Of a DNA stretch of 64,000 bases, positions 1-64,000 are shown in pieces. Source of the stretch: Actinoallomurus bryophytorum (GTDB taxonomy: Bacteria > Actinomycetota > Actinomycetes > Streptosporangiales > Streptosporangiaceae); contig NZ_VFOZ01000001.1 of NCBI RefSeq assembly GCF_006716425.1, positions 3,658,001 to 3,722,000 of the forward strand, in the 5' to 3' direction. Position 1 is the first letter of the stretch; every line of letters starts with the position of its first letter. The translations under genes were made by a program, and so were the position numbers. The notes under the pieces were generated by a model. That model worked only from the letters and a program-made list of their open reading frames with translations, made no database searches and was not told where the DNA came from.

Positions 1-2
1 GC

Positions 3-818
3 CTCGGCGGCTGGCGGAACGAGACCACGTTCGTCCTCACCGGCACCGGCACCGACGCCAAGGCCGCGCTGGTCGAGCGGGCGGTACGCGCGGGCCTCGA
101 CGGCGACCCCGGCATCACCGACCTGCGCTTCACCCGCATCGGCATGCCGGCCGCCGACCCGGGGGACCAGATGGCGGGCTCCAGCCTGCTGCACGTCTTG
201 GTGGACGGAGAGCAGGGCAGCGCCGGACGCGCCTTCTCGGCCCTGTGCGTCGAGCTCGCGCTCTCCAGCTATCCGGGCATCTACGGCATGGGCGTGCCCA
301 GCCCCGGCGGTCCGTACGGCGCGTACTGGCCGACCCTGGTCCCGCAGGAGCTGCTCGACCACACCGTCGTCCACGCGGACGGACGGCGCGAGGCCGTGCC
401 GCCGCCTCCCGTCACCGGTCCGTACGAGGTCACGGCACCGGCCGAGACCGCGACCCAAGAGACGGAGGACACCGTTGACGGGCCGCTCGGCCGGCTCGTG
501 CAGGCCAGGTCCGGCGACAAGGGCGGCAACGCCAACGTCGGCCTGTGGGTGAGCGACCCCGCCGCCTGGCCCTGGCTCCGCGCCGCGATGACCACCGAAC
601 GGCTGCGCGAGCTGCTGCCCGAGACGGCCGGCCTCGGCATCGACCGGTACGAGCTGCCCAATCTGCGGGCGGTCAACTTCGTCGTCCGCGGCCTGCTCGA
701 CGGCGGCGCCACCGAGGCCCGCCGCTTCGACAAGCAGGCCAAGGCACTCGGCGAATGGGTGCGCGCCCGCCACGTCCCGATCCCGAAAAGGCTGCTGCCG
801 GGGTATCACCTGGAGTAA
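3..818 (+). CDS. AtuA/DUF1446-family protein, C-terminal part
   Basis: The frame is open from the window edge, so the N-terminal part lies outside. The visible 271 residues match the later half of AtuA/DUF1446 proteins, named after the acyclic-terpene utilisation protein AtuA. Landmarks are a Gly/Pro-rich segment PSPGGPYGAYWP and, from about residue 165 of the visible part, the small C-terminal domain that opens with ARSGDKGGNANVGLW, the family's most recognisable motif. Members often sit beside acyl-CoA carboxylase or acyl-CoA dehydrogenase genes, but the upstream neighbours are not visible. The exact reaction is not established for most members; a role in isoprenoid or acyl-CoA breakdown is inference. 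It ends TAA at 816-818. Nothing convincing follows up to 993 apart from a weak 34-codon frame at 885-989. Confidence 0.85.
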   Translation, partial: LGGWRNETTFVLTGTGTDAKAALVERAVRAGLDGDPGITDLRFTRIGMPAADPGDQMAGSSLLHVLVDGEQGSAGRAFSALCVELALSSYPGIYGMGVPSPGGPYGAYWPTLVPQELLDHTVVHADGRREAVPPPPVTGPYEVTAPAETATQETEDTVDGPLGRLVQARSGDKGGNANVGLWVSDPAAWPWLRAAMTTERLRELLPETAGLGIDRYELPNLRAVNFVVRGLLDGGATEARRFDKQAKALGEWVRARHVPIPKRLLPGYHLE

Positions 819-993
819 TGGACAGGCCGCTCATCACCCAGGCGTCCTTGGAACTCGGTGTGCTGCTCGCGGCCGCCGGCCCGCATGGCGCTCGCGCTGG
901 AGATCGTCGTGCTGGTCATCGTGGGATTCCTGCCACCCGACCGCATCCGCCGCGGCCTGGAACGCCGCCGACCGGACGGAGTCGGATAGGCGC

Positions 994-1680
994 TCACTCG
1001 TACGGGTCCTCCGGCGTGGAGATCTCGGCGAGGCTGGTCGCGTGCAGCTCCGGTACGCCGTCGGCGGCGAGAGTGAACGTGCCGGTGGCCGTCACCCACT
1101 GGTCGCGGGCAGGCCGGCTGCCCGACGCGCCGGTCACGCGTACGACCGAGGCGACCGCGTCCGCGGCGCAGCAGGCGATCTGGTAGCGAGCGATGCGGAA
1201 ACCCTGGGCGTCGGAGGACGGCGTCACGAAGCCGGTCAGGCGCACCGGCGTGGTCCCGAAGCTGGCGCCCCGGTGGTCGGCCGCCCGCTGGTCGAACTCC
1301 AGCAGCGTCATCGGCACCGTACGTCCGGCGGGGAGCGCGTCGAAGACCTTGCCGCCGGACGTGACGTTGACGGCCGCGCTGCGAGCGACCCCGAAGCTGC
1401 CCAGCGACGGCGGTGTGACCAGCAACAACGCCAGAACGGGTGCGAGCAGCAGCCATCCGATGCGCTCGCTGTGGTGGTGACCGTGCACGTCGACCGGCGC
1501 ATGGCGCCGCAGCGCGCGTACGACTCCGGCCAGGCCCAGGCCCGCCAGCAGAATCCCGGCGATCAGCAGCAGCGGGCCCATCCCGGCGCGGACGTACTTG
1601 GCGTACGCGCCGCCGGCCGCCAGCCGGATCATCAATGCCCCGACGAGCAGCACGGTGGTGGCTCGCGCGTCCTCGCTCAC
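994..1680 (-). CDS. TIGR03943/DUF1980 (YcgQ-like) permease-associated protein
   Basis: About 228 residues. Two hydrophobic segments lie in the first 85 residues (around LLVGALMIRLAAGG and PLLLIAGILLAGLGLAG, then LLLAPVLALLLVTP), followed by a soluble C-terminal domain with the conserved FVTP...ARYQIACCAADA stretch typical of the DUF1980/TIGR03943 family. These proteins are encoded beside YraQ/DUF318 permeases and are thought to be their partner subunit; the substrate is unknown. The gene follows the permease on the same strand. A GTG at 1680 overlaps the permease stop as GTGA, which favours that start; an ATG at 1692 is the alternative. The Cys-Cys pair may bind metal, but that is inference. 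Confidence 0.8.
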   Translation of the reverse strand: MSEDARATTVLLVGALMIRLAAGGAYAKYVRAGMGPLLLIAGILLAGLGLAGVVRALRRHAPVDVHGHHHSERIGWLLLAPVLALLLVTPPSLGSFGVARSAAVNVTSGGKVFDALPAGRTVPMTLLEFDQRAADHRGASFGTTPVRLTGFVTPSSDAQGFRIARYQIACCAADAVASVVRVTGASGSRPARDQWVTATGTFTLAADGVPELHATSLAEISTPEDPYE

Positions 1681-2675
1681 AGCAGCCACCATCCGATCAG
1701 GCCGGCCGAGGTCACCGCGACCGCGAACGTCGCGAGGGAGAACCTCCAGGCGAACCGCGGGCCGAACGTGCCCGCCTGCAGGGCGAACAGCTTCACGTCC
1801 ACCATCGGGCCGACGACCAGGAACGCCAGCCGGGCGGTCAGGGAGAACTGCTTCAGCCCGGCGGCGACGAACGCGTCCGCCTCGGAGCAGAGTGAGACGA
1901 GTACGGCCAGCACACCCAGCACGAGTACCGAGATCGGCCCGGGCCGGGCGATCGAATCCACGAGGTCGCGCGGCACGAGCGTCTGGAGCGTCGCCGCGGC
2001 CCCGGCGCCGATCACCAGAAAGCCGCCCGCCTGCAGGAAGTCGTGCTGAGCCGTGGCGAGGAACCGCGTCAGCCGCCCGCCCTCCTCATCCACCGGGAGG
2101 CGCCGCGCGGACAGCAGGTCGTCGCGCCCCCGCGCGATCCACAGCAGGCCCATCGTGATCGAGGCGACCAGGCTCGCCGACAGCCGCGCGAGCACCATCA
2201 TCGGCCGGCCGGGGAAGGCCACGGCGGTGGACACGAGGACCACGGGGTTGATCGCCGGGGCGGACAGCAGGAAGGCGAAGGCCGCCGCCGGGGTGACGCC
2301 GATCGAGACCAGCCGGGCCGCGACCGGGACCGAGCCGCACTCACACCCCGGCAGCGCCGCACCGGCCGCCGCGGCGGCCGGGACCGCGAGCACGGGGCGC
2401 CGGGGCAGCATCCGGGCGATCGCCCCCGGCGGCACGAACGCGGCGATCGCCGCGCTCACCGCGACCCCGAGCACCAGGAACGGCGTCGCCTGGATCGTGA
2501 TCGCGACGAAGATCGTGGCCCAGTTCGCCGCGGCGGGGTGGGCGAGCAGCCCGGTCAGCGCCGGCCGGAGCAGGACGGCCGCGACGATCAGTGCCGTGAC
2601 GAGCGCCAACCCGGCCTCGGGAAGCCGGCGCCGCCCGGCGGGCGGCGCGTCAGGAGAAGAGACCGGGGTGCGCAC
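1677..2675 (-). CDS. YraQ/DUF318-family permease
   Basis: About 332 residues with eight or more hydrophobic segments. The family signature is visible as GAALPGCECGSVPVAARLV in the first half and LCSEADAFVAAG in the second half, the paired Cys-containing motifs of DUF318/ArsP_1 permeases. ArsP members export organoarsenicals, but most DUF318 proteins have no known substrate. The open frame runs on far upstream antisense to the nucleotidase gene, so the start had to be chosen: GTG at 2675, or TTG at 2684, both just before the hydrophobic part begins. It is translationally coupled by a 4-bp overlap to the DUF1980 gene downstream and is divergent from the secreted nucleotidase. Confidence 0.85.
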   Translation of the reverse strand: MRTPVSSPDAPPAGRRRLPEAGLALVTALIVAAVLLRPALTGLLAHPAAANWATIFVAITIQATPFLVLGVAVSAAIAAFVPPGAIARMLPRRPVLAVPAAAAAGAALPGCECGSVPVAARLVSIGVTPAAAFAFLLSAPAINPVVLVSTAVAFPGRPMMVLARLSASLVASITMGLLWIARGRDDLLSARRLPVDEEGGRLTRFLATAQHDFLQAGGFLVIGAGAAATLQTLVPRDLVDSIARPGPISVLVLGVLAVLVSLCSEADAFVAAGLKQFSLTARLAFLVVGPMVDVKLFALQAGTFGPRFAWRFSLATFAVAVTSAGLIGWWLL

Positions 2676-2826
2676 AGGCGGCAATGTAATCGCATCAAGA
2701 AATAGCCCACAACAGGTGAAGTCACGCGATGAATACGAATTAACCCGGCGTCTTCCAGGGCGCCACACCCCCATGGGACAGTACGGCGCGTAGAGCTCCC
2801 GGCCATGCGTTCCCATGGAGGAACTC

Positions 2827-4719
2827 GTGATTCCTGCCCTGATCCGCTCCCGTGCGACCCGCGTCGGACTGATCGTCGTCGCTCTGGGCGCGGTGGCCGC
2901 CGCGCCGCTGGCCGTGACCGGAGCGCCGCCCGCCGGCGCGGTCACCATCGCCGGCGCCAACACGCTGTCGGACAAGGTCTCGGTGGACTGGGCGGGCAAG
3001 CACCATCCGCAGCGGACCACCGACGTCCACCTGCTCGCCTGGAACGACTTCCACGGCAACCTCGAGCCGGCCGCGCTGACCCAGTACGGCAAGTTCGCGG
3101 GTGGGGCGGCGTACCTGGCCAAGGCCGTGCACGACAAGCAGAAGCAGTACGGCGCGCGGCAGGCGACGCTCATGGCGGGCGACAACATCGGCGCGAGCCC
3201 CCTGGTCAACGGTCTCTTCAAGGAAGAGCCTGCGACGATCATGGCCAACCTGATGAACGTGGACTTCTCCTCGGTCGGCAACCACGAGTTCGACAAGGGC
3301 AAGGACGAGCTCGCTCGCATCCAGAACGGCGGCTGCGCGAGCACCGGCTGCACGGCCGCGCCGTACACCGTCAAGCGCCACGGCAGGCTGACGACCACGA
3401 AGACCTACCCGGGTGCGGACTTCCAGTACCTGGCCGCGAACGTCATCGACAACGCGACCAAGAAGCCGCTCTTCCCGGCGTACGGCATCAAGAGGTTCCC
3501 CTCCACCAGCGGGCGGCCGATCTCGGTCGGCTTCATCGGTGAGGTCCTCCAGTCCACCCCGACCATCGTCACTCCGAGCGGGGTCGAGGGGCTGACCTTC
3601 CAGGACGAGGCGGAGGCGGCGAACAAGGCCGCCAAGGACCTCGCCAGGAAGGGCGTGCACATCCCGGTCCTCGTCATCCACCAGGGCGGGTTCCAGACCG
3701 GGACCCCGACCGGCCCGAACGGCTGCGCGGGCAACCTGGCCGGCAGTGACATCGAGACGATCGCCAAGAAGCTCGACCCCTCGATCAAGGTGATCGTCTC
3801 CGGCCACACACACGTCGAGTACCGCTGCACGATCACGATCAACGGCGTGACCCGGCTCATCACCAGCGCGTCGTCCTTCGGCCGGATGCTCAGCGACATC
3901 AAGCTGACCGTCGACGACCGCACCGGGAACCTTGTCGCCGCCGACGCCGTCGACTCGATCGTGGAGAACGCCCTCAACACCCCGGGCACCGGTGTGGTCC
4001 GCCAGGACGACCCGAGCAAGGCCGACCCGGCGGTGGCCAAGGTGGTCCAGCAGTACGTCACGGCCTCCGCGCCGCTGGCGAACAAGGTGATCGGCAAGAT
4101 CCAGGGCGACCTCACCCGCAACCCGTCACCGTTCGGGGAGACGACGCTCGGCGATGTGATCGCGGACGCCCAGCTCGCCGCCACCTCGGCTCCGGACAAG
4201 GGCGGGGCACAGCTCGCGCTGATGAACCCCGGCGGCGTACGTGCCGACATGAAGGTCGGCGACATCTCCTCCGGCGGTGAGGCGCCCGGTGAGGTCACCT
4301 ACGGCGAGGCGTTCACCGTGCAGCCGTTCGGCAACAGCCTGGTCACCAAGACGATGACGGGAGACATGCTGAAGCGGGTGCTGGAGCAGGACTTCGTCGG
4401 GTGCGGCGGGCAGACCACCGCCAAGACCCTGCAGATCTCCTCGACGCTCAAGTACGAGGCGAACCCCTCCGCGGCGACCTGTGACGAGAAGATCGGCAAG
4501 ATCTGGGTCAACGGTGACCTGATCACCCCGGCGACCAGCCTGCGCGTGACGATGAACAACTTCCTGGCGTTCGGCGGGGACGGGTTCACGGTCTTCAACG
4601 AGGGCACCGACGCCCTCGGCGGAGCCCAGGACATCGACGCGTTCGCCGACTACTTCGGCGCCGCGGACGGCACCGGCCTCGCGGTGCCCGCGCTCAACCG
4701 GATCACCGCGGTGTCCTGA
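2827..4719 (+). CDS. Secreted 5'-nucleotidase/UshA-like bifunctional metallophosphatase
   Basis: About 630 residues. GTG at 2827 is preferred to ATG at 2815 because GGAGG at 2817-2821 lies five bases ahead of it. A basic start and a hydrophobic run ending near AGA form an N-terminal signal peptide. The calcineurin-like metallophosphatase domain shows WNDFHGNLEP, AGDNIGAS, GNHEFDKG and VSGHTHVEY, the dinuclear metal ligands. The C-terminal 5'-nucleotidase substrate domain includes NPGGVRADM and NNFLAFGGDGF. It should act outside the membrane, removing phosphate from nucleotides for nucleoside and phosphate scavenging. It stands alone, divergent from the permease pair, and is followed by a good terminator. 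Family assignment is firm; exact substrate is not. Confidence 0.93.
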   Translation: MIPALIRSRATRVGLIVVALGAVAAAPLAVTGAPPAGAVTIAGANTLSDKVSVDWAGKHHPQRTTDVHLLAWNDFHGNLEPAALTQYGKFAGGAAYLAKAVHDKQKQYGARQATLMAGDNIGASPLVNGLFKEEPATIMANLMNVDFSSVGNHEFDKGKDELARIQNGGCASTGCTAAPYTVKRHGRLTTTKTYPGADFQYLAANVIDNATKKPLFPAYGIKRFPSTSGRPISVGFIGEVLQSTPTIVTPSGVEGLTFQDEAEAANKAAKDLARKGVHIPVLVIHQGGFQTGTPTGPNGCAGNLAGSDIETIAKKLDPSIKVIVSGHTHVEYRCTITINGVTRLITSASSFGRMLSDIKLTVDDRTGNLVAADAVDSIVENALNTPGTGVVRQDDPSKADPAVAKVVQQYVTASAPLANKVIGKIQGDLTRNPSPFGETTLGDVIADAQLAATSAPDKGGAQLALMNPGGVRADMKVGDISSGGEAPGEVTYGEAFTVQPFGNSLVTKTMTGDMLKRVLEQDFVGCGGQTTAKTLQISSTLKYEANPSAATCDEKIGKIWVNGDLITPATSLRVTMNNFLAFGGDGFTVFNEGTDALGGAQDIDAFADYFGAADGTGLAVPALNRITAVS

Positions 4720-4732
4720 CCGCGCGAGAGTC

Positions 4733-4770
4733 GGGCGGCGCCTTCGTTAAGGGGTGCCGCCCTTCGCTTT
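4733..4770 (+). terminator. Intrinsic terminator of the nucleotidase gene
   Basis: Arms GGGCGGCGCC (4733-4742) and GGTGCCGCCC (4753-4762) pair over 10 bp with one G-T, loop 10 bases, followed by TTCGCTTTT. It starts 13 bases after the nucleotidase stop and lies tail-to-tail with the TetR gene. Confidence 0.8.
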
Positions 4771-5340
4771 TCAGCCGAGGATGCGCGAGACGTTCTCGCG
4801 TACGAGGGCGCGGTTCTCCATCGAGTCGTCGAGGTCGCCGCCGACCACGAGCCCGTCGCGGAGCAGGACGAGCATCGTCGCGGTGCGCTCGACGTCCGGG
4901 TGCCGTGCGGCCGTGAGCAGATCGCGCAGCACGCCACGGAACCAGGCGCGGTGGTCGGCGACGACCACGCGTACGGGATGCCGGGGATCGGGGTACTCCG
5001 CCGCGGCGTTGACGAAAGCGCATCCGCGGAACCCCGGCCCGCAGGTGAACTCCCCGATGGACTCGAACACCGAGACGACCTGGTCCGCAGGTGTGTCGCC
5101 CACCGGGACCGTCGCCGACCGGACCAGGTCGCTCTGCTCCCGCAGGTAGGCGCAGACGAGGTCGTCCTTGGACGGGAAGTGGTGGTAGAAGGTCGCCTTC
5201 GCCACGGCGGCCTCGGCGATGACCCGGTCGATGCCGACCGCATGGATGCCCTCGGCGTAGAAGAGCGCACCCGCGGCGTCCAGCACCCTCCGCCGAGCGG
5301 GACTCTCACGCCGCCGCACCACTGTGTCGATTGTGGTCAT
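4771..5340 (-). CDS. TetR-family regulator, probable repressor of ohr
   Basis: 189 residues, normal TetR length. The N-terminal helix-turn-helix spans about residues 15-60, with ALFYAEGIHAVGIDRVIAEA and AKATFYHHFPSKDDLVCAYL typical of the family. The C-terminal ligand domain carries a Cys in the segment FTCGPGFRGCAFVNAAAEYP, as in many TetR proteins of the YxaF/LmrA type. It reads away from the ohr gene across a 78-bp gap holding two copies of the same palindrome (5356-5369 and 5389-5402). This placement strongly suggests autoregulation and control of ohr. Ohr genes are usually controlled by MarR-type OhrR, so a TetR partner is less common. Whether the Cys residues sense peroxide is inference. 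Confidence 0.9.
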   Translation of the reverse strand: MTTIDTVVRRRESPARRRVLDAAGALFYAEGIHAVGIDRVIAEAAVAKATFYHHFPSKDDLVCAYLREQSDLVRSATVPVGDTPADQVVSVFESIGEFTCGPGFRGCAFVNAAAEYPDPRHPVRVVVADHRAWFRGVLRDLLTAARHPDVERTATMLVLLRDGLVVGGDLDDSMENRALVRENVSRILG

Positions 5341-5355
5341 GACGTTGACAATACC

Positions 5356-5402
5356 AGACAGATCTGTCTACCATGCGATCATCCGTACAGACAGGTCTGT
5401 CT
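5356..5402. promoter_or_regulatory. Two TetR operators between the tetR and ohr genes
   Basis: The sequence AGACAGATCTGTCT (5356-5369) is a perfect 14-bp palindrome. A second copy, AGACAGGTCTGTCT (5389-5402), keeps both half-sites and differs only in the centre. Their centres are 33 bp apart, about three helical turns, so two dimers could bind the same DNA face. Both lie in the divergent promoter region. Confidence 0.85.
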
Positions 5403-5418
5403 TCTCCAGGGAGCACGC

Positions 5419-5832
5419 ATGAGCGCCATGTACACCGCGATCGCCACCGCCTCGGGCCGTGACGGCCGTGCGGTCACGTCCGACAAGAAGCTCGACGTCA
5501 CGCTGGCCCGGCCGAAGGAGTTGGGCGGCGACGGTGCCGGCACCAACCCCGAGCAGCTGTTCGCCGCGGGTTACGCGGCCTGCTTCGCGAGCGCGCTAGC
5601 CGGCGTCGCGGCCAAGCAGGACGTCGACGTCGCGGACGCGTCGATCACCGCCGAGGTCGGGCTGGGCCCGAACGGCAAGGGCGGCTTCGCCCTCAGCGTC
5701 ACGCTCCGCGCGGAGCTCCCGGACGAGATCACCCCCGAGAAGGGCCGTGAGCTGCTCGAGGCCACGCACCAGGTCTGCCCCTACTCCAACGCCACCCGGG
5801 GCAACATCCCGGTCGAGCTCGTCATCGAGTAG
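5419..5832 (+). CDS. ohr: Organic hydroperoxide resistance protein (Ohr/OsmC family)
   Basis: 137 residues, the usual Ohr length. The two redox cysteines are Cys55 in AACFASAL and Cys120 in QVCPYSNATRGN; the latter motif separates Ohr from OsmC. The N-terminal YTAIATASGRDGRA and the GGDGAGTNPEQLFAAGYAACF block are also standard. Ohr reduces organic hydroperoxides in the cytoplasm using lipoylated proteins as electron donors. It begins ATG at 5419 after a GGGAG ribosome site and is divergent from a TetR gene with two operators in between, so induction by relief of TetR repression is likely. Its last 11 bases overlap the end of the GH3 gene tail to tail. Confidence 0.95.
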   Translation: MSAMYTAIATASGRDGRAVTSDKKLDVTLARPKELGGDGAGTNPEQLFAAGYAACFASALAGVAAKQDVDVADASITAEVGLGPNGKGGFALSVTLRAELPDEITPEKGRELLEATHQVCPYSNATRGNIPVELVIE

Positions 5833-8143
5833 CGGTGACCGTCGCGGGCACGGTGAGCACCCGGTCGGTGCCGAGCACGCGTTCGGGCCCGGTGAGCACG
5901 AACGACCCGCTCAGGGGCAGATCCTGACTCGACGACCCGACTGCCACCTCGATCGTTCCGGGCTCCACGATCCGCTGAAGATCGAGCCCGGTGAACGAGG
6001 TGCGGTCGGCGTGCACCGCGAAGCTCACCCGCGCCGCGGCGCCCGGCTCGAGGCGTACTCGTGCCCAGCCGGCCAGCCAGCGCACCGGCCGTACGACCGA
6101 GGCGACCGGGTCGGACAGGTACAACTGCACGACCTCGGTGCCGGCGCGCTCACCCAGGTTGCGCACGGTCACGGCGATCCCGACCTCGCCGTCGGTCGGC
6201 GCTGAGGCGTCCAGCTCCAGATCCTCATAGCCGAAGCTCGTCCAGGTCAGCCCGTGGCCGAACGCGAAGAGGGGTGTCGGGTCCACCGCGCTCCAGTTGG
6301 AGGAGGCGCCCGCGCGGGGCCGCAGGTAGGTGCCGGGCTGTCCGCCCGGCCCGCGCGGCACGCTCACCGGAAGCCGGCCGGAGGGCTCCAGGCGCCCCGA
6401 CAGGATCCCGGCGATGGCCGTGCCGCCCTCCTCGCCGGGAAAGAAGCCCTGCACGACGGCGGCGGCGCGGTCCGCGATGCCCGCGAGGGCGTACGGGCGG
6501 CCGGTCAGCAGCACGAGGACCGTGGGCGTCCCGGTGGCCAGCACCGCCTCGGCCAGCTCGCGCTGCCGTCCCGGAAGAGCCAGAGTCTCCGCGTCACACC
6601 CCTCGCCCGAGGTGCCGTGACCGAACATCCCCGCCCGGTCGCCGAGGGCGAGCACGCACACCTCCGCGTCGCGCGCAGCCGCGACCGCCGCCTCGATGTC
6701 GGCGTCCTCGGTGTTCAGGACACCGCCGCAGGCGGTGACCACGAGCTCGGTCCCGGGTAGCTCGGCGCCGAGCGCCTCGGCCAGCGTCGGGATCTCCACG
6801 CCGAGAGACAGGTCCGGATATCGGGCCGCCATGTGGTTGGGGAAGGTGTAGCAGCCGAGCATCGCGCGTGCGTCGCGGGCCAGCGGGCCGGTCAGCGCCA
6901 GACGCCGGGCGCGGAGCGGCAGCACGCCGTCGTTGGCCAGCAGGACGATGGACTCCTCGGCGAGCCGGCGCGCCAGCTCACGGTGCTCGGGCGGGTCGAG
7001 GTCGCCCGCCTCGGTCGGCGCGTCCCAGCCCTCGTCCAGGAGCCCGAGCTCGCACTTGAGCCTCAGGACGCGGGTGACCGACCGGTCCAGGTCCGCCTCG
7101 GGCACCGTGCCCTGCCGGACCATCTCGACGAGCGGTTCGCCAAAGCAGCGTACGGTCGGGAGCTCGATGTCCAGGCCCGCGCGGACGGCCAGTGCGGCGG
7201 CCTCACCCGGCGAACCGGCGACCGCGTGCATCTCCTGGAGGAAGTTGACCGCGAAGTAGTCCGACACCACCACGCCGGTGAAGCCCAGCTCGTCGCGGAG
7301 CAGGTCGGTCAGCAGCCGCCGGTCGGCCGACGGCGGGACCCCGTCGACGTCGGAGTAGGACGGCATCACCGAACGCGCCCCGCCCTCACGCAGCGCGAGC
7401 ACGAACGGCTCGAGGACGACGTCGGCGAACTCGCGCGGGCCGAGCGCGGACGGTGCCATGTTGCGTCCTCCGCGTGAGGCCGAGTAACCGGCGAAGTGCT
7501 TGAGCGTGGCCGCGATACCGGAACGTTCCAGGCCGCGTACGTATGCGGCACCGGTCGTGCCGACGAGGTAGGGGTCCTCGCCCATGGTCTCCTCGACCCG
7601 GCCCCAGCGGTAGTCGCGGGTGACGTCGACGACGGGCGCCAGGCCCTGGTGCACACCGGCCCGTCGCATGATCGTGCCGATCGCGCCGGACATCTCCTCG
7701 ACGAGCTCCGGGTCGAAGCTCGCCCCCCACGCCAGCGGGCAGGGGAAGATCGTCGCGGTCCAGGTCATGAAGCCGGTCAGGCACTCCTCGTGGGCGATCG
7801 CCGGGATGCCGAACCGGTTGGCGGCCGCGACCTGTGACTGGAGCTCGCGCAGGCGAGCGGCGGCGTCGGCCGGTGCCACCGGAGCCGTACCGAAGACGCG
7901 GGTGAGCTGGCCGAGCCCGGACCGGCTGAGCTCCTTCAGCGGAGGCGGCTCACCGGCGTCGTCGGGCAGCGGTGCGACCTCCTCACCCGGCTGGGCGGAG
8001 GCCGCCCAGTACGCCACGAGCTGGCCGGCCTTCTCCTCCAGCGTCATGCGCCCGATGAGATCGGCGACGCGTTCGGCCGCCGGCAGCCGCGGGTCACGCC
8101 ACAACTCGTCCACCCGCGGGGCGGGCCGGAGCGTCTCAGCCAA
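5822..8143 (-). CDS. Glycoside hydrolase family 3 (beta-glucosidase/beta-xylosidase type)
   Basis: 773 residues with no signal peptide, so probably cytoplasmic and acting on imported oligosaccharides. The GH3 N-terminal barrel shows GLAPVVDVTRDYRWGRVEET, the KHF motif at 215-217 and the nucleophile Asp295 in VVVSDYFA. The C-terminal GH3 sandwich (about residues 400-600) contains ALGDRAGMFGHGTSGEGCD, and a fibronectin-III-like domain (about 650-760) includes GTEVVQLYLSDPVASVVRPV. It lies 33 bp downstream of the LacI gene on the same strand, hence probably one transcript. The pairing with the divergent ABC/GH30 operon resembles the bxl-type xylooligosaccharide loci of streptomycetes, but beta-glucosidase activity is equally possible. 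Confidence 0.93.
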   Translation of the reverse strand: MAETLRPAPRVDELWRDPRLPAAERVADLIGRMTLEEKAGQLVAYWAASAQPGEEVAPLPDDAGEPPPLKELSRSGLGQLTRVFGTAPVAPADAAARLRELQSQVAAANRFGIPAIAHEECLTGFMTWTATIFPCPLAWGASFDPELVEEMSGAIGTIMRRAGVHQGLAPVVDVTRDYRWGRVEETMGEDPYLVGTTGAAYVRGLERSGIAATLKHFAGYSASRGGRNMAPSALGPREFADVVLEPFVLALREGGARSVMPSYSDVDGVPPSADRRLLTDLLRDELGFTGVVVSDYFAVNFLQEMHAVAGSPGEAAALAVRAGLDIELPTVRCFGEPLVEMVRQGTVPEADLDRSVTRVLRLKCELGLLDEGWDAPTEAGDLDPPEHRELARRLAEESIVLLANDGVLPLRARRLALTGPLARDARAMLGCYTFPNHMAARYPDLSLGVEIPTLAEALGAELPGTELVVTACGGVLNTEDADIEAAVAAARDAEVCVLALGDRAGMFGHGTSGEGCDAETLALPGRQRELAEAVLATGTPTVLVLLTGRPYALAGIADRAAAVVQGFFPGEEGGTAIAGILSGRLEPSGRLPVSVPRGPGGQPGTYLRPRAGASSNWSAVDPTPLFAFGHGLTWTSFGYEDLELDASAPTDGEVGIAVTVRNLGERAGTEVVQLYLSDPVASVVRPVRWLAGWARVRLEPGAAARVSFAVHADRTSFTGLDLQRIVEPGTIEVAVGSSSQDLPLSGSFVLTGPERVLGTDRVLTVPATVTATR

Positions 8144-8176
8144 GGTCGGCCTCCTCGATCGATGCGTTGACGACGG

Positions 8177-9199
8177 TTAGGCCGCGGGCCGCGGCGGGGC
8201 GGTGGACAGCCGCACGCGGAGCTCGGTGGCGAGCTCGACCCGCGGGCTCACCAGCGGCTCACCGTCGAGCTGGCTGAACAGAGCGCGGGCCGCGAGCCGG
8301 CCCATCTCCTCCAGGGGCTGGCGGACCGTCGTCAGCGGCGGCGAAAGCCACTGGCACAGGGGAAGGTCGTCGAACCCGACGACGCTGAGATCCCGTGGCA
8401 CCTGCAGGTCCGCCTGGCGCGCGGCCTCGTAGGCGCCCATGGCCTGCTGGTCGCTGCCCGCGAAGATCGAGGTGGGCCGCTCCTCCAGGCCGAGCAGCTC
8501 GCGCGAGGCGGTGAAGCCACCCTCGTGCCGGAAGTCCCCGTAGCGGATGAGCCGGCGGTCGAACTCGATGCCGGCGCGTTCGAGCGCGGCGCGGTAGCCG
8601 TCGATCCGCGCCTGGGTGCAGAGCATCTCGCGCGGGCCGCCGATCACGCCGATCCTGCGGTGTCCGAGGGAGATGAGGTGTTCGGTGGCGGCCAGCCCGC
8701 CGGCCCAGTTGGTGGCGCCGACGCTGGCCAGGTCGGTGTCGGGCATGTCGACCGGGTCGATGACGACCAGGGCGACGCCTGCGCGTTCGAGCTGCTGGCG
8801 CTGCTGCGACGTCATGCGCGAGGTCACGAGGATCACGCCGTCGCTGTCGTGCATCGTCGTGAGCGAGGTCCAGCTGGACGGCCGCGCGTCGTCGTCGCGG
8901 ACGAGGGAGACGACGGTGCCGACGCCGCGCTCGGCGCATTCGGCCTCGACCCCGCGCAGGATCTCCACGGCCCAGGGGCTGTCGAGGCCGCCGATGACCA
9001 GGTCGACCAGGCCGGAGCGGCGCGCCCGGCGCCCTCCCGGGGCGAGGTAGTTGTGCGTCCGTAGCAGGTCCGCGACCCGCTCACGCGTCGCGGCTGCGAC
9101 GTCGGTCCGGCCATTGAGCACCTTGGAGACGGTGGCCTGGGAGACCCCGGCCTCCGACGCGATGAGGGCGAGCGTGGGCCGTGCGGGTTGCTCGCTCAC
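8177..9199 (-). CDS. LacI-family regulator of the sugar locus
   Basis: 340 residues. The N-terminal LacI helix-turn-helix spans about residues 8-55 (LALIASEAGVSQATVSKVLN, then the hinge region). The periplasmic-binding-like sensor domain follows, with DGVILVTSR, HRRIGVIGG, FAGSDQQAMGAYEAA and VVGFDDLPL as family signatures. It is the first gene of a leftward pair with GH3 and faces the ABC/GH30 operon. The 293-bp gap to that operon holds three TTTCGAA-centred sites (9301-9457), good candidates for its operators. It should repress both sides in the absence of an oligosaccharide inducer; the inducer is not identifiable from sequence. Confidence 0.93.
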   Translation of the reverse strand: MSEQPARPTLALIASEAGVSQATVSKVLNGRTDVAAATRERVADLLRTHNYLAPGGRRARRSGLVDLVIGGLDSPWAVEILRGVEAECAERGVGTVVSLVRDDDARPSSWTSLTTMHDSDGVILVTSRMTSQQRQQLERAGVALVVIDPVDMPDTDLASVGATNWAGGLAATEHLISLGHRRIGVIGGPREMLCTQARIDGYRAALERAGIEFDRRLIRYGDFRHEGGFTASRELLGLEERPTSIFAGSDQQAMGAYEAARQADLQVPRDLSVVGFDDLPLCQWLSPPLTTVRQPLEEMGRLAARALFSQLDGEPLVSPRVELATELRVRLSTAPPRPAA

Positions 9200-9300
9200 T
9201 CGTCACCCTCCCGGTGGCCGCGTCCGGCCGCCCCCGGTTCGACTCGACGTCCCACAGACACTCTCCTTCGCTGGTCCCGACGGTTCTGAAGAGTATCGCA

Positions 9301-9457
9301 AACTTTCGAACCGGCCTAGGTGGGCGCTTTGCGCCATATTGCAGGTGTTGCTGAACAGGTACGGCCAAAGGGTTGACCGCAGGAACGCGCTTTCCTAGGG
9401 TACGGCAGCAGTAGATATCGATACTTTTCGAAAATCTATCGCCCGTACTTTCGAACG
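9301..9457. promoter_or_regulatory. Candidate LacI operators (three TTTCGAA sites)
   Basis: Three related palindromic cores occur between the LacI gene and the ABC operon: AACTTTCGAA at 9301-9310, CTTTTCGAAAAT at 9424-9435 whose core TTTTCGAAAA is a perfect 10-bp palindrome flanked by CGATA and TATCG, and ACTTTCGAAC at 9447-9456. Two sit just downstream of the promoter at 9373-9401, where a bound repressor would block elongation. The first lies on the LacI side. Confidence 0.7.
9373..9401 (+). promoter_or_regulatory. Promoter of the ABC/GH30 operon
   Basis: TTGACC (9373-9378) and TAGGGT (9396-9401) are separated by 17 bp, fitting the TTGAC/TAnnnT pattern of the principal actinomycete sigma factor. 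Transcription would start near 9408, giving an 85-base leader that contains two operator-like sites and the strong ribosome site AAGGAGG at 9481-9487. Confidence 0.7.
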
Positions 9458-9492
9458 GCCCGTCTCTGCCGCCCCAAGCCAAGGAGGTCCTG

Positions 9493-10818
9493 ATGGGCGA
9501 GAAGCCCCTCTCACGCCGCACCTTCCTGTCCGCAGCCGGAATCGCCGGCCTGTCCGCGCCGCTTCTCGCCGCCTGTGGAACCTCCGGCCCCGGTGACAGC
9601 GGTGCCAAGGGGGGCGGTAAGACCCTCCAGGCATGGGTCCTGGTGGACCAGGCGCAGAACCGCGTCCAACAGGGCGCCATCACCGACTTCAACAAGGCCA
9701 GTGCCAGCAAGGTGAAGCTGCTGCCGATCTCCAGCGACGGCGCCGCGTACACCGACAAGCTCCGCGTGGGCATGGGCTCGCCGAACCCGCCCGACATCTT
9801 CTTCAACTGGGGCAGCGGCAGCATCCGCAACTACGTGCAGACCGGCGGCCTGGTGGACCTGGGCCCCAAGCTTTCCTCCGACACGGCCTGGAAGAACTCC
9901 TTCCTGCCCTCCGTACTCGACGCCGGAAAGATCGACGGCAAGTACTACGGCATTCCCCTACGAGGAATGCAACCCGTCATCCTCTTCTACAACAAGACCC
10001 TGTTCGCCGAACAGGGGCAGAAACCGCCCGCGACCTTTGACGACCTGCTCAAGCTGGTCGACTTCTTCAAGTCCAAGAGCATCCAGCCGTTCGCGCTCGG
10101 CGGCCTCGACCAGTGGCCCAACCTCATGTGGCTGGAGTACCTGGTCGAGCGCACCGGCGGTCCGTCGGTGTTCGAGAACATCGCCGCGGGCAAACCCGGC
10201 GCCTGGCAGGACCCGGCGATCACGACGGCCCTGCAGCAGATCCGCGACCTGGTCGACCGCGGGGCGTTCGGCACCAACTTCAACTCGGTGAACTACGTCA
10301 AGGACGGCGCCGGCCTGCTGTTCGCCAAGGGCAAGGCGGCCATGCACCTGATGGGCACCTGGGAGGTCTCCAACCAGGTGGACCGGCACAAGAGCTTCGC
10401 CGCCAAGGACCTGAGCTTCGCGCCGTTCCCGCTGGTGACCGGCGGTAAGGGCGACCCGAACGCCGTGGTCGGCAACCCGACCAACTACTTCTCGGTCAGC
10501 ACCAAGTCCGCCGACAAGGACGCCGCGATCGACTTCCTCAAGAAGGAGATGTCGTCCGGCGCGTACGTCGACGCGCTCATCAAGACCGGCGACGTGCCGG
10601 CCGTGGCCGGCATCGAGGGCAAGCTGGGCGCCTCTCCCCAGCCGGACTTCGCCAGGTACGTCTACCAGCTGGTGCAGAAGGCGCCGAGCTTCACACTGTC
10701 GTGGGACCAGGCGCTGGCCCCGCAGCTCAAGACTCCGCTCCTGTCGAACCTGCAGAGCGTCTTCACCAAGAAGAAGTCGCCCGAGCAGTTCGTGAGCGCC
10801 ATGGAGTCGGTGAAGTGA
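9493..10818 (+). CDS. Sugar ABC transporter substrate-binding lipoprotein
   Basis: 441 residues. The N-terminus combines a twin-arginine motif SRRTFLS (Arg8-Arg9) with a lipobox LLAAC placing the lipidated Cys at residue 28, so it is a Tat-type lipoprotein anchored outside the membrane. The rest is a cluster B solute-binding fold: DIFFNWGSGSIRNYV, GIPLRGMQPVILFYNKTLF and AMHLMGTWEVSNQV match carbohydrate binders. AAGGAGG ends six bases before ATG. It is the first gene of a seven-gene operon with two permeases directly behind. The bound sugar is unknown; xylo- or gluco-oligosaccharides are plausible given the neighbouring glycosidases. Confidence 0.93.
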   Translation: MGEKPLSRRTFLSAAGIAGLSAPLLAACGTSGPGDSGAKGGGKTLQAWVLVDQAQNRVQQGAITDFNKASASKVKLLPISSDGAAYTDKLRVGMGSPNPPDIFFNWGSGSIRNYVQTGGLVDLGPKLSSDTAWKNSFLPSVLDAGKIDGKYYGIPLRGMQPVILFYNKTLFAEQGQKPPATFDDLLKLVDFFKSKSIQPFALGGLDQWPNLMWLEYLVERTGGPSVFENIAAGKPGAWQDPAITTALQQIRDLVDRGAFGTNFNSVNYVKDGAGLLFAKGKAAMHLMGTWEVSNQVDRHKSFAAKDLSFAPFPLVTGGKGDPNAVVGNPTNYFSVSTKSADKDAAIDFLKKEMSSGAYVDALIKTGDVPAVAGIEGKLGASPQPDFARYVYQLVQKAPSFTLSWDQALAPQLKTPLLSNLQSVFTKKKSPEQFVSAMESVK

Positions 10819-11753
10819 CCGCAGCGGTCCCCGTCGCCCGGCGCCGGGCCGCCCGCGCGGCCGAACGCGGTACCGACCGGGCGGCGCGGCCCGGCGCGGT
10901 ATGGGTCCTGCCCGCGGTCCTGTTCTTCGGGCTGTTCGCCGGACTGCCGCTGGTGCTGGTGGCAGTGCTGTCCTTCACCTCCTGGAACGGCCTCGGGACG
11001 CCTACCTTCAACGGCCTGGACAACTGGCGCCGGTTGCTGAAGGACTCCTCGGTACTCGACTCGCTGCGGATCAGCGCGATCCTGACCGTGCTGTCCTGGG
11101 CCGTGCAGACCCCGCTGGCCCTGCTCCTCGGTGTCTGGGCGGCGGGACGGCAACGCAACCGCGCGGTGCTGTCGTCGGTCTTCTTCCTGCCGCTGCTGAT
11201 GTCGACGGCCGCGATCGCCATCACCTGGCTCACCCTGCTCGACCCGAACTTCGGGCTGGCCGCGAAGTTCGGCCACTACATCGGCTTTCCCGACGGCAAC
11301 ATCATCGGCAGCCCGCGTGGTGCGCTGGCGTGCATCGTGGTGGTCGTCACCTGGCAGTTCGTGCCCTTCCACACCTTGCTCTACCAGGCCGCCGCACGAC
11401 AGGTCCCCCGGTCGCTCTACGACGCGGCGACGGTGGACGGCGCCGGACGGGTACGGCAGTTCCGGCACGTGACCCTGCCGCAGTTGCGGAACACCATCGT
11501 CACGTCGTCGGTGCTGATGCTGGTGGGGTCGCTGACCTACTTCGAGACGGTGCTGATCCTCACCCAGGGTGGTCCCGGCACCTCGACGACCATCCTGCCG
11601 CAGAAGATGTACATCAGTGCCTTCCGCGACTACCAGATGGGGTACGCGAGCGTGATCGCGCTCGCCCTGGTGGCCCTCGGCACCGCGCTGTCGCTGCTCA
11701 TCGTGCGGTTCTCCGGCTTCGCCAAGATGCGCAGCACGCTGGAGGGGATGTAA
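10815..11753 (+). CDS. Sugar ABC transporter permease (MalF-like)
   Basis: 312 residues with six predicted membrane segments. It starts at GTG 10815, overlapping the previous stop as GTGA. The cytoplasmic coupling loop is visible near residue 200 as RSLYDAATVDGAGRVRQFRHVTLPQL, split here as the EAA-like DAATVDGAG and RHVTLPQL. It belongs with the downstream permease to form the channel of a carbohydrate importer (CUT1 type). No ATPase gene is present in this operon; importers of this class usually share a general MsiK/UgpC-like ATPase, one of which is encoded at 25256-26350. Confidence 0.92.
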   Translation: MTAAVPVARRRAARAAERGTDRAARPGAVWVLPAVLFFGLFAGLPLVLVAVLSFTSWNGLGTPTFNGLDNWRRLLKDSSVLDSLRISAILTVLSWAVQTPLALLLGVWAAGRQRNRAVLSSVFFLPLLMSTAAIAITWLTLLDPNFGLAAKFGHYIGFPDGNIIGSPRGALACIVVVVTWQFVPFHTLLYQAAARQVPRSLYDAATVDGAGRVRQFRHVTLPQLRNTIVTSSVLMLVGSLTYFETVLILTQGGPGTSTTILPQKMYISAFRDYQMGYASVIALALVALGTALSLLIVRFSGFAKMRSTLEGM

Positions 11754-12613
11754 TGGCCGCCATCGGGACGGGCATGCCGCGCCGGATCCGCCGTGCGGCC
11801 GGACGGGCCAACTGGGCGGCGGGAATCGCCGTCCTCGTCTGGCTGGCGTTCGTCATCCTGCCCATCTACCTCATGGTCAAGGACGCGATCCAGACCACCG
11901 ACTCCTACCTCGACGGCGGCCCGCTGTCCCTGCCGCGCCACTTCACCGGGCACAACTTCGTCGACGTCTTCCACCTCGGCTTCACGCGCTATCTGATCAA
12001 CACCGCGATCGTCACCGTCGCGAGCGCCCTGCTCACCGTGCTCCTCGCCTTCCCGGCCGCGTACGCGATCGTGCGGTCACGCAGCCGGATGGTCTCGGGC
12101 GTCTTCCGCATGTTCCTGATCGGGCTGGCGATCCCGGCGCAGGCGACGATCATCCCGGTTTTTCTCCTGATCACGCGGATGCACCTGTACGACTCGCTGA
12201 CCGCCATCGTGCTGCCCACGGTCGCCTTCGGGCTTCCGCTCAGCGTGCTCGTGCTCGCCTCCGCGCTGCGCGACGTGCCCAGGGAGCTGTACGAGGCGAT
12301 GACCCTGGACGGCGGCGGGTCGATCCGGCTTCTGTGGAGCCTCGCGCTGCCGCTCAGCCGCGCCTCGCTGGTGACCGTCTCCATCTACTGCGCGCTGAAC
12401 GCCTGGAACGGCTTCCTCTTCCCGCTGATCCTCACGCAGTCCAACGAGCAGCGGGTGCAGACCCTCGGCCTGTACAACTTCCAGGGCGAGTTCACCTCCA
12501 ACATCCCCGGCCTGATGGCCGCCGTGCTCCTGTCCGCACTCCCGATCTTCGTGGTCTACCTGTTCGCGCGGCGCTGGCTCATCGCGGGTCTGGCCGGCGT
12601 GGGCGGAAAGTAG
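11753..12613 (+). CDS. Sugar ABC transporter permease (MalG-like)
   Basis: 286 residues, six membrane segments. ATG at 11753 shares one base with the previous TAA (TAATG), so translation is coupled. The EAA loop reads YEAMTLDGGGSIRLLWSLAL, with the conserved Gly of CUT1 inner-membrane subunits. The C-terminal YLFARRWLIAGLAGVGGK is characteristic of MalG-type proteins. Partner of the preceding permease and binding protein. Confidence 0.93.
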   Translation: MAAIGTGMPRRIRRAAGRANWAAGIAVLVWLAFVILPIYLMVKDAIQTTDSYLDGGPLSLPRHFTGHNFVDVFHLGFTRYLINTAIVTVASALLTVLLAFPAAYAIVRSRSRMVSGVFRMFLIGLAIPAQATIIPVFLLITRMHLYDSLTAIVLPTVAFGLPLSVLVLASALRDVPRELYEAMTLDGGGSIRLLWSLALPLSRASLVTVSIYCALNAWNGFLFPLILTQSNEQRVQTLGLYNFQGEFTSNIPGLMAAVLLSALPIFVVYLFARRWLIAGLAGVGGK

Positions 12614-12619
12614 CGTGCC

Positions 12620-14023
12620 ATGAGGCGCAGACCCGTCGCCTTAGCCCTCGCCGTACTCGCCGCCTGCGCGCTGTCCTCCCGGGCCGGGGCCGCCACCACC
12701 GCCGGCCGGGTGGACTTCCACGCGAGGCTCCAGCCGATCGACGGGTTCGGGTTCTCCCAGGCGTTCCAGCGGGCCGACGTCATGCACGGCGCCCAGGGCC
12801 TGTCCGAAGCCCACCAGCGGGAGGTCCTCGACCTGCTGCTCAGCCGCCGGAGCGGTGCGGGCCTTTCCATCCTGCGCCTGGGCATCGGCTCGTCGGCCGA
12901 CGAGGTCTATGACCACATGCACTCGATCCAGCCGGTCGATCCCGGCGGGCCGGACGCCCCGCCCCACTACGTCTGGGACGGCGACGACGGCGGGCAGGTC
13001 TGGCTCGCCAAGGAGGCGAAGGCCTACGGCGTGCGGCGTTTCTACGCCGACGCGTGGAGCGCCCCGGGCTACATGAAGGACAACGGCAGTGACGCGAACG
13101 GCGGTGCCCTCTGCGGCCTGCCGGGCACGTCCTGCCCGAGCGGCGACTGGCGGCGCGCGTACGCGAACTACCTCGTGCGGTACGCGAGGTTCTACCGCCA
13201 GGAGGGCATCGACATCACGGATCTGGGCTTCACCAACGAGCCCGACCTGGCCACCTCGTACGCCTCGATGCGGCTCAGCCCCGCGCAGGCGGTCGACTTC
13301 CTCAAGGTGCTCGGCCCGGTGGTGCGTCGCGCCGGGCTCAAAGTGGCGTGCTGCGACGTCTCCGGCTGGGGTGCGGGCAAGCAGGCGGACTACACGGCGG
13401 CGATCGAGGCCGACCCGGCGGCGGCCCGCTGGGTGAACACGATCACCGGCCACCCGTACGAGGGCGCGGTCACCGCACCGCAGCCGACCCGGCGCCACGT
13501 GTGGATGTCGGAATGGTCGCCGAACGGCACCACGTGGAACGAGAACTGGGACGACGGCAGCGGTTATGACGGGTTCACCGTCGCCTCGGACATCCACGAG
13601 ACCCTCACCACCGGCGACGCGAACGGATACGTGTACTGGTTCGGCGCCTCCACCGGGGCGACGCGCGGGCTGATCCAGCTCGACGGCGACGCCTACCACG
13701 TGTCCAAACGGCTCTGGGCGCTCGCCGCGTACGGCCGCTTCATCCGGCCCGGCGCGACCCGGGTCGCCGCGAGCGCGACGGACCCGGCGCTGAAGATCAC
13801 GGCGTACCGCAACGCCGACGGCTCGCAGGTCATCGAGATCCTCAACACCGGCGAGGCGCGCACGAGCGCGGACCTCGGCCTCGTCTCCGCTCATGGGCGG
13901 CCGGTGTCCTACCTCACCGACGAGACGCACTCACTGTCGAGGATGGACGCGGCACGTACGCACGGCCGCCGGCTGTCGGCCGACCTGGCGGGCCGGTCGC
14001 TGACCACGGTGGTGTTGCGATGA
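12620..14023 (+). CDS. Secreted glycoside hydrolase family 30
   Basis: 467 residues. A signal peptide covers about residues 1-24 (ALALAVLAACALSSRAGAA). The GH30 barrel shows the acid/base Glu207 in FTNEPD and the nucleophile Glu298 in WMSEWSPNG; RFYADAWSAPGYMKDNG and the C-terminal side beta domain with EILNTG also fit. GH30 includes glucosylceramidases, beta-1,6-glucanases and glucuronoxylanases, and the subfamily cannot be told by eye. It lies six bases after the second permease, so the enzyme is co-expressed with the importer that would take up its products. The signal peptide contains a Cys, but no clear lipobox is seen. Confidence 0.9.
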   Translation: MRRRPVALALAVLAACALSSRAGAATTAGRVDFHARLQPIDGFGFSQAFQRADVMHGAQGLSEAHQREVLDLLLSRRSGAGLSILRLGIGSSADEVYDHMHSIQPVDPGGPDAPPHYVWDGDDGGQVWLAKEAKAYGVRRFYADAWSAPGYMKDNGSDANGGALCGLPGTSCPSGDWRRAYANYLVRYARFYRQEGIDITDLGFTNEPDLATSYASMRLSPAQAVDFLKVLGPVVRRAGLKVACCDVSGWGAGKQADYTAAIEADPAAARWVNTITGHPYEGAVTAPQPTRRHVWMSEWSPNGTTWNENWDDGSGYDGFTVASDIHETLTTGDANGYVYWFGASTGATRGLIQLDGDAYHVSKRLWALAAYGRFIRPGATRVAASATDPALKITAYRNADGSQVIEILNTGEARTSADLGLVSAHGRPVSYLTDETHSLSRMDAARTHGRRLSADLAGRSLTTVVLR

Positions 14024-15087
14024 TCCGTGCCGCGATCGTGGGGACCGGCGGCATCGCGGGGATCTGCCACATCCCGGCGTTGAGGGCGGCCGCGGATCGC
14101 GCCGTGATCGTCGCCGGGGTGGACGTCGACGCCGTCCGGGTGAAGGACTTCTGCGACGAACACGACATCCCCTCGGCCTACACGGACCTGGAGGAGATGC
14201 TCGCCGCCGAACGCCCCGACCTGGTGCACATCTGCACGCCGCCGAACCTCCACGCGTCGCAGGCGGTGACCTGCCTGAACGCCGGCGCGTGGGTGCTGTG
14301 CGAGAAGCCGCCCTGTCTCTCCCTGGCCGAGTACGACGCCATCGCCGCCGCCGAGCGCGACGGCGGCCCGTACGCGGCAGTGGTCTACCAGCAGCGCTTC
14401 GGCTCCGCGGCCCGTCACCTGCGGCGGCTCGTGGACGGCGGTGAGCTGGGGCGGCCGTTCGTCGCCCTGTGCCAGACGACCTGGTATCGCGACCTGGACT
14501 ACTACGCGGTGCCGTGGCGCGGACGCTGGTCGACCGAGGGCGGTGGCCCGACCATGGGGCATGGCATCCACCAGATGGACCTCATGCTCGCGGTACTCGG
14601 CGACTGGGTCGAGGTACGTGCCATGGCCGGCCTGCTCGACCGGCCGGTGGAGTCCGAGGACGTCTCGATGGCGACGGTACGGTTCGCGAACGGCGCCATG
14701 GCGTCGGTGATCAACAGCGTGCTGTCGCCGCGTGAGGAGAGCCGCCTGCGCTTCGACTTCGCGGAGGCGACGGTCGAGCTCACCCACCTGTACGGCTACA
14801 GCAACGAGAACTGGACCTACACGGCCGCCCCGCACGTTGCCGCCGAGCGCGCGGCGGCCTGGCGGACTCCGCCCACTGACGTCCCCAGCTCGCACACGGC
14901 GCAGCTCGGCACGCTGCTCGACGCCTACGAGCGTGGCGAGCGGCCGGAGACGAGCGGCGCGGGCGGCCGCCGGGTCCTGGAGTTCATCGCCGCCCTGTAC
15001 AAGTCGGCGTTCACCGCACACCCGGTGCGTCGCGGCGAGATCGACGCCGGGGACCCCTTCTACCGCGCGATGAACGGAGAGCCGTGA
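14020..15087 (+). CDS. Gfo/Idh/MocA-family oxidoreductase
   Basis: 355 residues, normal for the family. The Rossmann motif VGTGGIAGICHIPAL is at residues 7-21, CTPPNLHA follows at 72-79, and the catalytic-lysine motif EKP is at 95-97. The C-terminal alpha/beta domain contains GGGPTMGHGIHQMDLM with the conserved substrate-binding His. Such enzymes oxidise or epimerise sugars, inositols or sugar acids with NAD(P). It overlaps the GH30 stop (ATGA) and is followed by DUF6807 and cupin genes, a trio often found together in sugar-degradation loci. The actual substrate is unknown. Confidence 0.92.
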   Translation: MIRAAIVGTGGIAGICHIPALRAAADRAVIVAGVDVDAVRVKDFCDEHDIPSAYTDLEEMLAAERPDLVHICTPPNLHASQAVTCLNAGAWVLCEKPPCLSLAEYDAIAAAERDGGPYAAVVYQQRFGSAARHLRRLVDGGELGRPFVALCQTTWYRDLDYYAVPWRGRWSTEGGGPTMGHGIHQMDLMLAVLGDWVEVRAMAGLLDRPVESEDVSMATVRFANGAMASVINSVLSPREESRLRFDFAEATVELTHLYGYSNENWTYTAAPHVAAERAAAWRTPPTDVPSSHTAQLGTLLDAYERGERPETSGAGGRRVLEFIAALYKSAFTAHPVRRGEIDAGDPFYRAMNGEP

Positions 15088-15953
15088 GGATCGAGCGACT
15101 CCGCGACGACACGCTCGCCGTGCGCGCGCGGGGCGTGGAGCTCTTCCGCTACGTCTACCGCCCGGACATGCCGCCCTTCGAGGGGCCCAAACCGTACCTG
15201 CACCCGGTACGCACGCTCGCCGGAGACGTGGTCACCGGCTACCGGCCGCACGACCATCGCTGGCACAAGGGCATCCAGCTGACCGCCTCCCACGTCTCCG
15301 GCCAGAACTTCTGGGGCGGCGGCAGCTACGTGCGCGACCAGGGGTACGTCGACCTGCCCAACGTCGGTGTGATGTGGCACGAGGAGTTCACCGAGGCGTC
15401 CGGCGGCCGGATCGCCGAGCGGCTCACGTGGCACACCCAGGCCGGGGAGCACTGGGCGGACGAACGCCGCGAGCTCACCGTCCGCGACGTCGAGGACGAC
15501 TCGTGGGCACTGGAGTTCGCGACCTCGCTGACGAACGTACGCGGGGAGGCACTGGAGTTCGGCAGCCCGACCACGAACGGGCGGCCCGCGGCGGGGTACA
15601 GCGGCCTGTTCTGGCGGGGGCCGCGCGCGTTCACCGACGGCCGGATCATGGCGGCGGACGGGCAGGCGGGTCCGGAGATGATGGGCAGGCCCGCCCGCTG
15701 GCTCGCCTACTCGGCCCCGCACGACGAGGTCGACCGGAGCTCGACACTGCTGTTCTTCGACGACCCGGACCACGGCGGCGATTGGTTCGTGCGCAGCACG
15801 CCGTTCGCGGCGGTCAACCCCTCGCTGGCCTTCGCCGAGGAACTCGTCCTGCCGCCCGGCGGAACCCTCCGGCGGCGCTACCGGATCGTCATCGCCGACG
15901 GGACGTGGGACCGTGAACGCCTGGAGACCTACGCGAAGGAGCACCCGAGATGA
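15084..15953 (+). CDS. DUF6807 (PmoA-like) protein
   Basis: 289 residues, GTG start overlapping the previous stop. The conserved histidine-rich block YRPHDHRWHKGI near residues 52-63 and the GYSGLFWRGPRAF block are typical of the family annotated as DUF6807 or, misleadingly, PmoA-like. These proteins have a beta-sandwich resembling aldose epimerases and occur beside Gfo/Idh oxidoreductases in sugar loci. The catalytic function is not established; a sugar-binding or ring-modifying role is inference. Confidence 0.85.
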   Translation: MRIERLRDDTLAVRARGVELFRYVYRPDMPPFEGPKPYLHPVRTLAGDVVTGYRPHDHRWHKGIQLTASHVSGQNFWGGGSYVRDQGYVDLPNVGVMWHEEFTEASGGRIAERLTWHTQAGEHWADERRELTVRDVEDDSWALEFATSLTNVRGEALEFGSPTTNGRPAAGYSGLFWRGPRAFTDGRIMAADGQAGPEMMGRPARWLAYSAPHDEVDRSSTLLFFDDPDHGGDWFVRSTPFAAVNPSLAFAEELVLPPGGTLRRRYRIVIADGTWDRERLETYAKEHPR

Positions 15954-16654
15954 CCCCTCTTCTCCCCGGTGCGGTCGGCGTCTCGGGCCTTCAGGTGTAC
16001 GACTGGCCGACGGCGGACGGCCTGTGCGGAGGCTCGCCGCACGTCCACCTGGCCTGCTCGGAGGCGTACGTCGTCATCGAGGGCAAGGGGCGCGTGCAGA
16101 CCCTGAACACCGGGGGGTTCGCCGAGACGCCGCTGGAGCCCGGCACCGTCCTGTGGTTCACCCCCGGCACCATCCACCGCCTCGTGAACGACGACGGCGG
16201 TCTGCGCATCGTCGTCATCATGCAGAACGACGGCCTGCCCGAGGCCGGAGACGCGGTGTTCACCTTCCCGCCGGACGTCCTCGACGACCCGCCCGCGTAC
16301 GCCCGCGCCGCGACGCTGACGGCGCCGGGAGAGACCGCGGCACGAGGCCGGCGCGACCTGGCGATCACCGGCTTCACCCGGCTGCGCGAGCGTGCCGAGG
16401 GCGGCGACCGCGAGGCGCTGGAGGACTTCTACCGGTCCGCGGTGCGACTGAAGACCCCGCTGCTGCGGGACTGGGAAAGCCGCTGGCGCGCCGGCGCGCT
16501 GGCCACCGCCGAACGCACGGGCGAGCAGCTACGGCACATGGCAGACGGCGACTGGAGCCACCTCACGGAGGCCGGCGTACACCGCCTGGAGCCGCCGGCG
16601 GAGGAGGACCGCGCGTACGGCATGTGCGGCCGCCTCGACACCTATCGCCCGTAG
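15950..16654 (+). CDS. Cupin-domain protein
   Basis: 234 residues, last gene of the operon, ATGA overlap with DUF6807. The N-terminal half (residues about 25-90) is a single cupin fold: PHVHLACSEAYVVIEGKGRV holds the His-x-His...Glu metal ligands and LEPGTVLWFTPGTIHRLVND the second motif. The C-terminal half is alpha-helical and unlike common cupins. A sugar-acid isomerase or lyase role, or a sensor of the pathway substrate, would fit the context, but neither is shown by the sequence. Confidence 0.85.
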   Translation: MTPLLPGAVGVSGLQVYDWPTADGLCGGSPHVHLACSEAYVVIEGKGRVQTLNTGGFAETPLEPGTVLWFTPGTIHRLVNDDGGLRIVVIMQNDGLPEAGDAVFTFPPDVLDDPPAYARAATLTAPGETAARGRRDLAITGFTRLRERAEGGDREALEDFYRSAVRLKTPLLRDWESRWRAGALATAERTGEQLRHMADGDWSHLTEAGVHRLEPPAEEDRAYGMCGRLDTYRP

Positions 16655-16700
16655 GCGCCGCCCGCTCACCTCCGGCAGCGGACGCCGGTCTTCTGACGGC

Positions 16701-16988
16701 TCACGCGTGGTGGTGTTCGCCGACGCTGTGGTCGCGCAGGAACCCCGCGATGCGTAGCGCGGCTCCTTCGGTGTCCTCGACCGGGTGGCGCATCGCCGCG
16801 TTGTTCCAGTCGAAGTCGGTCCCCGACTCGCTGACGAAGACGTACAGCGGGACCCCGGGGATGTCGGTCGTCACGGTCAGGCCGGGCAGCGCGTCACGGA
16901 AGCCGACCTTCAGCCCGAGTTTGACCAGTTCCCGGCACAGTTCCCCGAGTAGCCGCAGCTCTTCGTCATACCGAATCGCGTGTCGCAC
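16701..16988 (-). CDS. Small orphan-family protein, paralogue of the one at 35234
   Basis: 95 residues. I do not recognise a named domain. It shares a pattern with the 91-residue product at 35234-35509: an N-terminal helix (LLGELCRELVKLGLKVGFRDA here, LCREAAKLGLNVGISDA there), a strand with PLYVFV or PLWITV, an acidic Asp-x-Glu/Asp-Trp patch (FDWNN, YEWDQ), then RHPV and a final helix. The family looks like a small alpha/beta domain common near Scr1/DUF397 modules in actinomycetes; that association is from memory. The C-terminus is His-rich (EHHHA). Confidence 0.65.
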   Translation of the reverse strand: MRHAIRYDEELRLLGELCRELVKLGLKVGFRDALPGLTVTTDIPGVPLYVFVSESGTDFDWNNAAMRHPVEDTEGAALRIAGFLRDHSVGEHHHA

Positions 16989-17119
16989 TGGCTCGCCCCT
17001 TTCTGGTCGCTGGGGGCCTGGCGATGGGGACGTCGACTCCTCATCCTCATACGCGGGAGACAGGCAAAAGGTTCAGCCGCGGACCCGATCACCGGCCGGC
17101 CCGGACAGCGTTCGCCGGC

Positions 17120-17707
17120 TCACGACACCTGGTCGGCGGTGCGCCGCGAGACGCGGAAGACGCGGACGACCTCGCTCATGCGGTCGGTCATGATCTCCTC
17201 GGCCCGGCCGCCGTACGTGCCGCGGTCGGCGCGGCGCTGGGCCCACCGGGGTACGGGGGTGGCTGACCGGTTGGCGCCGTGCCAGTGCTCGGTCAGCTCG
17301 CCGAGGCTCTGGCGGGCCTGGGCGAACGTGTGGCCGGGCAGGTCCACCTGCCGCGACTGCCGGGCGGCCGTCTCGGCCGACTGGTACGCCTTCGCGGCCT
17401 CGACCGCCTGGTTCTCCTTGCGTGCGGGACCGACCATGCTGATGACCGTGGTCAGCATCGCCGCGAAGAGGGCGAGCGCGCCGGCGATCACCGGGAAGCG
17501 GTCCCCGGCGAGCACGACACTGCCGGCCACGCCCGCCGCGGCGACGGCGCACGAGCCGAGCCCCAGGTTGATGACGCGCCAGATCCTGACCGTCTCCCAC
17601 TGAGCGCGTGCGGCGCGCGCGCAGACCTCCTCGATCCGGCAGAACTCGGCGGCGACCGCGACTCGCCACGTGGGTTCGATTCCGCCGAACAGCTCCTTTT
17701 CGGCCAT
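17120..17707 (-). CDS. SLATT-like two-TM membrane protein
   Basis: 195 residues from ATG 17707, chosen because GGAGAAG precedes it; the longer frame upstream lacks support. Two adjacent hydrophobic segments (LGLGSCAVAAAGVAGSVVL and FPVIAGALALFAAMLTTVIS) form a hairpin at about residues 50-95, flanked by a helical N-terminal region and a long C-terminal helical tail. That layout, with an aromatic-rich lead-in (WETVRIWRVINLG) and post-hairpin motif GPARKENQAVEAAKAYQS, resembles SLATT domains, predicted pore-forming effectors linked to nucleotide second-messenger defence systems. No cyclase, SMODS or sensor gene is adjacent, so a defence function is not supported by context. Confidence 0.55.
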   Translation of the reverse strand: MAEKELFGGIEPTWRVAVAAEFCRIEEVCARAARAQWETVRIWRVINLGLGSCAVAAAGVAGSVVLAGDRFPVIAGALALFAAMLTTVISMVGPARKENQAVEAAKAYQSAETAARQSRQVDLPGHTFAQARQSLGELTEHWHGANRSATPVPRWAQRRADRGTYGGRAEEIMTDRMSEVVRVFRVSRRTADQVS

Positions 17708-17874
17708 GGGGCTTCTCCGATTGCTCGCCGATGATGAGGCAGATGATTCAGCGGTCGCCGCCGGGGCGTGGCGGCGACGACGTAAATCAGGGAGCACCTT
17801 GACCGATGCATGGGCAGCACCTGGTGCCCGGCCGGTCAGCGTAGATTCATGGAGTCGCCGGCGACGGCCGAGGG

Positions 17875-18336
17875 TCAGAGCGACAGCTTGAGGCCCTCGT
17901 GGCTCCGTTCGAAGCCGAGCGACTCATAGAAGCGGATCGCGTCGGAGCGGCGCTTGTCCGAGGTGAGCTGGACGAGGCCGCAACCACGCTCCCGTGCCTG
18001 GCCGACGGCCCACGCGATCATCTCGTGGCCGAGTCCGCGGCCCCGGTGCGCGGCGCTGACGCGTACCGCCTCGATCTGAGCGCGTTCGGTACCCATTCGG
18101 CTGATGCCGGGGATGTAGGTGAGCTGTAGCGTCCCGGCGACCTCGCCGGCGATCTCGGCGACGACGAGATGGTTGCGCGGATCCGCGGAGACCTCGCGGA
18201 ACGCGGCCAGATAGGTGCCTCGCTGGGCGGTCACGTCGCCCTCGCGGCCGGCGCCGATCGTGTCGTCGGCGAGCAGGGCGACGATCGCGGGCAGGTCCGG
18301 TTCGGTCGCGGAGCGGAAGATCACGTCGGTCGGCAC
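17875..18336 (-). CDS. GNAT-family N-acetyltransferase
   Basis: 153 residues from GTG 18336; another GTG at 18363 would add nine residues. The acetyl-CoA site is visible as VSAAHRGRGLGHEMIAWAVG, the R/Q-x-x-G-x-G/A loop with following helix, and the C-terminal RFYESLGFERSHEGLKL is typical. Residues 60-95 form the central beta strands with LVVAEIAGEVAGTLQLTYIP. Substrate unknown. It is divergent from a small gene and WhiB-like gene across a region holding a strong inverted repeat. Confidence 0.9.
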   Translation of the reverse strand: MPTDVIFRSATEPDLPAIVALLADDTIGAGREGDVTAQRGTYLAAFREVSADPRNHLVVAEIAGEVAGTLQLTYIPGISRMGTERAQIEAVRVSAAHRGRGLGHEMIAWAVGQARERGCGLVQLTSDKRRSDAIRFYESLGFERSHEGLKLSL

Positions 18337-18356
18337 GCGAATCACTCTAGAACGGA

Positions 18357-18384
18357 TTGACACGACCTTGCGTAGTACTACAGT
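18357..18384 (+). promoter_or_regulatory. Promoter of the small-ORF/whiB-like pair
   Basis: TTGACA (18357-18362) and TACAGT (18379-18384) are 16 bp apart, close to the actinomycete vegetative consensus. The -10 lies inside the inverted repeat described next. Confidence 0.6.
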
Positions 18385-18395
18385 TGGTAGTACTA
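18373..18395. promoter_or_regulatory. Inverted-repeat operator over the promoter
   Basis: Arms TAGTACTAC (18373-18381) and GTAGTACTA (18387-18395) are perfect 9-bp complements around AGTTG. The repeat covers the -10 element, so a bound protein would repress. The shape resembles BlaI/MecI or other winged-helix operators, but no such regulator gene is nearby in the window. Confidence 0.7.
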
Positions 18396-18425
18396 AAACA
18401 AGTCAAGACGTCGATGGAGGCGGTC

Positions 18426-18662
18426 GTGACCGCACCCCCGGTGCTGGTGTCTCCCAGTCGCCTGCTGGATCACCGTCTTGAGCAGCTTGTCGCCGCGGAG
18501 CTGGCCCGGCTCGCACGTCGTGCGCCCGCGCTCGCCGACGACCACCTCGACCTCGTCGAGGCGTCGCTGCAACAGATCATCAACCGGTTGCTGCCGGCCC
18601 GGGGACGCGCGAGCGCACCCCCGGAGGCCGTGGCGGCCCTGTTCGACCTGGAGTGCGTGTGA
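18426..18662 (+). CDS. Small helical protein of unknown function upstream of whiB-like gene
   Basis: 78 residues from GTG 18426, placed by GGAGG at 18416-18420; ATG 18414 is possible but has no ribosome site. The product is mostly helical, with a central Leu/Ala-rich amphipathic helix (LEQLVAAELARLARRA) and no membrane segment. No family recognised. Its stop overlaps the whiB-like start by four bases (GTGA at 18659), so the two are translated together. Confidence 0.65.
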   Translation: MTAPPVLVSPSRLLDHRLEQLVAAELARLARRAPALADDHLDLVEASLQQIINRLLPARGRASAPPEAVAALFDLECV

Positions 18663-18919
18663 ACATCGAGCACTGGACCGACCTCGCGGCCTGTAAGGGC
18701 GTGGATCCCGAGCTGTTCTACCCGGTCAGCGTGGCCGGGCCGGCCCAGATCCAGGTCGAGGAGGCCAAGCGGGTCTGCGCCGGCTGCCCCGTGACCGCCG
18801 ACTGCCTCAACTGGGCCCTGCGCGCGGGCGAGCCCGCCGGAATCTGGGGTGGCACCACCCCGGACGAGCGTCGCTACCTGCGCCTCAAGCCCCTTCCGGC
18901 CGCGCCCGCCTGGCACTGA
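18659..18919 (+). CDS. WhiB-like iron-sulfur regulator
   Basis: 86 residues. The four cluster-binding cysteines are Cys12, Cys40, Cys43 and Cys49, giving the C-x27-C-x2-C-x5-C spacing of WhiB-like proteins, followed by the turn motif GIWGG (61-65) and a basic tail beginning TTPDERRYLRLK. WhiB-like proteins carry a 4Fe-4S cluster, bind region 4 of the principal sigma factor and control development, redox or antibiotic resistance genes. It lacks the AT-hook of WhiB7 and is short, so no specific Wbl name is justified. Translationally coupled to the preceding small gene, and controlled from the promoter at 18357-18384. Confidence 0.93.
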   Translation: MNIEHWTDLAACKGVDPELFYPVSVAGPAQIQVEEAKRVCAGCPVTADCLNWALRAGEPAGIWGGTTPDERRYLRLKPLPAAPAWH

Positions 18920-19011
18920 GGGACCCGGCCGCGATGCCGCGCGCCCGCGGTCGTACGTCCCGGTCGCCCGGCCTTATTTCCGTGAAACAAGGGGCGACGT
19001 ACCGTTGGCCC

Positions 19012-19623
19012 ATGACAGACGCTTTCCTCCCCGCACGGTCATCCAGCGAGGGGCTGGCCGGGTACGCCTCGCGCATGCTCGGCGCCTTCTTCGTGACTCT
19101 CGCCCTGCTCGGCGCGTGCTGGGCGGTGGAGGTGGTCAACTACAACGACGAGAGTGTGCTCGGCAGCCGGTACGGCATCCAGGCGCACGACACGAACACG
19201 CTCTGGCACATCTTCACCGCACCGTTCCTGCACGCCAACCTCGATCACCTCATGGCCAATTCGGTGCCGCTCGCGATCTTCGCCTTCCTCGCGGCGCTCC
19301 GCGGTGTCGCGCGCTTCATCGCGGTCAGCGTGATCGTCATGGTCGCGAGCGGGCTCGGCGTGTGGTTCCTGTCCGCGCCGGACACCGTGACCGTCGGGGC
19401 CAGCGGCCTGATCTTCGGCTACTTCGGCTACCTGCTCGCGCGCGGCTTCGTCGAACACCGCGCGTTCGACATCGTGGTCGGCGTCCTCATCGCCGTGGTC
19501 TACGGCACGATGATCCTCGGAGCGCTGCCCGGCCAGCCGGGGATCTCCTGGCAGGCCCATCTGTTCGGCCTGATCGGCGGCGTCGCCGCCGCCTGGCTCA
19601 CCCGGCGGAGGTCGGCGGCCTGA
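19012..19623 (+). CDS. Rhomboid-family intramembrane serine protease
   Basis: 203 residues with six hydrophobic segments. The catalytic Ser131 lies in VGASGLIFGYFG and the partner His183 in WQAHLFGLIGG, the G-x-S-G and H-x-x-G-x-x-G motifs of active rhomboids. Between membrane segments 1 and 2, HIFTAPFLHANLDHLMANS is the conserved rhomboid loop with paired His and Asn. ATG 19012 is preferred over upstream starts because the product then begins just before the first membrane helix. Substrates are unknown. It is convergent with the SDR gene, the stops adjoining at 19623/19624. Confidence 0.93.
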   Translation: MTDAFLPARSSSEGLAGYASRMLGAFFVTLALLGACWAVEVVNYNDESVLGSRYGIQAHDTNTLWHIFTAPFLHANLDHLMANSVPLAIFAFLAALRGVARFIAVSVIVMVASGLGVWFLSAPDTVTVGASGLIFGYFGYLLARGFVEHRAFDIVVGVLIAVVYGTMILGALPGQPGISWQAHLFGLIGGVAAAWLTRRRSAA

Positions 19624-20307
19624 TCAGCCTCGTACGCTGACGTCGGTCACGGTCGCGTCGCGCGGCGTCTCCAGCGCATTGACGATCACCTTGGCGACGG
19701 TGCGGGCGGACATGAACGCGTCCGGGTCGTAATCCCCGCCCTCGTGGGCGCGGACCTGACGCTGCATCTCGCTCGCGAAGCGCCCGGGAAAGACCGAGGT
19801 CACGCGGATCTCCGGCTCCTCGGCGCGCAGCGCGTCGGCCAGGGCACGAAGCGCGTGTTTGCTCGCCGCGTACGCGCTCCAGCCCGGGTTCGCGCGCAGT
19901 CCGGAGCCGGAGTTGACGAACACCACGTGCCCGCGGGCCGCGCGCACCGAGGGCAGCAGGAGGCGGGTCAGCTCGGCGGGTGCGGCGGTGTTCACGAGGA
20001 GCTGGCCGATCCAGTCGTCCGGCGCCAGCTCGGCGACGGTGCCCAGCGCGACCGAGCCGGCGCCGTGCACGAGCCCGTCCAGCGGCGGCAGCTCCGCGCC
20101 CTCCAGCGAGGGCTCGATCCGCCGGGGGTCGGTCAGGTCCAGGACGAGCGTACGGACCCGGTCGCCGCCCGCGATCCGGGCGGCGGTGGCGTCGAGGCGT
20201 CCGGCGTCACGCCCGGTCAGGATGACGCTGTGGCCGGCGTCGTGCAGTAGCCCGGCCACCGCGGCGCCGACCGCACCGGTGGCCCCGGTGATCAGGTGAG
20301 TTCCCAC
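19624..20307 (-). CDS. Short-chain dehydrogenase/reductase
   Basis: 227 residues from GTG 20307. The cofactor loop GATGAVGAAVAG is at residues 8-19 and the catalytic YAASK is near residue 145, preceded by the active-site Ser in VFVNSGSGL. Substrate unknown. It begins 19 bp after the beta-helix membrane protein gene on the same strand, so it may be the last gene of a three-gene operon (22072 to 19624). Confidence 0.92.
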   Translation of the reverse strand: MGTHLITGATGAVGAAVAGLLHDAGHSVILTGRDAGRLDATAARIAGGDRVRTLVLDLTDPRRIEPSLEGAELPPLDGLVHGAGSVALGTVAELAPDDWIGQLLVNTAAPAELTRLLLPSVRAARGHVVFVNSGSGLRANPGWSAYAASKHALRALADALRAEEPEIRVTSVFPGRFASEMQRQVRAHEGGDYDPDAFMSARTVAKVIVNALETPRDATVTDVSVRG

Positions 20308-20326
20308 GGTCCCATCCTGTCGGATC

Positions 20327-21817
20327 TCACGCCCGCCGGAGCACGCGGGCGACACCGGCGATCAGAGCGGTCGCCAGGAACCAGCCGGCGGCGGTCAGCC
20401 CCCAGGCCAGCCAGGCCGTCCAGCCGGTCGGGTCCCACGCGCTGCGCTGCCCGAACGTCTCCAGCGGCAGCATCAGGTCAAGGGTGTAGACGAACGCGTG
20501 GAAGTGCGGCCGCTCGTCCGGCTGCCGGATCGTGAGCGGGTGGTGGAGGCTGAACACCACCGTGCCCAGCGCGACCAGGAGTACGAGCCACAGCCCCGAG
20601 ATCCACGGGCGGTAGCCGTACCCGACGGTCCAGTCGAGCAGCACGCTCCAGGTGCGGCTGACCGGGTTGAGGTTGCGCCGCCGCGCCCGCTGCTTGGCGA
20701 GCTGGCACCTGCGGGCGAGGTCCTCCCGGCCGATCTGGCGCAGCCAGGTGGCGAGCTGCTCGTACGGCTGCGGGCGGAATCCCTGCGGATCGCGGGAGAT
20801 CCAGTCGAACCGCAGCCGCTCGTCGGCCTCGCCGCGCAGGGTCTCGTAGACGAGCCCGTTGAGGCGGAGCCGCTCGGGCCACATTGCGGGACGGTCGAGG
20901 ATCACGTTGATGCGTGAATACCCCAGGGTGACCTCGCCCTGGATCGGCTCGCTCGGGATCAGGATCAACTCCTCGACCCGCGCGTGGCTCAGATGCAGCA
21001 CACGCTTGCCGGGGGCACGGAGCACACCCTGGTCGAAGGAGAGCGTGCCGTCGATCCGCGCGCCGCGCAGGCGGACCTGGCCGTCGGAGACGAAGCCGCC
21101 GCTGCACTCCATCCGGTCCTGAACGATCATGTTCTCGCCGTCCAGGGCGAAGCCGACCGAGTCGTGCAGCCTGGTCCCCTCCATGAAGAGGCCACCGGTC
21201 ATCCGCGCACCGGTCAGCCGTATTCCGCCGGTGATCTCCGAGTCGCGGATGAAGGCCCCGACGTCGACGGTCAGGCCGCCCGCGAACAGGGCGTACCCGC
21301 CCGGGTTGTGAAGGTGGACGCCGTTCATGCGGAACCCGCCGGTCACGTATCCGCGGATCAGCCGCACCTCGCCCTCGATCAGCGAGCCGGAGAGGCTGAA
21401 GAACCCGTCGACCCGCAGGCCGCCGCCGTCGAAGCCGGGCATCGTGCAGTCGCCGAACCGTATCTGCCGCGCCCGCGCGTTGGAGAAGTCCGGCGTCTCG
21501 TCCAGCACGCAGCGGCGGAGCCGGAGCTCACAGCCGACCTCGCCGCCGGAGACGTTGAGCGCGCCGGTGACGCGCGCGCCGTGCAGGCGTACGGCCGGAA
21601 CCCGGCCTGCGGTTCCGTCGCGCGCGCCGAGCAGCAGCGCCGAGATCACCTCGGCCCGTACGAGACGGGCGGGATCGTCGGTGCCGTCGGGACGCCCGTC
21701 GCCGAGGTCGACCACCGCGCCGGTCGGGTAGGCGTCCCAGAGCCGCCGCTCGGCCTCCGTCAGGTCGGGCCGGTCACGGTTGATCCAGGCGACGACGGAG
21801 TCCCAAGCATCGGCCAC
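20327..21817 (-). CDS. Beta-helix repeat protein with C-terminal membrane anchor (copy 1)
   Basis: 496 residues. After an N-terminal helical part (LTEAERRLWDAYPTG), residues about 50-330 are a string of short repeats such as GARVTGALNVSGGEV, GARMTGGLFMEGTRL and GARIDGTLSFDQGVL, spaced by about 20 residues, as expected for a right-handed beta-helix like pentapeptide-repeat or bactofilin domains. A helical linker (QPYEQLATWLRQIGRED) leads to DWTVGYGYRPW and about two membrane segments at the end. Related genes are often labelled oxidoreductase in databases; nothing in the sequence supports that. A paralogue of the same architecture is at 39686-41296. Function unknown; a membrane-attached scaffold is inference. 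Six bp behind the CBU_0592-like gene. Confidence 0.75.
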   Translation of the reverse strand: MADAWDSVVAWINRDRPDLTEAERRLWDAYPTGAVVDLGDGRPDGTDDPARLVRAEVISALLLGARDGTAGRVPAVRLHGARVTGALNVSGGEVGCELRLRRCVLDETPDFSNARARQIRFGDCTMPGFDGGGLRVDGFFSLSGSLIEGEVRLIRGYVTGGFRMNGVHLHNPGGYALFAGGLTVDVGAFIRDSEITGGIRLTGARMTGGLFMEGTRLHDSVGFALDGENMIVQDRMECSGGFVSDGQVRLRGARIDGTLSFDQGVLRAPGKRVLHLSHARVEELILIPSEPIQGEVTLGYSRINVILDRPAMWPERLRLNGLVYETLRGEADERLRFDWISRDPQGFRPQPYEQLATWLRQIGREDLARRCQLAKQRARRRNLNPVSRTWSVLLDWTVGYGYRPWISGLWLVLLVALGTVVFSLHHPLTIRQPDERPHFHAFVYTLDLMLPLETFGQRSAWDPTGWTAWLAWGLTAAGWFLATALIAGVARVLRRA

Positions 21818-21823
21818 AGGGCG

Positions 21824-22072
21824 TCATCGTAGGGGCTCCGGCCGCGCGCGTGTCAGGGCAATCAGCGATATGAACGACACGACCGCCCAGCTTCCCTCCA
21901 GCAGGAGGAAGCCCCACTCCCGGCCGGTCGCCGCGAGCACCGCGAGAACGGCGGATCCGGCCAGGTTGAGGAGCAGGTACGGGATCGACCGGTCGTTCAG
22001 GAGCCTGAGCTGAGAGAGCAGGTAGGCGACGAGGATCAGGACGGCACCGAGGATCTGCAGAATCTGTTGCAT
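21824..22072 (-). CDS. CBU_0592-like small membrane protein
   Basis: 82 residues with three hydrophobic segments. The pattern QILGAVLILVAYLLSQLRLL, then SIPYLLLNLAGSAVLAVLA and GFLLLEGSWAVVSFISL, matches the CBU_0592 family of small membrane proteins of unknown function, including the conserved NLAGS and EG-W motifs. It heads a leftward group with the beta-helix protein six bp downstream. Confidence 0.8.
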   Translation of the reverse strand: MQQILQILGAVLILVAYLLSQLRLLNDRSIPYLLLNLAGSAVLAVLAATGREWGFLLLEGSWAVVSFISLIALTRARPEPLR

Positions 22073-22294
22073 GTTCAGCCGCGCGCCGTCTTTGCGTGGC
22101 CGGGTACGGCGCGCTCTCGTCCGGGGGACCTCGAGATCCGAGTCCCACGTGAAAGGACGCCCCGGATCACCCGATCTGTTCCGTACGTGACCGAGCTCAC
22201 CCGTACGCGGGGGCGCCCAGGTCGGCCGTGGCGGACCTTCGCCGACCGGTTGCCCAAGGCGATGGCATTTTCCGGTCTGATGTTTGTATGTCCG

Positions 22295-22310
22295 GTTACT
22301 CGCGGGTAGC
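22295..22310. promoter_or_regulatory. Imperfect palindrome upstream of the acyl-CoA dehydrogenase
   Basis: GTTACTCGCGGGTAGC is palindromic at 12 of 16 positions (pattern GnTACnCGCGnGTAnC) and lies 64 bases before the start codon. It looks like a TetR-type fatty-acid regulator site, but the regulator is not encoded nearby. Confidence 0.45.
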
Positions 22311-22373
22311 ATGACGGTGTTACTGACTGGTACGACCGTTGGGCGTGACCGCCCGAGAGCTACGGGGTGCTTC

Positions 22374-24206
22374 ATGGGCCACTACAAGAGCAACCTGCGT
22401 GACATCGAGTTCAACCTCTTCGAGGTGCTCGGTCGTCGGGAGGTCCTGGGCTCAGGACCCTTCGCCGAGGTCGACGAGGCGACGGCGCGCAGCGCTCTGG
22501 ACGAGGTCAACCGCCTCGCCACCGGCGTGCTCGCCGAGTCGTTCGAGGACGCGGACCGTCACCCGCCCGTGTTCGACCCCGAGACCCACGCGGTCACGAT
22601 GCCCGACAGCTTCAAGAAGTCCTTCCGCGCCTACTTCAACGACGCCGAGTGGTGGCGGCTGGAGCTGCCGCCCGAGCTCGGCGGCATGAACGCGCCGCGC
22701 AGCCTGCACTGGGCCGTGGCCGAGCTCGTCCTGGGCGCCAACCCGGCCATCTGGATGTACTCCAACGGCCCGAGCTTCGCCTGGCTCCTGTGGCAGATCG
22801 GCACGCCCGAGCAGAAGAGGCTCGCCGAGTTCGCGATCGAGAAGCACTGGGGCGCGACGATGGTGCTCACGGAGCCGGACGCCGGCTCCGACGTCGGCGC
22901 CGGGCGTACGAAGGCGGTCGAGCAGCCCGACGGCACCTGGCACATCGAGGGCGTCAAGCGCTTCATCACCAGCGCCGACCACGACCTGGCCGGCAACATC
23001 CTGCACTACGTGCTGGCGCGCCCCGAGGGCGCCGGGCCGGGCACCAAGGGCCTGTCGATGTTCATCGTGCCGAAGTATCTCGTGGACCCGTCGACCGGGG
23101 AGCCCGGCGAGCGCAACGGCGCCTACGTCACCAACGTCGAGAAGAAGATGGGCCTGAAGGTCTCCACGACCTGCGAGCTCACCTTCGGCGACAAGGAGCC
23201 TGCGGTCGGCTACCTCGTGGGCGGGGTGCACGAGGGCATCAAGCAGATGTTCCTCATCATCGAGCAGGCCCGCATGATGGTCGGCACGAAGGCCATCTCC
23301 ACGCTGTCCACCGGCTACCTCAACGCGCTGTCCTACGCCAAGGAGCGCGTGCAGGGCGCCGACCTGACGAAGATGGCGGACAAGACCGCGCCGCGCGTCA
23401 CCATCACCAACCACCCCGACGTACGCCGGCTGCTCATGCTGCAGAAGTCCTACGCCGAGGGCATGCGGGCGCTCGTCCTGTTCACCGCGACGTACCAGGA
23501 CAAGGTGCAGCTCGCCACCGCCTCGGGCGTGCGCGACGAACTCGCGGAGAAGGTCAACGACCTGCTGCTGCCGATCGTCAAGGGCGTCGGCTCCGAGCGC
23601 GCGTACGAGGTGCTGACGCAGTCGCTGCAGACCCTGGGCGGTTCGGGCTTCCTTCAGGACTACCCGCTCGAGCAGTACGTCCGTGACGCCAAGATCGACT
23701 CCCTGTACGAGGGCACGACGGCGATCCAGGGCATGGACTTCTTCTTCCGCAAGATCCTGCGCGACAACGGCGAGGCGCTGACGCACCTCGCCGGGCTGAT
23801 CAAGGAGTTCGCGGAGAGCGACGCGGGCAACGGCCGCCTCAAGCAGGAGCGCGCGCTCCTGGCCAGGGCCGTCGACGACGCGCAGGGCATCGCCACCCCG
23901 ATGGTGGGCTGGGCGTTGAGCTCGATGGAGAAGCCCGAGGAGATCTACAAGGTCGGCCTGAACACCACCCGGCTGCTGATGGTCCTCGGCGACGTCGTCA
24001 TCGCCTGGCTGCTCTGCCGGCAGGCGGAGGTCGCCCTGGACCGGCTGGGCGGCGAGGTGTCCGACGCGGACCAGGCGTTCTACCGCGGAAAGGTGGCGGC
24101 CGCACAGTTCTTCTGCGCGACGCAGCTGCCCAAGGTGACCGCCGAGCGGGCCATCGCCGAGGCGACCACCGCCGACCTGATGGAGCTTCCGGAAGAGGCT
24201 TTCTGA
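22374..24206 (+). CDS. Large acyl-CoA dehydrogenase (FadE5-like)
   Basis: 610 residues, about 200 longer than ordinary acyl-CoA dehydrogenases, as in FadE5-type enzymes. Starting [20 protein letters not shown], it has the N-terminal extension of that clade, the middle beta-domain FAD motif [15 protein letters not shown], and the catalytic-base region [14 protein letters not shown] further helical C-terminal domain includes [20 protein letters not shown]. It would oxidise fatty acyl-CoA to enoyl-CoA with FAD in beta-oxidation. ATG 22374 is chosen because the product then aligns with the usual family start. It stands alone, with a palindrome upstream and a strong hairpin downstream. Confidence 0.92.
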
Positions 24207-24220
24207 GCCGTCACTGGTTT

Positions 24221-24260
24221 CGTATGTCCCGTCACTCTGGTTCGAGTGATGGGACATACG
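24221..24260 (+). terminator. Long hairpin after the acyl-CoA dehydrogenase
   Basis: CGTATGTCCCGTCAC (24221-24235) and GTGATGGGACATACG (24246-24260) pair over 15 bp with one G-U, with a 10-base loop. It lies 14 bases behind the stop. There is no T-run after it, so it may act as a transcript end-stabiliser or bidirectional terminator rather than a classic intrinsic one. Confidence 0.7.
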
Positions 24261-24354
24261 CCATCATCGGTATCGATAGGGTGGTGTGCCGCAGCAGCGG
24301 GGTGTTTACTCGAAGTAATTCCGGGCCCAATCAGGGGTACCGGAGGTCGGAGGC

Positions 24355-24579
24355 ATGGTGGGCTTTGGCGTCAGCATCTTCCTGATCACACTTGGGGCGA
24401 TCTTCAAGTGGGCCATCAAGGCGCACCTCAGCGGCATCGACCTGCCGGCGCTGGGCGTGATCCTGATGGTCGTCGGTGCCGCGTCGTTCCTGCTGCAGCT
24501 CGTCATGAGCAGTCGCCAGCCGAAGCCGCGTCCGGGCGCCGACATCGTCAACGACGACCGCAGCAACCCCCCGGTCTAG
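24355..24579 (+). CDS. DUF6458 small membrane protein
   Basis: 74 residues. Two hydrophobic segments (GVSIFLITLGAIFKWAI and LPALGVILMVVGAASFLLQL) separated by HLSGID match the DUF6458 family of actinobacterial two-helix membrane proteins. A polar tail follows. GGAGG-type sites at about 24342-24350 precede the ATG. Function unknown. Its last four bases overlap the Uma2-family gene tail to tail. Confidence 0.85.
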   Translation: MVGFGVSIFLITLGAIFKWAIKAHLSGIDLPALGVILMVVGAASFLLQLVMSSRQPKPRPGADIVNDDRSNPPV

Positions 24580-25157
24580 ACGCGTAGCGGAGCCGTGTCC
24601 AGGGCCATCGTGAACGGCTCGGGCAGCCAAAGCTTCTCGCCTACGGTCACGCGGTCCAGCGTGCCGTAGCCGTCCTCGCCCGGCTCGCTGAACAGCGTCA
24701 CCGACATCGGCTCCTCGACCGGGTCCACGAGCAGGTAGAGCGGCACTCCGCTAAGCGCGCAGGTACGCGGCTTGGCGAAGCGATCCCGCGCCGCGTTTCC
24801 TCGTGAGGTGACCTCGGCAACGAGCAGCACCCCGCGTCCGAGAACCTCACTGTCACCGAACGTAGGAGCGTCCGGCGGGACGATGACGAGATCCGGTTCG
24901 ACGCGGTCGCGGTTGCTCTCGAGGTGAATCGTGAGCTCGTGACAGAGATGCCAACCGTTCTGCAGGGCGACGTCGTGGAACCCGCTGTGCAGGAAATAGT
25001 TGATCTGCGCGTGGCGTACGTTTCCCCGGGGGCTCACGACGAGGCTCCCGTCGATGACTTCGACCTGGAGGCCGGGATAGGGAGGAGTCTGTTCCCAGAT
25101 CTCCTCGATCGTCGGCGTCGGGATCTCTTCGTCACCGGTCCACTGGGGCATGGCCAT
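24576..25157 (-). CDS. Uma2-family (DUF820) nuclease-fold protein
   Basis: 193 residues. The PD-(D/E)xK core is visible as VEVIDGSLVVSPRG, EPDLVIVPPDAP and LVAEVTSRGNAARDR, the Asp and Glu-x-Thr being the usual catalytic residues of the Uma2/DUF820 family. Members are numerous in actinobacteria and cyanobacteria and poorly characterised; nuclease activity is presumed from the fold only. ATG 25157 (a second ATG at 25151) follows a GGTGGAG ribosome site. The open frame extends upstream but overlaps nothing supported. Confidence 0.88.
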   Translation of the reverse strand: MAMPQWTGDEEIPTPTIEEIWEQTPPYPGLQVEVIDGSLVVSPRGNVRHAQINYFLHSGFHDVALQNGWHLCHELTIHLESNRDRVEPDLVIVPPDAPTFGDSEVLGRGVLLVAEVTSRGNAARDRFAKPRTCALSGVPLYLLVDPVEEPMSVTLFSEPGEDGYGTLDRVTVGEKLWLPEPFTMALDTAPLRV

Positions 25158-25255
25158 GGCTCCACCGTCCTCGGGTTCTCCTCGCTTCACGGTATCAGTC
25201 CAGCGACAGAGGGTATTCAGCACGTTGCTGCCCGTGTCTGCCTGTTCGCGAGGAT

Positions 25256-26350
25256 TCAGGGGGCGTCGATGAGTTCGCCGTCGTCGGCGCGGTAGACGAG
25301 CATGCGGCCCGGTTCGGGGGTTACGCGCATGGTCGCGCCCGGCTCCGGTTCGCGGCCCTCCGGGACCGTCACCTGCACCGGCGGGCCGGTCGTCGTCAAC
25401 GTGACCAGGGACGTCGTGCCGAGATTCTCCACGATGTCGACCTGGCCCTCGATGCCCTCTTCTGCCTCTACGAGGTATTCCGGCCGTACCCCCACGATCA
25501 CCTTGTCGCCCGGGTTCAGCTCGGTGACGATCTCCTCGGGGACCGGCAGCCGTACGCCGGTGATGTCGATCTGGTGGCCCCACGACTCCGCCGCCTCGCC
25601 GTCGCCCGCCACACACTCGCCCTCCAGCAGGTTCATCGGGGTCGAGCCGATGAAGCCGGCGACGAAGACGTTCGCCGGGCGCTGGAAGATCTCGCGGGGG
25701 GTGCCGAGCTGGCGGATGCGGCCCGCGTCCATCACCGCGATCCGGTCGGCCAGCGCCAGGGCCTCCGCCTGGTCGTGGGTGACGAAGACCGTCGTCACGC
25801 CGAGGTCGTGCTGGAGCCTCTTCAAGAACGTGCGCGCCTCCAGCCGTAGCCGCGCGTCCAGATTGGACAGCGGCTCGTCCAGCAGGAACACCGTCGGCTC
25901 GGCGACCATCGCGCGGGCCAGGGCGACGCGTTGCTGCTGGCCGCCGGACAACTGGGCCGGGCGGCGTTCCATCAGGCCGGCGAGTGAGAGTCCCGCCGCG
26001 GTCTGGGCGGCCTTCGCGCGGCGTTCCGTACGGCCCACCTTCTTGATCCGCAGCGGGTACGCGACATTGTCGGCCACCGTCATGTGCGGGAACAGCGCGT
26101 AGTCCTGGAAGACCATCGCCACGTCACGCTCGCCCGGTGGCAGGCGTGTGACGTCGCGGTCGCCGATGCGCAGGACCCCGGCGGACGCCGTCTCCAGACC
26201 CGCGATGGTGCGCAACAGCGTCGTCTTCCCGCACCCGGACGGGCCGAGCAGCGCGAAGAACTCCCCGTCCTCGATGTCGAGGGACAGGCCGTCGAGCGCC
26301 GTCACGCCGCCGTCGAAGACCTTGGTCACCTCTTCCAGCGAGACCCTCAT
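25256..26350 (-). CDS. Sugar ABC transporter ATPase (MsiK/UgpC type)
   Basis: 364 residues. Walker A GPSGCGKTT at 36-44, Q-loop VFQDYALFPH, signature LSGGQQQRVALARAM, Walker B VFLLDEPLSNLD and the switch His in VFVTHDQAEA. A C-terminal TOBE-like regulatory domain follows, with VGVRPEYLVE. It energises the importer encoded directly upstream in the same leftward operon, overlapping the permease stop by four bases. As the ABC locus at 9493-12613 has no ATPase, this protein might be shared, as MsiK is in streptomycetes; that is inference. Confidence 0.94.
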   Translation of the reverse strand: MRVSLEEVTKVFDGGVTALDGLSLDIEDGEFFALLGPSGCGKTTLLRTIAGLETASAGVLRIGDRDVTRLPPGERDVAMVFQDYALFPHMTVADNVAYPLRIKKVGRTERRAKAAQTAAGLSLAGLMERRPAQLSGGQQQRVALARAMVAEPTVFLLDEPLSNLDARLRLEARTFLKRLQHDLGVTTVFVTHDQAEALALADRIAVMDAGRIRQLGTPREIFQRPANVFVAGFIGSTPMNLLEGECVAGDGEAAESWGHQIDITGVRLPVPEEIVTELNPGDKVIVGVRPEYLVEAEEGIEGQVDIVENLGTTSLVTLTTTGPPVQVTVPEGREPEPGATMRVTPEPGRMLVYRADDGELIDAP

Positions 26351-27168
26351 GCCTTGATTCCCCCATGGAAGCGGAAGCCGTACCGGCGGCTGACGAACAG
26401 GAACATGATGACCACCGGGATCGAGTAGAGCAGGGAGAACGTCGAGATCAGCGCGAGGTTCGGCTGCCCGCCCTCGGTGTAGAAGTTGTTGAGCGTGACC
26501 GCGGCCGGCTGCTTCTCCGGCGTCCGGTACAGCAGGAACGGCATGAGGAAGTTGCCCCACACGTTCACCACCGCCCACACCGCGATCGTCGCGAGCCCGG
26601 GACGTACGTTCGGCAGCACGACGTGCCCCAGCACCTGGAAGGAGTTCGCGCCGAACACCCGCGCCGACTCCTCGTACGACTTGGGCATCGTGTCCATGAA
26701 GTCCTTGAGGATGAAGATCGCCGCGGGCAGCAGGCCGCCGGTCATCACGAGGATCACGCCGACGTCCTTGTCCAGCAGGTGGAGCTTGAACATCAGCTGG
26801 AAGATCGGCACCATCGCCGCCGTACCGGTGATCACCGAGGACAGCAGCAGGAGCAGGTAGAGGATCCCGTCCCGCCCCGGGATGCGGACCCGGCTCAGCG
26901 CGTACGCCGCGAGCGCGGCGACGGCGACCGTGATCAGCATCGTCCACAGGGACAGCACCGCCGAGTTGTACAGCGAGGGCAGCGCGTTCGGGTCGTCGGT
27001 CAGCGCGCCGAAGTTCGACAGCGTGAAGTCCGGCCACGAGACCGACAGGCTCGGGTTGCGCGTGAACGGCGCGGTCACCAGCCACAGCATCGGCAGCGCG
27101 AAGAACGCCGTGATGACCGCGACGAAGACGTAGAACCCGATGCGCCGCAGGAGCTGGGCGGGACTCAC
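26347..27168 (-). CDS. Sugar ABC transporter permease (MalG-like)
   Basis: 273 residues, six membrane segments, starting at GTG 27168 in a GTGA overlap with the previous permease. The coupling loop reads KSYEESARVFGANSFQVLGH, a divergent EAA motif, followed by VVLPNVRPGL. The C-terminus FLFVSRRYGFRFHGGIKA replaces the usual GAVKG ending with GGIKA. The open frame continues upstream through the other permease in another register, which is spurious. Confidence 0.92.
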   Translation of the reverse strand: MSPAQLLRRIGFYVFVAVITAFFALPMLWLVTAPFTRNPSLSVSWPDFTLSNFGALTDDPNALPSLYNSAVLSLWTMLITVAVAALAAYALSRVRIPGRDGILYLLLLLSSVITGTAAMVPIFQLMFKLHLLDKDVGVILVMTGGLLPAAIFILKDFMDTMPKSYEESARVFGANSFQVLGHVVLPNVRPGLATIAVWAVVNVWGNFLMPFLLYRTPEKQPAAVTLNNFYTEGGQPNLALISTFSLLYSIPVVIMFLFVSRRYGFRFHGGIKA

Positions 27169-28079
27169 GCGCGCCTCCGCAGGATCCGTACGTACGCCAG
27201 CGCCAGCAGCAGGTTGATCACCAGCATGATGAGCGAGATGGCACTGGCGAAGCCGAGCCGTTCCCCCGGCAGGGCGGTCAGGTAGATGTAGACCGGGAGT
27301 ACGGCCGAGGCGCCGTGCGGCTCGCCCTTGGTGATCAGGTACGGCGTGAAGTCGTTGAACGTCCACAGGCTGATCAGCAGGGTGTTCGTCAGGATGTGTC
27401 CGCGGATACCCGGGATCACGACGTCGCGCAGCTGCTGCCAGCCGCTGGCGCCGGCGAGCCGCGCGGACTCCAGATGGCTGGGCGGCACGCTCGACAGCGC
27501 CGCCGCGAAAAGCATCATCGAGAACGCCGTGCCGCGCCAGACGTTGAAGACGATCAGCGAGCCCATCGGGTGGTCGAACCACCAGTCGTGGCCCGGCGTG
27601 TGCAGGATCGTGTTCAGCGTGCCGCCCTGGTCCTTCAGGAAGGCGATCCACAGCCACGCGACCACGACGCCCGGCAGGATCCAGGCCAGCAGCACCAGCG
27701 TCTCGACCAGCGAGCGGACCCAGCGTCGCGCCGACCGCAGCGTCCAGGCCAAGGCGAAGCCGAGGAGGTTCTGCCCGATGATCGCCGAGCCGAGGACGAA
27801 CAGCAGCGTGCGGCCGAGGGAGTCGCGGAACTCCTTGTCCCCGAGCGCGTGCGTGTAGTTGTCCGCACCCACGATCTTCGGGTGCGCGGCCTGGACGCCG
27901 GTGAGCCGGTAGTCGGTCAGCCCGAGGTAGAGCGTCCACAGTGCCGGCACGACCAGGAAGACCGTGATGAGCAGCAGCGCCGGCACGACGAACGCCAGCC
28001 CTTGGCGCCGATCGCCGCCCCCCGGCACGTCTCCGCCCAGGGAACGCCGCGCCGGCAGCAGATCCGTTTCCTCCGTCAT
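27165..28079 (-). CDS. Sugar ABC transporter permease (MalF-like)
   Basis: 304 residues with six membrane segments after a basic N-terminal tail. The coupling loop is HLESARLAGASGWQQLRDVV followed by IPGIRGHI. It starts eight bases after the binding-protein stop. With the downstream permease and ATPase it forms a second carbohydrate importer. Confidence 0.92.
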   Translation of the reverse strand: MTEETDLLPARRSLGGDVPGGGDRRQGLAFVVPALLLITVFLVVPALWTLYLGLTDYRLTGVQAAHPKIVGADNYTHALGDKEFRDSLGRTLLFVLGSAIIGQNLLGFALAWTLRSARRWVRSLVETLVLLAWILPGVVVAWLWIAFLKDQGGTLNTILHTPGHDWWFDHPMGSLIVFNVWRGTAFSMMLFAAALSSVPPSHLESARLAGASGWQQLRDVVIPGIRGHILTNTLLISLWTFNDFTPYLITKGEPHGASAVLPVYIYLTALPGERLGFASAISLIMLVINLLLALAYVRILRRRA

Positions 28080-28086
28080 AAGCCGA

Positions 28087-29463
28087 TCAGCCGGTAGTGA
28101 CGTTGCCGGCGCCGCCGACCGCCTGTGTCAGGTTCTGCTGGTAGGACTTGATCGCCTTGTCCACACTGTCACCCGCGACGACATCGCCGGTCGCCTTCTG
28201 TAGCGCCGTCGAAACCTGGGGATAGGCGGCGAGGCCGGGCCGTACGGCGGTGATCGGGAGCACCTTGGTCGAGATGAAGTTCAGCAGTGGGTCGCCGGCG
28301 AGCATCTCGCCGTTGACGTCCTGACGTGGGCTGATGCCGACCGCCGAACGCTGGACCTCGTCCTTGACCGCGTCGTGCCCGCCCATGAAGCTCAGCAGCT
28401 CCCACACGAGCGAGGCGTTCTTGGTGTGCGGGTTGATCACCCAGCCGGTGCCGCCGGACATGCTCACCGAGTCCTGCCCGCGTACGCCCTTGCCCGCCGA
28501 CTGCGCCGGGATCAGCGTGTAGCCGACGTCCTTGTCGCGGTCCTTCATCGGGTCGATGCCGTCCTTGGGATTGACCACCGAACGCCAGAAGTAGTCGCTT
28601 TCCAGCAGGATCCCGACCTTGTTCTTGGAGAACCGCTGGAAGGACTCGTCGCGCCCCTGCGGGTTCTGCTGGAGCTTCGGGTCGCCGAGCCCGCTGCCGT
28701 ACACCTGCTGGTACAGGTCGAGCACGCTCCTGAGCTGCGGGGTGTCACCGAGCCACTTGCCGTTCTCGAAGATGTCGTGGCCGGTGCCGGCGAGCAGGGG
28801 CAGCACGCCCTGCATGGTGGTCGCCTCGGTCATCGCCGTGCCGGCGTTGAGCTGGATCGGCGTGACGCCGCTCAGCGTCTTGAGCTTGCGTCCCGCGGCG
28901 AGGATGTCGTCCCAGCTCTTGGGCTGCCAGTCGGCCGGCAGGCCCGCCTTGGCGAACAGTTGCTTGTTGTAGAACAGCACGCGGCCGTCGGTGCCGATCG
29001 GCAGGCCGTACTTCTTGTTGTCGAAGGCCATGATGTTCTGCACCGGGCCGGGGATCTGCTTGAACCCCTCCCAGCTCGCGATGCCCGAGCCGGCCACCTG
29101 GTCGAGCGGCTTGATGTAACCGGCTTGGGCGAACTCTCCGACCCAGATCCCGTCGATCGAGATCAGGTCGGCGCCGCCGCCGGTCTTGAGGTCGAGCGCG
29201 GTCTTCTGCTTGTACGGGGCGTCGTCGACGCCGGTGCCCTCGAAGCGGACCGTGACCTTCTTGCCCTTGCTCTTCTCCATCGCGGTGAACTTCGGGATGA
29301 CGTAGTCGGTGATCCACTCGGCGCCGTTGGAGCTCTTGCCGCCCTTGACGGAGTTGGCGCTGATCCGGATCACGGTGCCGCCGCCTCCGCTGACACCACC
29401 CGAGCACCCCGACATCGCGAGCCCGCTCGCCGCCGCCAGCGCCGCCATCCGCGTGATCTTCAT
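28087..29463 (-). CDS. Sugar ABC transporter substrate-binding lipoprotein
   Basis: 458 residues from ATG 29463, which follows GGGAGG by seven bases; a longer frame from 29493 lacks support. The signal peptide ends in the lipobox LAMSGC with Cys20 as the lipid site. Family B binding-protein features include YGLPIGTDGRVLFYNKQLF, AGLPADWQPKSWDDIL and SMSGGTGWVINPHTKNASLVW. First gene of the leftward importer operon. The ligand is unknown. Confidence 0.93.
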   Translation of the reverse strand: MKITRMAALAAASGLAMSGCSGGVSGGGGTVIRISANSVKGGKSSNGAEWITDYVIPKFTAMEKSKGKKVTVRFEGTGVDDAPYKQKTALDLKTGGGADLISIDGIWVGEFAQAGYIKPLDQVAGSGIASWEGFKQIPGPVQNIMAFDNKKYGLPIGTDGRVLFYNKQLFAKAGLPADWQPKSWDDILAAGRKLKTLSGVTPIQLNAGTAMTEATTMQGVLPLLAGTGHDIFENGKWLGDTPQLRSVLDLYQQVYGSGLGDPKLQQNPQGRDESFQRFSKNKVGILLESDYFWRSVVNPKDGIDPMKDRDKDVGYTLIPAQSAGKGVRGQDSVSMSGGTGWVINPHTKNASLVWELLSFMGGHDAVKDEVQRSAVGISPRQDVNGEMLAGDPLLNFISTKVLPITAVRPGLAAYPQVSTALQKATGDVVAGDSVDKAIKSYQQNLTQAVGGAGNVTTG

Positions 29464-29777
29464 CCCACAGCCTCCCGGGCAGGCAATTCCCACTATTAGA
29501 GGAGCTGTCGAAACATTTCCACGTTCATCAGGAGTTCACACCCGTACCAATGATCACGATTCGGGCTCATCCCGGTGATCGTGAGCCTGACCATGGCGGC
29601 GGGCACGCCTGGGTTATCACTTACCGGGCGGATATGGGCGCCTACTCAAGGTGATGATCTGATTGCCGCTCCGCGAGAAAGTAGCTCCGACCGGGCGATT
29701 GTCGTACGGGGTGCCGGTCGCCACCATGAATCTGCGCTTTCACCTCTACATCCGGCGTGACGGAAGGATGCGGATTC
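29464..29777. other. Divergent intergenic region of the second ABC operon and EF-hand gene
   Basis: This 314-bp gap has no supported gene. It contains a small palindrome GAAACATTTC (29510-29519), 47 bases upstream of the binding-protein gene, a possible LacI/ROK-type operator. No regulator gene is adjacent to this transporter. No clear promoter hexamers were assigned. Confidence 0.5.
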
Positions 29778-30323
29778 ATGGCGAGCGAGTTCCAGCGGCG
29801 AAAGATCGCCGGGGTCTTCGAGGCGATGGACGTCGACGGCGACGGCTTTCTTCAGGAGTCCGACTTCGCGGCGCTGACCGCTCGGTGGACCGCCATCCGG
29901 GATGCCGGCGACCATTCCCGGCTGGCCGCGATCATGATGGGCTGGTGGCACGCGCTGCTCGCGGGGGGCGACCACGACGGCGACGCGAAGGTCACGCTGG
30001 ACGAGGTCCTGATACTCACCGACCAGCTCGGCGAAATGTCCGACGAGGTCACCGGCACCGCCGAGGCGATGTTCGAGGCCATCGACGAGAACGCCGACGG
30101 GCGCATCTCCTCGGAGGAGTACAACCGGCTCATCGAGGGATGGACGGGCTGCCGGACCGCGACCGATGAGATCTTCCCGCTGCTCGACCTGGACGGCGAC
30201 GGCCACATCTCCCAGGAGGAGTTCGTCCGGCTGTGGACGGAGTTCTGGTCGGGCGATGACGCGGCAGCGCCCGGCACCTGGGTCTTCGGGCGCTTCGAAC
30301 CGCCCATGGCCCGACAGGGGTGA
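29778..30323 (+). CDS. Four-EF-hand calcium-binding protein (calerythrin-like)
   Basis: 181 residues from ATG 29778. Four 12-residue loops are visible: Asp18-Asp29 (DVDGDGFLQESD), Asp65-Glu76 (DHDGDAKVTLDE), Asp103-Glu114 (DENADGRISSEE) and Asp137-Glu148 (DLDGDGHISQEE). All keep the acidic 1, 3 and 12 positions, so all may bind calcium. The arrangement in two pairs resembles calerythrin and eukaryotic sarcoplasmic calcium-binding proteins. It has no signal peptide or membrane segment, so it is probably a cytoplasmic calcium buffer or sensor. It is convergent with the giant gene at 30368 and shares a terminator with it. Confidence 0.93.
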   Translation: MASEFQRRKIAGVFEAMDVDGDGFLQESDFAALTARWTAIRDAGDHSRLAAIMMGWWHALLAGGDHDGDAKVTLDEVLILTDQLGEMSDEVTGTAEAMFEAIDENADGRISSEEYNRLIEGWTGCRTATDEIFPLLDLDGDGHISQEEFVRLWTEFWSGDDAAAPGTWVFGRFEPPMARQG

Positions 30324-30336
30324 GATCCTGACGTGG

Positions 30337-30366
30337 AGGGCCGCTCCCAGAGCCGGGAGCGGCCCT
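30337..30366. terminator. Bidirectional terminator
   Basis: Perfect 12-bp arms AGGGCCGCTCCC (30337-30348) and GGGAGCGGCCCT (30355-30366), six-base loop, lying exactly between the convergent EF-hand and giant-protein genes. Confidence 0.85.
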
Positions 30367-30367
30367 G

Positions 30368-33300
30368 TTAACGGGGCGGCGCGTCCGGCGGATCATCGAC
30401 CAGCTTGATGATGAACAGGCCGATGCCGTCCTCACCGGCGGAGAACTGGTCCGAGCTGCTTTCGTCGCGCGACTCGAAGATCCGATAGCTCTCCACACGA
30501 GGGTGCGCGTCCAGCCACTGTTGCCAGCGTTCGCGGTCGTAGGCGATGTTCGGGAATCTCGTGCCGCGTCCCGCCGTGTAGCCATGGCCGGCCTCGCCAC
30601 CCTTGACCGCCGGCAGGTTAAGCACGTTGCCGAAGACCACATACCCCCCGGGACGGACGGCACGGATCACGTGTCCCCTGAACTCGGCGGCCACGGCCCA
30701 TTTGGTGCTCATGGAGTCGGACGCGTAGAACTCCGCGGCGATGTCGACGGGGTGATCCCCGTGGCCGGAATCGAAGGTGAAGATGTCGTCGACGTGCAGC
30801 CTGGTGGACTCCATGTCCCGGTCCAAGGGCCGCTCGAAGTGCTCGGCCTGTCCGGGGAAGTGCTGTGTCCCGGCCGCTTTGACCACCTCGCCCCAGGGCT
30901 CGGCGATCTTACGCGTGTCGATCTCCTGTGGAATGCCGTAGCGGTCGGTATTTCTGTAGATCCCATCTCCGGGGCCGTACTTCACGTTGTTGTAGTCGAT
31001 CTCCTGCTGGTTCGCTTCGTAGACGAGCTTCTCCACATAACCGTCCTCGGACAGCAAGGGCCCGAATGTCAGCGACGGATAGGGGTTCGTTCCCGATGCG
31101 ACGTCGAGGAAACGCTTGAACTCCCCGGGGTGAACTCCATAATCGGTCTTGAGAATGGAGTAGATGGCATTGATCAGCTTGATGTCGTGCCCGAGGATGC
31201 GCGGTTTCCAGTTTCCGGGCTCCCAACGTCCGGGGATGACGCCTTCGGGCGGCGTCCAGACCGCCGGAACACGTTCTCCCACGTAGTTGCGGAGTGTGTA
31301 CTCGTACGCGTCGAACTTGTCCCAGTCGGTGAACGCGTCGCCGGTCGCGTGCTCGCTCTTGGCCAGATCCTTGATCGAGTGCACGAGCCCGTCGGGTGAG
31401 TCGAACTTGACCTGACGATAGAGCTTCAGGAGTTCGTACGGATCCGCGGATCCAGTGAGTTTCTCGGCGACCGGTTCGAACGTCCGGATGGATGCCCCGT
31501 CGTCGAAGCCGCGCGTTTTCGGCCACTCGGCTCTGATGAGCTCATGGAGATGAGCGACTTCGCCGAGCATGAACCGGTGTTCGACGGCGTTCGCCGCCTC
31601 CTTGTCGAGGCCGTAGAAGTCGACGATCAGAGCGGCGTCCATGAGCGTACGACTGATGTGCTGGCCTGCCGGCGGCGCCATGCCGTGTTCGTTCAAAAGG
31701 TCGCGAGCGTAGTCGTGGAACTGCTGCGGACTCAGGATCTCGTCCTGGGGGATGCCGTATTCACTGCGGACCAGCTGCTCGAGCTGGCGCGTGGGGGTGA
31801 AGTATCGCGCGACTTGCGGCCAGTCCGTACCCCTGGTCAAGTCCATCGCGAGGCTGAGCGTGTGGCCGGCGCCCTTCATTTCCTCCATCGTCACTTCACG
31901 GTCCAGGCCGAGCAGTTCCTGTGCGATGCCGCTTTGCGTTGTTCCTGGCACGGTCGCCCACAACCGGGCGAGCGCCCTGGCATGCGCCGGGGTCGGGATC
32001 TGGTCCGGAGGCAGGTCCCAGTAGTACCCCACCAGCTCATGGAAGGTGGCGAGGGTAGCCCCTCTGTTTCTGAAGATCGGATATTCGTGTGCTTTGAGGA
32101 GGATGCTCAGATCCGTCCGGCGTAGATCGGCGATCGGCGAGGTTCCCTTGGGAGCGATGTCCGTCTGCCGGTCGCCGAACAGTGCCTGCAGCACTGTCTC
32201 GATGTGCCGCCCGGTCACCTCCGTGTCCGCTCCGAGTCCGAGGGCCGAGTTCGTGAGCTGTTTCAGGCGGACGAGCTCGCCCGTGTGCCTCCAGTAGTCG
32301 AACGGCTCCTGGGGATGCCAGACCTCGTGCAGTCGCAGCAGGCGACCGAGTGCCTGAACGGCGTTGCCATCTGATCGGCCCTGCGTGCCCGTCGCCGCGA
32401 ACCTGTGCAGCGCTCTCACTCCGGGAGGCTGAAGTTGTCCAGGGCGACGTTCCTTGTAGTAATCGGCCACCCGCGTCAGGGAATCCACGTGATACGCCGT
32501 GAGGGGGACGTCTGGGGGAAGACCCAGGGCGTTGCGTGTCCACTCGCGAAGTCGCTCTGGCGTCGGCAGTCCGGAAGTATGGTTCTCGTCCCCGAGCACG
32601 TGGACCAGGTTCTCGAGTCGAGGGAGGGCGTTGGCGCCCGCCAATTCGGTCATCTCAGCGGTGGTGGCTGGCCCAAAGGCTTCCTCGGACAACGTCAGCC
32701 ACTTATCGGCGCGTTGTGACTCGGCCGGTTGGAACACACGTCCGACCGCCATGAAGCCCGCCATACCCGCTGCCAGACCAAGATCCTTGGTCCAGTTGAC
32801 GTCCCCGTGGTTGAAGGCGACGTCTCCGGCCACATTGAGCCCGAACCCGACGCCCGTGTTGACGGCCAGCTGGCCGGGCACACGGTGGGCGAGGAACTCG
32901 GCGAGCTCGCTGCCCTCGGCGGCCGCCTTGCCCAGGCCATAGTGAATCTTCCCGGTGACGCCTCCACTGACGGCGCCGAAGGCCGCGGAGGTCAGCACGG
33001 AACTCCAGTCGGCGGGCAGCCCGTACGCCTTCCGGGTGAGGTCGCTGACGAAGGCGAGGCCGCCCATGAAAGCGGCTCCCGAGGCGCTCACGCGGAAACC
33101 GGTGGTCATCAGCATCATTCGCAGCCGCAGACCGACGCGCCCGGTCTCGGACAGTGCGGCGAACGTACTTACCGGGAAAAGCGTGGCGGTGGCCCGGGCG
33201 ACGCCCCACAGCAACAACAGGTACCCGCACGCCGCCAGGAAGTTCGTCTTCGCCCATGCGATCTGGACGCCCGTGTACCGGCAGTAGGCCGCCACACCGC

Positions 33301-34024
33301 GGCATGCCTGTGCGCCTTCGGCCAGGTGCCCGCTGCCGCCCGCCAGTTTCGCGAACGACTGGGTGAACAGGTCGATGGCCTCGCCGGCGTTTCCATCCGA
33401 GATCGCCGCACCATGGCGGGTCGCGACATGGGTGACCTCGTCGATGACGTCGGCGAGCGCGTCGAAGGTCCGCGCCACGTGGTCCATCTCGGATGCGTCG
33501 CCGGCCGGGTAAGTACACCCCGCCACCATGGTCTCCAGCAGTTCCAGCAGCCATTGGTACTCCCGTGGCGCGACCTCCAGCGGCAGCCGCTCCAAGGGCG
33601 CCGTGCCGACCACGTCACGCAGGGCGGTACGCCGGTCCGCCACGGAACCGGCGTCGACAGTGCCGGGAAACAGCGGGTTGACCGGTTTCCCGTTGACCGG
33701 GCTCGCACCATCGGCCTGCGCATAGGTGTCGGCCATCTGCGCCGACCCCGAGGCGTGGCCTTCCAGAGCCTGCACCAGCTCCGCCAGCCCGCCGAGGATC
33801 TCGTCTCTCGCCACGCGGAAACCGAGCGAGCCGTTCTCCCCGTCGAGGAACGAACGACCCAGGGAGTCGTTCCCCCACGGTGTGTTTCCTACGAGGTCCA
33901 GCGCGTAGACCGTATTGCCGAGCGAGATCCTCAACATCGCGGCCGCGTCGCCGATCCCACGGGCCGAGATCGCGATCTGCTCCGGATGGACCGCGAATCC
34001 CCAGGCGTCATTCATCCCGCCCAT
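30368..34024 (-). CDS. Giant WXG100/CpnT-like protein with methyltransferase-like C-terminus
   Basis: About 1,218 residues. The N-terminal 250 residues are helical and resemble the WXG100-like domain of CpnT-type polymorphic toxins (NTPWGNDSLGRSFLDG, then AEGAQACRGVAAYCR). A hydrophobic region follows at about 260-430 (FLAACGYLLLLWGVARATA, VNTGVGFGLNVAGDVAFNHG). Residues about 490-780 hold at least five degenerate repeats of the type Gly-Leu/Ile-Pro-x-Asp...Thr/Pro-x-x-x-x-x-x-Leu (NALGLPPDVPLTAYHV, SALGLGADTEVTGRHI, YWDLPPDQIPTPAHA, EYGIPQDEILSPQQF). The last 250 residues look like a SAM-dependent methyltransferase: FLDVASGTNP near 972, YEAN near 1002, and RAVRPGGYVVFGNVL near 1121. ATG 34024 is favoured by an upstream GGTGGG; GTG 34036 and ATG 34015 are alternatives. 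Export by an ESX-like system is inference. Confidence 0.75.
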   Translation of the reverse strand: MGGMNDAWGFAVHPEQIAISARGIGDAAAMLRISLGNTVYALDLVGNTPWGNDSLGRSFLDGENGSLGFRVARDEILGGLAELVQALEGHASGSAQMADTYAQADGASPVNGKPVNPLFPGTVDAGSVADRRTALRDVVGTAPLERLPLEVAPREYQWLLELLETMVAGCTYPAGDASEMDHVARTFDALADVIDEVTHVATRHGAAISDGNAGEAIDLFTQSFAKLAGGSGHLAEGAQACRGVAAYCRYTGVQIAWAKTNFLAACGYLLLLWGVARATATLFPVSTFAALSETGRVGLRLRMMLMTTGFRVSASGAAFMGGLAFVSDLTRKAYGLPADWSSVLTSAAFGAVSGGVTGKIHYGLGKAAAEGSELAEFLAHRVPGQLAVNTGVGFGLNVAGDVAFNHGDVNWTKDLGLAAGMAGFMAVGRVFQPAESQRADKWLTLSEEAFGPATTAEMTELAGANALPRLENLVHVLGDENHTSGLPTPERLREWTRNALGLPPDVPLTAYHVDSLTRVADYYKERRPGQLQPPGVRALHRFAATGTQGRSDGNAVQALGRLLRLHEVWHPQEPFDYWRHTGELVRLKQLTNSALGLGADTEVTGRHIETVLQALFGDRQTDIAPKGTSPIADLRRTDLSILLKAHEYPIFRNRGATLATFHELVGYYWDLPPDQIPTPAHARALARLWATVPGTTQSGIAQELLGLDREVTMEEMKGAGHTLSLAMDLTRGTDWPQVARYFTPTRQLEQLVRSEYGIPQDEILSPQQFHDYARDLLNEHGMAPPAGQHISRTLMDAALIVDFYGLDKEAANAVEHRFMLGEVAHLHELIRAEWPKTRGFDDGASIRTFEPVAEKLTGSADPYELLKLYRQVKFDSPDGLVHSIKDLAKSEHATGDAFTDWDKFDAYEYTLRNYVGERVPAVWTPPEGVIPGRWEPGNWKPRILGHDIKLINAIYSILKTDYGVHPGEFKRFLDVASGTNPYPSLTFGPLLSEDGYVEKLVYEANQQEIDYNNVKYGPGDGIYRNTDRYGIPQEIDTRKIAEPWGEVVKAAGTQHFPGQAEHFERPLDRDMESTRLHVDDIFTFDSGHGDHPVDIAAEFYASDSMSTKWAVAAEFRGHVIRAVRPGGYVVFGNVLNLPAVKGGEAGHGYTAGRGTRFPNIAYDRERWQQWLDAHPRVESYRIFESRDESSSDQFSAGEDGIGLFIIKLVDDPPDAPPR

Positions 34025-34187
34025 GGGAGCACCCACCCGTCTTGCAGACTCCGAACGTGATCTTTCGCATGCTAGCCGTTGGAGCCCGCGATCTACACCG
34101 TGGATCCGGTGCTCTTATACCTGGGCGTGCTCGCCCTGCTCGCCAGGTCACGCCGCGCCGGAGTTTGGACCCCTGAGTACACCGCCA

Positions 34188-34223
34188 AAACGCCCAGCAC
34201 CTGTTCAGAGACGCCGGGCGTTT
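34188..34223 (-). terminator. Terminator of the XRE/DUF397 pair
   Basis: On the minus strand the arms AAACGCCC (34223-34216) and GGGCGTTT (34195-34188) pair, with further G-C pairs inside and a following T-run (TTTT). It sits 12 bases after the truncated DUF397 stop. Confidence 0.7.
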
Positions 34224-34234
34224 CCGCACGTGAT

Positions 34235-34333
34235 TCAGCCGCGCTCTTCTTCCGCGACCGAGACCTCGACACAATCGTCGTTGTTGGCGCCTGATCGGCT
34301 CGACTTACGCCAGGGAGTTGTCACGACACCCAT
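34235..34333 (-). CDS. Truncated DUF397 protein
   Basis: Only 32 residues: MGVVTTPWRKSSRSG followed by ANNDDCVEVSVAEEERG and a stop. The W-R-K-S-S-x-S-G...CVEV block is the DUF397 hallmark, but the second half of the family, with the V-R-D-S-K and P-A-E-W motifs, is missing (usual length about 60). GGAGG five bases before ATG 34333 suggests it is still translated. It overlaps the end of the XRE gene by 13 bp. DUF397 proteins pair with Scr1-type XRE regulators; this shortened one may be a broken partner or a minimal version. Confidence 0.75.
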   Translation of the reverse strand: MGVVTTPWRKSSRSGANNDDCVEVSVAEEERG

Positions 34334-35082
34334 CGTTCCTCCGCCGTCCGCTTGATCAATTCTTTCGACATTCCCAGCGGCAGTGCCTCGGCCTTGATCG
34401 ACTCCCACAGTGCTTCTGCTCGTGCGATGTCGTCCGGGGCGACGGTCACCAAGCCACGCACGGCAGTTTCCAGGTAGGCGGCGGTACTGCCGTTTTCCAG
34501 CGTAGCGAGCACGAACGGGCCTTGTGTCCCCAGATTTACGTCGCTCGGTAGCACCTGGATCTTGATGCTGCGAGACGAGGACTCCACAAGGTGCATGAGC
34601 TGTTCGTACATGACCTCGGCTCCGCCGACGTTGCGCCACAGCACGGTCTCATCGAGCACGACATGGAGGGTGGGAGGCTCGGCCTGATCGAGGATTAGCT
34701 GACGCTCCATGCGGGCGGTCACGTCTCCGTCCAGCAGGGCCCGTGCGTATGCCTCCGTCTGTAACAAACCGTAGATGACGTTCGGCTGGAAGGTCCTCAG
34801 GACGTCGGCGCCCTGTTCGTAGGGGAGCCACTTGCCGAACCACGTGGGGAATGCGCTGCCCTTGCGGTAGTCGAGGGTGCGGGTCAGGGTGCCGCCGGTG
34901 GTGAGCTGCTTGTCGCAGGACTCGGCGAACTCCACCGTCGCCGGGACCTGGCCCGTCTCGATCTGGCTGATGAGCGACGTCGAATAGTTGATCCGCTGGG
35001 CCAGCTCCGCCTGTGTGAGCCCCGCCGCCTGCCGGTAGTGCTTCAGCTCCCGGCCCCAAATGGCCATTGGCGTGTATTCCAT
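34321..35082 (-). CDS. Scr1-type XRE regulator (HTH + DUF5753)
   Basis: 253 residues. An N-terminal XRE helix-turn-helix (residues about 10-60) reads LKHYRQAAGLTQAELAQRIN then STSLISQIETGQVPATVEFA. The rest is DUF5753, with FGKWLPYEQGADVLRTFQPN, VIYGLLQTEAYARALL, LDETVLWRNVGG and GPFVLATLENGSTAAYLETA. Such proteins regulate themselves and neighbouring DUF397 genes and influence development and antibiotic production in streptomycetes. It is divergent from the small orphan-family gene at 35234 across 151 bp. Confidence 0.93.
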   Translation of the reverse strand: MEYTPMAIWGRELKHYRQAAGLTQAELAQRINYSTSLISQIETGQVPATVEFAESCDKQLTTGGTLTRTLDYRKGSAFPTWFGKWLPYEQGADVLRTFQPNVIYGLLQTEAYARALLDGDVTARMERQLILDQAEPPTLHVVLDETVLWRNVGGAEVMYEQLMHLVESSSRSIKIQVLPSDVNLGTQGPFVLATLENGSTAAYLETAVRGLVTVAPDDIARAEALWESIKAEALPLGMSKELIKRTAEERWVS

Positions 35083-35233
35083 CTTGGTTCGCCTTCACAT
35101 GTCCGATTTCAAGTTTCTTTAAGTCGCTGACGGGCCATTGACAACGCCAGATCATTGCCCCTGCTGAATGCCATCAGGCTAAGGCAACGCTGCGATTCTC
35201 TGGAGGAGAAATCGAAGACCGGGAGTTGTCGTA

Positions 35234-35509
35234 ATGACGTCCGAGAGAAATGCGTCCACGCGGAGCGATGGCCTGCTGACCCCGGAGCTGATGCGGATCG
35301 TCACGCTGTGCCGGGAGGCAGCCAAGCTGGGGCTGAACGTGGGAATCAGCGACGCCCGGCCGGCGGTGGTGATCCGTACGGCCACCGAGCCGCCCCTGTG
35401 GATAACCGTGGACGACGCGGGTGAGTTCTACGAGTGGGACCAGGATCGGCACCCGGTCACGGATCCGGCCGGAGCGGCGGCGCTCGTTCGAAGCCACCTC
35501 GCGTCGTGA
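35234..35509 (+). CDS. Small orphan-family protein, paralogue of the one at 16701
   Basis: 91 residues with the same order of motifs as the 16701-16988 product: LCREAAKLGLNVGISDARPA, PLWITVDD, YEWDQDRHPVTD, then a C-terminal helix. No named family recognised. It is coupled by a GTGA overlap to the downstream MerR-type gene and is divergent from the Scr1-type regulator, so it may be part of that regulatory module. Confidence 0.7.
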   Translation: MTSERNASTRSDGLLTPELMRIVTLCREAAKLGLNVGISDARPAVVIRTATEPPLWITVDDAGEFYEWDQDRHPVTDPAGAAALVRSHLAS

Positions 35510-35880
35510 GCGCGCTCGACTCCGATGACGATCTGCTCAGGCCGCGTGAGGCGGCCGAGATGCTGGGCGTGCGTTCGGCGACCATCGGGTTCTGGGCCCG
35601 TACCGGAGTGCTCAGGGCCGCCGTGCGTACGCCGGGTGGGCAGCGCCGTTACCGCCGTGCCGACATCCGTGCCTTCGGGGCGGCCCAGGCGGTCCCGACG
35701 CAGATGGAGGCGGACGCGGTACGGCTCTACGAGCAGGGATGGCCGATCCGACGGGTCGCGGCGCAGTTCGGCTGCGGCTACAGCCGGATGCGCCGCATTC
35801 TCCTCAGACACACACGGCTGAGAACGCGGTGGGGGCCGCCCCCGGAACCGGGAACGGCCCTCACCGAAAAGACATCATGA
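35506..35880 (+). CDS. MerR-type helix-turn-helix protein
   Basis: 124 residues from GTG 35506. The N-terminal winged helix (residues about 10-60) is RPREAAEMLGVRSATIGFWA and GVLRAAVRTPGGQRRYRRAD, the BldC/MerR form that needs no coiled coil. A second helix-turn-helix (about 75-110), with LYEQGWPIRRVAAQFGCGYS, resembles resolvase-type or Sigma-70 region 4 domains. Two DNA-binding domains in one short protein is unusual but known in actinomycetes. Its stop overlaps the end of the E2 gene tail to tail by six bases. Confidence 0.85.
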   Translation: MSALDSDDDLLRPREAAEMLGVRSATIGFWARTGVLRAAVRTPGGQRRYRRADIRAFGAAQAVPTQMEADAVRLYEQGWPIRRVAAQFGCGYSRMRRILLRHTRLRTRWGPPPEPGTALTEKTS

Positions 35881-37272
35881 CCAGGCGAGCATCCGCATCG
35901 GGTCCTCCAGCATGGCGCCGACGTCGCGCAGGACGGCCGAGCCGAGCTCGCCGTCCACGACGCGATGGTCGAACGACAGTGCCAGCGTCGTCACCTTCCG
36001 GATCTTGATCTCACCCTCGTGGACCCAGGGCATGTCCCTGATCTGGCCGACCGCGAGAATCGCCGACTCTCCCGGCGTCAGGATCGGGGTGCCCGCGTCG
36101 ACGCCGAAGACGCCGACGTTCGTGATGGTCATCGTGCCGTCGGACAGGTCCTGCGGCGTCGACTTCCCGGCACGGGCGGTCGCCGCCAGGTCGGCCAGCG
36201 CCCCGGCGAGGTCCGGCAGCGACAGGTCCTGCGCCTCCCTGATCTTCGGGACGATCAGGCCGCGGTCGGTGGCGGCCGCGATGCCCAGGTGAACGTAGTG
36301 CTTGACCACGATCTCCTGTGCCGCCTCGTCCCAGATGGCGTTGATCATCGGATGCCGGCGGGCCGCGAGCAGGAACGCCTTGGCGACCAGCAGCAGCGGC
36401 GAGACCTTGACGCCCTCGAAGTCGGGCAGGTCGCGCAGCCGCTTCACCGCGTCCATGGTCGACGTGACGTCGACCTGCAGCCACTCGGTGACGTGCGGCG
36501 CGGTGAACGCCGACTGCACCATGGCCGCCGCGGTGTGCTTGCGCACGCCGCGGATCGGGACGCGCTCCTCACGCTCACCGGTCGTGCGTACGGCGGTGAG
36601 CCGCGTGGGCGCCGGAGCCGAGGCCGCCTGGTGGATGTCATCGCGGGTGATCGAGCCCTGCGGGCCGGTACCGCTGATCGACCTCAGGTCGACGCCGAGA
36701 TCCTTGGCGAGCTTGCGCACCGGCGGCTTGGCCAGCACCGCGACCCGGCCTCCGCCGTTCGGAGCGGTCTCCACCGGCCGTACGACCGGAGCCGGAGCCG
36801 GGGAGGAGGCCGGCGTGGAGGCCGCGCTCGACTTGCGCGCCCGGCGCGTCGTCGACCCCGGCTTCACGCCGTACCCGACCAGCACCGGCACCCGCTTCTG
36901 CTGCTGCGGCGCCGCCGGGTCGACCTTGGGCGCGACGCTCCCGACCATGCCCGGCTCCTGCGCTCCCTCCGAAGGCGGAGTCGGCACGAGATCTTCCTTG
37001 GCCCCTGCAGGAGGAGCGGCCGCCTCGCCACCGACGTCCACGGTGATGATCGGCACGCCGACGTCGACCGTCGTTCCCTCGGAGACGAGGAGCTCGGTGA
37101 CCGTTCCCTCGAACGGGCACGGCAGCTCGACCACGGCCTTGGCCGTCTCGATCTCCAGGATGGTCTGGTTGACCTCGACGACGTCGCCCGGCCGCACGTG
37201 CCACTTGATGATGTCGGCCTCGGTGAGGCCTTCGCCGACGTCCGGCAGCTTGAACTGCTTCAGCTCACCCAT
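35875..37272 (-). CDS. 2-oxoacid dehydrogenase E2 (dihydrolipoamide acyltransferase)
   Basis: 465 residues. One lipoyl domain occupies residues 1-80 with the modified Lys45 in EIETAKAVVEL; then a Pro/Ala-rich linker, a peripheral-subunit-binding domain near 180-215 (RKLAKDLGVDLRSISGTGPQ), and the catalytic domain ending with SFDHRVVDGEL, containing the active-site His. It forms the core of a pyruvate or branched-chain 2-oxoacid dehydrogenase. E1 beta lies three bp upstream in the same operon; no E3 gene is present, so dihydrolipoamide dehydrogenase must come from elsewhere. A branched-chain substrate is favoured by the one-lipoyl E2 and separate E1 subunits, but not proven. Confidence 0.9.
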   Translation of the reverse strand: MGELKQFKLPDVGEGLTEADIIKWHVRPGDVVEVNQTILEIETAKAVVELPCPFEGTVTELLVSEGTTVDVGVPIITVDVGGEAAAPPAGAKEDLVPTPPSEGAQEPGMVGSVAPKVDPAAPQQQKRVPVLVGYGVKPGSTTRRARKSSAASTPASSPAPAPVVRPVETAPNGGGRVAVLAKPPVRKLAKDLGVDLRSISGTGPQGSITRDDIHQAASAPAPTRLTAVRTTGEREERVPIRGVRKHTAAAMVQSAFTAPHVTEWLQVDVTSTMDAVKRLRDLPDFEGVKVSPLLLVAKAFLLAARRHPMINAIWDEAAQEIVVKHYVHLGIAAATDRGLIVPKIREAQDLSLPDLAGALADLAATARAGKSTPQDLSDGTMTITNVGVFGVDAGTPILTPGESAILAVGQIRDMPWVHEGEIKIRKVTTLALSFDHRVVDGELGSAVLRDVGAMLEDPMRMLAWS

Positions 37273-37275
37273 GCC

Positions 37276-38253
37276 TCACCACTCGAAGGTTCGGTCGACG
37301 GCGTCCAGGACGCGATCCAGGTCGGGCAGGTAATGGTCCTCGAGACGCGAGGGAGGGTACGGCGTCGAGGCGGCGCCCACCCGCAGCACCGGCGACTCCA
37401 GGTTGTAGAAGCACTTCTCGGTGATCCGGGCGGCGAGCTCGGCGCCATAACCGCCGAACACCGGTGCCTCGTGCACGACGACGCAGCGGCCCGTACGGCG
37501 TACCGACTCCAGCACGGTGGACTCGTCCAGAGGGTTGAGGGACCGGATGTCGACGACCTCGATCGAGCGGTTGTCGTCGGCCTGCGCGGCCTCCAGGCAG
37601 GTCTTCACCATCGGCCCGTACGCGAGCAGAGTCACGTCGCTGCCCTCGCGGGCGACGACGGCGCGGTCGAAGGGCGCGGCGGCGGACAGGTCGAGCTCGA
37701 CCGGCGCCTTGTCCCAGTAACGGCGCTTCGGTTCGAAGAAGATCACCGGGTCCGGGCAGGTGATCGCCTGCTGGATCATCGTGTACGCGTCGGAGGGGTT
37801 CGAGCAGGCGACGACGCGCAGGCCACCGGTGTGGGTGAAGTACGCCTCCGGCGACTCGCTGTGGTGCTCGACCGCGCCGATTCCGCCGCCGAACGGGATG
37901 CGGATGACGACCGGCAGCTCGAGGGTGCCGAGCGAGCGCATCCGCATCTTGGCGAGCTGGGAGGTGATCTGGTTGAAGGCCGGGAACACGAAGCCGTCGA
38001 ACTGGATCTCACACACCGGCCGGTAGCCGCGCAGCGCCAGGCCGATCGCGGTGCCGACGATGCCCGACTCCGCGAGGGGCGTGTCGATGACGCGCGCCTC
38101 GCCGAAGTCCTTCTGCAGCCCGTCCGTCACGCGGAACACGCCGCCGAGCTTGCCGACGTCCTCGCCCATGACCACGACTTTGGGGTCGTTCTCCATGGCC
38201 TTGCGCAGGCCCTCGTTCATGGCTCGGGAGAGTGACAGGGTCTCGGTACTCAC
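37276..38253 (-). CDS. 2-oxoacid dehydrogenase E1 beta subunit
   Basis: 325 residues, the usual length. Conserved blocks are VMGEDVGKLGGVFRVTDGL, DTPLAESGIVGTAIGLALRG, CEIQFDGFVFPAFNQI and, at the C-terminal half, DLRSLNPLDE as IRSLNPLDESTVLESV. Together with E1 alpha it makes the thiamine-diphosphate-dependent decarboxylase component. It lies 46 bp after E1 alpha and three bp before E2. Confidence 0.93.
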   Translation of the reverse strand: MSTETLSLSRAMNEGLRKAMENDPKVVVMGEDVGKLGGVFRVTDGLQKDFGEARVIDTPLAESGIVGTAIGLALRGYRPVCEIQFDGFVFPAFNQITSQLAKMRMRSLGTLELPVVIRIPFGGGIGAVEHHSESPEAYFTHTGGLRVVACSNPSDAYTMIQQAITCPDPVIFFEPKRRYWDKAPVELDLSAAAPFDRAVVAREGSDVTLLAYGPMVKTCLEAAQADDNRSIEVVDIRSLNPLDESTVLESVRRTGRCVVVHEAPVFGGYGAELAARITEKCFYNLESPVLRVGAASTPYPPSRLEDHYLPDLDRVLDAVDRTFEW

Positions 38254-38299
38254 CGTCGTACTCCTCCTCTGCCGAACCGGTGAAGAGCGCCATCGCGCT

Positions 38300-39418
38300 T
38301 CATCGGGTTACCTCCTCGAAAGATCCCAGGTAGGACGTGAAACGGTCACGTTCGCCGGCCAGCGGCGCGTGCTCCGTCGCGTAGACGTTCTCCCAGATCG
38401 CCGTCGCCTCGGGGTCGGGCAATTCTAGACACCGTTTGCGCAGGTCGGAGCCGATCGACTTGGCCTCCTCGTCGATCGCGGCGAAGAACTCCTTGTCGGC
38501 CATCTGGCTCTTGACCAGGTACGCCTTGACGCGTTCGATCGGGTCCTTGAGTTTCCACGCCTCGAGTTCGGCCTGGAGCCGGTAGCGCGTCGGGTCGTCC
38601 GTCGTGGTGTGCGCGCCCATCCGGTACGTGAACGCCTCGATCAGCGTCGGTCCCTGGCCGCTGCGCGCGTTGTCCAGGGCCCGCTTCGTCACCGCGAGGA
38701 CCGCGAAGACGTCATTGCCGTCCACCCGGATACCGGGGAACCCGAAGCCCTCGGCGCGCCGGTAGAGCGGGATCCGCGACTGGCGCTCCAGCGGCTCGGA
38801 GATGGCCCACTGGTTGTTCTGGCAGAAGAAGACGATCGGGGCGTTCTGCGCCGCGGACCAGACGAACGCCTCGTTGACGTCGCCCTCGCTGGTCGCGCCG
38901 TCCCCGAAGTAGACGATCGCGGCGTCCTCGGTGCCGTCACGCTGGATGCCCATGGCGTACCCGGTGGCGTGCAGCGTCTGGCTGCCGATCACGATCGTGT
39001 AGAGGTGGAAGTTGTGCTCCCGAGGGTCCCATCCCGCGTGGTTGACGCCGCGGAACAGGCCCAGCACCTTGACCGGGTCGACGTCACGGCACCAGGCCAC
39101 GCCGTGCTCGCGGTAGCTCGGGAAGGCCATGTCACCCGGCCCCAGCGCGCGGCCGGAACCGATCTGCGCGGCCTCCTGCCCCAGGAGCGAGGCCCACACG
39201 CCGAGCTCACCCTGCCGGGTCAGGGCCAGGGCCTCCGTGTCGAGCCGTCGCACGATGACGAGGTCCCGGTAGAGGCTCTTGATCTCATCGGCGGTGAGAT
39301 CAACGTCATATTCGGGGTGCTCGATGCGCTCGCCTTCGGGGGTGAGCAGCTGGACGAGTTCCGGTGGGGGTTGTGCGCCGGTGCCAGGGGGCGCACCATG
39401 CGCGGCGTCGATGGTCAC
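38300..39418 (-). CDS. 2-oxoacid dehydrogenase E1 alpha subunit
   Basis: 372 residues. The thiamine diphosphate motif begins GDGATSEGDVNEAF and ends FFCQNNQWAIS, the GDG-x(about 27)-NN pattern. The region GAHTTTDDPTRYR near the C-terminal third is the branched-chain-type phosphorylation-loop equivalent and argues for a branched-chain or broad-specificity enzyme. First gene of the three-gene operon. The 267 bases upstream (39419-39685) hold no gene. Confidence 0.92.
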   Translation of the reverse strand: MTIDAAHGAPPGTGAQPPPELVQLLTPEGERIEHPEYDVDLTADEIKSLYRDLVIVRRLDTEALALTRQGELGVWASLLGQEAAQIGSGRALGPGDMAFPSYREHGVAWCRDVDPVKVLGLFRGVNHAGWDPREHNFHLYTIVIGSQTLHATGYAMGIQRDGTEDAAIVYFGDGATSEGDVNEAFVWSAAQNAPIVFFCQNNQWAISEPLERQSRIPLYRRAEGFGFPGIRVDGNDVFAVLAVTKRALDNARSGQGPTLIEAFTYRMGAHTTTDDPTRYRLQAELEAWKLKDPIERVKAYLVKSQMADKEFFAAIDEEAKSIGSDLRKRCLELPDPEATAIWENVYATEHAPLAGERDRFTSYLGSFEEVTR

Positions 39419-39685
39419 GTGCCACTCCTCGTGCGTTCAGGGCCGGCCCGCGGGATCGCCGCATCCGACCTGTTTGCGCGCCGCCCCTTCCCGCGGGTCT
39501 CGGCGAGTACGGGTGACGTATCACCGCCATCGTGGCAGACGACTCGTAGTAGGACGCAAGCCACGACGACTACGGGAAACGTACCCGGAACGTTGTGCCG
39601 TGGCACCAACGCCATCTGTGGGATGAGTCGCTAAGGGAGGCGTCGCCGCCCCGGTCCGCCGATCCGCGGACCGCCGCTGACCTGG

Positions 39686-41296
39686 CTAGTCGCGGGACAG
39701 GACCCGCGTCGCGCCGGCCGCGACGGTCAGTCCGAGCACGAAGCCCGCCGCGACGAGCGCGTCAGAGATCCACTGATAGACGCCCGCGGGGGCGAACTCA
39801 CCCTCCTGGCCGAGCGAGCCGACGGGGAGCAGCAGGTCGAGTGTGTAGAGGAACGGGTTGAACTGCGTGTTGTGTCCCGGCTCGGTGATCTGCGGGTGGT
39901 GCTGGAAGATCACCGAGCCGAATGCCAGCAGTGCCACGAGCCACGCGCCCGCCAGGAAGGGCCGATATCCATAGCCGACCGTCCAGTCCTGGACATATCC
40001 CCATACGCGTAGGGCGATGGGCTGGGTCGAGCGGCGGCGGCGCTGCTTGGCGAGCAGCACCGTACGGCGTTCGGCGTCGTGCCCGAGCGTGCGATAGGTC
40101 TCCGAGAGCCGCTCGTACGGCTGGGGCACGTAGCCGTCACCGTCACGCTCCAGCCACTTCAGGCGCTGCCCCGCGGTCAGCGGCGGGTCGATCGTGTCGT
40201 ACGTCAGGCCGTCGAGGGTGTACTTCGGCGCCCACGAGAGCGGGTCGTCGCGGAGCAACTTGATCCGGGCGTATCGCATGTCGACGGCGCCGGCGATCGG
40301 GTCGGCCGGCCGCAGCAGCACCTCCTCGGCCTGGACGCGCTGGAGGCTGAGCGCGACGCCGGACGGGTTGTTCATCCGGCCCCCGCGCAGGCTGAGCAGG
40401 CCGCCGATCTGTGCGCCGGACATGCTGACCACGCCGTCGGCGCGAAAGCCGTCCGAGCAGTAGATGTCGGTCTCGATGCTCATGTCGTCGCAGTTCAGCG
40501 CCGTACGGCCTGGCCGTGACAGCGTGGCGCCGACGAGTGAGAGGTAGCCGCCGATCCGCGCGCCGCGCAGCCGGATCTCGCCTTCGGCGGAGAACCCTCC
40601 GTCGCAGAACACATTGGCCGCGACCGACAGCCGGCTCGCGTACAGGGCCTGGCCCTTGGGGTTGCGCAGCCGCGCCCCGCGAAAGATCAGCTGACCGCCG
40701 ACCTGGGCGCCCGGCAGGCGTACCTCGCCCTCGACGGTGAAGCCCTGGTCGCAGTAGACGTTGTTGTCCACGATCAGCCGGTCGGCGAGCAGCGGAGCGT
40801 CGCCGGTCGGGTGCGACAGGTGCGCGCCGGTCAGGTTGAGGATGCCCGTGATGCGGCAACTGTCCAGCCAGACGCCACCGTAGATGTGGCTGCCCTCCAG
40901 CCACAGGTGACCGTCGACGCGCGCCCCGGAGGCGACCAGGCCCGGCAGGCGGCAGCGTATGAAGTGCACGCTGCGCAGCTGCGCCCAGTACAGGTGCGGC
41001 GCGTCGGTCAGCTGGCAGGCGGTCAGCGCGAGCGGGACGTTCACGTGAGCATGGCCGAGGTTGAGGGTGCCGGTGATCCGCGCGCCGGTCAGGCGTACCG
41101 CCGCCACGTGTCCCGGCTCGTTGTCCTGTGCGCCCAGAAGCAGGGAGGAGATGACCTCGGCGCGTACGGTCCGGTCGGGGCCCCAGGCGTTGGTGCTGTC
41201 GAAGTCCTGGTCGCCACCGGACAGGTCCACCGGCTCGCCGCGCGGGAACGCCTCCCAGAGGACGCGCTCCGGTTCGGTCAGCTCATCGATCTGCAT
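39686..41296 (-). CDS. Beta-helix repeat protein with C-terminal membrane anchor (copy 2)
   Basis: 536 residues, paralogous to the product at 20327-21817. Shared features are the N-terminal LTEPERVLWEAFPRGEPVDL, the block RAEVISSLLLGAQD, the beta-helix repeats (GARITGTLNLGHAHV, GAQVGGQLIFRGARL, GARIGGYLSLVGATL, GAQIGGLLSLRGGRM) and DWTVGYGYRPF before the final membrane segments. This copy has about two extra repeats. Its gene is solitary. Function unknown; labels such as oxidoreductase in databases are unsupported by motifs here. Confidence 0.75.
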   Translation of the reverse strand: MQIDELTEPERVLWEAFPRGEPVDLSGGDQDFDSTNAWGPDRTVRAEVISSLLLGAQDNEPGHVAAVRLTGARITGTLNLGHAHVNVPLALTACQLTDAPHLYWAQLRSVHFIRCRLPGLVASGARVDGHLWLEGSHIYGGVWLDSCRITGILNLTGAHLSHPTGDAPLLADRLIVDNNVYCDQGFTVEGEVRLPGAQVGGQLIFRGARLRNPKGQALYASRLSVAANVFCDGGFSAEGEIRLRGARIGGYLSLVGATLSRPGRTALNCDDMSIETDIYCSDGFRADGVVSMSGAQIGGLLSLRGGRMNNPSGVALSLQRVQAEEVLLRPADPIAGAVDMRYARIKLLRDDPLSWAPKYTLDGLTYDTIDPPLTAGQRLKWLERDGDGYVPQPYERLSETYRTLGHDAERRTVLLAKQRRRRSTQPIALRVWGYVQDWTVGYGYRPFLAGAWLVALLAFGSVIFQHHPQITEPGHNTQFNPFLYTLDLLLPVGSLGQEGEFAPAGVYQWISDALVAAGFVLGLTVAAGATRVLSRD

Positions 41297-41498
41297 CGGC
41301 GGGGGCTCCGAGGAAAGAGGATTGCGGCGAACCCTCCATGTATAGCGTCACTGGCGCGAAAGCACTGCATGTGACGCATGTGGCGTCCATCGTCCGCCGG
41401 GGCTCAGGGGGTGCGTTCGAGGAGGCATTGGGTCGTCGTCCTGGCCGGTGCCGTACGCTTCGGTGCCGTACGAAAACCGCAGATCAGAGGGGACTGTC

Positions 41499-41741
41499 GT
41501 GGCGCGCTTCGTCGTAGAGGTGATGCTGAAGCCGGAGATTCTGGATTCGCAGGGCCAGGCGGTCGCGCGTGCGCTGCCGCGACTGGGATTCGAAGGCGTC
41601 ACCGGTGTACGCCAGGGCAAGCGGTTCGAGATCGAGGTGGAGGGGCCTGCGGACGAGGCGGCCACCGAACGCGTTCGCAAGATGGCCGAGACACTCTTGG
41701 CCAACCCCGTCATCGAGACCTTCGAACTCCGAGCGGAATAG
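41499..41741 (+). CDS. purS: Phosphoribosylformylglycinamidine synthase subunit PurS
   Basis: 80 residues from GTG 41499, preceded by GAGGGGA. The family features VVEVMLKPEILDSQGQAVAR, LGFEGVTGVRQGKRFEIEV and ANPVIETFEL are present. PurS joins PurL and PurQ in the FGAM synthase complex and helps pass ammonia from PurQ to PurL. It heads the pur cluster; a gene for an RsbW-like ATPase separates it from purQ. Confidence 0.95.
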   Translation: MARFVVEVMLKPEILDSQGQAVARALPRLGFEGVTGVRQGKRFEIEVEGPADEAATERVRKMAETLLANPVIETFELRAE

Positions 41742-41875
41742 TGGCCGAAAGATAGGCTGCGACGCGATTACGGCAGTTTCACCTGGGGAAGCCTTACCAA
41801 CGCCCGAAGATTTCGACGGAGACGGGGCGAGTCCCAATGTCACGGGGTAAGGACAACACAAGGTGGCCGGTAGAC

Positions 41876-42319
41876 ATGAAGTTCTCACTCGATTTGCCGC
41901 GTGAGACCCTCAGTGTCCCGGTCATCAGGCGGATCCTGGGCGACACGCTGCGCGGACTCGGGGTATCCGACGCGTGCGTCGCCGACATACTCGTCGCGAT
42001 CTCAGAGGCATGTACGAATGTCGTCCAGCACGCGGATTCGACATCTCGCTACGAAGTGACCGTCGGAATCGACGATGGGCAGTGCGTGCTCAAGGTCGTC
42101 GACCGGGGGCAGGGTTTCGGCGGCGAAACCGAGAAAGACGTCCACCCGGACTCCGAGTCCGGACGCGGCATCAAGATCATGAAGGCCCTCGTCGACGACG
42201 TGAGCTTCGACAGCCGCCCCGACAGCGGCACGGTCGTCTACCTCCAGAAGCGGCTGAGCTGGAAGGAAGAGTCCCCCATCCGGCTCCACCAGCCGGAGCT
42301 GTTGAAAACCGCAGGCTAG
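41876..42319 (+). CDS. RsbW-like anti-sigma ATPase between purS and purQ
   Basis: 147 residues from ATG 41876 (AGGTGG upstream), or 160 from ATG 41837. The GHKL ATPase motifs are all visible: N-box ISEACTNVVQHA, G1 box KVVDRGQGFGG and G2 box ESGRGIKIMKALVDDV. These belong to the HATPase_c_2 group of anti-sigma kinases such as RsbW and SpoIIAB, which bind sigma factors or phosphorylate an antagonist. No sigma or antagonist gene is adjacent. It sits inside a purine operon, 134 bp after purS and 52 bp before purQ. Confidence 0.88.
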   Translation: MKFSLDLPRETLSVPVIRRILGDTLRGLGVSDACVADILVAISEACTNVVQHADSTSRYEVTVGIDDGQCVLKVVDRGQGFGGETEKDVHPDSESGRGIKIMKALVDDVSFDSRPDSGTVVYLQKRLSWKEESPIRLHQPELLKTAG

Positions 42320-42371
42320 AGCCCAAGTAAGCTGGTGCGCGTTTCCGTGACGTCTTGATCGGAGTGTGCAC

Positions 42372-43072
42372 ATGACAGCCCGCGTGGGCGTCATCACCTT
42401 CCCCGGCTCGCTCGATGACCGGGATGCCGCACGAGCGGTGAGCCTGGCCGGTGCCGAGCCCGTGTCCCTGTGGCACGGGGACACCGACCTGGGGTCGGTC
42501 GACGCCGTCGTCCTCCCGGGCGGCTTCTCCTACGGCGACTACCTCCGTGCCGGTGCCATCGCCAGATTCGCGCCGCTGATGGACAAGCTGGCCGACGCGG
42601 CCCGCGGCGGCCTCCCCGTGCTCGGCATCTGCAACGGCTTCCAGGTTCTGTGCGAGTCACACCTGTTGCCCGGCGCGCTGACCCGCAACGCGAACCTCCA
42701 CTTCGTCTGCCGTGCGCAGCGGTTGCGGATCGAGAACGCCGAGACCGAGTGGACGCGTAGCTACGAGGAGGGTCAGGAGATCGTGGTGCCGATCAAGAAC
42801 ATTGACGGCCGCTACATCGCCGACGAGGCGACGCTGGAGGAGCTGGAGTCCTCCGGTCGCGTCGTGGCCCGCTACATGGACGTCAACCCCAACGGCTCGC
42901 TGAACGACATCGCGGGCATCTGCAACGAGGCGGGCAACGTCGTGGGCCTGATGCCCCATCCCGAACACGCCGTCGAGGCGCTGACCGGCCCCACCAGCGA
43001 GGGGCTCGGCTTCTTCACCTCGATCCTGGCCGGGATGGCCGGCGCATCACCGAGCGAAGCGAGGGAATCGGC

Positions 43073-43076
<4 letters not shown>
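42372..43076 (+). CDS. purQ: FGAM synthase glutaminase subunit PurQ
   Basis: 234 residues from ATG 42372, seven bases after GGAG. Class I glutamine amidotransferase: nucleophile Cys in [14 protein letters not shown], and the His-x-Glu pair in [12 protein letters not shown]-terminal [19 protein letters not shown] is typical. It releases ammonia from glutamine for PurL. Overlaps purL by four bases (ATGA). Confidence 0.96.
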
Positions 43077-45439
<2,363 letters not shown>

Positions 45440-45444
45440 GCTTC

Positions 45445-45476
45445 GAAGCCCGCGCGGCGCCGTCCGCGCGGGCTTC
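45445..45476. terminator. Bidirectional terminator after purL
   Basis: Perfect 13-bp arms GAAGCCCGCGCGG (45445-45457) and CCGCGCGGGCTTC (45464-45476), six-base loop, shared by purL and the convergent TetR gene whose stop codon overlaps the right arm. Confidence 0.85.
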
Positions 45477-46153
45477 TACTCCCGGTGGCGGGCGGCGAGA
45501 GCCTCGACGCCCGCCACGAACAGCTCGATCCCGAAGGCGAATGAGGCCTCCGGGTGCTCCACCTCGGTGAGCGGCCCGGCCGCCCCGACCAGGTGCGGAT
45601 AGCGGTTGAGAGGCAGGGTCTCCAACGCGATCCGCTTGTGCCGGATGAACTCCGCCGCCTCGTCCTCTGTGTGGCGCGGCGTGAGGCCCGGGTCGCCGAT
45701 GGCCAGCGTGGTGGTCGTACGCAGGCCGTGCCTGCAGAGAGCCGCGCCCTCGGCAGGTGAGAAGCCTGCCTCGGCGAAGATGCCGAGCGCCACCTCCATG
45801 ATGCCGAAGCAGTTCGTCGCCGCGTAGGGCTGCGTGGTGAACAGGAGCCCGGCCGCCTGTGGATGGGCGCGCAGCACGTCGACCATCGCGGTCATCAACG
45901 CGCGGAGCCGCTCGGACCAGGGAAGGGCCTGATCCGTCTCGGTATCGATCAGCGACCACAGGCGGTCGGCCACGGCGTCGAGCAGCTCCTCCTTGTTCTT
46001 GAAATGCCAGTACAGCGCCATCGGCGTGACGCTGAGGTGCTGGGCGAGGCGCCTGATGGTCAGGCCCTCGAGCCCTTCCGCGTCCGTGAGTGCCAGCGCT
46101 CCGTCGACGACCGTCTCCCGGCTCAGCCTGGTCCGCTCTTCTGTGGTGGCCAC
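45476..46153 (-). CDS. TetR-family regulator (TetR_C-like) of the divergent MFS exporter
   Basis: 225 residues from GTG 46153; the open frame runs on into the exporter promoter, which cannot be coding. Helix-turn-helix at about 10-55: LSRETVVDGALALTDAEGLE and then RRLAQHLSVTPMALYWHFKN. The C-terminal domain resembles the tetracycline-repressor type (EELLDAVADRLWSLID, HPQAAGLLFTTQPY). It faces the MFS gene across a 92-bp gap with a long palindrome, the standard arrangement for a drug-efflux repressor. Confidence 0.93.
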   Translation of the reverse strand: MATTEERTRLSRETVVDGALALTDAEGLEGLTIRRLAQHLSVTPMALYWHFKNKEELLDAVADRLWSLIDTETDQALPWSERLRALMTAMVDVLRAHPQAAGLLFTTQPYAATNCFGIMEVALGIFAEAGFSPAEGAALCRHGLRTTTTLAIGDPGLTPRHTEDEAAEFIRHKRIALETLPLNRYPHLVGAAGPLTEVEHPEASFAFGIELFVAGVEALAARHRE

Positions 46154-46180
46154 TTGACAACCATACGCCGTACGGGTTCT

Positions 46181-46210
46181 CTTATACAACGTACATGTAC
46201 GGCGTATAAG
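46181..46210. promoter_or_regulatory. 30-bp palindromic operator between tetR and MFS genes
   Basis: The centre CGTACATGTACG (46190-46201) is a perfect 12-bp palindrome, flanked at equal distance by CTTATAC (46181-46187) and GTATAAG (46204-46210); only the two 2-base spacers (AA, GC) do not match. Partial copies (CATACGCCGTACGG at 46162-46175, GTTGTACAGG at 46214-46223) lie on each side, so more than one dimer may bind. Confidence 0.75.
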
Positions 46211-46245
46211 AGCGTTGTACAGGAACGCTGTATAGGAGTGCGGGG

Positions 46246-47679
46246 ATGAGTTCTCGGAGACGCTGGTGGACCTTGGTAGGGGTCGCGCTGGCAACGTTCA
46301 TGACCTTCCTGGACAACAACGTCGTCAACGTGGCGCTGCCGTCGATCCAGCGCGAGCTGCACCTGTCCCTCTCCGGACTGGAGTGGATCGTGAGCAGCTA
46401 CATCCTGGTGTTCTCCGGGTTGATGCTGGTCGGAGGGAGGCTGGCAGACGTCTTCGGACGGCGGCGGCTCTTCGTCGCCGGCATCGCCGTCTTCACCGGC
46501 GCCTCGTTGCTGGCCGGGCTCGCGGGCAGCGAAGAGGTCCTGGTGTTCGCACGGGTGCTGCAGGGGATCGGCGCCGCGGCGAGCATCCCGTCGACGCTGG
46601 CGATCATCTCCTCGACCTTCCCGGACCCGAAGGAGCGTAGCCGGGCGGTCGGTGTGTGGAGCGCGGTGAGCGCGCTGGCCCTCGCCCTGGGCCCGTTCAC
46701 CGGCGGCTTCGTCAGCGAGCGCTGGGACTGGGGCTGGATCTTCCTGATCAACGTGCCGGTCGGCGCGGTCACGATCGCGATCATGCTGGCCGCCATGCAG
46801 GAGTCGCGCGAGACCGTACGGCGGCGGCTCGACCTTCCCGGGCTCGTGGCCTCGGCCGTGACGCTGTTCTCCGTGACGTACGCGCTGATCGAGGGCCACA
46901 ACAGGGGCTGGACCTCGGGGCTGATCCTCGGCTCGTTCGCGCTCGCCGCGGTGGCCGGGGTCGCGTTCGTGCTCATCGAGCGGCGGACCACCGACCCGAT
47001 GGTGGACCTGTCGATGTTCCGGATCAGGATCTTCAGCGGCGGGACCGGCGCGATGATCCTGTGGGGCTTCGGCGTCATGGGCGTCTACTTCTTCACCGCG
47101 ATGTACCTGCAGAACGTGCTGGGCTTCTCCCCGACCGAGGCGGGTGCCGCGTTCGTGCCGATGGCGCTGATGATGGCCGCGACGGCGCCGGTCGCGGCCG
47201 TGGTCGCCCGGCGGCTGGGCACGCACGTCACGGTCGCCCTCGGCCTGGCCCTGAACGTCGCCGGCCTGGTGATGGTGTCGTTCGTCGGTGAGCACGGCCA
47301 CTTCATGGACCTGATGCCCGCGTTCGTGGCCTTCGGCGTGGGCTCCGGCCTCACGATGATGCCGCTGAACGACGCGATCATCAGTGTGCTGCCGGAGGGC
47401 CGCGCCGGCACCGCGTCGGCCGTCATGAACGCCGCACGCGAGGTCTCGGGCCTGCTGGGCGTCACGATCGTCGGCGCGATCCTCACCACACGCCAGGCGT
47501 CGCTGGTGCGCGGGGGCGCCACGCCGGTGCACGCGTTCCTGTCCGGCTACCAGTTCGCCCTGCTGGTCGCCGCGGCGATCGTCTTCGTCGGCGTCCCGCT
47601 CAGCCTGTACACGCTCCGTACGAAGCGCGGTACGCCCGTGGTGGCCGAGCCCGTACCCGTCCTGGAACCGGTCGGCTGA
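46246..47679 (+). CDS. MFS drug exporter, DHA2/EmrB-QacA type
   Basis: 477 residues, about 14 membrane segments. Motif A LMLVGGRLADVFGRRRLF and motif D-like FLDNNVVNVALPSIQREL, plus motif C in the fifth segment with SALALALGPFTGGFVSERWDWGWIF, place it in the DHA2 multidrug family. It would expel a toxic compound using the proton gradient; the compound is unknown. AGGAG lies seven bases before the ATG. Control by the divergent TetR is likely. A diverged copy of its last 30 codons and terminator recurs at 49070-49209. Confidence 0.94.
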   Translation: MSSRRRWWTLVGVALATFMTFLDNNVVNVALPSIQRELHLSLSGLEWIVSSYILVFSGLMLVGGRLADVFGRRRLFVAGIAVFTGASLLAGLAGSEEVLVFARVLQGIGAAASIPSTLAIISSTFPDPKERSRAVGVWSAVSALALALGPFTGGFVSERWDWGWIFLINVPVGAVTIAIMLAAMQESRETVRRRLDLPGLVASAVTLFSVTYALIEGHNRGWTSGLILGSFALAAVAGVAFVLIERRTTDPMVDLSMFRIRIFSGGTGAMILWGFGVMGVYFFTAMYLQNVLGFSPTEAGAAFVPMALMMAATAPVAAVVARRLGTHVTVALGLALNVAGLVMVSFVGEHGHFMDLMPAFVAFGVGSGLTMMPLNDAIISVLPEGRAGTASAVMNAAREVSGLLGVTIVGAILTTRQASLVRGGATPVHAFLSGYQFALLVAAAIVFVGVPLSLYTLRTKRGTPVVAEPVPVLEPVG

Positions 47680-47691
47680 TCGACCACGCGA

Positions 47692-47727
47692 AAAGGGCCG
47701 TCACCCGTTCCGGGGGGACGGCCCTTT
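47692..47727 (+). terminator. MFS terminator, repeat copy 1
   Basis: AAAGGGCCGTC (47692-47702) and GACGGCCCTTT (47717-47727) pair perfectly. The hairpin and the bases that follow (TCGTCAGGTCCGCCGTGTCA) recur twice downstream, at 49176-49209 and 49409-49439. Confidence 0.85.
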
Positions 47728-47781
47728 CGTCAGGTCCGCCGTGTCAGAGGGCACCTGCGACCGGGCTGCCAGCGTGACGTG

Positions 47782-48993
47782 TCAGGCTGCGGTCCAGGCG
47801 AACAAGCCGCCGAGCAAGGCCAGGATCGCGTTGATGGCGATGGTCACCGAGCCCCGTAGTGTCCAGCCCAGGTACTGGAGCAGCATCTCCGCCTCGGGGT
47901 TGATCCACGCCACCATCGAGAGGGCGATCATGGCACCGAACTGCGCCGTCGTGAACGCCATCGCACCCCAGTACGCCTCGTTGAGACGCCGGACGACACT
48001 GGTGAGCGAGGACGCCATGCGCTCGGCCTGATCCGCGAACGCCATTCCGCCGGTGATGAACGCGGCGAACCGCTTCTCAGCGGCGGTGCTCGCCGTGCCG
48101 GTCCAGGTCGGGAACAACGACGTGCGAATCGCCGGTAGCCACTCAGAGAAGATCGTCCGCGCCCCGGCCGCGGCGCCGTACCAGGCGCCGATCGCCGTGT
48201 CGATCACGTCATCGGACATGATCACCGCGTTGGCGGTCCACAGCGCGGATGCGGCAAGGGCGGCGACACTGAACGACCCGGTCATCCGCAGGATGGACTC
48301 GGTCTGCTGGCTCAGCCTGGCGAGCAGGGAGACGCGATCCGCCGCGGCGATCTGCTTTTCGAGCGTGCCGAGCACGAACTTGTCCAGGCCGGACTCGCCG
48401 TACTCGTTGAACTTCGTCTCCGCCAGCACCGCGTCGCCGGGATGCATGAAGTTTTTCGCGAAGTCCAGATCCCTCTCCGCCTGCCACACCTTGGTGGCCT
48501 GCCCGAGGGCGGTGTCGAGTTCGGCACTCACGGACCTCATGTCGCCCGTGGCCTCGGCCAGTTGCCTGGCCTGGGCGTAGCGCACGCCGAACCGGGCGAG
48601 CCAGGACGCGGAGAGAACTCCCGTCGCCGTGATCTCCGCCGTGCGTCCCCCCGAGGCGGCAGCGGCGGGACCCTCCGTCTCGGCGGCCTGTTCGACCGCC
48701 TGTACGTTGGCGACCTCGGCCGACACATAGCCGACGGCGGTCCTGCCCAGCGCTTCCACCATCGTGTCGGCCTCGGTGTGCAGGGCCGCTATCTGGTCGC
48801 CGGCGTTGGTGCAGCCACCGTTGTAGCGGGCGCACGCGGGTGCTCCAACGACACCCAGGGCCAGGGAGGGCAGGTGGCAGTCCTGGGCGACCAGGCTCCG
48901 AAGCTGCGCGAGCTGCTCGACGACCTCATCCATGCTGACCGTCGCCCGGCGCAGACCCGTCGAAACGTTCACCTGCAACGGTGCGTCAGGCAT
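47782..48993 (-). CDS. Unknown protein with helical N-terminal half and membrane C-terminal half
   Basis: 403 residues. No named family recognised. The first 230 residues are helical and soluble, with features recalling WXG100/ESX-associated proteins (MDEVVEQLAQLRSLV, ARYNGGCTNAGDQIAALHTE and long heptad-like helices with AETEGPAAAASGG as linker). The last 170 residues include three or four hydrophobic segments (SFSVAALAASALWTANAVI, AYWGAMAFTTAQFGAMIALS, SVTIAINAILALLGGLFAW). It lies between two copies of the MFS tail and terminator, which suggests it entered by insertion or a tandem duplication. Confidence 0.7.
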   Translation of the reverse strand: MPDAPLQVNVSTGLRRATVSMDEVVEQLAQLRSLVAQDCHLPSLALGVVGAPACARYNGGCTNAGDQIAALHTEADTMVEALGRTAVGYVSAEVANVQAVEQAAETEGPAAAASGGRTAEITATGVLSASWLARFGVRYAQARQLAEATGDMRSVSAELDTALGQATKVWQAERDLDFAKNFMHPGDAVLAETKFNEYGESGLDKFVLGTLEKQIAAADRVSLLARLSQQTESILRMTGSFSVAALAASALWTANAVIMSDDVIDTAIGAWYGAAAGARTIFSEWLPAIRTSLFPTWTGTASTAAEKRFAAFITGGMAFADQAERMASSLTSVVRRLNEAYWGAMAFTTAQFGAMIALSMVAWINPEAEMLLQYLGWTLRGSVTIAINAILALLGGLFAWTAA

Positions 48994-49069
48994 GCTGCCA
49001 CTCCTCGGCTGGTGTCTCGTCGTCGCCCAGCGACGCTAACGTGCACCGGATGACGGGAGCGTGACCACC

Positions 49070-49170
49070 GGGCGAACGTCTTCGTCAGTGTCCCGCTCAG
49101 CTCGTAAACCCTCCGCAGGAAGCCACTCGTGGCGCCCGAGCCCGTACCAGTGCCGGTCGGCCGATCGACC
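49070..49170 (+). pseudogene. Decayed copy of the MFS exporter 3' end
   Basis: These bases align with the end of the MFS gene (about 47574-47684). The relic reads AACGTCTTCGTCAGTGTCCC where the gene has ATCGTCTTCGTCGGCGTCCC, and in one frame it encodes TLRRKPLVAPEPVPVPVG beside the intact TLRTKRGTPVVAEPVPVLEPVG tail. Frame slips are present, the stop codon TGA has become CGA, and nothing upstream of about 49070 is homologous, so only a fragment was copied or kept. Confidence 0.75.
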
Positions 49171-49175
49171 GCGCG

Positions 49176-49209
49176 AAAGGGCCGCCCCCGTTTCCGGAGA
49201 CGGCCCTTT
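49176..49209. terminator. Terminator, repeat copy 2
   Basis: AAAGGGCCG (49176-49184) pairs with CGGCCCTTT (49201-49209), followed by a fourth T and CGTCACGTCCGCCGCGTC, matching copy 1. It follows the MFS-tail relic in the same order as in the intact gene. Confidence 0.8.
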
Positions 49210-49212
49210 TCG

Positions 49213-49300
49213 TCACGTCCGCCGCGTCCATAGATCGAGTTGGTACTGAAGGGCCGTGTGCGTCGGCGCGTAGCCGAGCGCGTCGTTGATGCCCCGTATG
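49213..49300 (-). pseudogene. Possible relic of an epimerase-like gene 3' end
   Basis: On the minus strand, reading into a stop at 49213-49215, the frame encodes IRGINDALGYAPTH followed by TALQYQLDLWTRRT. That ending resembles NAD-dependent epimerase/dehydratase C-termini (a Leu-Gly-Tyr-x-Pro turn followed by a last helix). Upstream the frame loses sense. A 29-codon fragment is too short to be sure. Confidence 0.35.
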
Positions 49301-49408
49301 CTCCTGCCCGGCCCTGGTGAACAGCCGCAGGAACGCTGAGCCAAGAGGGATTCCGCACATAATTGTTCCATCGCGCCGGCGGCAACCGCTTATGACGGCA
49401 CGGCAAAA

Positions 49409-49439
49409 GGGCCGCCCTCCCGTTTCCGGGGGGCGGCCC
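49409..49439. terminator. Terminator, repeat copy 3
   Basis: GGGCCGCCC (49409-49417) pairs with GGGCGGCCC (49431-49439), with CCCGTTTCCGGGG inside as in copies 1 and 2 and CGTCAGGTCCGTCGTGTCAG following. It lies at the 3' end of the subtilisin gene, whose stop falls in the conserved flank. Confidence 0.8.
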
Positions 49440-49458
49440 ATTCGTCAGGTCCGTCGTG

Positions 49459-50601
49459 TCAGAGCGTGCTCTTGTAGAGCAGGCGGTTGTGAGTGCTGGC
49501 CTTGTTGGACTTGATCCTGTTGTTGTTGGCGTGGGCGGTCAGCCACGTCTGGATCGTGCCGAACGTCGCCTGGCCGTAGGTCGACTTGTACAGCGCGGCG
49601 ACGCCCGCGACGAACGGCGATGCCATCGAGGTGCCGCTCAGGTACGCCGTGCTGCCCTGGTAGGTCGACTTGATGTTGACGCCGGGCGCGTAGATGTCCA
49701 CGCACTTGCCGTAGTTGCTGAAGGACGCGCGGGTGTCGTTGGACGAGCTCGCCGCGACGGCCTCGACGCTCGCGGCGCTGGCCGGGGAGTCCTTGCAGGA
49801 GTCCCCGTTGTCGTTGCCGGCCGCCACCGCGACGAAGACGCCGGACTTGGACAGGGCCGTGACCGCGTCGTTCAGCGCGGTCGACTTGGAGCCGCCGAGC
49901 GACAGGTTCGCCACCGACTTGGCCGCGTGGTTCTCACGCACCCAGTCGATGCCCGCGATGACGTCCGAGGTCGTGCCCTCGCCGTCGCAGTCGAGCACCT
50001 GCACGGCGTGCAGGCGCACGCTCTTGGCCACGCCGTAGGACTTGGAGCCGATGATGCCGGCCACGTGAGTGCCGTGACCGTTGCAGTCCTCGCCGCCGTA
50101 CACCGTGTCCGCGCGGCCGCCGAACTGGGTGAGCGTCGTCTCGATGCCGGTGTCGATCACGTACGCGTCGACGTCGGAACCGGTGTGCGTGTAGCTGTAG
50201 GTGTGTGACAGGGGCAGCGGGCCCTCGTCGATGCGGTCCAGGCCCCAGGTGGGACTCGCCTGTGTCGTGCCGGCCGCCAGTGTCCGCGACGCGCTGATCT
50301 TCATGATCTTGTCCTGCTCGATGGAGGCGACGTCGGGGTCGCTCTGCACCTTCTTGAGCTGGGCGGAGGTCAGCCGGGCGGCGAAGCCGTCCGTGAAACG
50401 GTGGACGGTCGGAAAGGCGATCGCGCGCGAGACGCGGCTCGGGTGCTTCATGGTGACGATGTACTGGCCGGCGACGCCGTTCTCGGCCGCCGCGATCACC
50501 GCGACGTGCGGCGTGGGATCGGCAAGGACCGCGTACGCGGGAATGGCGGCACACGCGATCGCGGTGCCGGCGATGAGGATATTCCGTACCGAGATCCTCA
50601 C
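49459..50601 (-). CDS. Secreted subtilisin-like serine protease (S8) with I9 propeptide
   Basis: 380 residues from GTG 50601, eight bases after AGGAG. A signal peptide covers about residues 1-27. An inhibitor-I9 propeptide follows (VAGQYIVTMKHPSRVSR ... VQSDPDVASIEQDKIM). The catalytic triad is Asp150 (AYVIDTGI), His176 (CNGHGTHVAG) and Ser325 (SGTSMASPF), with Asn263 as oxyanion residue. It is the proteinase K/aqualysin type with paired Cys residues. No C-terminal domain is present. Function is probably extracellular protein breakdown. Its 3' end lies in terminator repeat copy 3. Confidence 0.95.
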   Translation of the reverse strand: MRISVRNILIAGTAIACAAIPAYAVLADPTPHVAVIAAAENGVAGQYIVTMKHPSRVSRAIAFPTVHRFTDGFAARLTSAQLKKVQSDPDVASIEQDKIMKISASRTLAAGTTQASPTWGLDRIDEGPLPLSHTYSYTHTGSDVDAYVIDTGIETTLTQFGGRADTVYGGEDCNGHGTHVAGIIGSKSYGVAKSVRLHAVQVLDCDGEGTTSDVIAGIDWVRENHAAKSVANLSLGGSKSTALNDAVTALSKSGVFVAVAAGNDNGDSCKDSPASAASVEAVAASSSNDTRASFSNYGKCVDIYAPGVNIKSTYQGSTAYLSGTSMASPFVAGVAALYKSTYGQATFGTIQTWLTAHANNNRIKSNKASTHNRLLYKSTL

Positions 50602-50778
50602 GGGGGGACTCCTTGAGTTCGAGGGGCCGCTCACCGTAAGGAACACCGGCCACAGCGGTCCGGAGAATGTGCCACATACCCACGGCTCACAGCAACCGAA
50701 CTGCCTGAATAACCGGGCAGAACCCTTTATTGCCATTCGGCCGGCCGCCGCCGCGAACCGGGTAGCGTCGATGCCGCC

Positions 50779-51216
50779 ATGGCCCGACCAACACCTGAGC
50801 GGCTGCGCGCCGCGCTCGACGCCCAGCTGACCGAGCTCGGACGCACCGACGTCCCGCCGGCCGCACACCTCGAGGACGCTCTCGTGGACGCGGTCCTCGC
50901 CGCCTACGACGCCGGTGACGAGCCCGTACGCCCCGCGGCACGGCTGGCGGTCAAGCTCCTGCTCGACCGGCTCGCCACGGACTGGCCGGGCCGCTCGGTG
51001 GAGGTACGCGTCCCGCCGTACGCCGCCGTGCAGTGCGTCGAGGGACCCCGGCACACACGGGGTACGCCGCCCAACGTCATCGAGACCGACCCGAGGACCT
51101 GGATCCTGCTCGCCACGGGAAGGATCACCTGGGCCGACGCCCGCGACCGGATCAGCGCGAGCGGAGAGCGTGCCGACCTGTCCAGCCGCCTCCCGATCCG
51201 CCCGTACGGCCGTTGA
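50779..51216 (+). CDS. Sterol-carrier-family protein
   Basis: 145 residues. It resembles the small actinobacterial sterol carrier family found next to purine genes: PVRPAARLAVKLLLDRLATD, VEVRVPPYAAVQCVEGPRHT and the helix-forming WILLATGRITWADA. Related to the C-terminal domain of mycothiol-dependent enzymes and SCP2, it may bind a hydrophobic ligand; the ligand is unknown. It is divergent from the subtilisin gene. Confidence 0.85.
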   Translation: MARPTPERLRAALDAQLTELGRTDVPPAAHLEDALVDAVLAAYDAGDEPVRPAARLAVKLLLDRLATDWPGRSVEVRVPPYAAVQCVEGPRHTRGTPPNVIETDPRTWILLATGRITWADARDRISASGERADLSSRLPIRPYGR

Positions 51217-51690
51217 ACGCCTAGGGTCGAGTCATGCTGGTGCCGTGTGGCGCCGCCTGTGCCGTGGCGCCGCCTGTGCCGTGTGGCGCCGCCTGGGTGG
51301 GCAGCCCGGGGTTATCCACAGAACCCCGCTCTACTTCCGCCCGCCGCTGTTCCCGCTGGACAATGAGAGTGGGATGGCACCCCCGGGCGGGTGGGCTCCA
51401 GACAGAGCGGGCTCCAGACAGAGCGGGCTCCAGACAGAGCGGGCTCCAGACAGAGCGGGCTCCAGACAGAGCGGGCTCCAGACAGAGCGGGCTCCAGACA
51501 GAGCGGGCTCCAGACAGAGCGGGCTCCAGACAGACCGGGCTCCAGACAGACCGGGCTCCAGACAGACCGGGCTCCAGACAGACCGGGCTCCAGACAGACC
51601 GGGCTCCAGACAGACCGGGGCCCGGACAGACCGGGTGGGGCCCAGGCCAGACGGGGGCCCAGGCCGAGGACTTCGAGACAGGCCCTGGCC
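51217..51690. other. Gene-free stretch with repeats and one DnaA-box-like site
   Basis: No supported gene. About 51240-51298 holds three near-copies of GTGCCGTGTGGCGCCGCCT, TTATCCACA at 51312-51320 matches the DnaA-box consensus, and 51393-51632 is a 16-bp tandem array. Open frames across the array arise because 16-bp repeats without stops stay open in every frame. Confidence 0.6.
51393..51632. repeat. 16-bp tandem array, 14 perfect units plus decayed ends
   Basis: Units begin at 51393 and recur every 16 bases to 51616. The first eight read GGGCTCCAGACAGAGC; units nine to fourteen read GGGCTCCAGACAGACC. One decayed unit (GGGGCCCGGACAGACC) follows. The sharp switch in one base half-way shows stepwise expansion of two variants. 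Confidence 0.95.
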
Positions 51691-52068
51691 TTAGGGTCGG
51701 GGTCCGTCGGCTCCCGGGGTCGCGGTGGCCTTGAAGAACGGCACACGGCCCTCCAGGCAGTGGTCACGGTCGGCCTTGGTGGGGTACCGCGTCCGGTCGG
51801 CGCAGGGTGAGACGCGGCTGAAGAACCAGACGCCCACCCCGATCGCGGCCACCAGCGTCACCGTGGACAGTGCCAGCCCTGTCACGGCCAGTCCCCTGCC
51901 GTTGTTCCGCGCCACGGCGATGATGCCGATGACGATGCCGACGATCGCGACGACGGCACCGAGACCGCACAGCAGTAACGTGATGATCGCCACGATCCCG
52001 AGGACGAGGGCGGCGATGCCCAGTCCTCGGCGCTGCTGGGGCGGGTAGCCCGCCGGTTGATAGGCCAT
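51691..52068 (-). CDS. DUF4190 membrane protein
   Basis: 125 residues from ATG 52068 with GAAGGAG upstream. Pro/Gln-rich start (YQPAGYPPQQRR), then the DUF4190 pair of hydrophobic segments LGIAALVLGIVAIITLLLCG and VVAIVGIVIGIIAVARNNGRG with the conserved R-N-x-x-x-G-x-x-(V/A) motif, a third segment LSTVTLVAAIGVGVWFFS, and a short outside tail with two Cys (PCADRTRYPTKADRDHCLEG) that could form a disulfide. Function unknown. Divergent from purF. Confidence 0.88.
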   Translation of the reverse strand: MAYQPAGYPPQQRRGLGIAALVLGIVAIITLLLCGLGAVVAIVGIVIGIIAVARNNGRGLAVTGLALSTVTLVAAIGVGVWFFSRVSPCADRTRYPTKADRDHCLEGRVPFFKATATPGADGPRP

Positions 52069-52160
52069 GGAAGCTCCTTCCGGCTCCCCATGGTGGGGGA
52101 TCGGAGCCGCAGGAGGCTCGCGGCGCGCCGGTCCGTGACCAGCGGGTCGAGGCCACCGCC

Positions 52161-52166
52161 TACACT
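52161..52166 (+). promoter_or_regulatory. -10 element of purF, probable leaderless start
   Basis: TACACT ends seven bases before the GTG start of purF at 52174, the spacing expected when transcription begins at the start codon itself. No ribosome site precedes that GTG. A -35 element is not obvious. Confidence 0.5.
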
Positions 52167-52173
52167 GGGCAAC

Positions 52174-53610
52174 GTGTCGAACGGAGACGGACGACTGACC
52201 CACGACCTCGACCCCCTCGATCACAGCCCGCAGGACGCATGTGGTGTCTTCGGCGTCTGGGCTCCGGGCGAAGAGGTCAGCAAACTCACCTATTTCGGGC
52301 TTTACGCCCTGCAGCACCGCGGGCAGGAATCTGCCGGCATCGCGGTCAGCGACGGGGCGCGCATCGTCGTGTTCAAGGACATGGGCCTGGTCGCCCAGGT
52401 CTTCGAGGAGTCAGTGCTCAACACCCTGCGTGGCCACATCGCCATCGGGCACTGCCGCTACTCGACGACCGGGTCCAGCGTCTGGGAGAACGCCCAGCCG
52501 ACCTTCCGGTCCACCGACGACGGCAGCCTGGCCCTCGGGCACAACGGCAACCTCATCAACACCCCTGAGCTGGCGGCTCGCCTGCGCCCCGGCGAGCTCA
52601 GCGCCACCACCGACACCGAAGTGCTCACCGCCCTCCTCGGCACCGGGCCGGGCGGGGTCGAGAAGGCGGCGATGGACATCCTGCCGCTCGTCCGGGGTGC
52701 CTTCTCCCTGGTGTTCATGGACGAGCAGACGCTCTACGCCGCACGAGACCCGCAGGGCATCCGCCCGCTGGTGCTCGGCCGGCTCGAGCACGGCTGGGTC
52801 GCGGCCTCCGAGACCGCGGCGCTCGACATCGTCGGCGCCACGTTCGTCCGCGAGGTCGAGCCCGGCGAGCTGATCGCCATCGACGAGGACGGGGTGCGTT
52901 CCACCCACTTCGCCGAGCCCGATCCCAAGGGCTGCCTGTTCGAGTACGTCTACGTGGCCCGGCCCGACACCTCTATCGCCGGCCGCAGCGTGCAGGCGAC
53001 CCGGGTCGACGTCGGCCGCCGGCTCGCCCGCGAGCACCCCGTCGACGCGGACCTGGTCATCCCGACGCCCGAGTCCGGCACTCCGGCCGCGATCGGCTAC
53101 GCCGAGGCGTCCGGGATCCCGTACGGCCAGGGCTTCGTCAAGAACTCCTACGTGGGCCGCACGTTCATCCAGCCCTCGCAGACCATCCGTCAGCTCGGCA
53201 TCCGGCTCAAGCTCAACCCGCTGCGCGAGGCGATCGAGGGCAAGCGCCTGATCGTGGTCGACGACTCGATCGTGCGCGGCAACACCCAGCGGGCCATCGT
53301 CCGGATGCTGCGTGAGGCCGGCGCCAAGGAGGTGCACGTCCGCATCTCCAGCCCGCCGGTGTCCTGGCCGTGCTTCTACGGCATCGACTTCGCCACCCGC
53401 GCCGAGCTGATCGCCGGAAACCTCTCCGTCGAGGAGATCCGGGCCTCGCTCGGCGCCGACACTCTCGGCTACATCTCCCTCGAGGAGCTCATCGCCGCGA
53501 CGAGCATCCCGCGCGAGCGGCTCTGCCGGGCCTGCTTCGACGGCGAGTACCCCATCGACGTGGCCGAGAACGCCCGCGGTAAACACCTGCTCGAAGAGGC
53601 TCGCAAGTGA
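52174..53610 (+). CDS. purF: Amidophosphoribosyltransferase PurF
   Basis: 478 residues. It starts at GTG 52174 with a 22-residue propeptide before the nucleophile Cys23 in [10 protein letters not shown], which must be exposed by cleavage. Glutaminase motifs [11 protein letters not shown] and [15 protein letters not shown] site [12 protein letters not shown], and the cluster cysteines in [16 protein letters not shown] and [11 protein letters not shown] mark the 4Fe-4S Bacillus-type enzyme. It makes phosphoribosylamine, the first committed step of purine synthesis. purM overlaps its end by four bases. Confidence 0.96.
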
Positions 53611-54635
53611 GTACGTCCTACGAGGCCGCCGGCGTCGACATCGCCGCCGGCGACCGGGCCGTCCAGCTCATGAAGTCCCACCTCGCGAAGGCGCGCCGGC
53701 CCGAGGTGGTGCACGACTCCAGCGGCTTCGCCGGCCTGTTCGACATCTCCGCGGTCCGGCGCTTCGAACGCCCCCTGCTCGCCACCTCCACCGACGGCGT
53801 CGGCACGAAGGTCGACCTGGCCCGCCGGCTGGGCGTGTACGACACGATCGGGCACGACCTGGTCGGCATGGTGGTCGACGATCTCGTGGTCAGCGGCGCC
53901 GAGCCGCTGTTCATGACCGACTACATCGCCTGCGGCAAGGTCGTACCCGAGCGCATCGCCAAGATCGTCTCCGGCATCGCCGAAGGCTGCGCGCTGGCCG
54001 GCTGCGCGCTCGTCGGTGGCGAGACCGCCGAGCATCCCGGCCTGCTCGAACCCGATGAGTTCGATCTCGCCGGGGCCGGCACCGGTGTAGTGGAGGCGTC
54101 CCGCCTGCTCGGCCCCGAGCGCGTCTCGCCCGGAGACATCGTGGTGGGCCTCGCGTCCTCGGGCATCCACTCCAACGGCTACTCCCTCGTCCGTCATCTG
54201 CTGCGGGAGACGGAGCTGTCGCTGGATGCCATCGTGCCCGAGCTGGGCCGCACGCTGGGCGAAGAACTGCTCACCCCGACCCGGATCTACGCCAAGGACT
54301 GCCTGGCCCTCGCCTGGGCGTCCGAGGTGCACGCGTTCGCGCACATCACCGGCGGCGGCCTGGCCGCGAACCTCGCCCGGTCCCTGCCGTCCTCCTGCGA
54401 CGCCGTCATCGAGCGCGCCACGTGGACGCCGCCGCCGATCTTCTCGGTGCTGGAGTCGTACGGGCGAGTGCCGGGCGAAGAAATGGACAGGACCTTCAAC
54501 CAGGGCGTCGGGATGACCGCGATCGTGGGCGCCTCGCACATCGACGCCACGATGCGGCTGCTGGCCGAACGCGGTGTCGACGGCTGGCCGATCGGCGAGG
54601 TCGTTCCCGGTTCCGGCTCGGTAAAGCTCATCTGA
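53607..54635 (+). CDS. purM: Phosphoribosylformylglycinamidine cyclo-ligase PurM
   Basis: 342 residues, GTG start overlapping the purF stop. AIR synthetase motifs: LLATSTDGVGTKVDLARR, VDDLVVSGAEPLFMTDYI, GCALVGGETAEHPG and HITGGGLAANLARSLP. It closes FGAM to AIR, taking the product of PurSQL encoded about 8 kb away. Second gene of the purFM operon. Confidence 0.96.
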   Translation: MSTSYEAAGVDIAAGDRAVQLMKSHLAKARRPEVVHDSSGFAGLFDISAVRRFERPLLATSTDGVGTKVDLARRLGVYDTIGHDLVGMVVDDLVVSGAEPLFMTDYIACGKVVPERIAKIVSGIAEGCALAGCALVGGETAEHPGLLEPDEFDLAGAGTGVVEASRLLGPERVSPGDIVVGLASSGIHSNGYSLVRHLLRETELSLDAIVPELGRTLGEELLTPTRIYAKDCLALAWASEVHAFAHITGGGLAANLARSLPSSCDAVIERATWTPPPIFSVLESYGRVPGEEMDRTFNQGVGMTAIVGASHIDATMRLLAERGVDGWPIGEVVPGSGSVKLI

Positions 54636-54675
54636 CCAAGGAACTCCCGTCGTCCCGCAGGCGTCCCTAATCGAT

Positions 54676-55350
54676 GTGGGAACGTTCGCGCGCAGGTTGT
54701 GGCGCTGCAGGGCCCCGTTGGCGGTGCTGTGCGCCCTCGGCGTGTACGCCCTGGTGCTGCCGTTGGGGTGGATGTACGCCGGTTCGGCCCGCTATCGGGT
54801 GAGCCCGGGAAACGTCCGGCCCACCGCCGTCGGCATCGTCTTCGGCGCCGGGGCACCGCAGGGGCATCCCTCTCCGATGCTGGTCGGACGCCTGGAGCTC
54901 GCGCTGGACCTCTATCGGCGAGGAAAGGTCGAGGTCCTCCTCGTGACCGGCGACAACAGCCGTTCGCACTACAACGAGCCGCTCGTCATGCGCGACTACC
55001 TGATCGCGCGGGGCGTGCCGTCCGGCCGCATCGTGCTCGACTACGCCGGCTTCGACACCTGGGACTCTTGCGTACGGGCCAAGAAGATCTTCGGCGTCGA
55101 CCGCGCGATCCTGATCACCCAGCGCTTCCACCTGCCGCGAGCCATCACGCTGTGCCGCTCGGTCGGCATCGACGCGTGGGGCGTCGGCGACGACAGCAGC
55201 CCGTACGCTCCGATCGCCACGGTGATCTCCTATCTGCGTGAGCTGCCCGCCGGCCTGAAGGCGGCGTACGACCTGGTGGCCAAGCCCGGCCCGCGCTTCC
55301 TCGGCCCCCGCGAACCGGGCATCGGCCACGCTCTCGAGACGCCGCGCTAG
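54676..55350 (+). CDS. SanA/YdcF-like DUF218 membrane protein
   Basis: 224 residues, GTG start at 54676. One N-terminal membrane helix (LAVLCALGVYALVLPLGW) and a DUF218 domain: IVFGAGAPQGHPSPMLVGRL, ALDLYRRGKVEVLLVTGDN, EPLVMRDYLIARGVP and ILITQRFHLPRAI. Related E. coli SanA affects the envelope barrier to vancomycin. The biochemical function is unsettled. It lies 40 bp behind purM and is convergent with the SulP gene (4-bp overlap). Confidence 0.9.
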   Translation: MGTFARRLWRCRAPLAVLCALGVYALVLPLGWMYAGSARYRVSPGNVRPTAVGIVFGAGAPQGHPSPMLVGRLELALDLYRRGKVEVLLVTGDNSRSHYNEPLVMRDYLIARGVPSGRIVLDYAGFDTWDSCVRAKKIFGVDRAILITQRFHLPRAITLCRSVGIDAWGVGDDSSPYAPIATVISYLRELPAGLKAAYDLVAKPGPRFLGPREPGIGHALETPR

Positions 55351-56822
55351 ATACCCGCGCCCTCCGAGACCCGTACCGGCGTGTCGTCCCGGCCGCCGTG
55401 CTGGGTGGCCCAGCCCATCAACGCCGTACGGCAGGCGTGGTCCAGGTGGCGCAGCGCGGACAGGTCGAGCTCGACCGGCCGCCCGTGAGGTATCGCCTCG
55501 AGAGTGTCCAGCATCCGGGGCAGGCGCAGGAAGGTCGCGTTCCCGGTGAGCCGGATCTCGATCGGCCCCGTCCCGTCGCCTTCGCGTACGTCCACGTGGA
55601 TGTCGGAGACGTCCCAGGCCGTCTTGGCGATCGCCAGCAGGATGCCGATCAGGACACCTTCGAAGAGGTTCGTCAGCACGATCGCCAGGGTGGTCCCGAG
55701 CAGGACGATGGCCTCACCGCGCTCGGTACGCCACAGGCGGCCCACGTCGCGCGGAGACAGCAGCTTCCAGCCCGCGTGGACGAGGACCGCGGCCAGCGCG
55801 GTGACCGGGATCACCCCGAGCACCGCGGGCGCCGCCACCGTGAACGCCAGCAGCCACCCGCCGTGCAGGATCCGCGAGAGCTTGGTACGCGCGCCGGCCT
55901 GCACGTTGGTCGCGCTACGGACGATCACCGCGGTCATGGGGAGCGCGCCGAGAAGGCCACAGACGGAGTTCCCGGCGCCCTGGGCCATCAGCTCCTGGTC
56001 GTACCTCGTCCGCGGCCCGTTGTGCATCCGGTCGACCGCTGCGGCGCTGAACAGGCTTTCGGCCGAGGCGATCAGCGCGAACGCCACGATCGTCCCGAGC
56101 ACGCCCACGTCGCCGAAGTAGCCGAGGTCATCCAGTGACGGCGGCCGCAGCGCCGCCAGCAGCCCGTGCACCTGGATGCGCTGTACGGGCAGGTCGAGTA
56201 CTGCCGTCGCCAGAGTGGCGAGCGCCACCGCCGCCAGCGCCGCCGGGACCGTACGCAGCCGGCGCGGCACGAAGCGCCAGCAGACCAGGACGGCGAGGGT
56301 GCCGGCCCCGACACCGCCGGCGGCCAGGGCCGAGGGATCGCGCGCCGAGTCCGCGAGCAGCTCGGGCAGCGCGGTCAGGTTGGCCAGCGCCGCACCGGGC
56401 GAACGGCCGTCGAACAGCGTGTGCACCTGACCGGCCACGAGCGCCAGGCCGATACCGGCGAGCATGCCCTGCACCACCGAGATGGAGATCGCGCGAAACC
56501 ACCGGCCTAACCGCAGCGCGCCCATGGCGAGCTGGAGGAGACCGGTGGAGAGCACGACGATCCCGAGGACCCGCAGGCCATGCTCGTGCACGGCCTCGTA
56601 CACGAGCACGGTCAGGCCGGCGGCGGGCCCACTGACCTGGAGACTGCTACCGGGCAGGGCGCCGGCCACCAGGCCGCCGATGATCCCGGTGACCAGCCCG
56701 AGCTCCGGGGGCACCCCGGAGGCCACCGCCACGCCGATGCAGAGCGGCAGGGCGACCAGGAAGACGACTACGGAAGCAAGGGCGTCGCGCCACAGTGTGT
56801 CGCGTGCCGAGAAGAGTTCCAT
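55347..56822 (-). CDS. SulP/SLC26-family anion transporter with STAS domain
   Basis: 491 residues, about 11 membrane segments (AALASVVVFLVALPLCIG, LVTGIIGGLVAGALPGSS and onward). The SulP core includes VSGPAAGLTVLVYEAV and GLLGALPMTAVIVRSATNVQ. A short C-terminal STAS domain spans about 415-491 (VELDLSALRHLDHACRTAL). The neighbouring carbonic anhydrase gene suggests bicarbonate as substrate, as for BicA and natural SulP-carbonic-anhydrase fusions, but sulfate is possible. Read 193 bp behind the carbonic anhydrase gene on the same strand. Confidence 0.92.
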   Translation of the reverse strand: MELFSARDTLWRDALASVVVFLVALPLCIGVAVASGVPPELGLVTGIIGGLVAGALPGSSLQVSGPAAGLTVLVYEAVHEHGLRVLGIVVLSTGLLQLAMGALRLGRWFRAISISVVQGMLAGIGLALVAGQVHTLFDGRSPGAALANLTALPELLADSARDPSALAAGGVGAGTLAVLVCWRFVPRRLRTVPAALAAVALATLATAVLDLPVQRIQVHGLLAALRPPSLDDLGYFGDVGVLGTIVAFALIASAESLFSAAAVDRMHNGPRTRYDQELMAQGAGNSVCGLLGALPMTAVIVRSATNVQAGARTKLSRILHGGWLLAFTVAAPAVLGVIPVTALAAVLVHAGWKLLSPRDVGRLWRTERGEAIVLLGTTLAIVLTNLFEGVLIGILLAIAKTAWDVSDIHVDVREGDGTGPIEIRLTGNATFLRLPRMLDTLEAIPHGRPVELDLSALRHLDHACRTALMGWATQHGGRDDTPVRVSEGAGI

Positions 56823-57015
56823 CTCTCACCTTGGGTTCGCGGATGGGACTGACGGCGGCGGGATGCGGGCGGGGAGTTCGGCGGAGCGTCAGATCACAGC
56901 CTGAGATCGCCGGCCCGGCCCCCGGGCATGGTCCCGGGGACCGCGGCCATGGATGCCCGCGGCGGATGGCCGCCGCGGGGTCGCGCGTCGGTGTTGGTGT
57001 GGGTCGGCCGTCTCG

Positions 57016-57621
57016 CTACAGCGGCAGGAACTTTCCTTCGCGTGGCTCCAGGGCGCTGACCACCCCGGTGTCGATGGCGTAGAACCATCCGTGCAGGCGC
57101 AACCGGCCATCCTCGAGCCGCGCCGCGACACTGGGATGGCCGCGGAGGCGTTCCATCTGCGTGAGTACGTGCCGCTGCACGGCGGACGTCAGAGCGTCAC
57201 CGTCGCGAAGATCGACGGCATCGCGGGTCGCGTCGTGCGGCTCGGTGTCGGCGAGCCAGCGCCGTACCGTCGCGGGAGTGCCCGGGTCATCGGGCCGTAC
57301 GATCGCGGTGACCGCCCCGCAGTGCGAGTGGCCGCACACGACGATGTTGCTCACCTGGAGCACCTCCACCGCGAACTCGATGGTGGCGGTCTCGCCGAAG
57401 GCCCGCTCGGGGTCGTAGCCGGGCACGATGTTGCCCGCCGTACGCAGCTCGAAGAGCTCTCCGGGCCCCGCGCCGGTGATCAGTGCGGGCACGACGCGTG
57501 AGTCAGAGCACGCGATGAACAGTGCCTCCGGGCTCTGGCCCGCGGAGAGGCGCCCGAGGTCGGTGGACCGGTCCGTGGCCCGCGCGGGAAACGTACGGGC
57601 ATTGTCGATCAGCGACTGCAT
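57016..57621 (-). CDS. Beta-carbonic anhydrase
   Basis: 201 residues from ATG 57621. Zinc ligands Cys38, His98 and Cys101 lie in FIACSDSRVVP and VVCGHSHCGAV, and the Asp40-Arg42 dyad of the beta class is present. The product interconverts CO2 and bicarbonate in the cytoplasm. It precedes the SulP transporter gene, so together they may form a bicarbonate uptake or pH pair. Confidence 0.95.
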   Translation of the reverse strand: MQSLIDNARTFPARATDRSTDLGRLSAGQSPEALFIACSDSRVVPALITGAGPGELFELRTAGNIVPGYDPERAFGETATIEFAVEVLQVSNIVVCGHSHCGAVTAIVRPDDPGTPATVRRWLADTEPHDATRDAVDLRDGDALTSAVQRHVLTQMERLRGHPSVAARLEDGRLRLHGWFYAIDTGVVSALEPREGKFLPL

Positions 57622-57782
57622 GGCGCAGCCTTTCTGTGCATCCGTAGGGCTTGACTGAGAGATGCGGAGAGGCGCGTCATCGCGCCGCCATGGACAGGAG
57701 ATCGCCGGTCGGTTAAGCGACAATTCGCCTCATTTTACGATGACGAAGGCGACGGTCAACGACCGGGTTCCCTACGGAGAGC

Positions 57783-58154
57783 TCAGCAGCGGAAAATCTG
57801 GAGCGCCTCGGGCGAGCACGCCCCGAGGTGTGGCCGCCCACCGGCGTCGGTGATGGCGGCCGTCACGGCCATCGGCACCGCCTGAGCCTGCCCCTTGACG
57901 GGTACGGGCGCGGCGGTCTGCGGCGATGGTGGAAGCGCGGGGAGCCGTAGATGGGCAGGCGAGCCCCGATCGGCGATCTGATGCCGGATGTCGATGGCGT
58001 CGTCGCGCACGTGAGAGCCGAGCTTTTCAGCGAACTCCCCCGCGACGACCGTGGTCTGCCCGGCAGGGGACGACGCGTCAAGCACGTCGGGCCCACAGGT
58101 GAAGGCGAGCGCGGTCAGCAGCACCGCCGCGATCCACCCCCGCCATGCGCCCAC
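57783..58154 (-). CDS. Small secreted protein of unknown function
   Basis: 123 residues. An N-terminal hydrophobic stretch (GWIAAVLLTALAFTCG) is a signal peptide or, with Cys20, possibly a lipoprotein signal. The remainder is polar with a Pro-rich middle (LPALPPSPQTAAPVPVKG) and ends ACSPEALQIFRC, whose Cys pair may form a disulfide. That C-terminal motif recurs, in my recollection, in short actinomycete exported proteins. No function can be assigned. Confidence 0.6.
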   Translation of the reverse strand: MGAWRGWIAAVLLTALAFTCGPDVLDASSPAGQTTVVAGEFAEKLGSHVRDDAIDIRHQIADRGSPAHLRLPALPPSPQTAAPVPVKGQAQAVPMAVTAAITDAGGRPHLGACSPEALQIFRC

Positions 58155-58306
58155 GGCGCGCCCCCCTGACTAACGACCTTACAGACTTCGACTCGAAGTA
58201 AGCCTAACCCGAGACAATCGGTGGATGGGAGAGGCAATTCGCCATGACTTAACTCGCTAATTGCGCTAATTGGCGCCATTCCAGCGCATCTTGAGGTCAA
58301 CTTTCC

Positions 58307-58411
58307 GGGGAGCGGGGAGCGGGGAGCGGGGAGCGGGGAGCGGGGAGCGGGGAGCGGGGAGCGGGGAGCGGGGAGCGGGGAGCGGGGAGCGGGGAGCGGG
58401 GAGCGGGGAGC
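58307..58411. repeat. 7-bp tandem array, 15 units
   Basis: GGGGAGC repeated exactly 15 times without interruption. G-rich every seven bases on one strand, so four-stranded (G-quadruplex) structures are possible. Confidence 0.95.
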
Positions 58412-58462
58412 GGGGCCCTCACCTCAGACCCACCCCAAGTCCTCGCTCAGACCCGCTCCTCA

Positions 58463-58822
58463 CCTGGGACCCGGCCTTCGCTGGGAGATCCACCTCGCGC
58501 CGTTGCCCAGGCGTGGTGCTGGCCTGGGACCCGGCCTTCGCTGGGAGATCCACCTCGCGCCGTTGCCCAGGCGTGGTGCTGGCCTGGGACCCGGCCTTCG
58601 CTGGGAGATCCACCTCGCGCCGTTGCCCAGGCGTGGTGCTGGCCTGGGACCCGGCCTTCGCTGGGAGATCCACCTCGCGCCGTTGCCCAGGCGTGGTGCT
58701 GGCCTGGGATGTGGCTTTCGCTGGTGGGCCGACCTCAGGCCGTCATTCAGGCGTGGTGCTGGCCTGGGATGTGGCTTTCGCTGGCGAGCCGACCTCAGGC
58801 CGTCACCCAGGCCCGGCCCTCA
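58463..58822. repeat. 60-bp tandem array, four identical plus two diverged units
   Basis: Units start at 58463, 58523, 58583 and 58643 and are identical; units at 58703 and 58763 resemble each other more than the first four. Each begins CCTGGGACCCGGCC (or CCTGGGATGTGGCT) and carries GGCGTGGTGCTGG near its end. As 60 is divisible by three, 20-residue repeats appear in all frames of both strands. Confidence 0.95.
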
Positions 58823-59318
58823 ATCCAGCCCCAGCCCCAGGCCATCTCCTCAGGTCCCGGTCCGGTCTGATTCCGCATCAGACCCCGTTTCCCACTCGAG
58901 TCAGGCCCATCCCTTGACTCTGGCTCGTGGTACCCGGCTCCCCTCTCCTGCGGGCGAGGGCTGGTGCCGGTCGGGCTGGAACCGAGATGTGGCTGGTTTG
59001 AGTTCGAGCTCGTGTCGAGCCCCAGCGCCAGTTCGAGGCCAAATCCCGAACCCGAGACCCAGGCCCGAGCGCCTGACCGAAAGCCCAAACTCATCCGAAC
59101 GTATGCCAATACCTGAGCCCATTCCCGGCCAGATACGACAACTAAGGCTGAGCCAAGGTGCGGGTCCTAGATCGAGCCCCGTAGCGCTTGCCCGATCCTG
59201 AGCTCCGGAGCCCGCCCCTGTCTCGCATCTGGCCGCCCCACGCTCAGGAGCCCCATTCCAAGAGCCCCGCCGTCAGGCGTCACATGCCAAGACCCCCCGC
59301 CCTCAGGAAGCCCCACTG

Positions 59319-59408
59319 AAGAGCTCCGTGCTCAAGAGCTCCGTGCTCAAGAGCTCCGTGCTCAAGAGCCCCGTGCTCAAGAGCCCCGTGCTCAAGAGCC
59401 CCGTGCTT
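59319..59408. repeat. 15-bp tandem array, six units
   Basis: Units of AAGAGCTCCGTGCTC (three copies) then AAGAGCCCCGTGCTC (two) and AAGAGCCCCGTGCTT (one). The SacI-like GAGCTC word occurs in the first three. Confidence 0.95.
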
Positions 59409-59736
59409 AGGAGCCTCGGCGACGCGCGGCCCGTGGCAATCCCGCACTCGGGCCTCGCCGCCCAGGCTCACGCCCGAGCACCCGTCTGACCATCGCCACC
59501 TGCGACACCCGGCCGTGAACCCGCAGGGGACGGAACGCTCACGCGCTGTAAGTGATCACAGGAAACCGAAAACGCGCCGGCGGCATGCTGCCTGCCGACG
59601 GGTTCGGCCGGCAGGTCAGGGACCGCGAGCGGAAGACGCAGGGCATGGGCATGCGAAACACGACCCAGGGCATCTGCGCCCTTTACGGCAAAACGCCGCA
59701 GGAGATCAGCGATCGCAAGGAACGCCGATCGGCATA

Positions 59737-59775
59737 CGCAAAGCGCCCCCGCCGGGGCGGCGGGAACGCTTTGCG
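59737..59775. terminator. Strong hairpin in the gene-poor stretch
   Basis: CGCAAAGCG (59737-59745) and CGCTTTGCG (59767-59775) pair perfectly, and CCGCC/GGCGG extend the stem inside. No gene ends nearby on either strand with support, so it may end an unannotated transcript. Confidence 0.55.
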
Positions 59776-59846
59776 GTCATGCACTTAGCACGACCCCTGA
59801 GATCCGCCCAGTGACGAACGTGGGCTGATCCCAAATACTGAGACGG

Positions 59847-60080
59847 CTACTTCGCCGTGCTCTTACCGTCGCTCTCGTCGTGGTCCTCGGCGTAGTCCGC
59901 ATAGCGGTCTGCGAGGTCCTCATACGCCGACGAGTCGTCGTCGTAGGGGTCATGGTCATCCTGCGAGTTCTGGTTGACGCCTAGCTCGCCACGCAGACGG
60001 TCAAGATCGGTCCCGCCGCTGTTGTACTTCAGCTGGCGAGCAACCTTCACCTGCTTGGCCTTGGCTCGGCCGCGCCCCAT
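59847..60080 (-). CDS. DUF3073 protein
   Basis: 77 residues. The start MGRGRAKAKQVKVARQLKYN is the invariant basic head of DUF3073, followed by the TDLDRLRGELG motif and an acidic Asp/Tyr-rich tail (DDHDPYDDDSSAYEDLADRY). Small, probably nucleic-acid- or ribosome-associated protein of unknown function, conserved near bldC and the pur genes in actinomycetes. Confidence 0.93.
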   Translation of the reverse strand: MGRGRAKAKQVKVARQLKYNSGGTDLDRLRGELGVNQNSQDDHDPYDDDSSAYEDLADRYADYAEDHDESDGKSTAK

Positions 60081-60315
60081 TGGCTCGACCCCCTCGATGG
60101 TCGGGGACCCGTCGTTGGCCCCACTTACGCTCGCTTACGCAACCACAGCCGGGCGCGGCGTGACCCCACGCCCCGGCTACGGCTACAACCGTACCCGTTT
60201 TGCGCCCGGCTCGGTACGTCGTCTGCGCGGTGGCGGCTCCTGCCGAGGATAGCCGACGTCACGAGCCGACTGGTCCGGGATCCCCATCACCGTGGAGATC
60301 CCGGACGAGAACGGG

Positions 60316-61383
60316 TCAGGGATTGACCAAGATGCCGCGCAGACGGCCGATTTCGGACATGCGGCGTTCGGCGAGCCGGTCCGCGGCGACGGCCGGAGGG
60401 ACGCCTTCGTCCGAGGCGATCTGGAAGATGCGGCGCGTGGTGTCGAAAATCCCCGTGGCCTTCTGCCGGGCGCGGTCGAAGTCGAACCCCTCGATCTCGT
60501 CGGCGACCTGGATCACGCCGCCGGAGTTGACCACGTAGTCGGGGGCGTAGAGCACGTCGCGGTCGGCGAGCTGCTTCTCGATGCCGGCGTGGGCGAGCTG
60601 GTTGTTGGCGCCGCCACACACGATCTTCGCCCGCAGCGCCTCGACGGTCGCGTCGTCCAGGGCGCCGCCCATCGCGCATGGGGCGTACACGTCGAGCTCG
60701 GCACCGCTCAGCGCGTCATGCCCGTCGGCCACCTCGACCTCGGGGTGCTCGCCGCGTACGCGGTCGATCGCGGCCTCGGTCACGTCGGTGATGACCACCT
60801 CGGCGCCATCGCTGACCAGGTGCTCGACGAGCCTGCGGCCGACCTTGCCGACTCCCTCGACGCCGACGCGGCGGCCGCGGAGCGTCGGGTCGCCCCACGT
60901 GTGCTCCGCGGCGGCGCGCATGCCCTGGAACACCCCGAAGGCGGTCAGGATCGACGAGTCGCCGGCGCCTCCGTGTGCGAGCGTACGGCCGGTGACGTAG
61001 TCGCACTCACGCGCGATGACGTCCATGTCCTCGGAGAAGGTGCCCACGTCGCAGGCGGTGAAGTAGCGGCCGTGCAGCGACTGCACGAACCGGCCGTACG
61101 CGCGCAGGAGCCCCTCCGTCTTGATCGCGGTGGGATCGCCGATGATGACCGCTTTGCCGCCTCCGAGATCGAGGTCCGCGAGAGCGTTCTTGTACGCCAT
61201 GCCCTTGGAGAGGTTGAGCACGTCGTCGAGCGCCTCGTCCTCGGACTCGTACGGGTAGAAGCGGGTGCCGCCCAGCGCAGGACCCAGTGCGGTCGAATAG
61301 ATGGCGATGATCGCCCTGAGGCCGGTGGCCTCGTCATGGCAGAACACGACTTGTTCATGGGGGGTGCCGAAGACCTTCGTCAC
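60316..61383 (-). CDS. vdh: Valine/leucine dehydrogenase
   Basis: 355 residues from GTG 61383 with GAGGAG upstream. Glu/Leu/Phe/Val dehydrogenase features: [20 protein letters not shown], catalytic lysines Lys65 ([10 protein letters not shown]) and Lys77 (LGGGKAVI), and the NAD Rossmann loop [14 protein letters not shown]. It deaminates branched-chain amino acids to 2-oxoacids. Position between DUF3073 and the bldC block matches streptomycete vdh. Its products would feed the dehydrogenase complex encoded at 35875-39418. Confidence 0.92.
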
Positions 61384-61661
61384 TGTTGTGGCTCCTCTCT
61401 GAGCGCACACTTGCCCAATGCCGCGATGGCGGCGTGAGCTTTGTACCCGATACCCGAAAGCCGGGCGACATGTCCGTGGATCGCACGACAAACGACCAGC
61501 TCCGGGAGCATGAGTCGGACAGGCTCAGAGTAGGCGCACCGGCCGCCGGCCCGCAGTGATCGATTACGGCGTCGGCGCCGAGCGGCTCCGGGAGGTCTCA
61601 GGAGCGTCTCAGCGCGCGTGACGGCGAGCGTTCCGCGGTGAGATCGTGTCACGATGCGGAC

Positions 61662-62528
61662 GTGTTGCCTTACGCCGCGTACCTTCGGGTATACGAACCG
61701 CTGAACGCCTTTGCCGAGCCGGAGAAGTCCATTTGGGCAGCGTATGCCGCATCGGACCGGCGACCGCGGCGTGTCGGAGCACTGGACGTCGAGCACACGC
61801 ATGCCCTGAGACGCCTGATCGCGGTACCTCCGATCGTGGCGCCACTGCGTGAGAGCCGCGACGCGTACGTCCGGCGCGCCGAGGGCGTGACCTACGTCTG
61901 CCCGTGGGAGACGCGGCTGCGTTCGTGGCTGGCCTTCGACCGGTTCCGCGCGGGGATGTCCGAGCAGCTGGCCGAGATGTTCGTGCCGCCGCGCGTGGCC
62001 GAGCAGGCCGACGGCGCGTTCGACCGCTGGAAGCGCCACAACAGCACCCTCAGCCCGCACATCCTGTCGAGCACGTGGCAGGTCCCGCTTGCCTGGTTCG
62101 TACCCTTCATCGCCAAAGAGCGCTGGCTGGTGCTCGGCGGGCACGACGAGAACGCCGGAGGCGGTCCCACGACCGCCACGCCCGTACGCACGCTGATCTA
62201 CGTCACGCCGATGGCCCAGGCAAGGCGCCGCGTGGCGCGAGCCCTCGCCGCGGTACGGCGCCACGCCGAAGACGGATTCGATCTCGACGAGGTCGAATCC
62301 GTGGGTCGCTGGCTGGAGGAGTTCCACCCGCACTCGCTGGTCGAACTCGACTACGGCGGGCTCGTGCACATCCTCGACGACGCCGCGCTACGTGCCGATG
62401 AGTCCGTGGCGGAGGTGGCTGCGGCGATCACGGGCATGGAGACCGGAGAGCCCGAACTCGCGATCGCGATGCACAAGCGCGTGGTCTCCCGCTGGCGCGT
62501 CGTACGAGCTCTTGAATCCGCGAACTGA
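61662..62528 (+). CDS. Conserved hypothetical protein upstream of bldC
   Basis: 288 residues, start at GTG 61662 (GTG 61638 is in frame upstream). No named domain recognised. It is soluble with no signal peptide, and contains conserved-looking blocks LPYAAYLRVYEPLNAF, YVCPWETRLRSWLAFDRFR and ELDYGGLVHILDD. The gene occupies the position of a conserved hypothetical gene between vdh and bldC in streptomycetes, so it is likely a widely kept actinomycete protein. A small inverted repeat ATCGTG-T-CACGAT lies at 61643-61655, just before the start. Bases 61384-61661 hold no other gene. Confidence 0.8.
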   Translation: MLPYAAYLRVYEPLNAFAEPEKSIWAAYAASDRRPRRVGALDVEHTHALRRLIAVPPIVAPLRESRDAYVRRAEGVTYVCPWETRLRSWLAFDRFRAGMSEQLAEMFVPPRVAEQADGAFDRWKRHNSTLSPHILSSTWQVPLAWFVPFIAKERWLVLGGHDENAGGGPTTATPVRTLIYVTPMAQARRRVARALAAVRRHAEDGFDLDEVESVGRWLEEFHPHSLVELDYGGLVHILDDAALRADESVAEVAAAITGMETGEPELAIAMHKRVVSRWRVVRALESAN

Positions 62529-62768
62529 GGACAATTACCTGAATCAGCGCGCGATGCGACGATACGTGTCGCTAGAATCACGCAGCGTGACTCAGTCACC
62601 AAAAATCGCAGAGTTGCTATCAGGGACTTGCCTGTTGCGCTGAGTGGTGGCATGGTTACGTCTTGTGATGTCAAAGTGGTTCATCCAGACCATAAGAGAC
62701 ATCAGTGGCACGCGCGAGGATCAAACGCTGGATCGCTGTCATCGGTCCACGGAGGAGAGGCCGCACAA

Positions 62769-62972
62769 ATGTCAGCTCGTACGCCAGAGGCCGAGCCCCT
62801 GCTGACGCCGGCAGAGGTGGCGACGATGTTCCGCGTCGACCCCAAGACCGTCACCCGCTGGGCGAAGGCTGGGAAGTTGACGTCAATCCGGACGCTGGGA
62901 GGACATCGGCGCTACCGCGAGGCCGAGGTCCGCGCTCTGCTGGGGGGGATCCCGCAGCAGCGGTCGGAGTAA
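62769..62972 (+). CDS. bldC: BldC, MerR-like developmental regulator
   Basis: 67 residues, all of it one winged helix-turn-helix: LLTPAEVATMFRVDPKTVTR, then WAKAGKLTSIRTLGGHRRYR and EAEVRALL. This matches BldC nearly residue for residue. BldC binds direct repeats cooperatively and delays sporulation in Streptomyces. ATG 62769 follows GGAGGAGAGG. The 240 bases upstream (62529-62768) hold no gene and are relatively AT-rich, as expected for the autoregulated bldC promoter. Confidence 0.95.
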   Translation: MSARTPEAEPLLTPAEVATMFRVDPKTVTRWAKAGKLTSIRTLGGHRRYREAEVRALLGGIPQQRSE

Positions 62973-64000
62973 CTCGAAACCACCCCGACCGGGGATCGGC
63001 GCGCCTGAGGGATCGCCGATGGCCGCCGTAACAAGGGGGGCGCACCGGTCGGCTGCGGGTCAGCCGTGGTCGGTCGCGTGACGTTGACCGCGATGTGGCG
63101 GAGCCACCGCCACGTGTGGGCGGTCGGGGAGCTTTCCACTGAAAGTTGTGTCGGCCCCGTTCCCAAACGGGGTCGTGTAGGGGGGTTCTACGGACTCCGC
63201 GCGGGTCGTCTCCGGCCTGGAGGGGCCATCGTTCCGTTCAGGATCGACGGCCGCTTCGGACTGGAGACGACTCACGCTGAAGGTACGGATGTCCCGCCCA
63301 GGCCGGGTGGGGCATCCGTATCGCCGAAACCGAAGCTCAGAGAGATCATTCGGGCGCCCTGAGCCGCGATGAAGCGCGTAGCGCACAGCCCAGGGCCAGG
63401 GATGATCGAGGCCAGCCCGAAATCGCTCGTACTACGCAGAGCGGACGCCTCACGCGCCCAAAACCGCCGGACACGCCCAAAGGGCCTAGACACGCCCGAG
63501 ACGTCGCCAGCGAACGCCTGAACGCCCCGGACGACACGCCCGGAAGCGGCGAGGTACGAAATATTCGCCGTACGGCCCGGCCAGGCCATCCTGAGGTCAG
63601 CCAAGGCGCCGTGCGGGTCGGCCAAGGTACCGAGAGGGTCGGCCAAGATGCCCGAAGAGCGCACAAGGCGCCACGAGGGTCGACCAAGATGCCTGAAGGG
63701 CGCACAAGGCACCGCGCGGGTCGGCCAAGGTGCCGCAAGGGTCGACCAAGACGCCCGAAGGGCGCACAAGGCGCCGCGCGGGCGGCGCAAGGCGCCGACA
63801 CGCAGGTCCAGCGCGGTAGACGGCGCCGATAACGGCAGGCCACGAACGACACAAGCCGCGTCCGTACGCCTGGCTGGGTGACATGAGAACGCGTCCTCGC
63901 AGGGAACAGCCAGCGGGAAAGCGTGACGGAGTGGCAGCCCTCATCGGGGCCGCGGCCTGCTCGGCGACCACCCGATCCGGTACGTCGAGGTGAGGAGACG
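62973..64000. other. Gene-poor right end of the window
   Basis: No supported gene in 1,028 bases. The region begins with a GACCGGGGATCGG-type stem after bldC and later holds the 20-21-bp array at 63596-63805. Frames open on both strands through the array are products of its periodicity. Confidence 0.6.
63596..63805. repeat. Ten imperfect 20-21-bp repeats
   Basis: The word CAAG recurs at 63602, 63623, 63644, 63664, 63685, 63705, 63726, 63747 and 63767 (CAA at 63788), i.e. every 20 or 21 bases. The consensus is GGTCGGCCAAGGTGCCGnnnG with GGGCGCACAAGG variants. The spacing equals two helical turns, so the CAAG words lie on one DNA face. Confidence 0.85.

Follow-up and report, generated by a model that had tools for sequence, protein, structure and literature searches.

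CpnT-type toxins, of which CpnT-TNT of Mycobacterium is one, combine a long N-terminal module bearing WXG100-like helices with an enzymatic C-terminal tail. As described in part of PMC10654092, the PEST3 prophage cassettes of M. abscessus encode roughly 300-aa modules that carry two WXG100 motifs and are superimposable on CpnT, and both PEST3 and cpnT have two upstream Esx genes. The tails named in a 2012 survey include nucleases, deaminases, peptidases, ADP-ribosyltransferases, glycosyltransferases, kinases and pore formers; over most of the survey's text the word methyltransferase does not occur (PMC3482391). Our search of the open-licence literature, outside which most subscription journals fall, recovered neither a methyltransferase toxin nor a comparable methyltransferase tail. 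The nearest mention recovered is of a methyltransferase domain in Tsb1, which may be a type VI effector (an excerpt of PMC10879055), and a type VI module includes Re87, a short protein resembling methyltransferases (an excerpt of PMC10215855); the methyltransferases mentioned in portions of PMC8191103 and PMC10327511 concern unrelated genes, and the match in part of PMC11148199 is uninformative. A methyltransferase cargo on a CpnT-type module is thus undescribed in the open-licence literature searched.

Such a combination is found in a stretch of 64,000 nucleotides from Actinoallomurus bryophytorum (the window). ORF analysis indicates a real gene on the minus strand, with an ATG at 34024 and a stop at 30368, whose codon-position GC values of 0.67/0.47/0.82 follow a coding pattern; residues of the 1218-aa product are numbered from this ATG. 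An in-frame GTG at 34036 is a possible alternative start. A sequence search with the whole protein against the PDB returned no match. The features of the locus are as follows:

30368..34024, minus strand: whole gene, 1218 aa (ORF; full-length orthologues in two further genomes)
32735..34024, minus strand: CpnT-type type VII secretion-like module, residues 1-430, common to relatives with other tails
33866..33877, minus strand: W-G-N-D, residues 50-53, WXG-like turn motif (alignment of 29 proteins)
33710..33724, minus strand: Y-A-Q-A-D, residues 101-105, Y-xxx-[D/E] motif (alignment of 29 proteins)
33227..33541, minus strand: Pfam WXG100_2 (PF25547), residues 162-266 (Pfam match)
33125..33262, minus strand: stretch of peak hydrophobicity, residues 255-300, a possible membrane-inserting segment (Kyte-Doolittle)
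31343..32734, minus strand: linker, residues 431-894, with about four degenerate units, marginal (self profile comparison)
30371..31342, minus strand: NNMT/PNMT/TEMT-like class I methyltransferase tail, residues 895-1218 (profile comparisons)
31283..31324, minus strand: W901-x2-F904-x4-Y909-x3-N913-Y914, domain-start motif shared with the SCO2525 family (alignment)
31076..31105, minus strand: motif I DVASGTNPYP, residues 974-983, expected SAM-binding loop (alignments)
31010..31021, minus strand: motif II YEAN, residues 1002-1005 (orthologue alignment)
30641..30664, minus strand: RAVRPGGY block, residues 1121-1128 (alignments)
30548..30583, minus strand: GYTAGRGTRFPN, residues 1148-1159, aligned with the GYxVGxxxFPA block of the SCO2525 family
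29757..30323, plus strand: convergent EF-hand protein, 188 aa, judged to lie outside the system (Pfam, locus comparison)
34321..35082, minus strand: upstream XRE/DUF5753 regulator, judged to lie outside the system (Pfam, locus comparison)

Judged from its sequence, the N-terminal part of the protein (residues 1-430) resembles the type VII secretion module of CpnT-type proteins. The preliminary description had proposed a WXG-type, CpnT-like N-terminus, and PF25547 bears this out with a match at residues 162-266 above its cut-off (E 9.7e-9, 35.8 bits against 27); a second N-terminal Pfam match, to WXG100, is sub-threshold. In 14 other members of the N-module family, PF25547 scores above the cut-off in 11, below it in one and is not called in two. 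The alignment of 29 proteins revealed that G51 and D53 of the WXG-like turn are kept in all of them, with residue 50 being W in 19, F in nine and Y in one. The Y-xxx-[D/E] site is likewise present in 29 of 29 (residue 101 is Y, W or F in 26, two and one; residue 105 is D or E in 10 and 19), and motifs of this YxxxD/E form are associated with type VII secretion. As for the hydrophobic region that had been reported, the stretch at residues 255-300 stands, but its 19-residue Kyte-Doolittle maximum of 1.54, at residue 262, falls just under the usual membrane-span threshold of 1.6. The host genome encodes six EccC ATPases that score over the curated cut-off. A link between the YxxxD/E motif and type VII secretion is also drawn in part of PMC8191103. 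The protein shares with CpnT-type toxins the long module with WXG100-like helices, here PF25547, followed by an enzymatic tail, and differs from them in having a methyltransferase as that tail and no coupled immunity gene; this likeness is drawn from domain architecture.

The relatives of the N-module carry a variety of other tails. Relatives with 38-46% identity over residues 1-430 (L038-L042) have as their tail a Scabin-like ART with an FHA domain (L038, L041 and L042), an APH (L039) or a GT9 domain (L040), and Gln_deamidase_2 and GH-E nuclease domains, which like the Scabin-like ART are of kinds usual in secreted effectors, are also joined to the module in relatives. According to Pfam, ten of the 14 other members carry domains of seven other kinds, with AbiEii internal in one of them, while four have none. 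Similarity to the differently tailed relatives stops at or before residue 471, in keeping with differing tails behind a shared N-module. Tail variation, which had been put forward as a test of the CpnT-like reading, hence holds for the wider N-module family but not among the three methyltransferase-tailed proteins known, which share their whole length. Between module and tail (residues 431-894), at least five degenerate repeats had been described at about residues 490-780. Four degenerate units are plausible (near residues 489-520, 584-615, 660-688 and 748-775), whereas five or more are not established: the off-diagonal matches in a self profile comparison are short (27-32 columns) and marginal, with a best E-value of 0.0022 and a probability of 13%.

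On the evidence of profiles, the tail belongs with the NNMT/PNMT/TEMT-type class I methyltransferases, albeit as a distant relative. The link runs through the SCO2525 family (NF040568), which matches all three orthologue tails (E 4.5e-6, 1.1e-8 and 9.6e-11), though at 26.3, 34.9 and 41.6 bits, all below the curated cut-off of 240; identity to the tail of the window protein is 16-22%. In a profile-profile comparison with members of this family (hhalign), the tail aligns end-to-end over 232 columns with an E-value of 7e-16 and a score of 111.1; chance is very unlikely since 13 reversed, shuffled and other-domain controls lie far below (11.3-21.2). Common to both are the start motif, motif I, an FF/FY block and the GY..G...FP block; W901, Y909, N913 and Y914 are invariant in 10 of 10 rows and F904 is found in at least 90%. 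The tail differs from the SCO2525 family in three insertions (one of about 26 residues that follows the start motif, a long one behind motif II and one of nine residues before GYTAG) and in its fusion to a secretion-like module. The SCO2525 profile in turn matches NNMT (1.9e-11), PNMT (5.6e-9) and INMT (1.4e-6) in the PDB, and two family members match PF01234, the NNMT/PNMT/TEMT family. The latter is of the same class as the tail, but a direct Pfam match to it is seen in only one of the three tails (E 0.069); the DC4 tail has no NNMT match in Pfam and that of the window protein yields only a chance-level hit to DUF4880 (E 0.16). A two-row tail alignment searched against the PDB gave two gp120 rows (E 1 and 2.1), which we take as chance. 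Sequence profiles are the basis of the fold assignment, because the AlphaFold models from two runs are of low confidence (mean pLDDT 39.4 and 40.9); fold searches carry little weight since the query model had a pLDDT of 40.9, a level at which matches are meaningless according to the description of the search tool. The methyltransferase tail proposed earlier is upheld by these profile links, and the DVASGT (974-979), YEAN (1002-1005) and RAVRPGGY (1121-1128) motifs singled out by the preliminary description are all present; we presume motif I to bind SAM, as in class I methyltransferases generally.

The methyltransferase-tailed form was found in three related genomes of a single genus, and there is accordingly little sequence to judge from. 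The three proteins are homologous over their full length with 53-69% identity. An exact-peptide-pattern scan of genome contigs returned one locus, DC4; a separate weak match within the phylum is seen in G401 (E 4.4e-4, 65 aa). No relatives of the tail were found in plasmids, phages or viral contigs. One viral contig has an SCO2525-like gene. Residues invariant in the three orthologues are D974, G978, N980, Y982, P983, Y1002, E1003, N1005 and the R1124-P-G-G block, along with Y909 and Y914; most of the invariant tail residues (those of motif I, motif II and Y909/Y914) also recur in seven SCO2525-type relatives. Of the three protein segments, the tail is under the strongest constraint: its dN/dS values are 0.30 and 0.35, whereas those of the N-module are 0.51 and 0.53. 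Retention of these residues and the low dN/dS speak against a pseudo-methyltransferase that keeps the fold merely for binding or carrying. Such a role would fit the distance of the tail from characterized enzymes, as reflected in the poor direct NNMT match, and the A at position 976 of motif I, where both orthologues have G, but we consider it very unlikely.

Neither neighbor behaves as a partner of the gene. The EF-hand gene is convergent, as first described, and was discarded as an immunity candidate on finding no match to it in the G091 stretch or in the DC4 locus, where the downstream neighbor follows the gene after just 108 bp. Its presence does not follow the tail: close copies (75 and 71%) occur in G176 and G135, two genomes without a tail match, the G152 copy (69%) lies on a different contig from the tail, and G091 has the tail but only weak EF-hand matches (best 28.8 bits). 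The XRE/DUF5753 gene, too, was rejected, having no match at the other two loci. While PEST3 and cpnT have their upstream Esx genes, no WXG100/Esx-type partner was recognized near the gene at the three loci among ORFs of at least 50 aa, including the small coding-like ones lying up to 3 kb away; a lone helical Esx candidate (L037:11726-12061) shows only a sub-threshold match to DUF6468.

The expectation of an immunity gene was evaluated with an automatic test for coupled ORFs, i.e. coding-like ORFs starting -60 to +150 bases from the stop. After review, a dedicated coupled downstream gene is present in none of the three methyltransferase-tailed loci, in agreement with the initial impression that no immunity gene is adjacent. 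The automatic test had flagged one of the three, L036, where the ORF is the syntenic solute-binding-protein gene. Coupled ORFs were recorded for 6 of the 10 close N-module members and for 13 of the 21 distant ones (Fisher p = 1), and a rule that the close N-module clade is without immunity genes consequently failed. On review, those at L039 (the APH member), L095 and L096 look real; by eye, that at L038 passes a region opposite a convergent ORF and then enters an ABC-ATPase-like part, and that at L042 looks non-coding. The 13 distant members include L070, L071 and L074 with nuclease or glutaminase domains, and their coupled ORFs are consistent with putative toxin-immunity pairs. By analogy, the methyltransferase might kill or stop related bacteria as a classical interbacterial polymorphic toxin, with its immunity gene elsewhere in the genome. 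We regard this as unlikely given the empty count at the three loci and a tail that is the most constrained segment and unswapped between orthologues. As a test for the expected immunity gene did not find one, the protein is not classed here among the polymorphic toxins, although it may still act like one of them.

The chromosomal setting bears on a further alternative. In two genomes the gene occupies the same position, between genes for a solute-binding protein and an E2 acyltransferase; this, the missing immunity gene and the fact that the nearest recognized relatives of the tail are stand-alone actinobacterial proteins would suit a cell-associated enzyme of the producer, anchored in or exported to the envelope by the N-module, or not exported at all, and methylating the producer's own metabolite or signal. 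Against it are the effector-like domains to which the N-module family is otherwise joined and the faster evolution of the gene, which is 69% identical where three neighbors are 88, 93 and 96%. Moreover, SAM is absent outside the cell, and an extracellular enzyme would be without it. An enzyme serving the producer is therefore a rather improbable reading.

Extending architecture, homology and conservation to export, delivery, substrate and effect, we propose, at about even chances, that the protein is a type VII-exported effector which methylates a small molecule in a recipient using the recipient's own SAM. Residues 1-430, with their WXG-type helices, Y-xxx-D motif and hydrophobic stretch, would constitute the export and delivery module and residues 431-894 a linker joining it to the tail. 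The tail can work only in the cytoplasm, because SAM is available there, and would most likely methylate an amine, pyridine, thioether or similar small molecule in the recipient. Since no immunity gene travels with the gene, the producer itself is probably not affected: the substrate may be important in the recipient alone, or the activity may modulate and not kill. More tentatively, it is conceivable that actinomycetes deliver an NNMT/PNMT-type methyltransferase by type VII secretion to consume the SAM of the recipient or disable a key metabolite; an immunity gene would then be lacking because the target is absent from the producer.

If this is true, the methyltransferase would add a new class of warhead to the type VII effectors. 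Together with the glycosyltransferase and kinase-fold tails of sister proteins it would point to a delivery platform for modifying enzymes that goes beyond killing alone. An NNMT-type cargo would suggest interference with metabolism, by way of SAM or of the methylation of small molecules. The immunity-free form conserved over its full length contrasts with relatives within the genus in which a downstream gene is coupled, a contrast that is testable.

The gene at issue, in a host genome of 9.47 Mb (the window being 3658001-3722000 of contig C1), is as follows:

34024 to 30368, minus strand: CpnT-like gene, with its ATG at 34024 and stop at 30368, coding for 1218 aa

The domain layout claimed for it in the preliminary description, a CpnT-like front followed by a methyltransferase-type tail, is correct. 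Pfam places WXG100_2 (PF25547) over cut-off at residues 162-266, and the protein is one of the WXG100_2 N-module proteins. A search of eight genomes of the genus with the whole protein recovered 32 matches in seven of them: the gene itself, two full-length orthologues (one in DC4, an Actinomadura sp. and the nearest named record, and one in genome G091) and 29 others. Of the latter, 28 begin no later than residue 21 and the remaining one at residue 34, and none extends past residue 471. We aligned the window protein with both orthologues and 26 of the 29 others, excluding G135:C7, with a stop inside its frame, and the short matches G000:C3 and G115:C12. All 29 rows have G at 51, D at 53 and G at 56; position 50 carries W (19 rows), F (nine) or Y (one), position 101 carries Y (26), W (two) or F (one), and position 105 carries E (19) or D (10). 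We interpret residues 50-53 as a WXG-like turn and residues 101-105 as the Yxxx[D/E] motif known from type VII substrates; in the window protein the turn reads W-G-x-D rather than a strict W-x-G. Six EccC ATPases in the host genome score above the curated cut-off. A study of prophage toxin cassettes describes N-terminal modules, roughly 300 aa long, that contain two WXG100 motifs and are superimposable on CpnT (PMC10654092). The excluded relative at G135:C7:48715-49833 (loci L027 and L097), with its stop within a long frame, is possibly a broken gene.

The methyltransferase call for the tail (residues 895-1218) is backed by profile comparisons with controls. An NCBIfam scan of the full-length protein matches the methyltransferase family SCO2525_fam at E 5.9e-4, and the tails alone of all three orthologues match it at E 4.5e-6, 1.1e-8 and 9.6e-11, all far under the 240-bit family cut-off. 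Because this cut-off is missed, the window protein lies outside the SCO2525 family proper; its tail is homologous to that family. A profile search of 120 family genomes found 12 places above the cut-off in nine genomes, and seven of the 12 places were usable and were aligned (L061 trimmed to the matched stretch). The three-tail profile matches this seven-row profile at E 7e-16 over 232 columns with a score of 111.1, as against 11.3-21.2 for 13 controls (one reversed profile, ten with shuffled columns, and two from the window protein's N-terminal and middle regions). Among solved structures, the seven-row profile in turn finds NNMT (1.9e-11), PNMT (5.6e-9) and INMT (1.4e-6), and two SCO2525 members match PF01234 at E 9.4e-10 and 9.1e-17. 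Counting against the assignment, direct Pfam scans gave NNMT at E 0.069 in one of the three tails, no match in a second, and one unrelated chance-level match in that of the window.

We aligned the three tails with six of the seven SCO2525 members and, as a tenth row, an SCO2525-like protein encoded on a viral contig. All ten rows share W901, Y909, N913, Y914, D974, G978, N980, Y982, P983, F1099, P1125, G1148, F1157, P1158 and G1197. Relative to the SCO2525 members, the tail has three insertions: one of about 26 residues following the start motif, a long second one behind motif II, and a third of nine residues ahead of GYTAG. An SCO2525/NNMT-like methyltransferase gene lies at L098:4992-5699, on a contig that IMG/VR classifies as viral.

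The tail was found in 3/297 family genomes, 3/345 order genomes, 2/396 phylum genomes (its own and one with a weak 65-aa match) and 1/394 class genomes (its own), these samples overlapping, each including its own genome, and the counts covering part of the first-look candidates per genome. The three tail-bearing genomes belong to a single genus of the 70 sampled, and the tail was not found in phages, plasmids or viral contigs. The N-module occurs at E <= 1e-35 in 10 places in six of the 297 family genomes.

The gene diverges faster than three measured neighbours: the window and DC4 proteins are 69% identical, as against 88, 93 and 96% for the neighbours, whose dN/dS values are 0.24, 0.18 and 0.08. 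By a simple counting method, dN/dS for the N-module, middle and tail is 0.51, 0.37 and 0.30 against DC4, and 0.53, 0.44 and 0.35 against G091. Of the three segments the tail is the most constrained, and it evolves under purifying selection.

The DC4 orthologue is flanked by the same solute-binding-protein and E2 acyltransferase genes as in the window; its locus is without the EF-hand and XRE genes. That of G091 lies in a different location, adjoining a trypsin-like gene and an NYN-domain gene, and the sole other similarity of its 16-kb stretch to the window is 39% over 215 aa to the ORF at 25256-27085. About 2 kb upstream of it, on the opposite strand, is a small helical ORF of 111 aa (L037:11726-12061) without a WXG100 match. 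The absence of an obvious immunity gene, also remarked on in the preliminary description, extends to all three methyltransferase-tailed loci, none of which has its own coupled coding-like downstream gene as judged by GC pattern and an ORF rule, which do not address function. The convergent EF-hand gene (29757-30323) was rejected as a partner, as it does not track the tail across the genus; near-full-length copies of its protein (69-75% identity) occur in the genomes G176, G135 and G152, and we judge it unrelated to the finding. Behind the XRE/DUF5753 gene, at 34235-34330, lies the initial part of a DUF397 domain (positions 2-21 of the 55-position profile), cut off by an early stop; it looks like a truncated remnant. 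An automatic coupled-ORF test on 31 N-module members gave 6/10 close and 13/21 distant ones; the groups are not separated and hence we make no clade-wide claim.

In other members the N-module is joined to different domains. A Pfam scan of 14 of them, with E-value limits of 0.001 to 0.05, called WXG100_2 above the cut-off in 11 and below it in one, with no call in two. A Scabin-like ADP-ribosyltransferase with FHA occurs in three (one above and two below the cut-off), a GH-E nuclease in two, and in one each an APH tail, a GT9 glycosyltransferase tail, Gln_deamidase_2, a sugar transferase together with an alpha/beta hydrolase, and an internal AbiEii domain; four have no Pfam domain besides the N-module. 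In L038, which sits in the window's own genome, L041 and L042, the order is N-module, FHA domain, long region and Scabin-like tail. Directly after the APH kinase-fold gene (L039:4111-6834), and overlapping it, comes an ORF that encodes a 382-aa PQQ-type propeller protein (PF13360) and could be its immunity gene. The GT9 heptosyltransferase-like form (L040:4958-8023) has its end overlapped by a convergent LysR-type gene, and no same-strand coding-like partner was found there. At L095:4443-11018, a 2191-aa N-module protein carries an AbiEii-type nucleotidyltransferase domain at residues 898-1138, and a coupled 127-aa ORF comes after it.

What is new relative to the known kind of N-module protein is a methyltransferase-tailed form without an immunity gene. 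Because an adjacent immunity gene was looked for and is absent, we do not class the window protein as a polymorphic toxin, though it may work in a toxin-like manner. SAM is a cytoplasmic cofactor; hence, a methyltransferase behind an export module would make most sense if, as we infer, it is exported and delivered into another cytoplasm. Because small molecules are the substrates of NNMT-type enzymes, that of the tail would most likely be a metabolite. The missing coupled immunity gene at all three loci would fit a target that is absent from the producer, or a modulating role.
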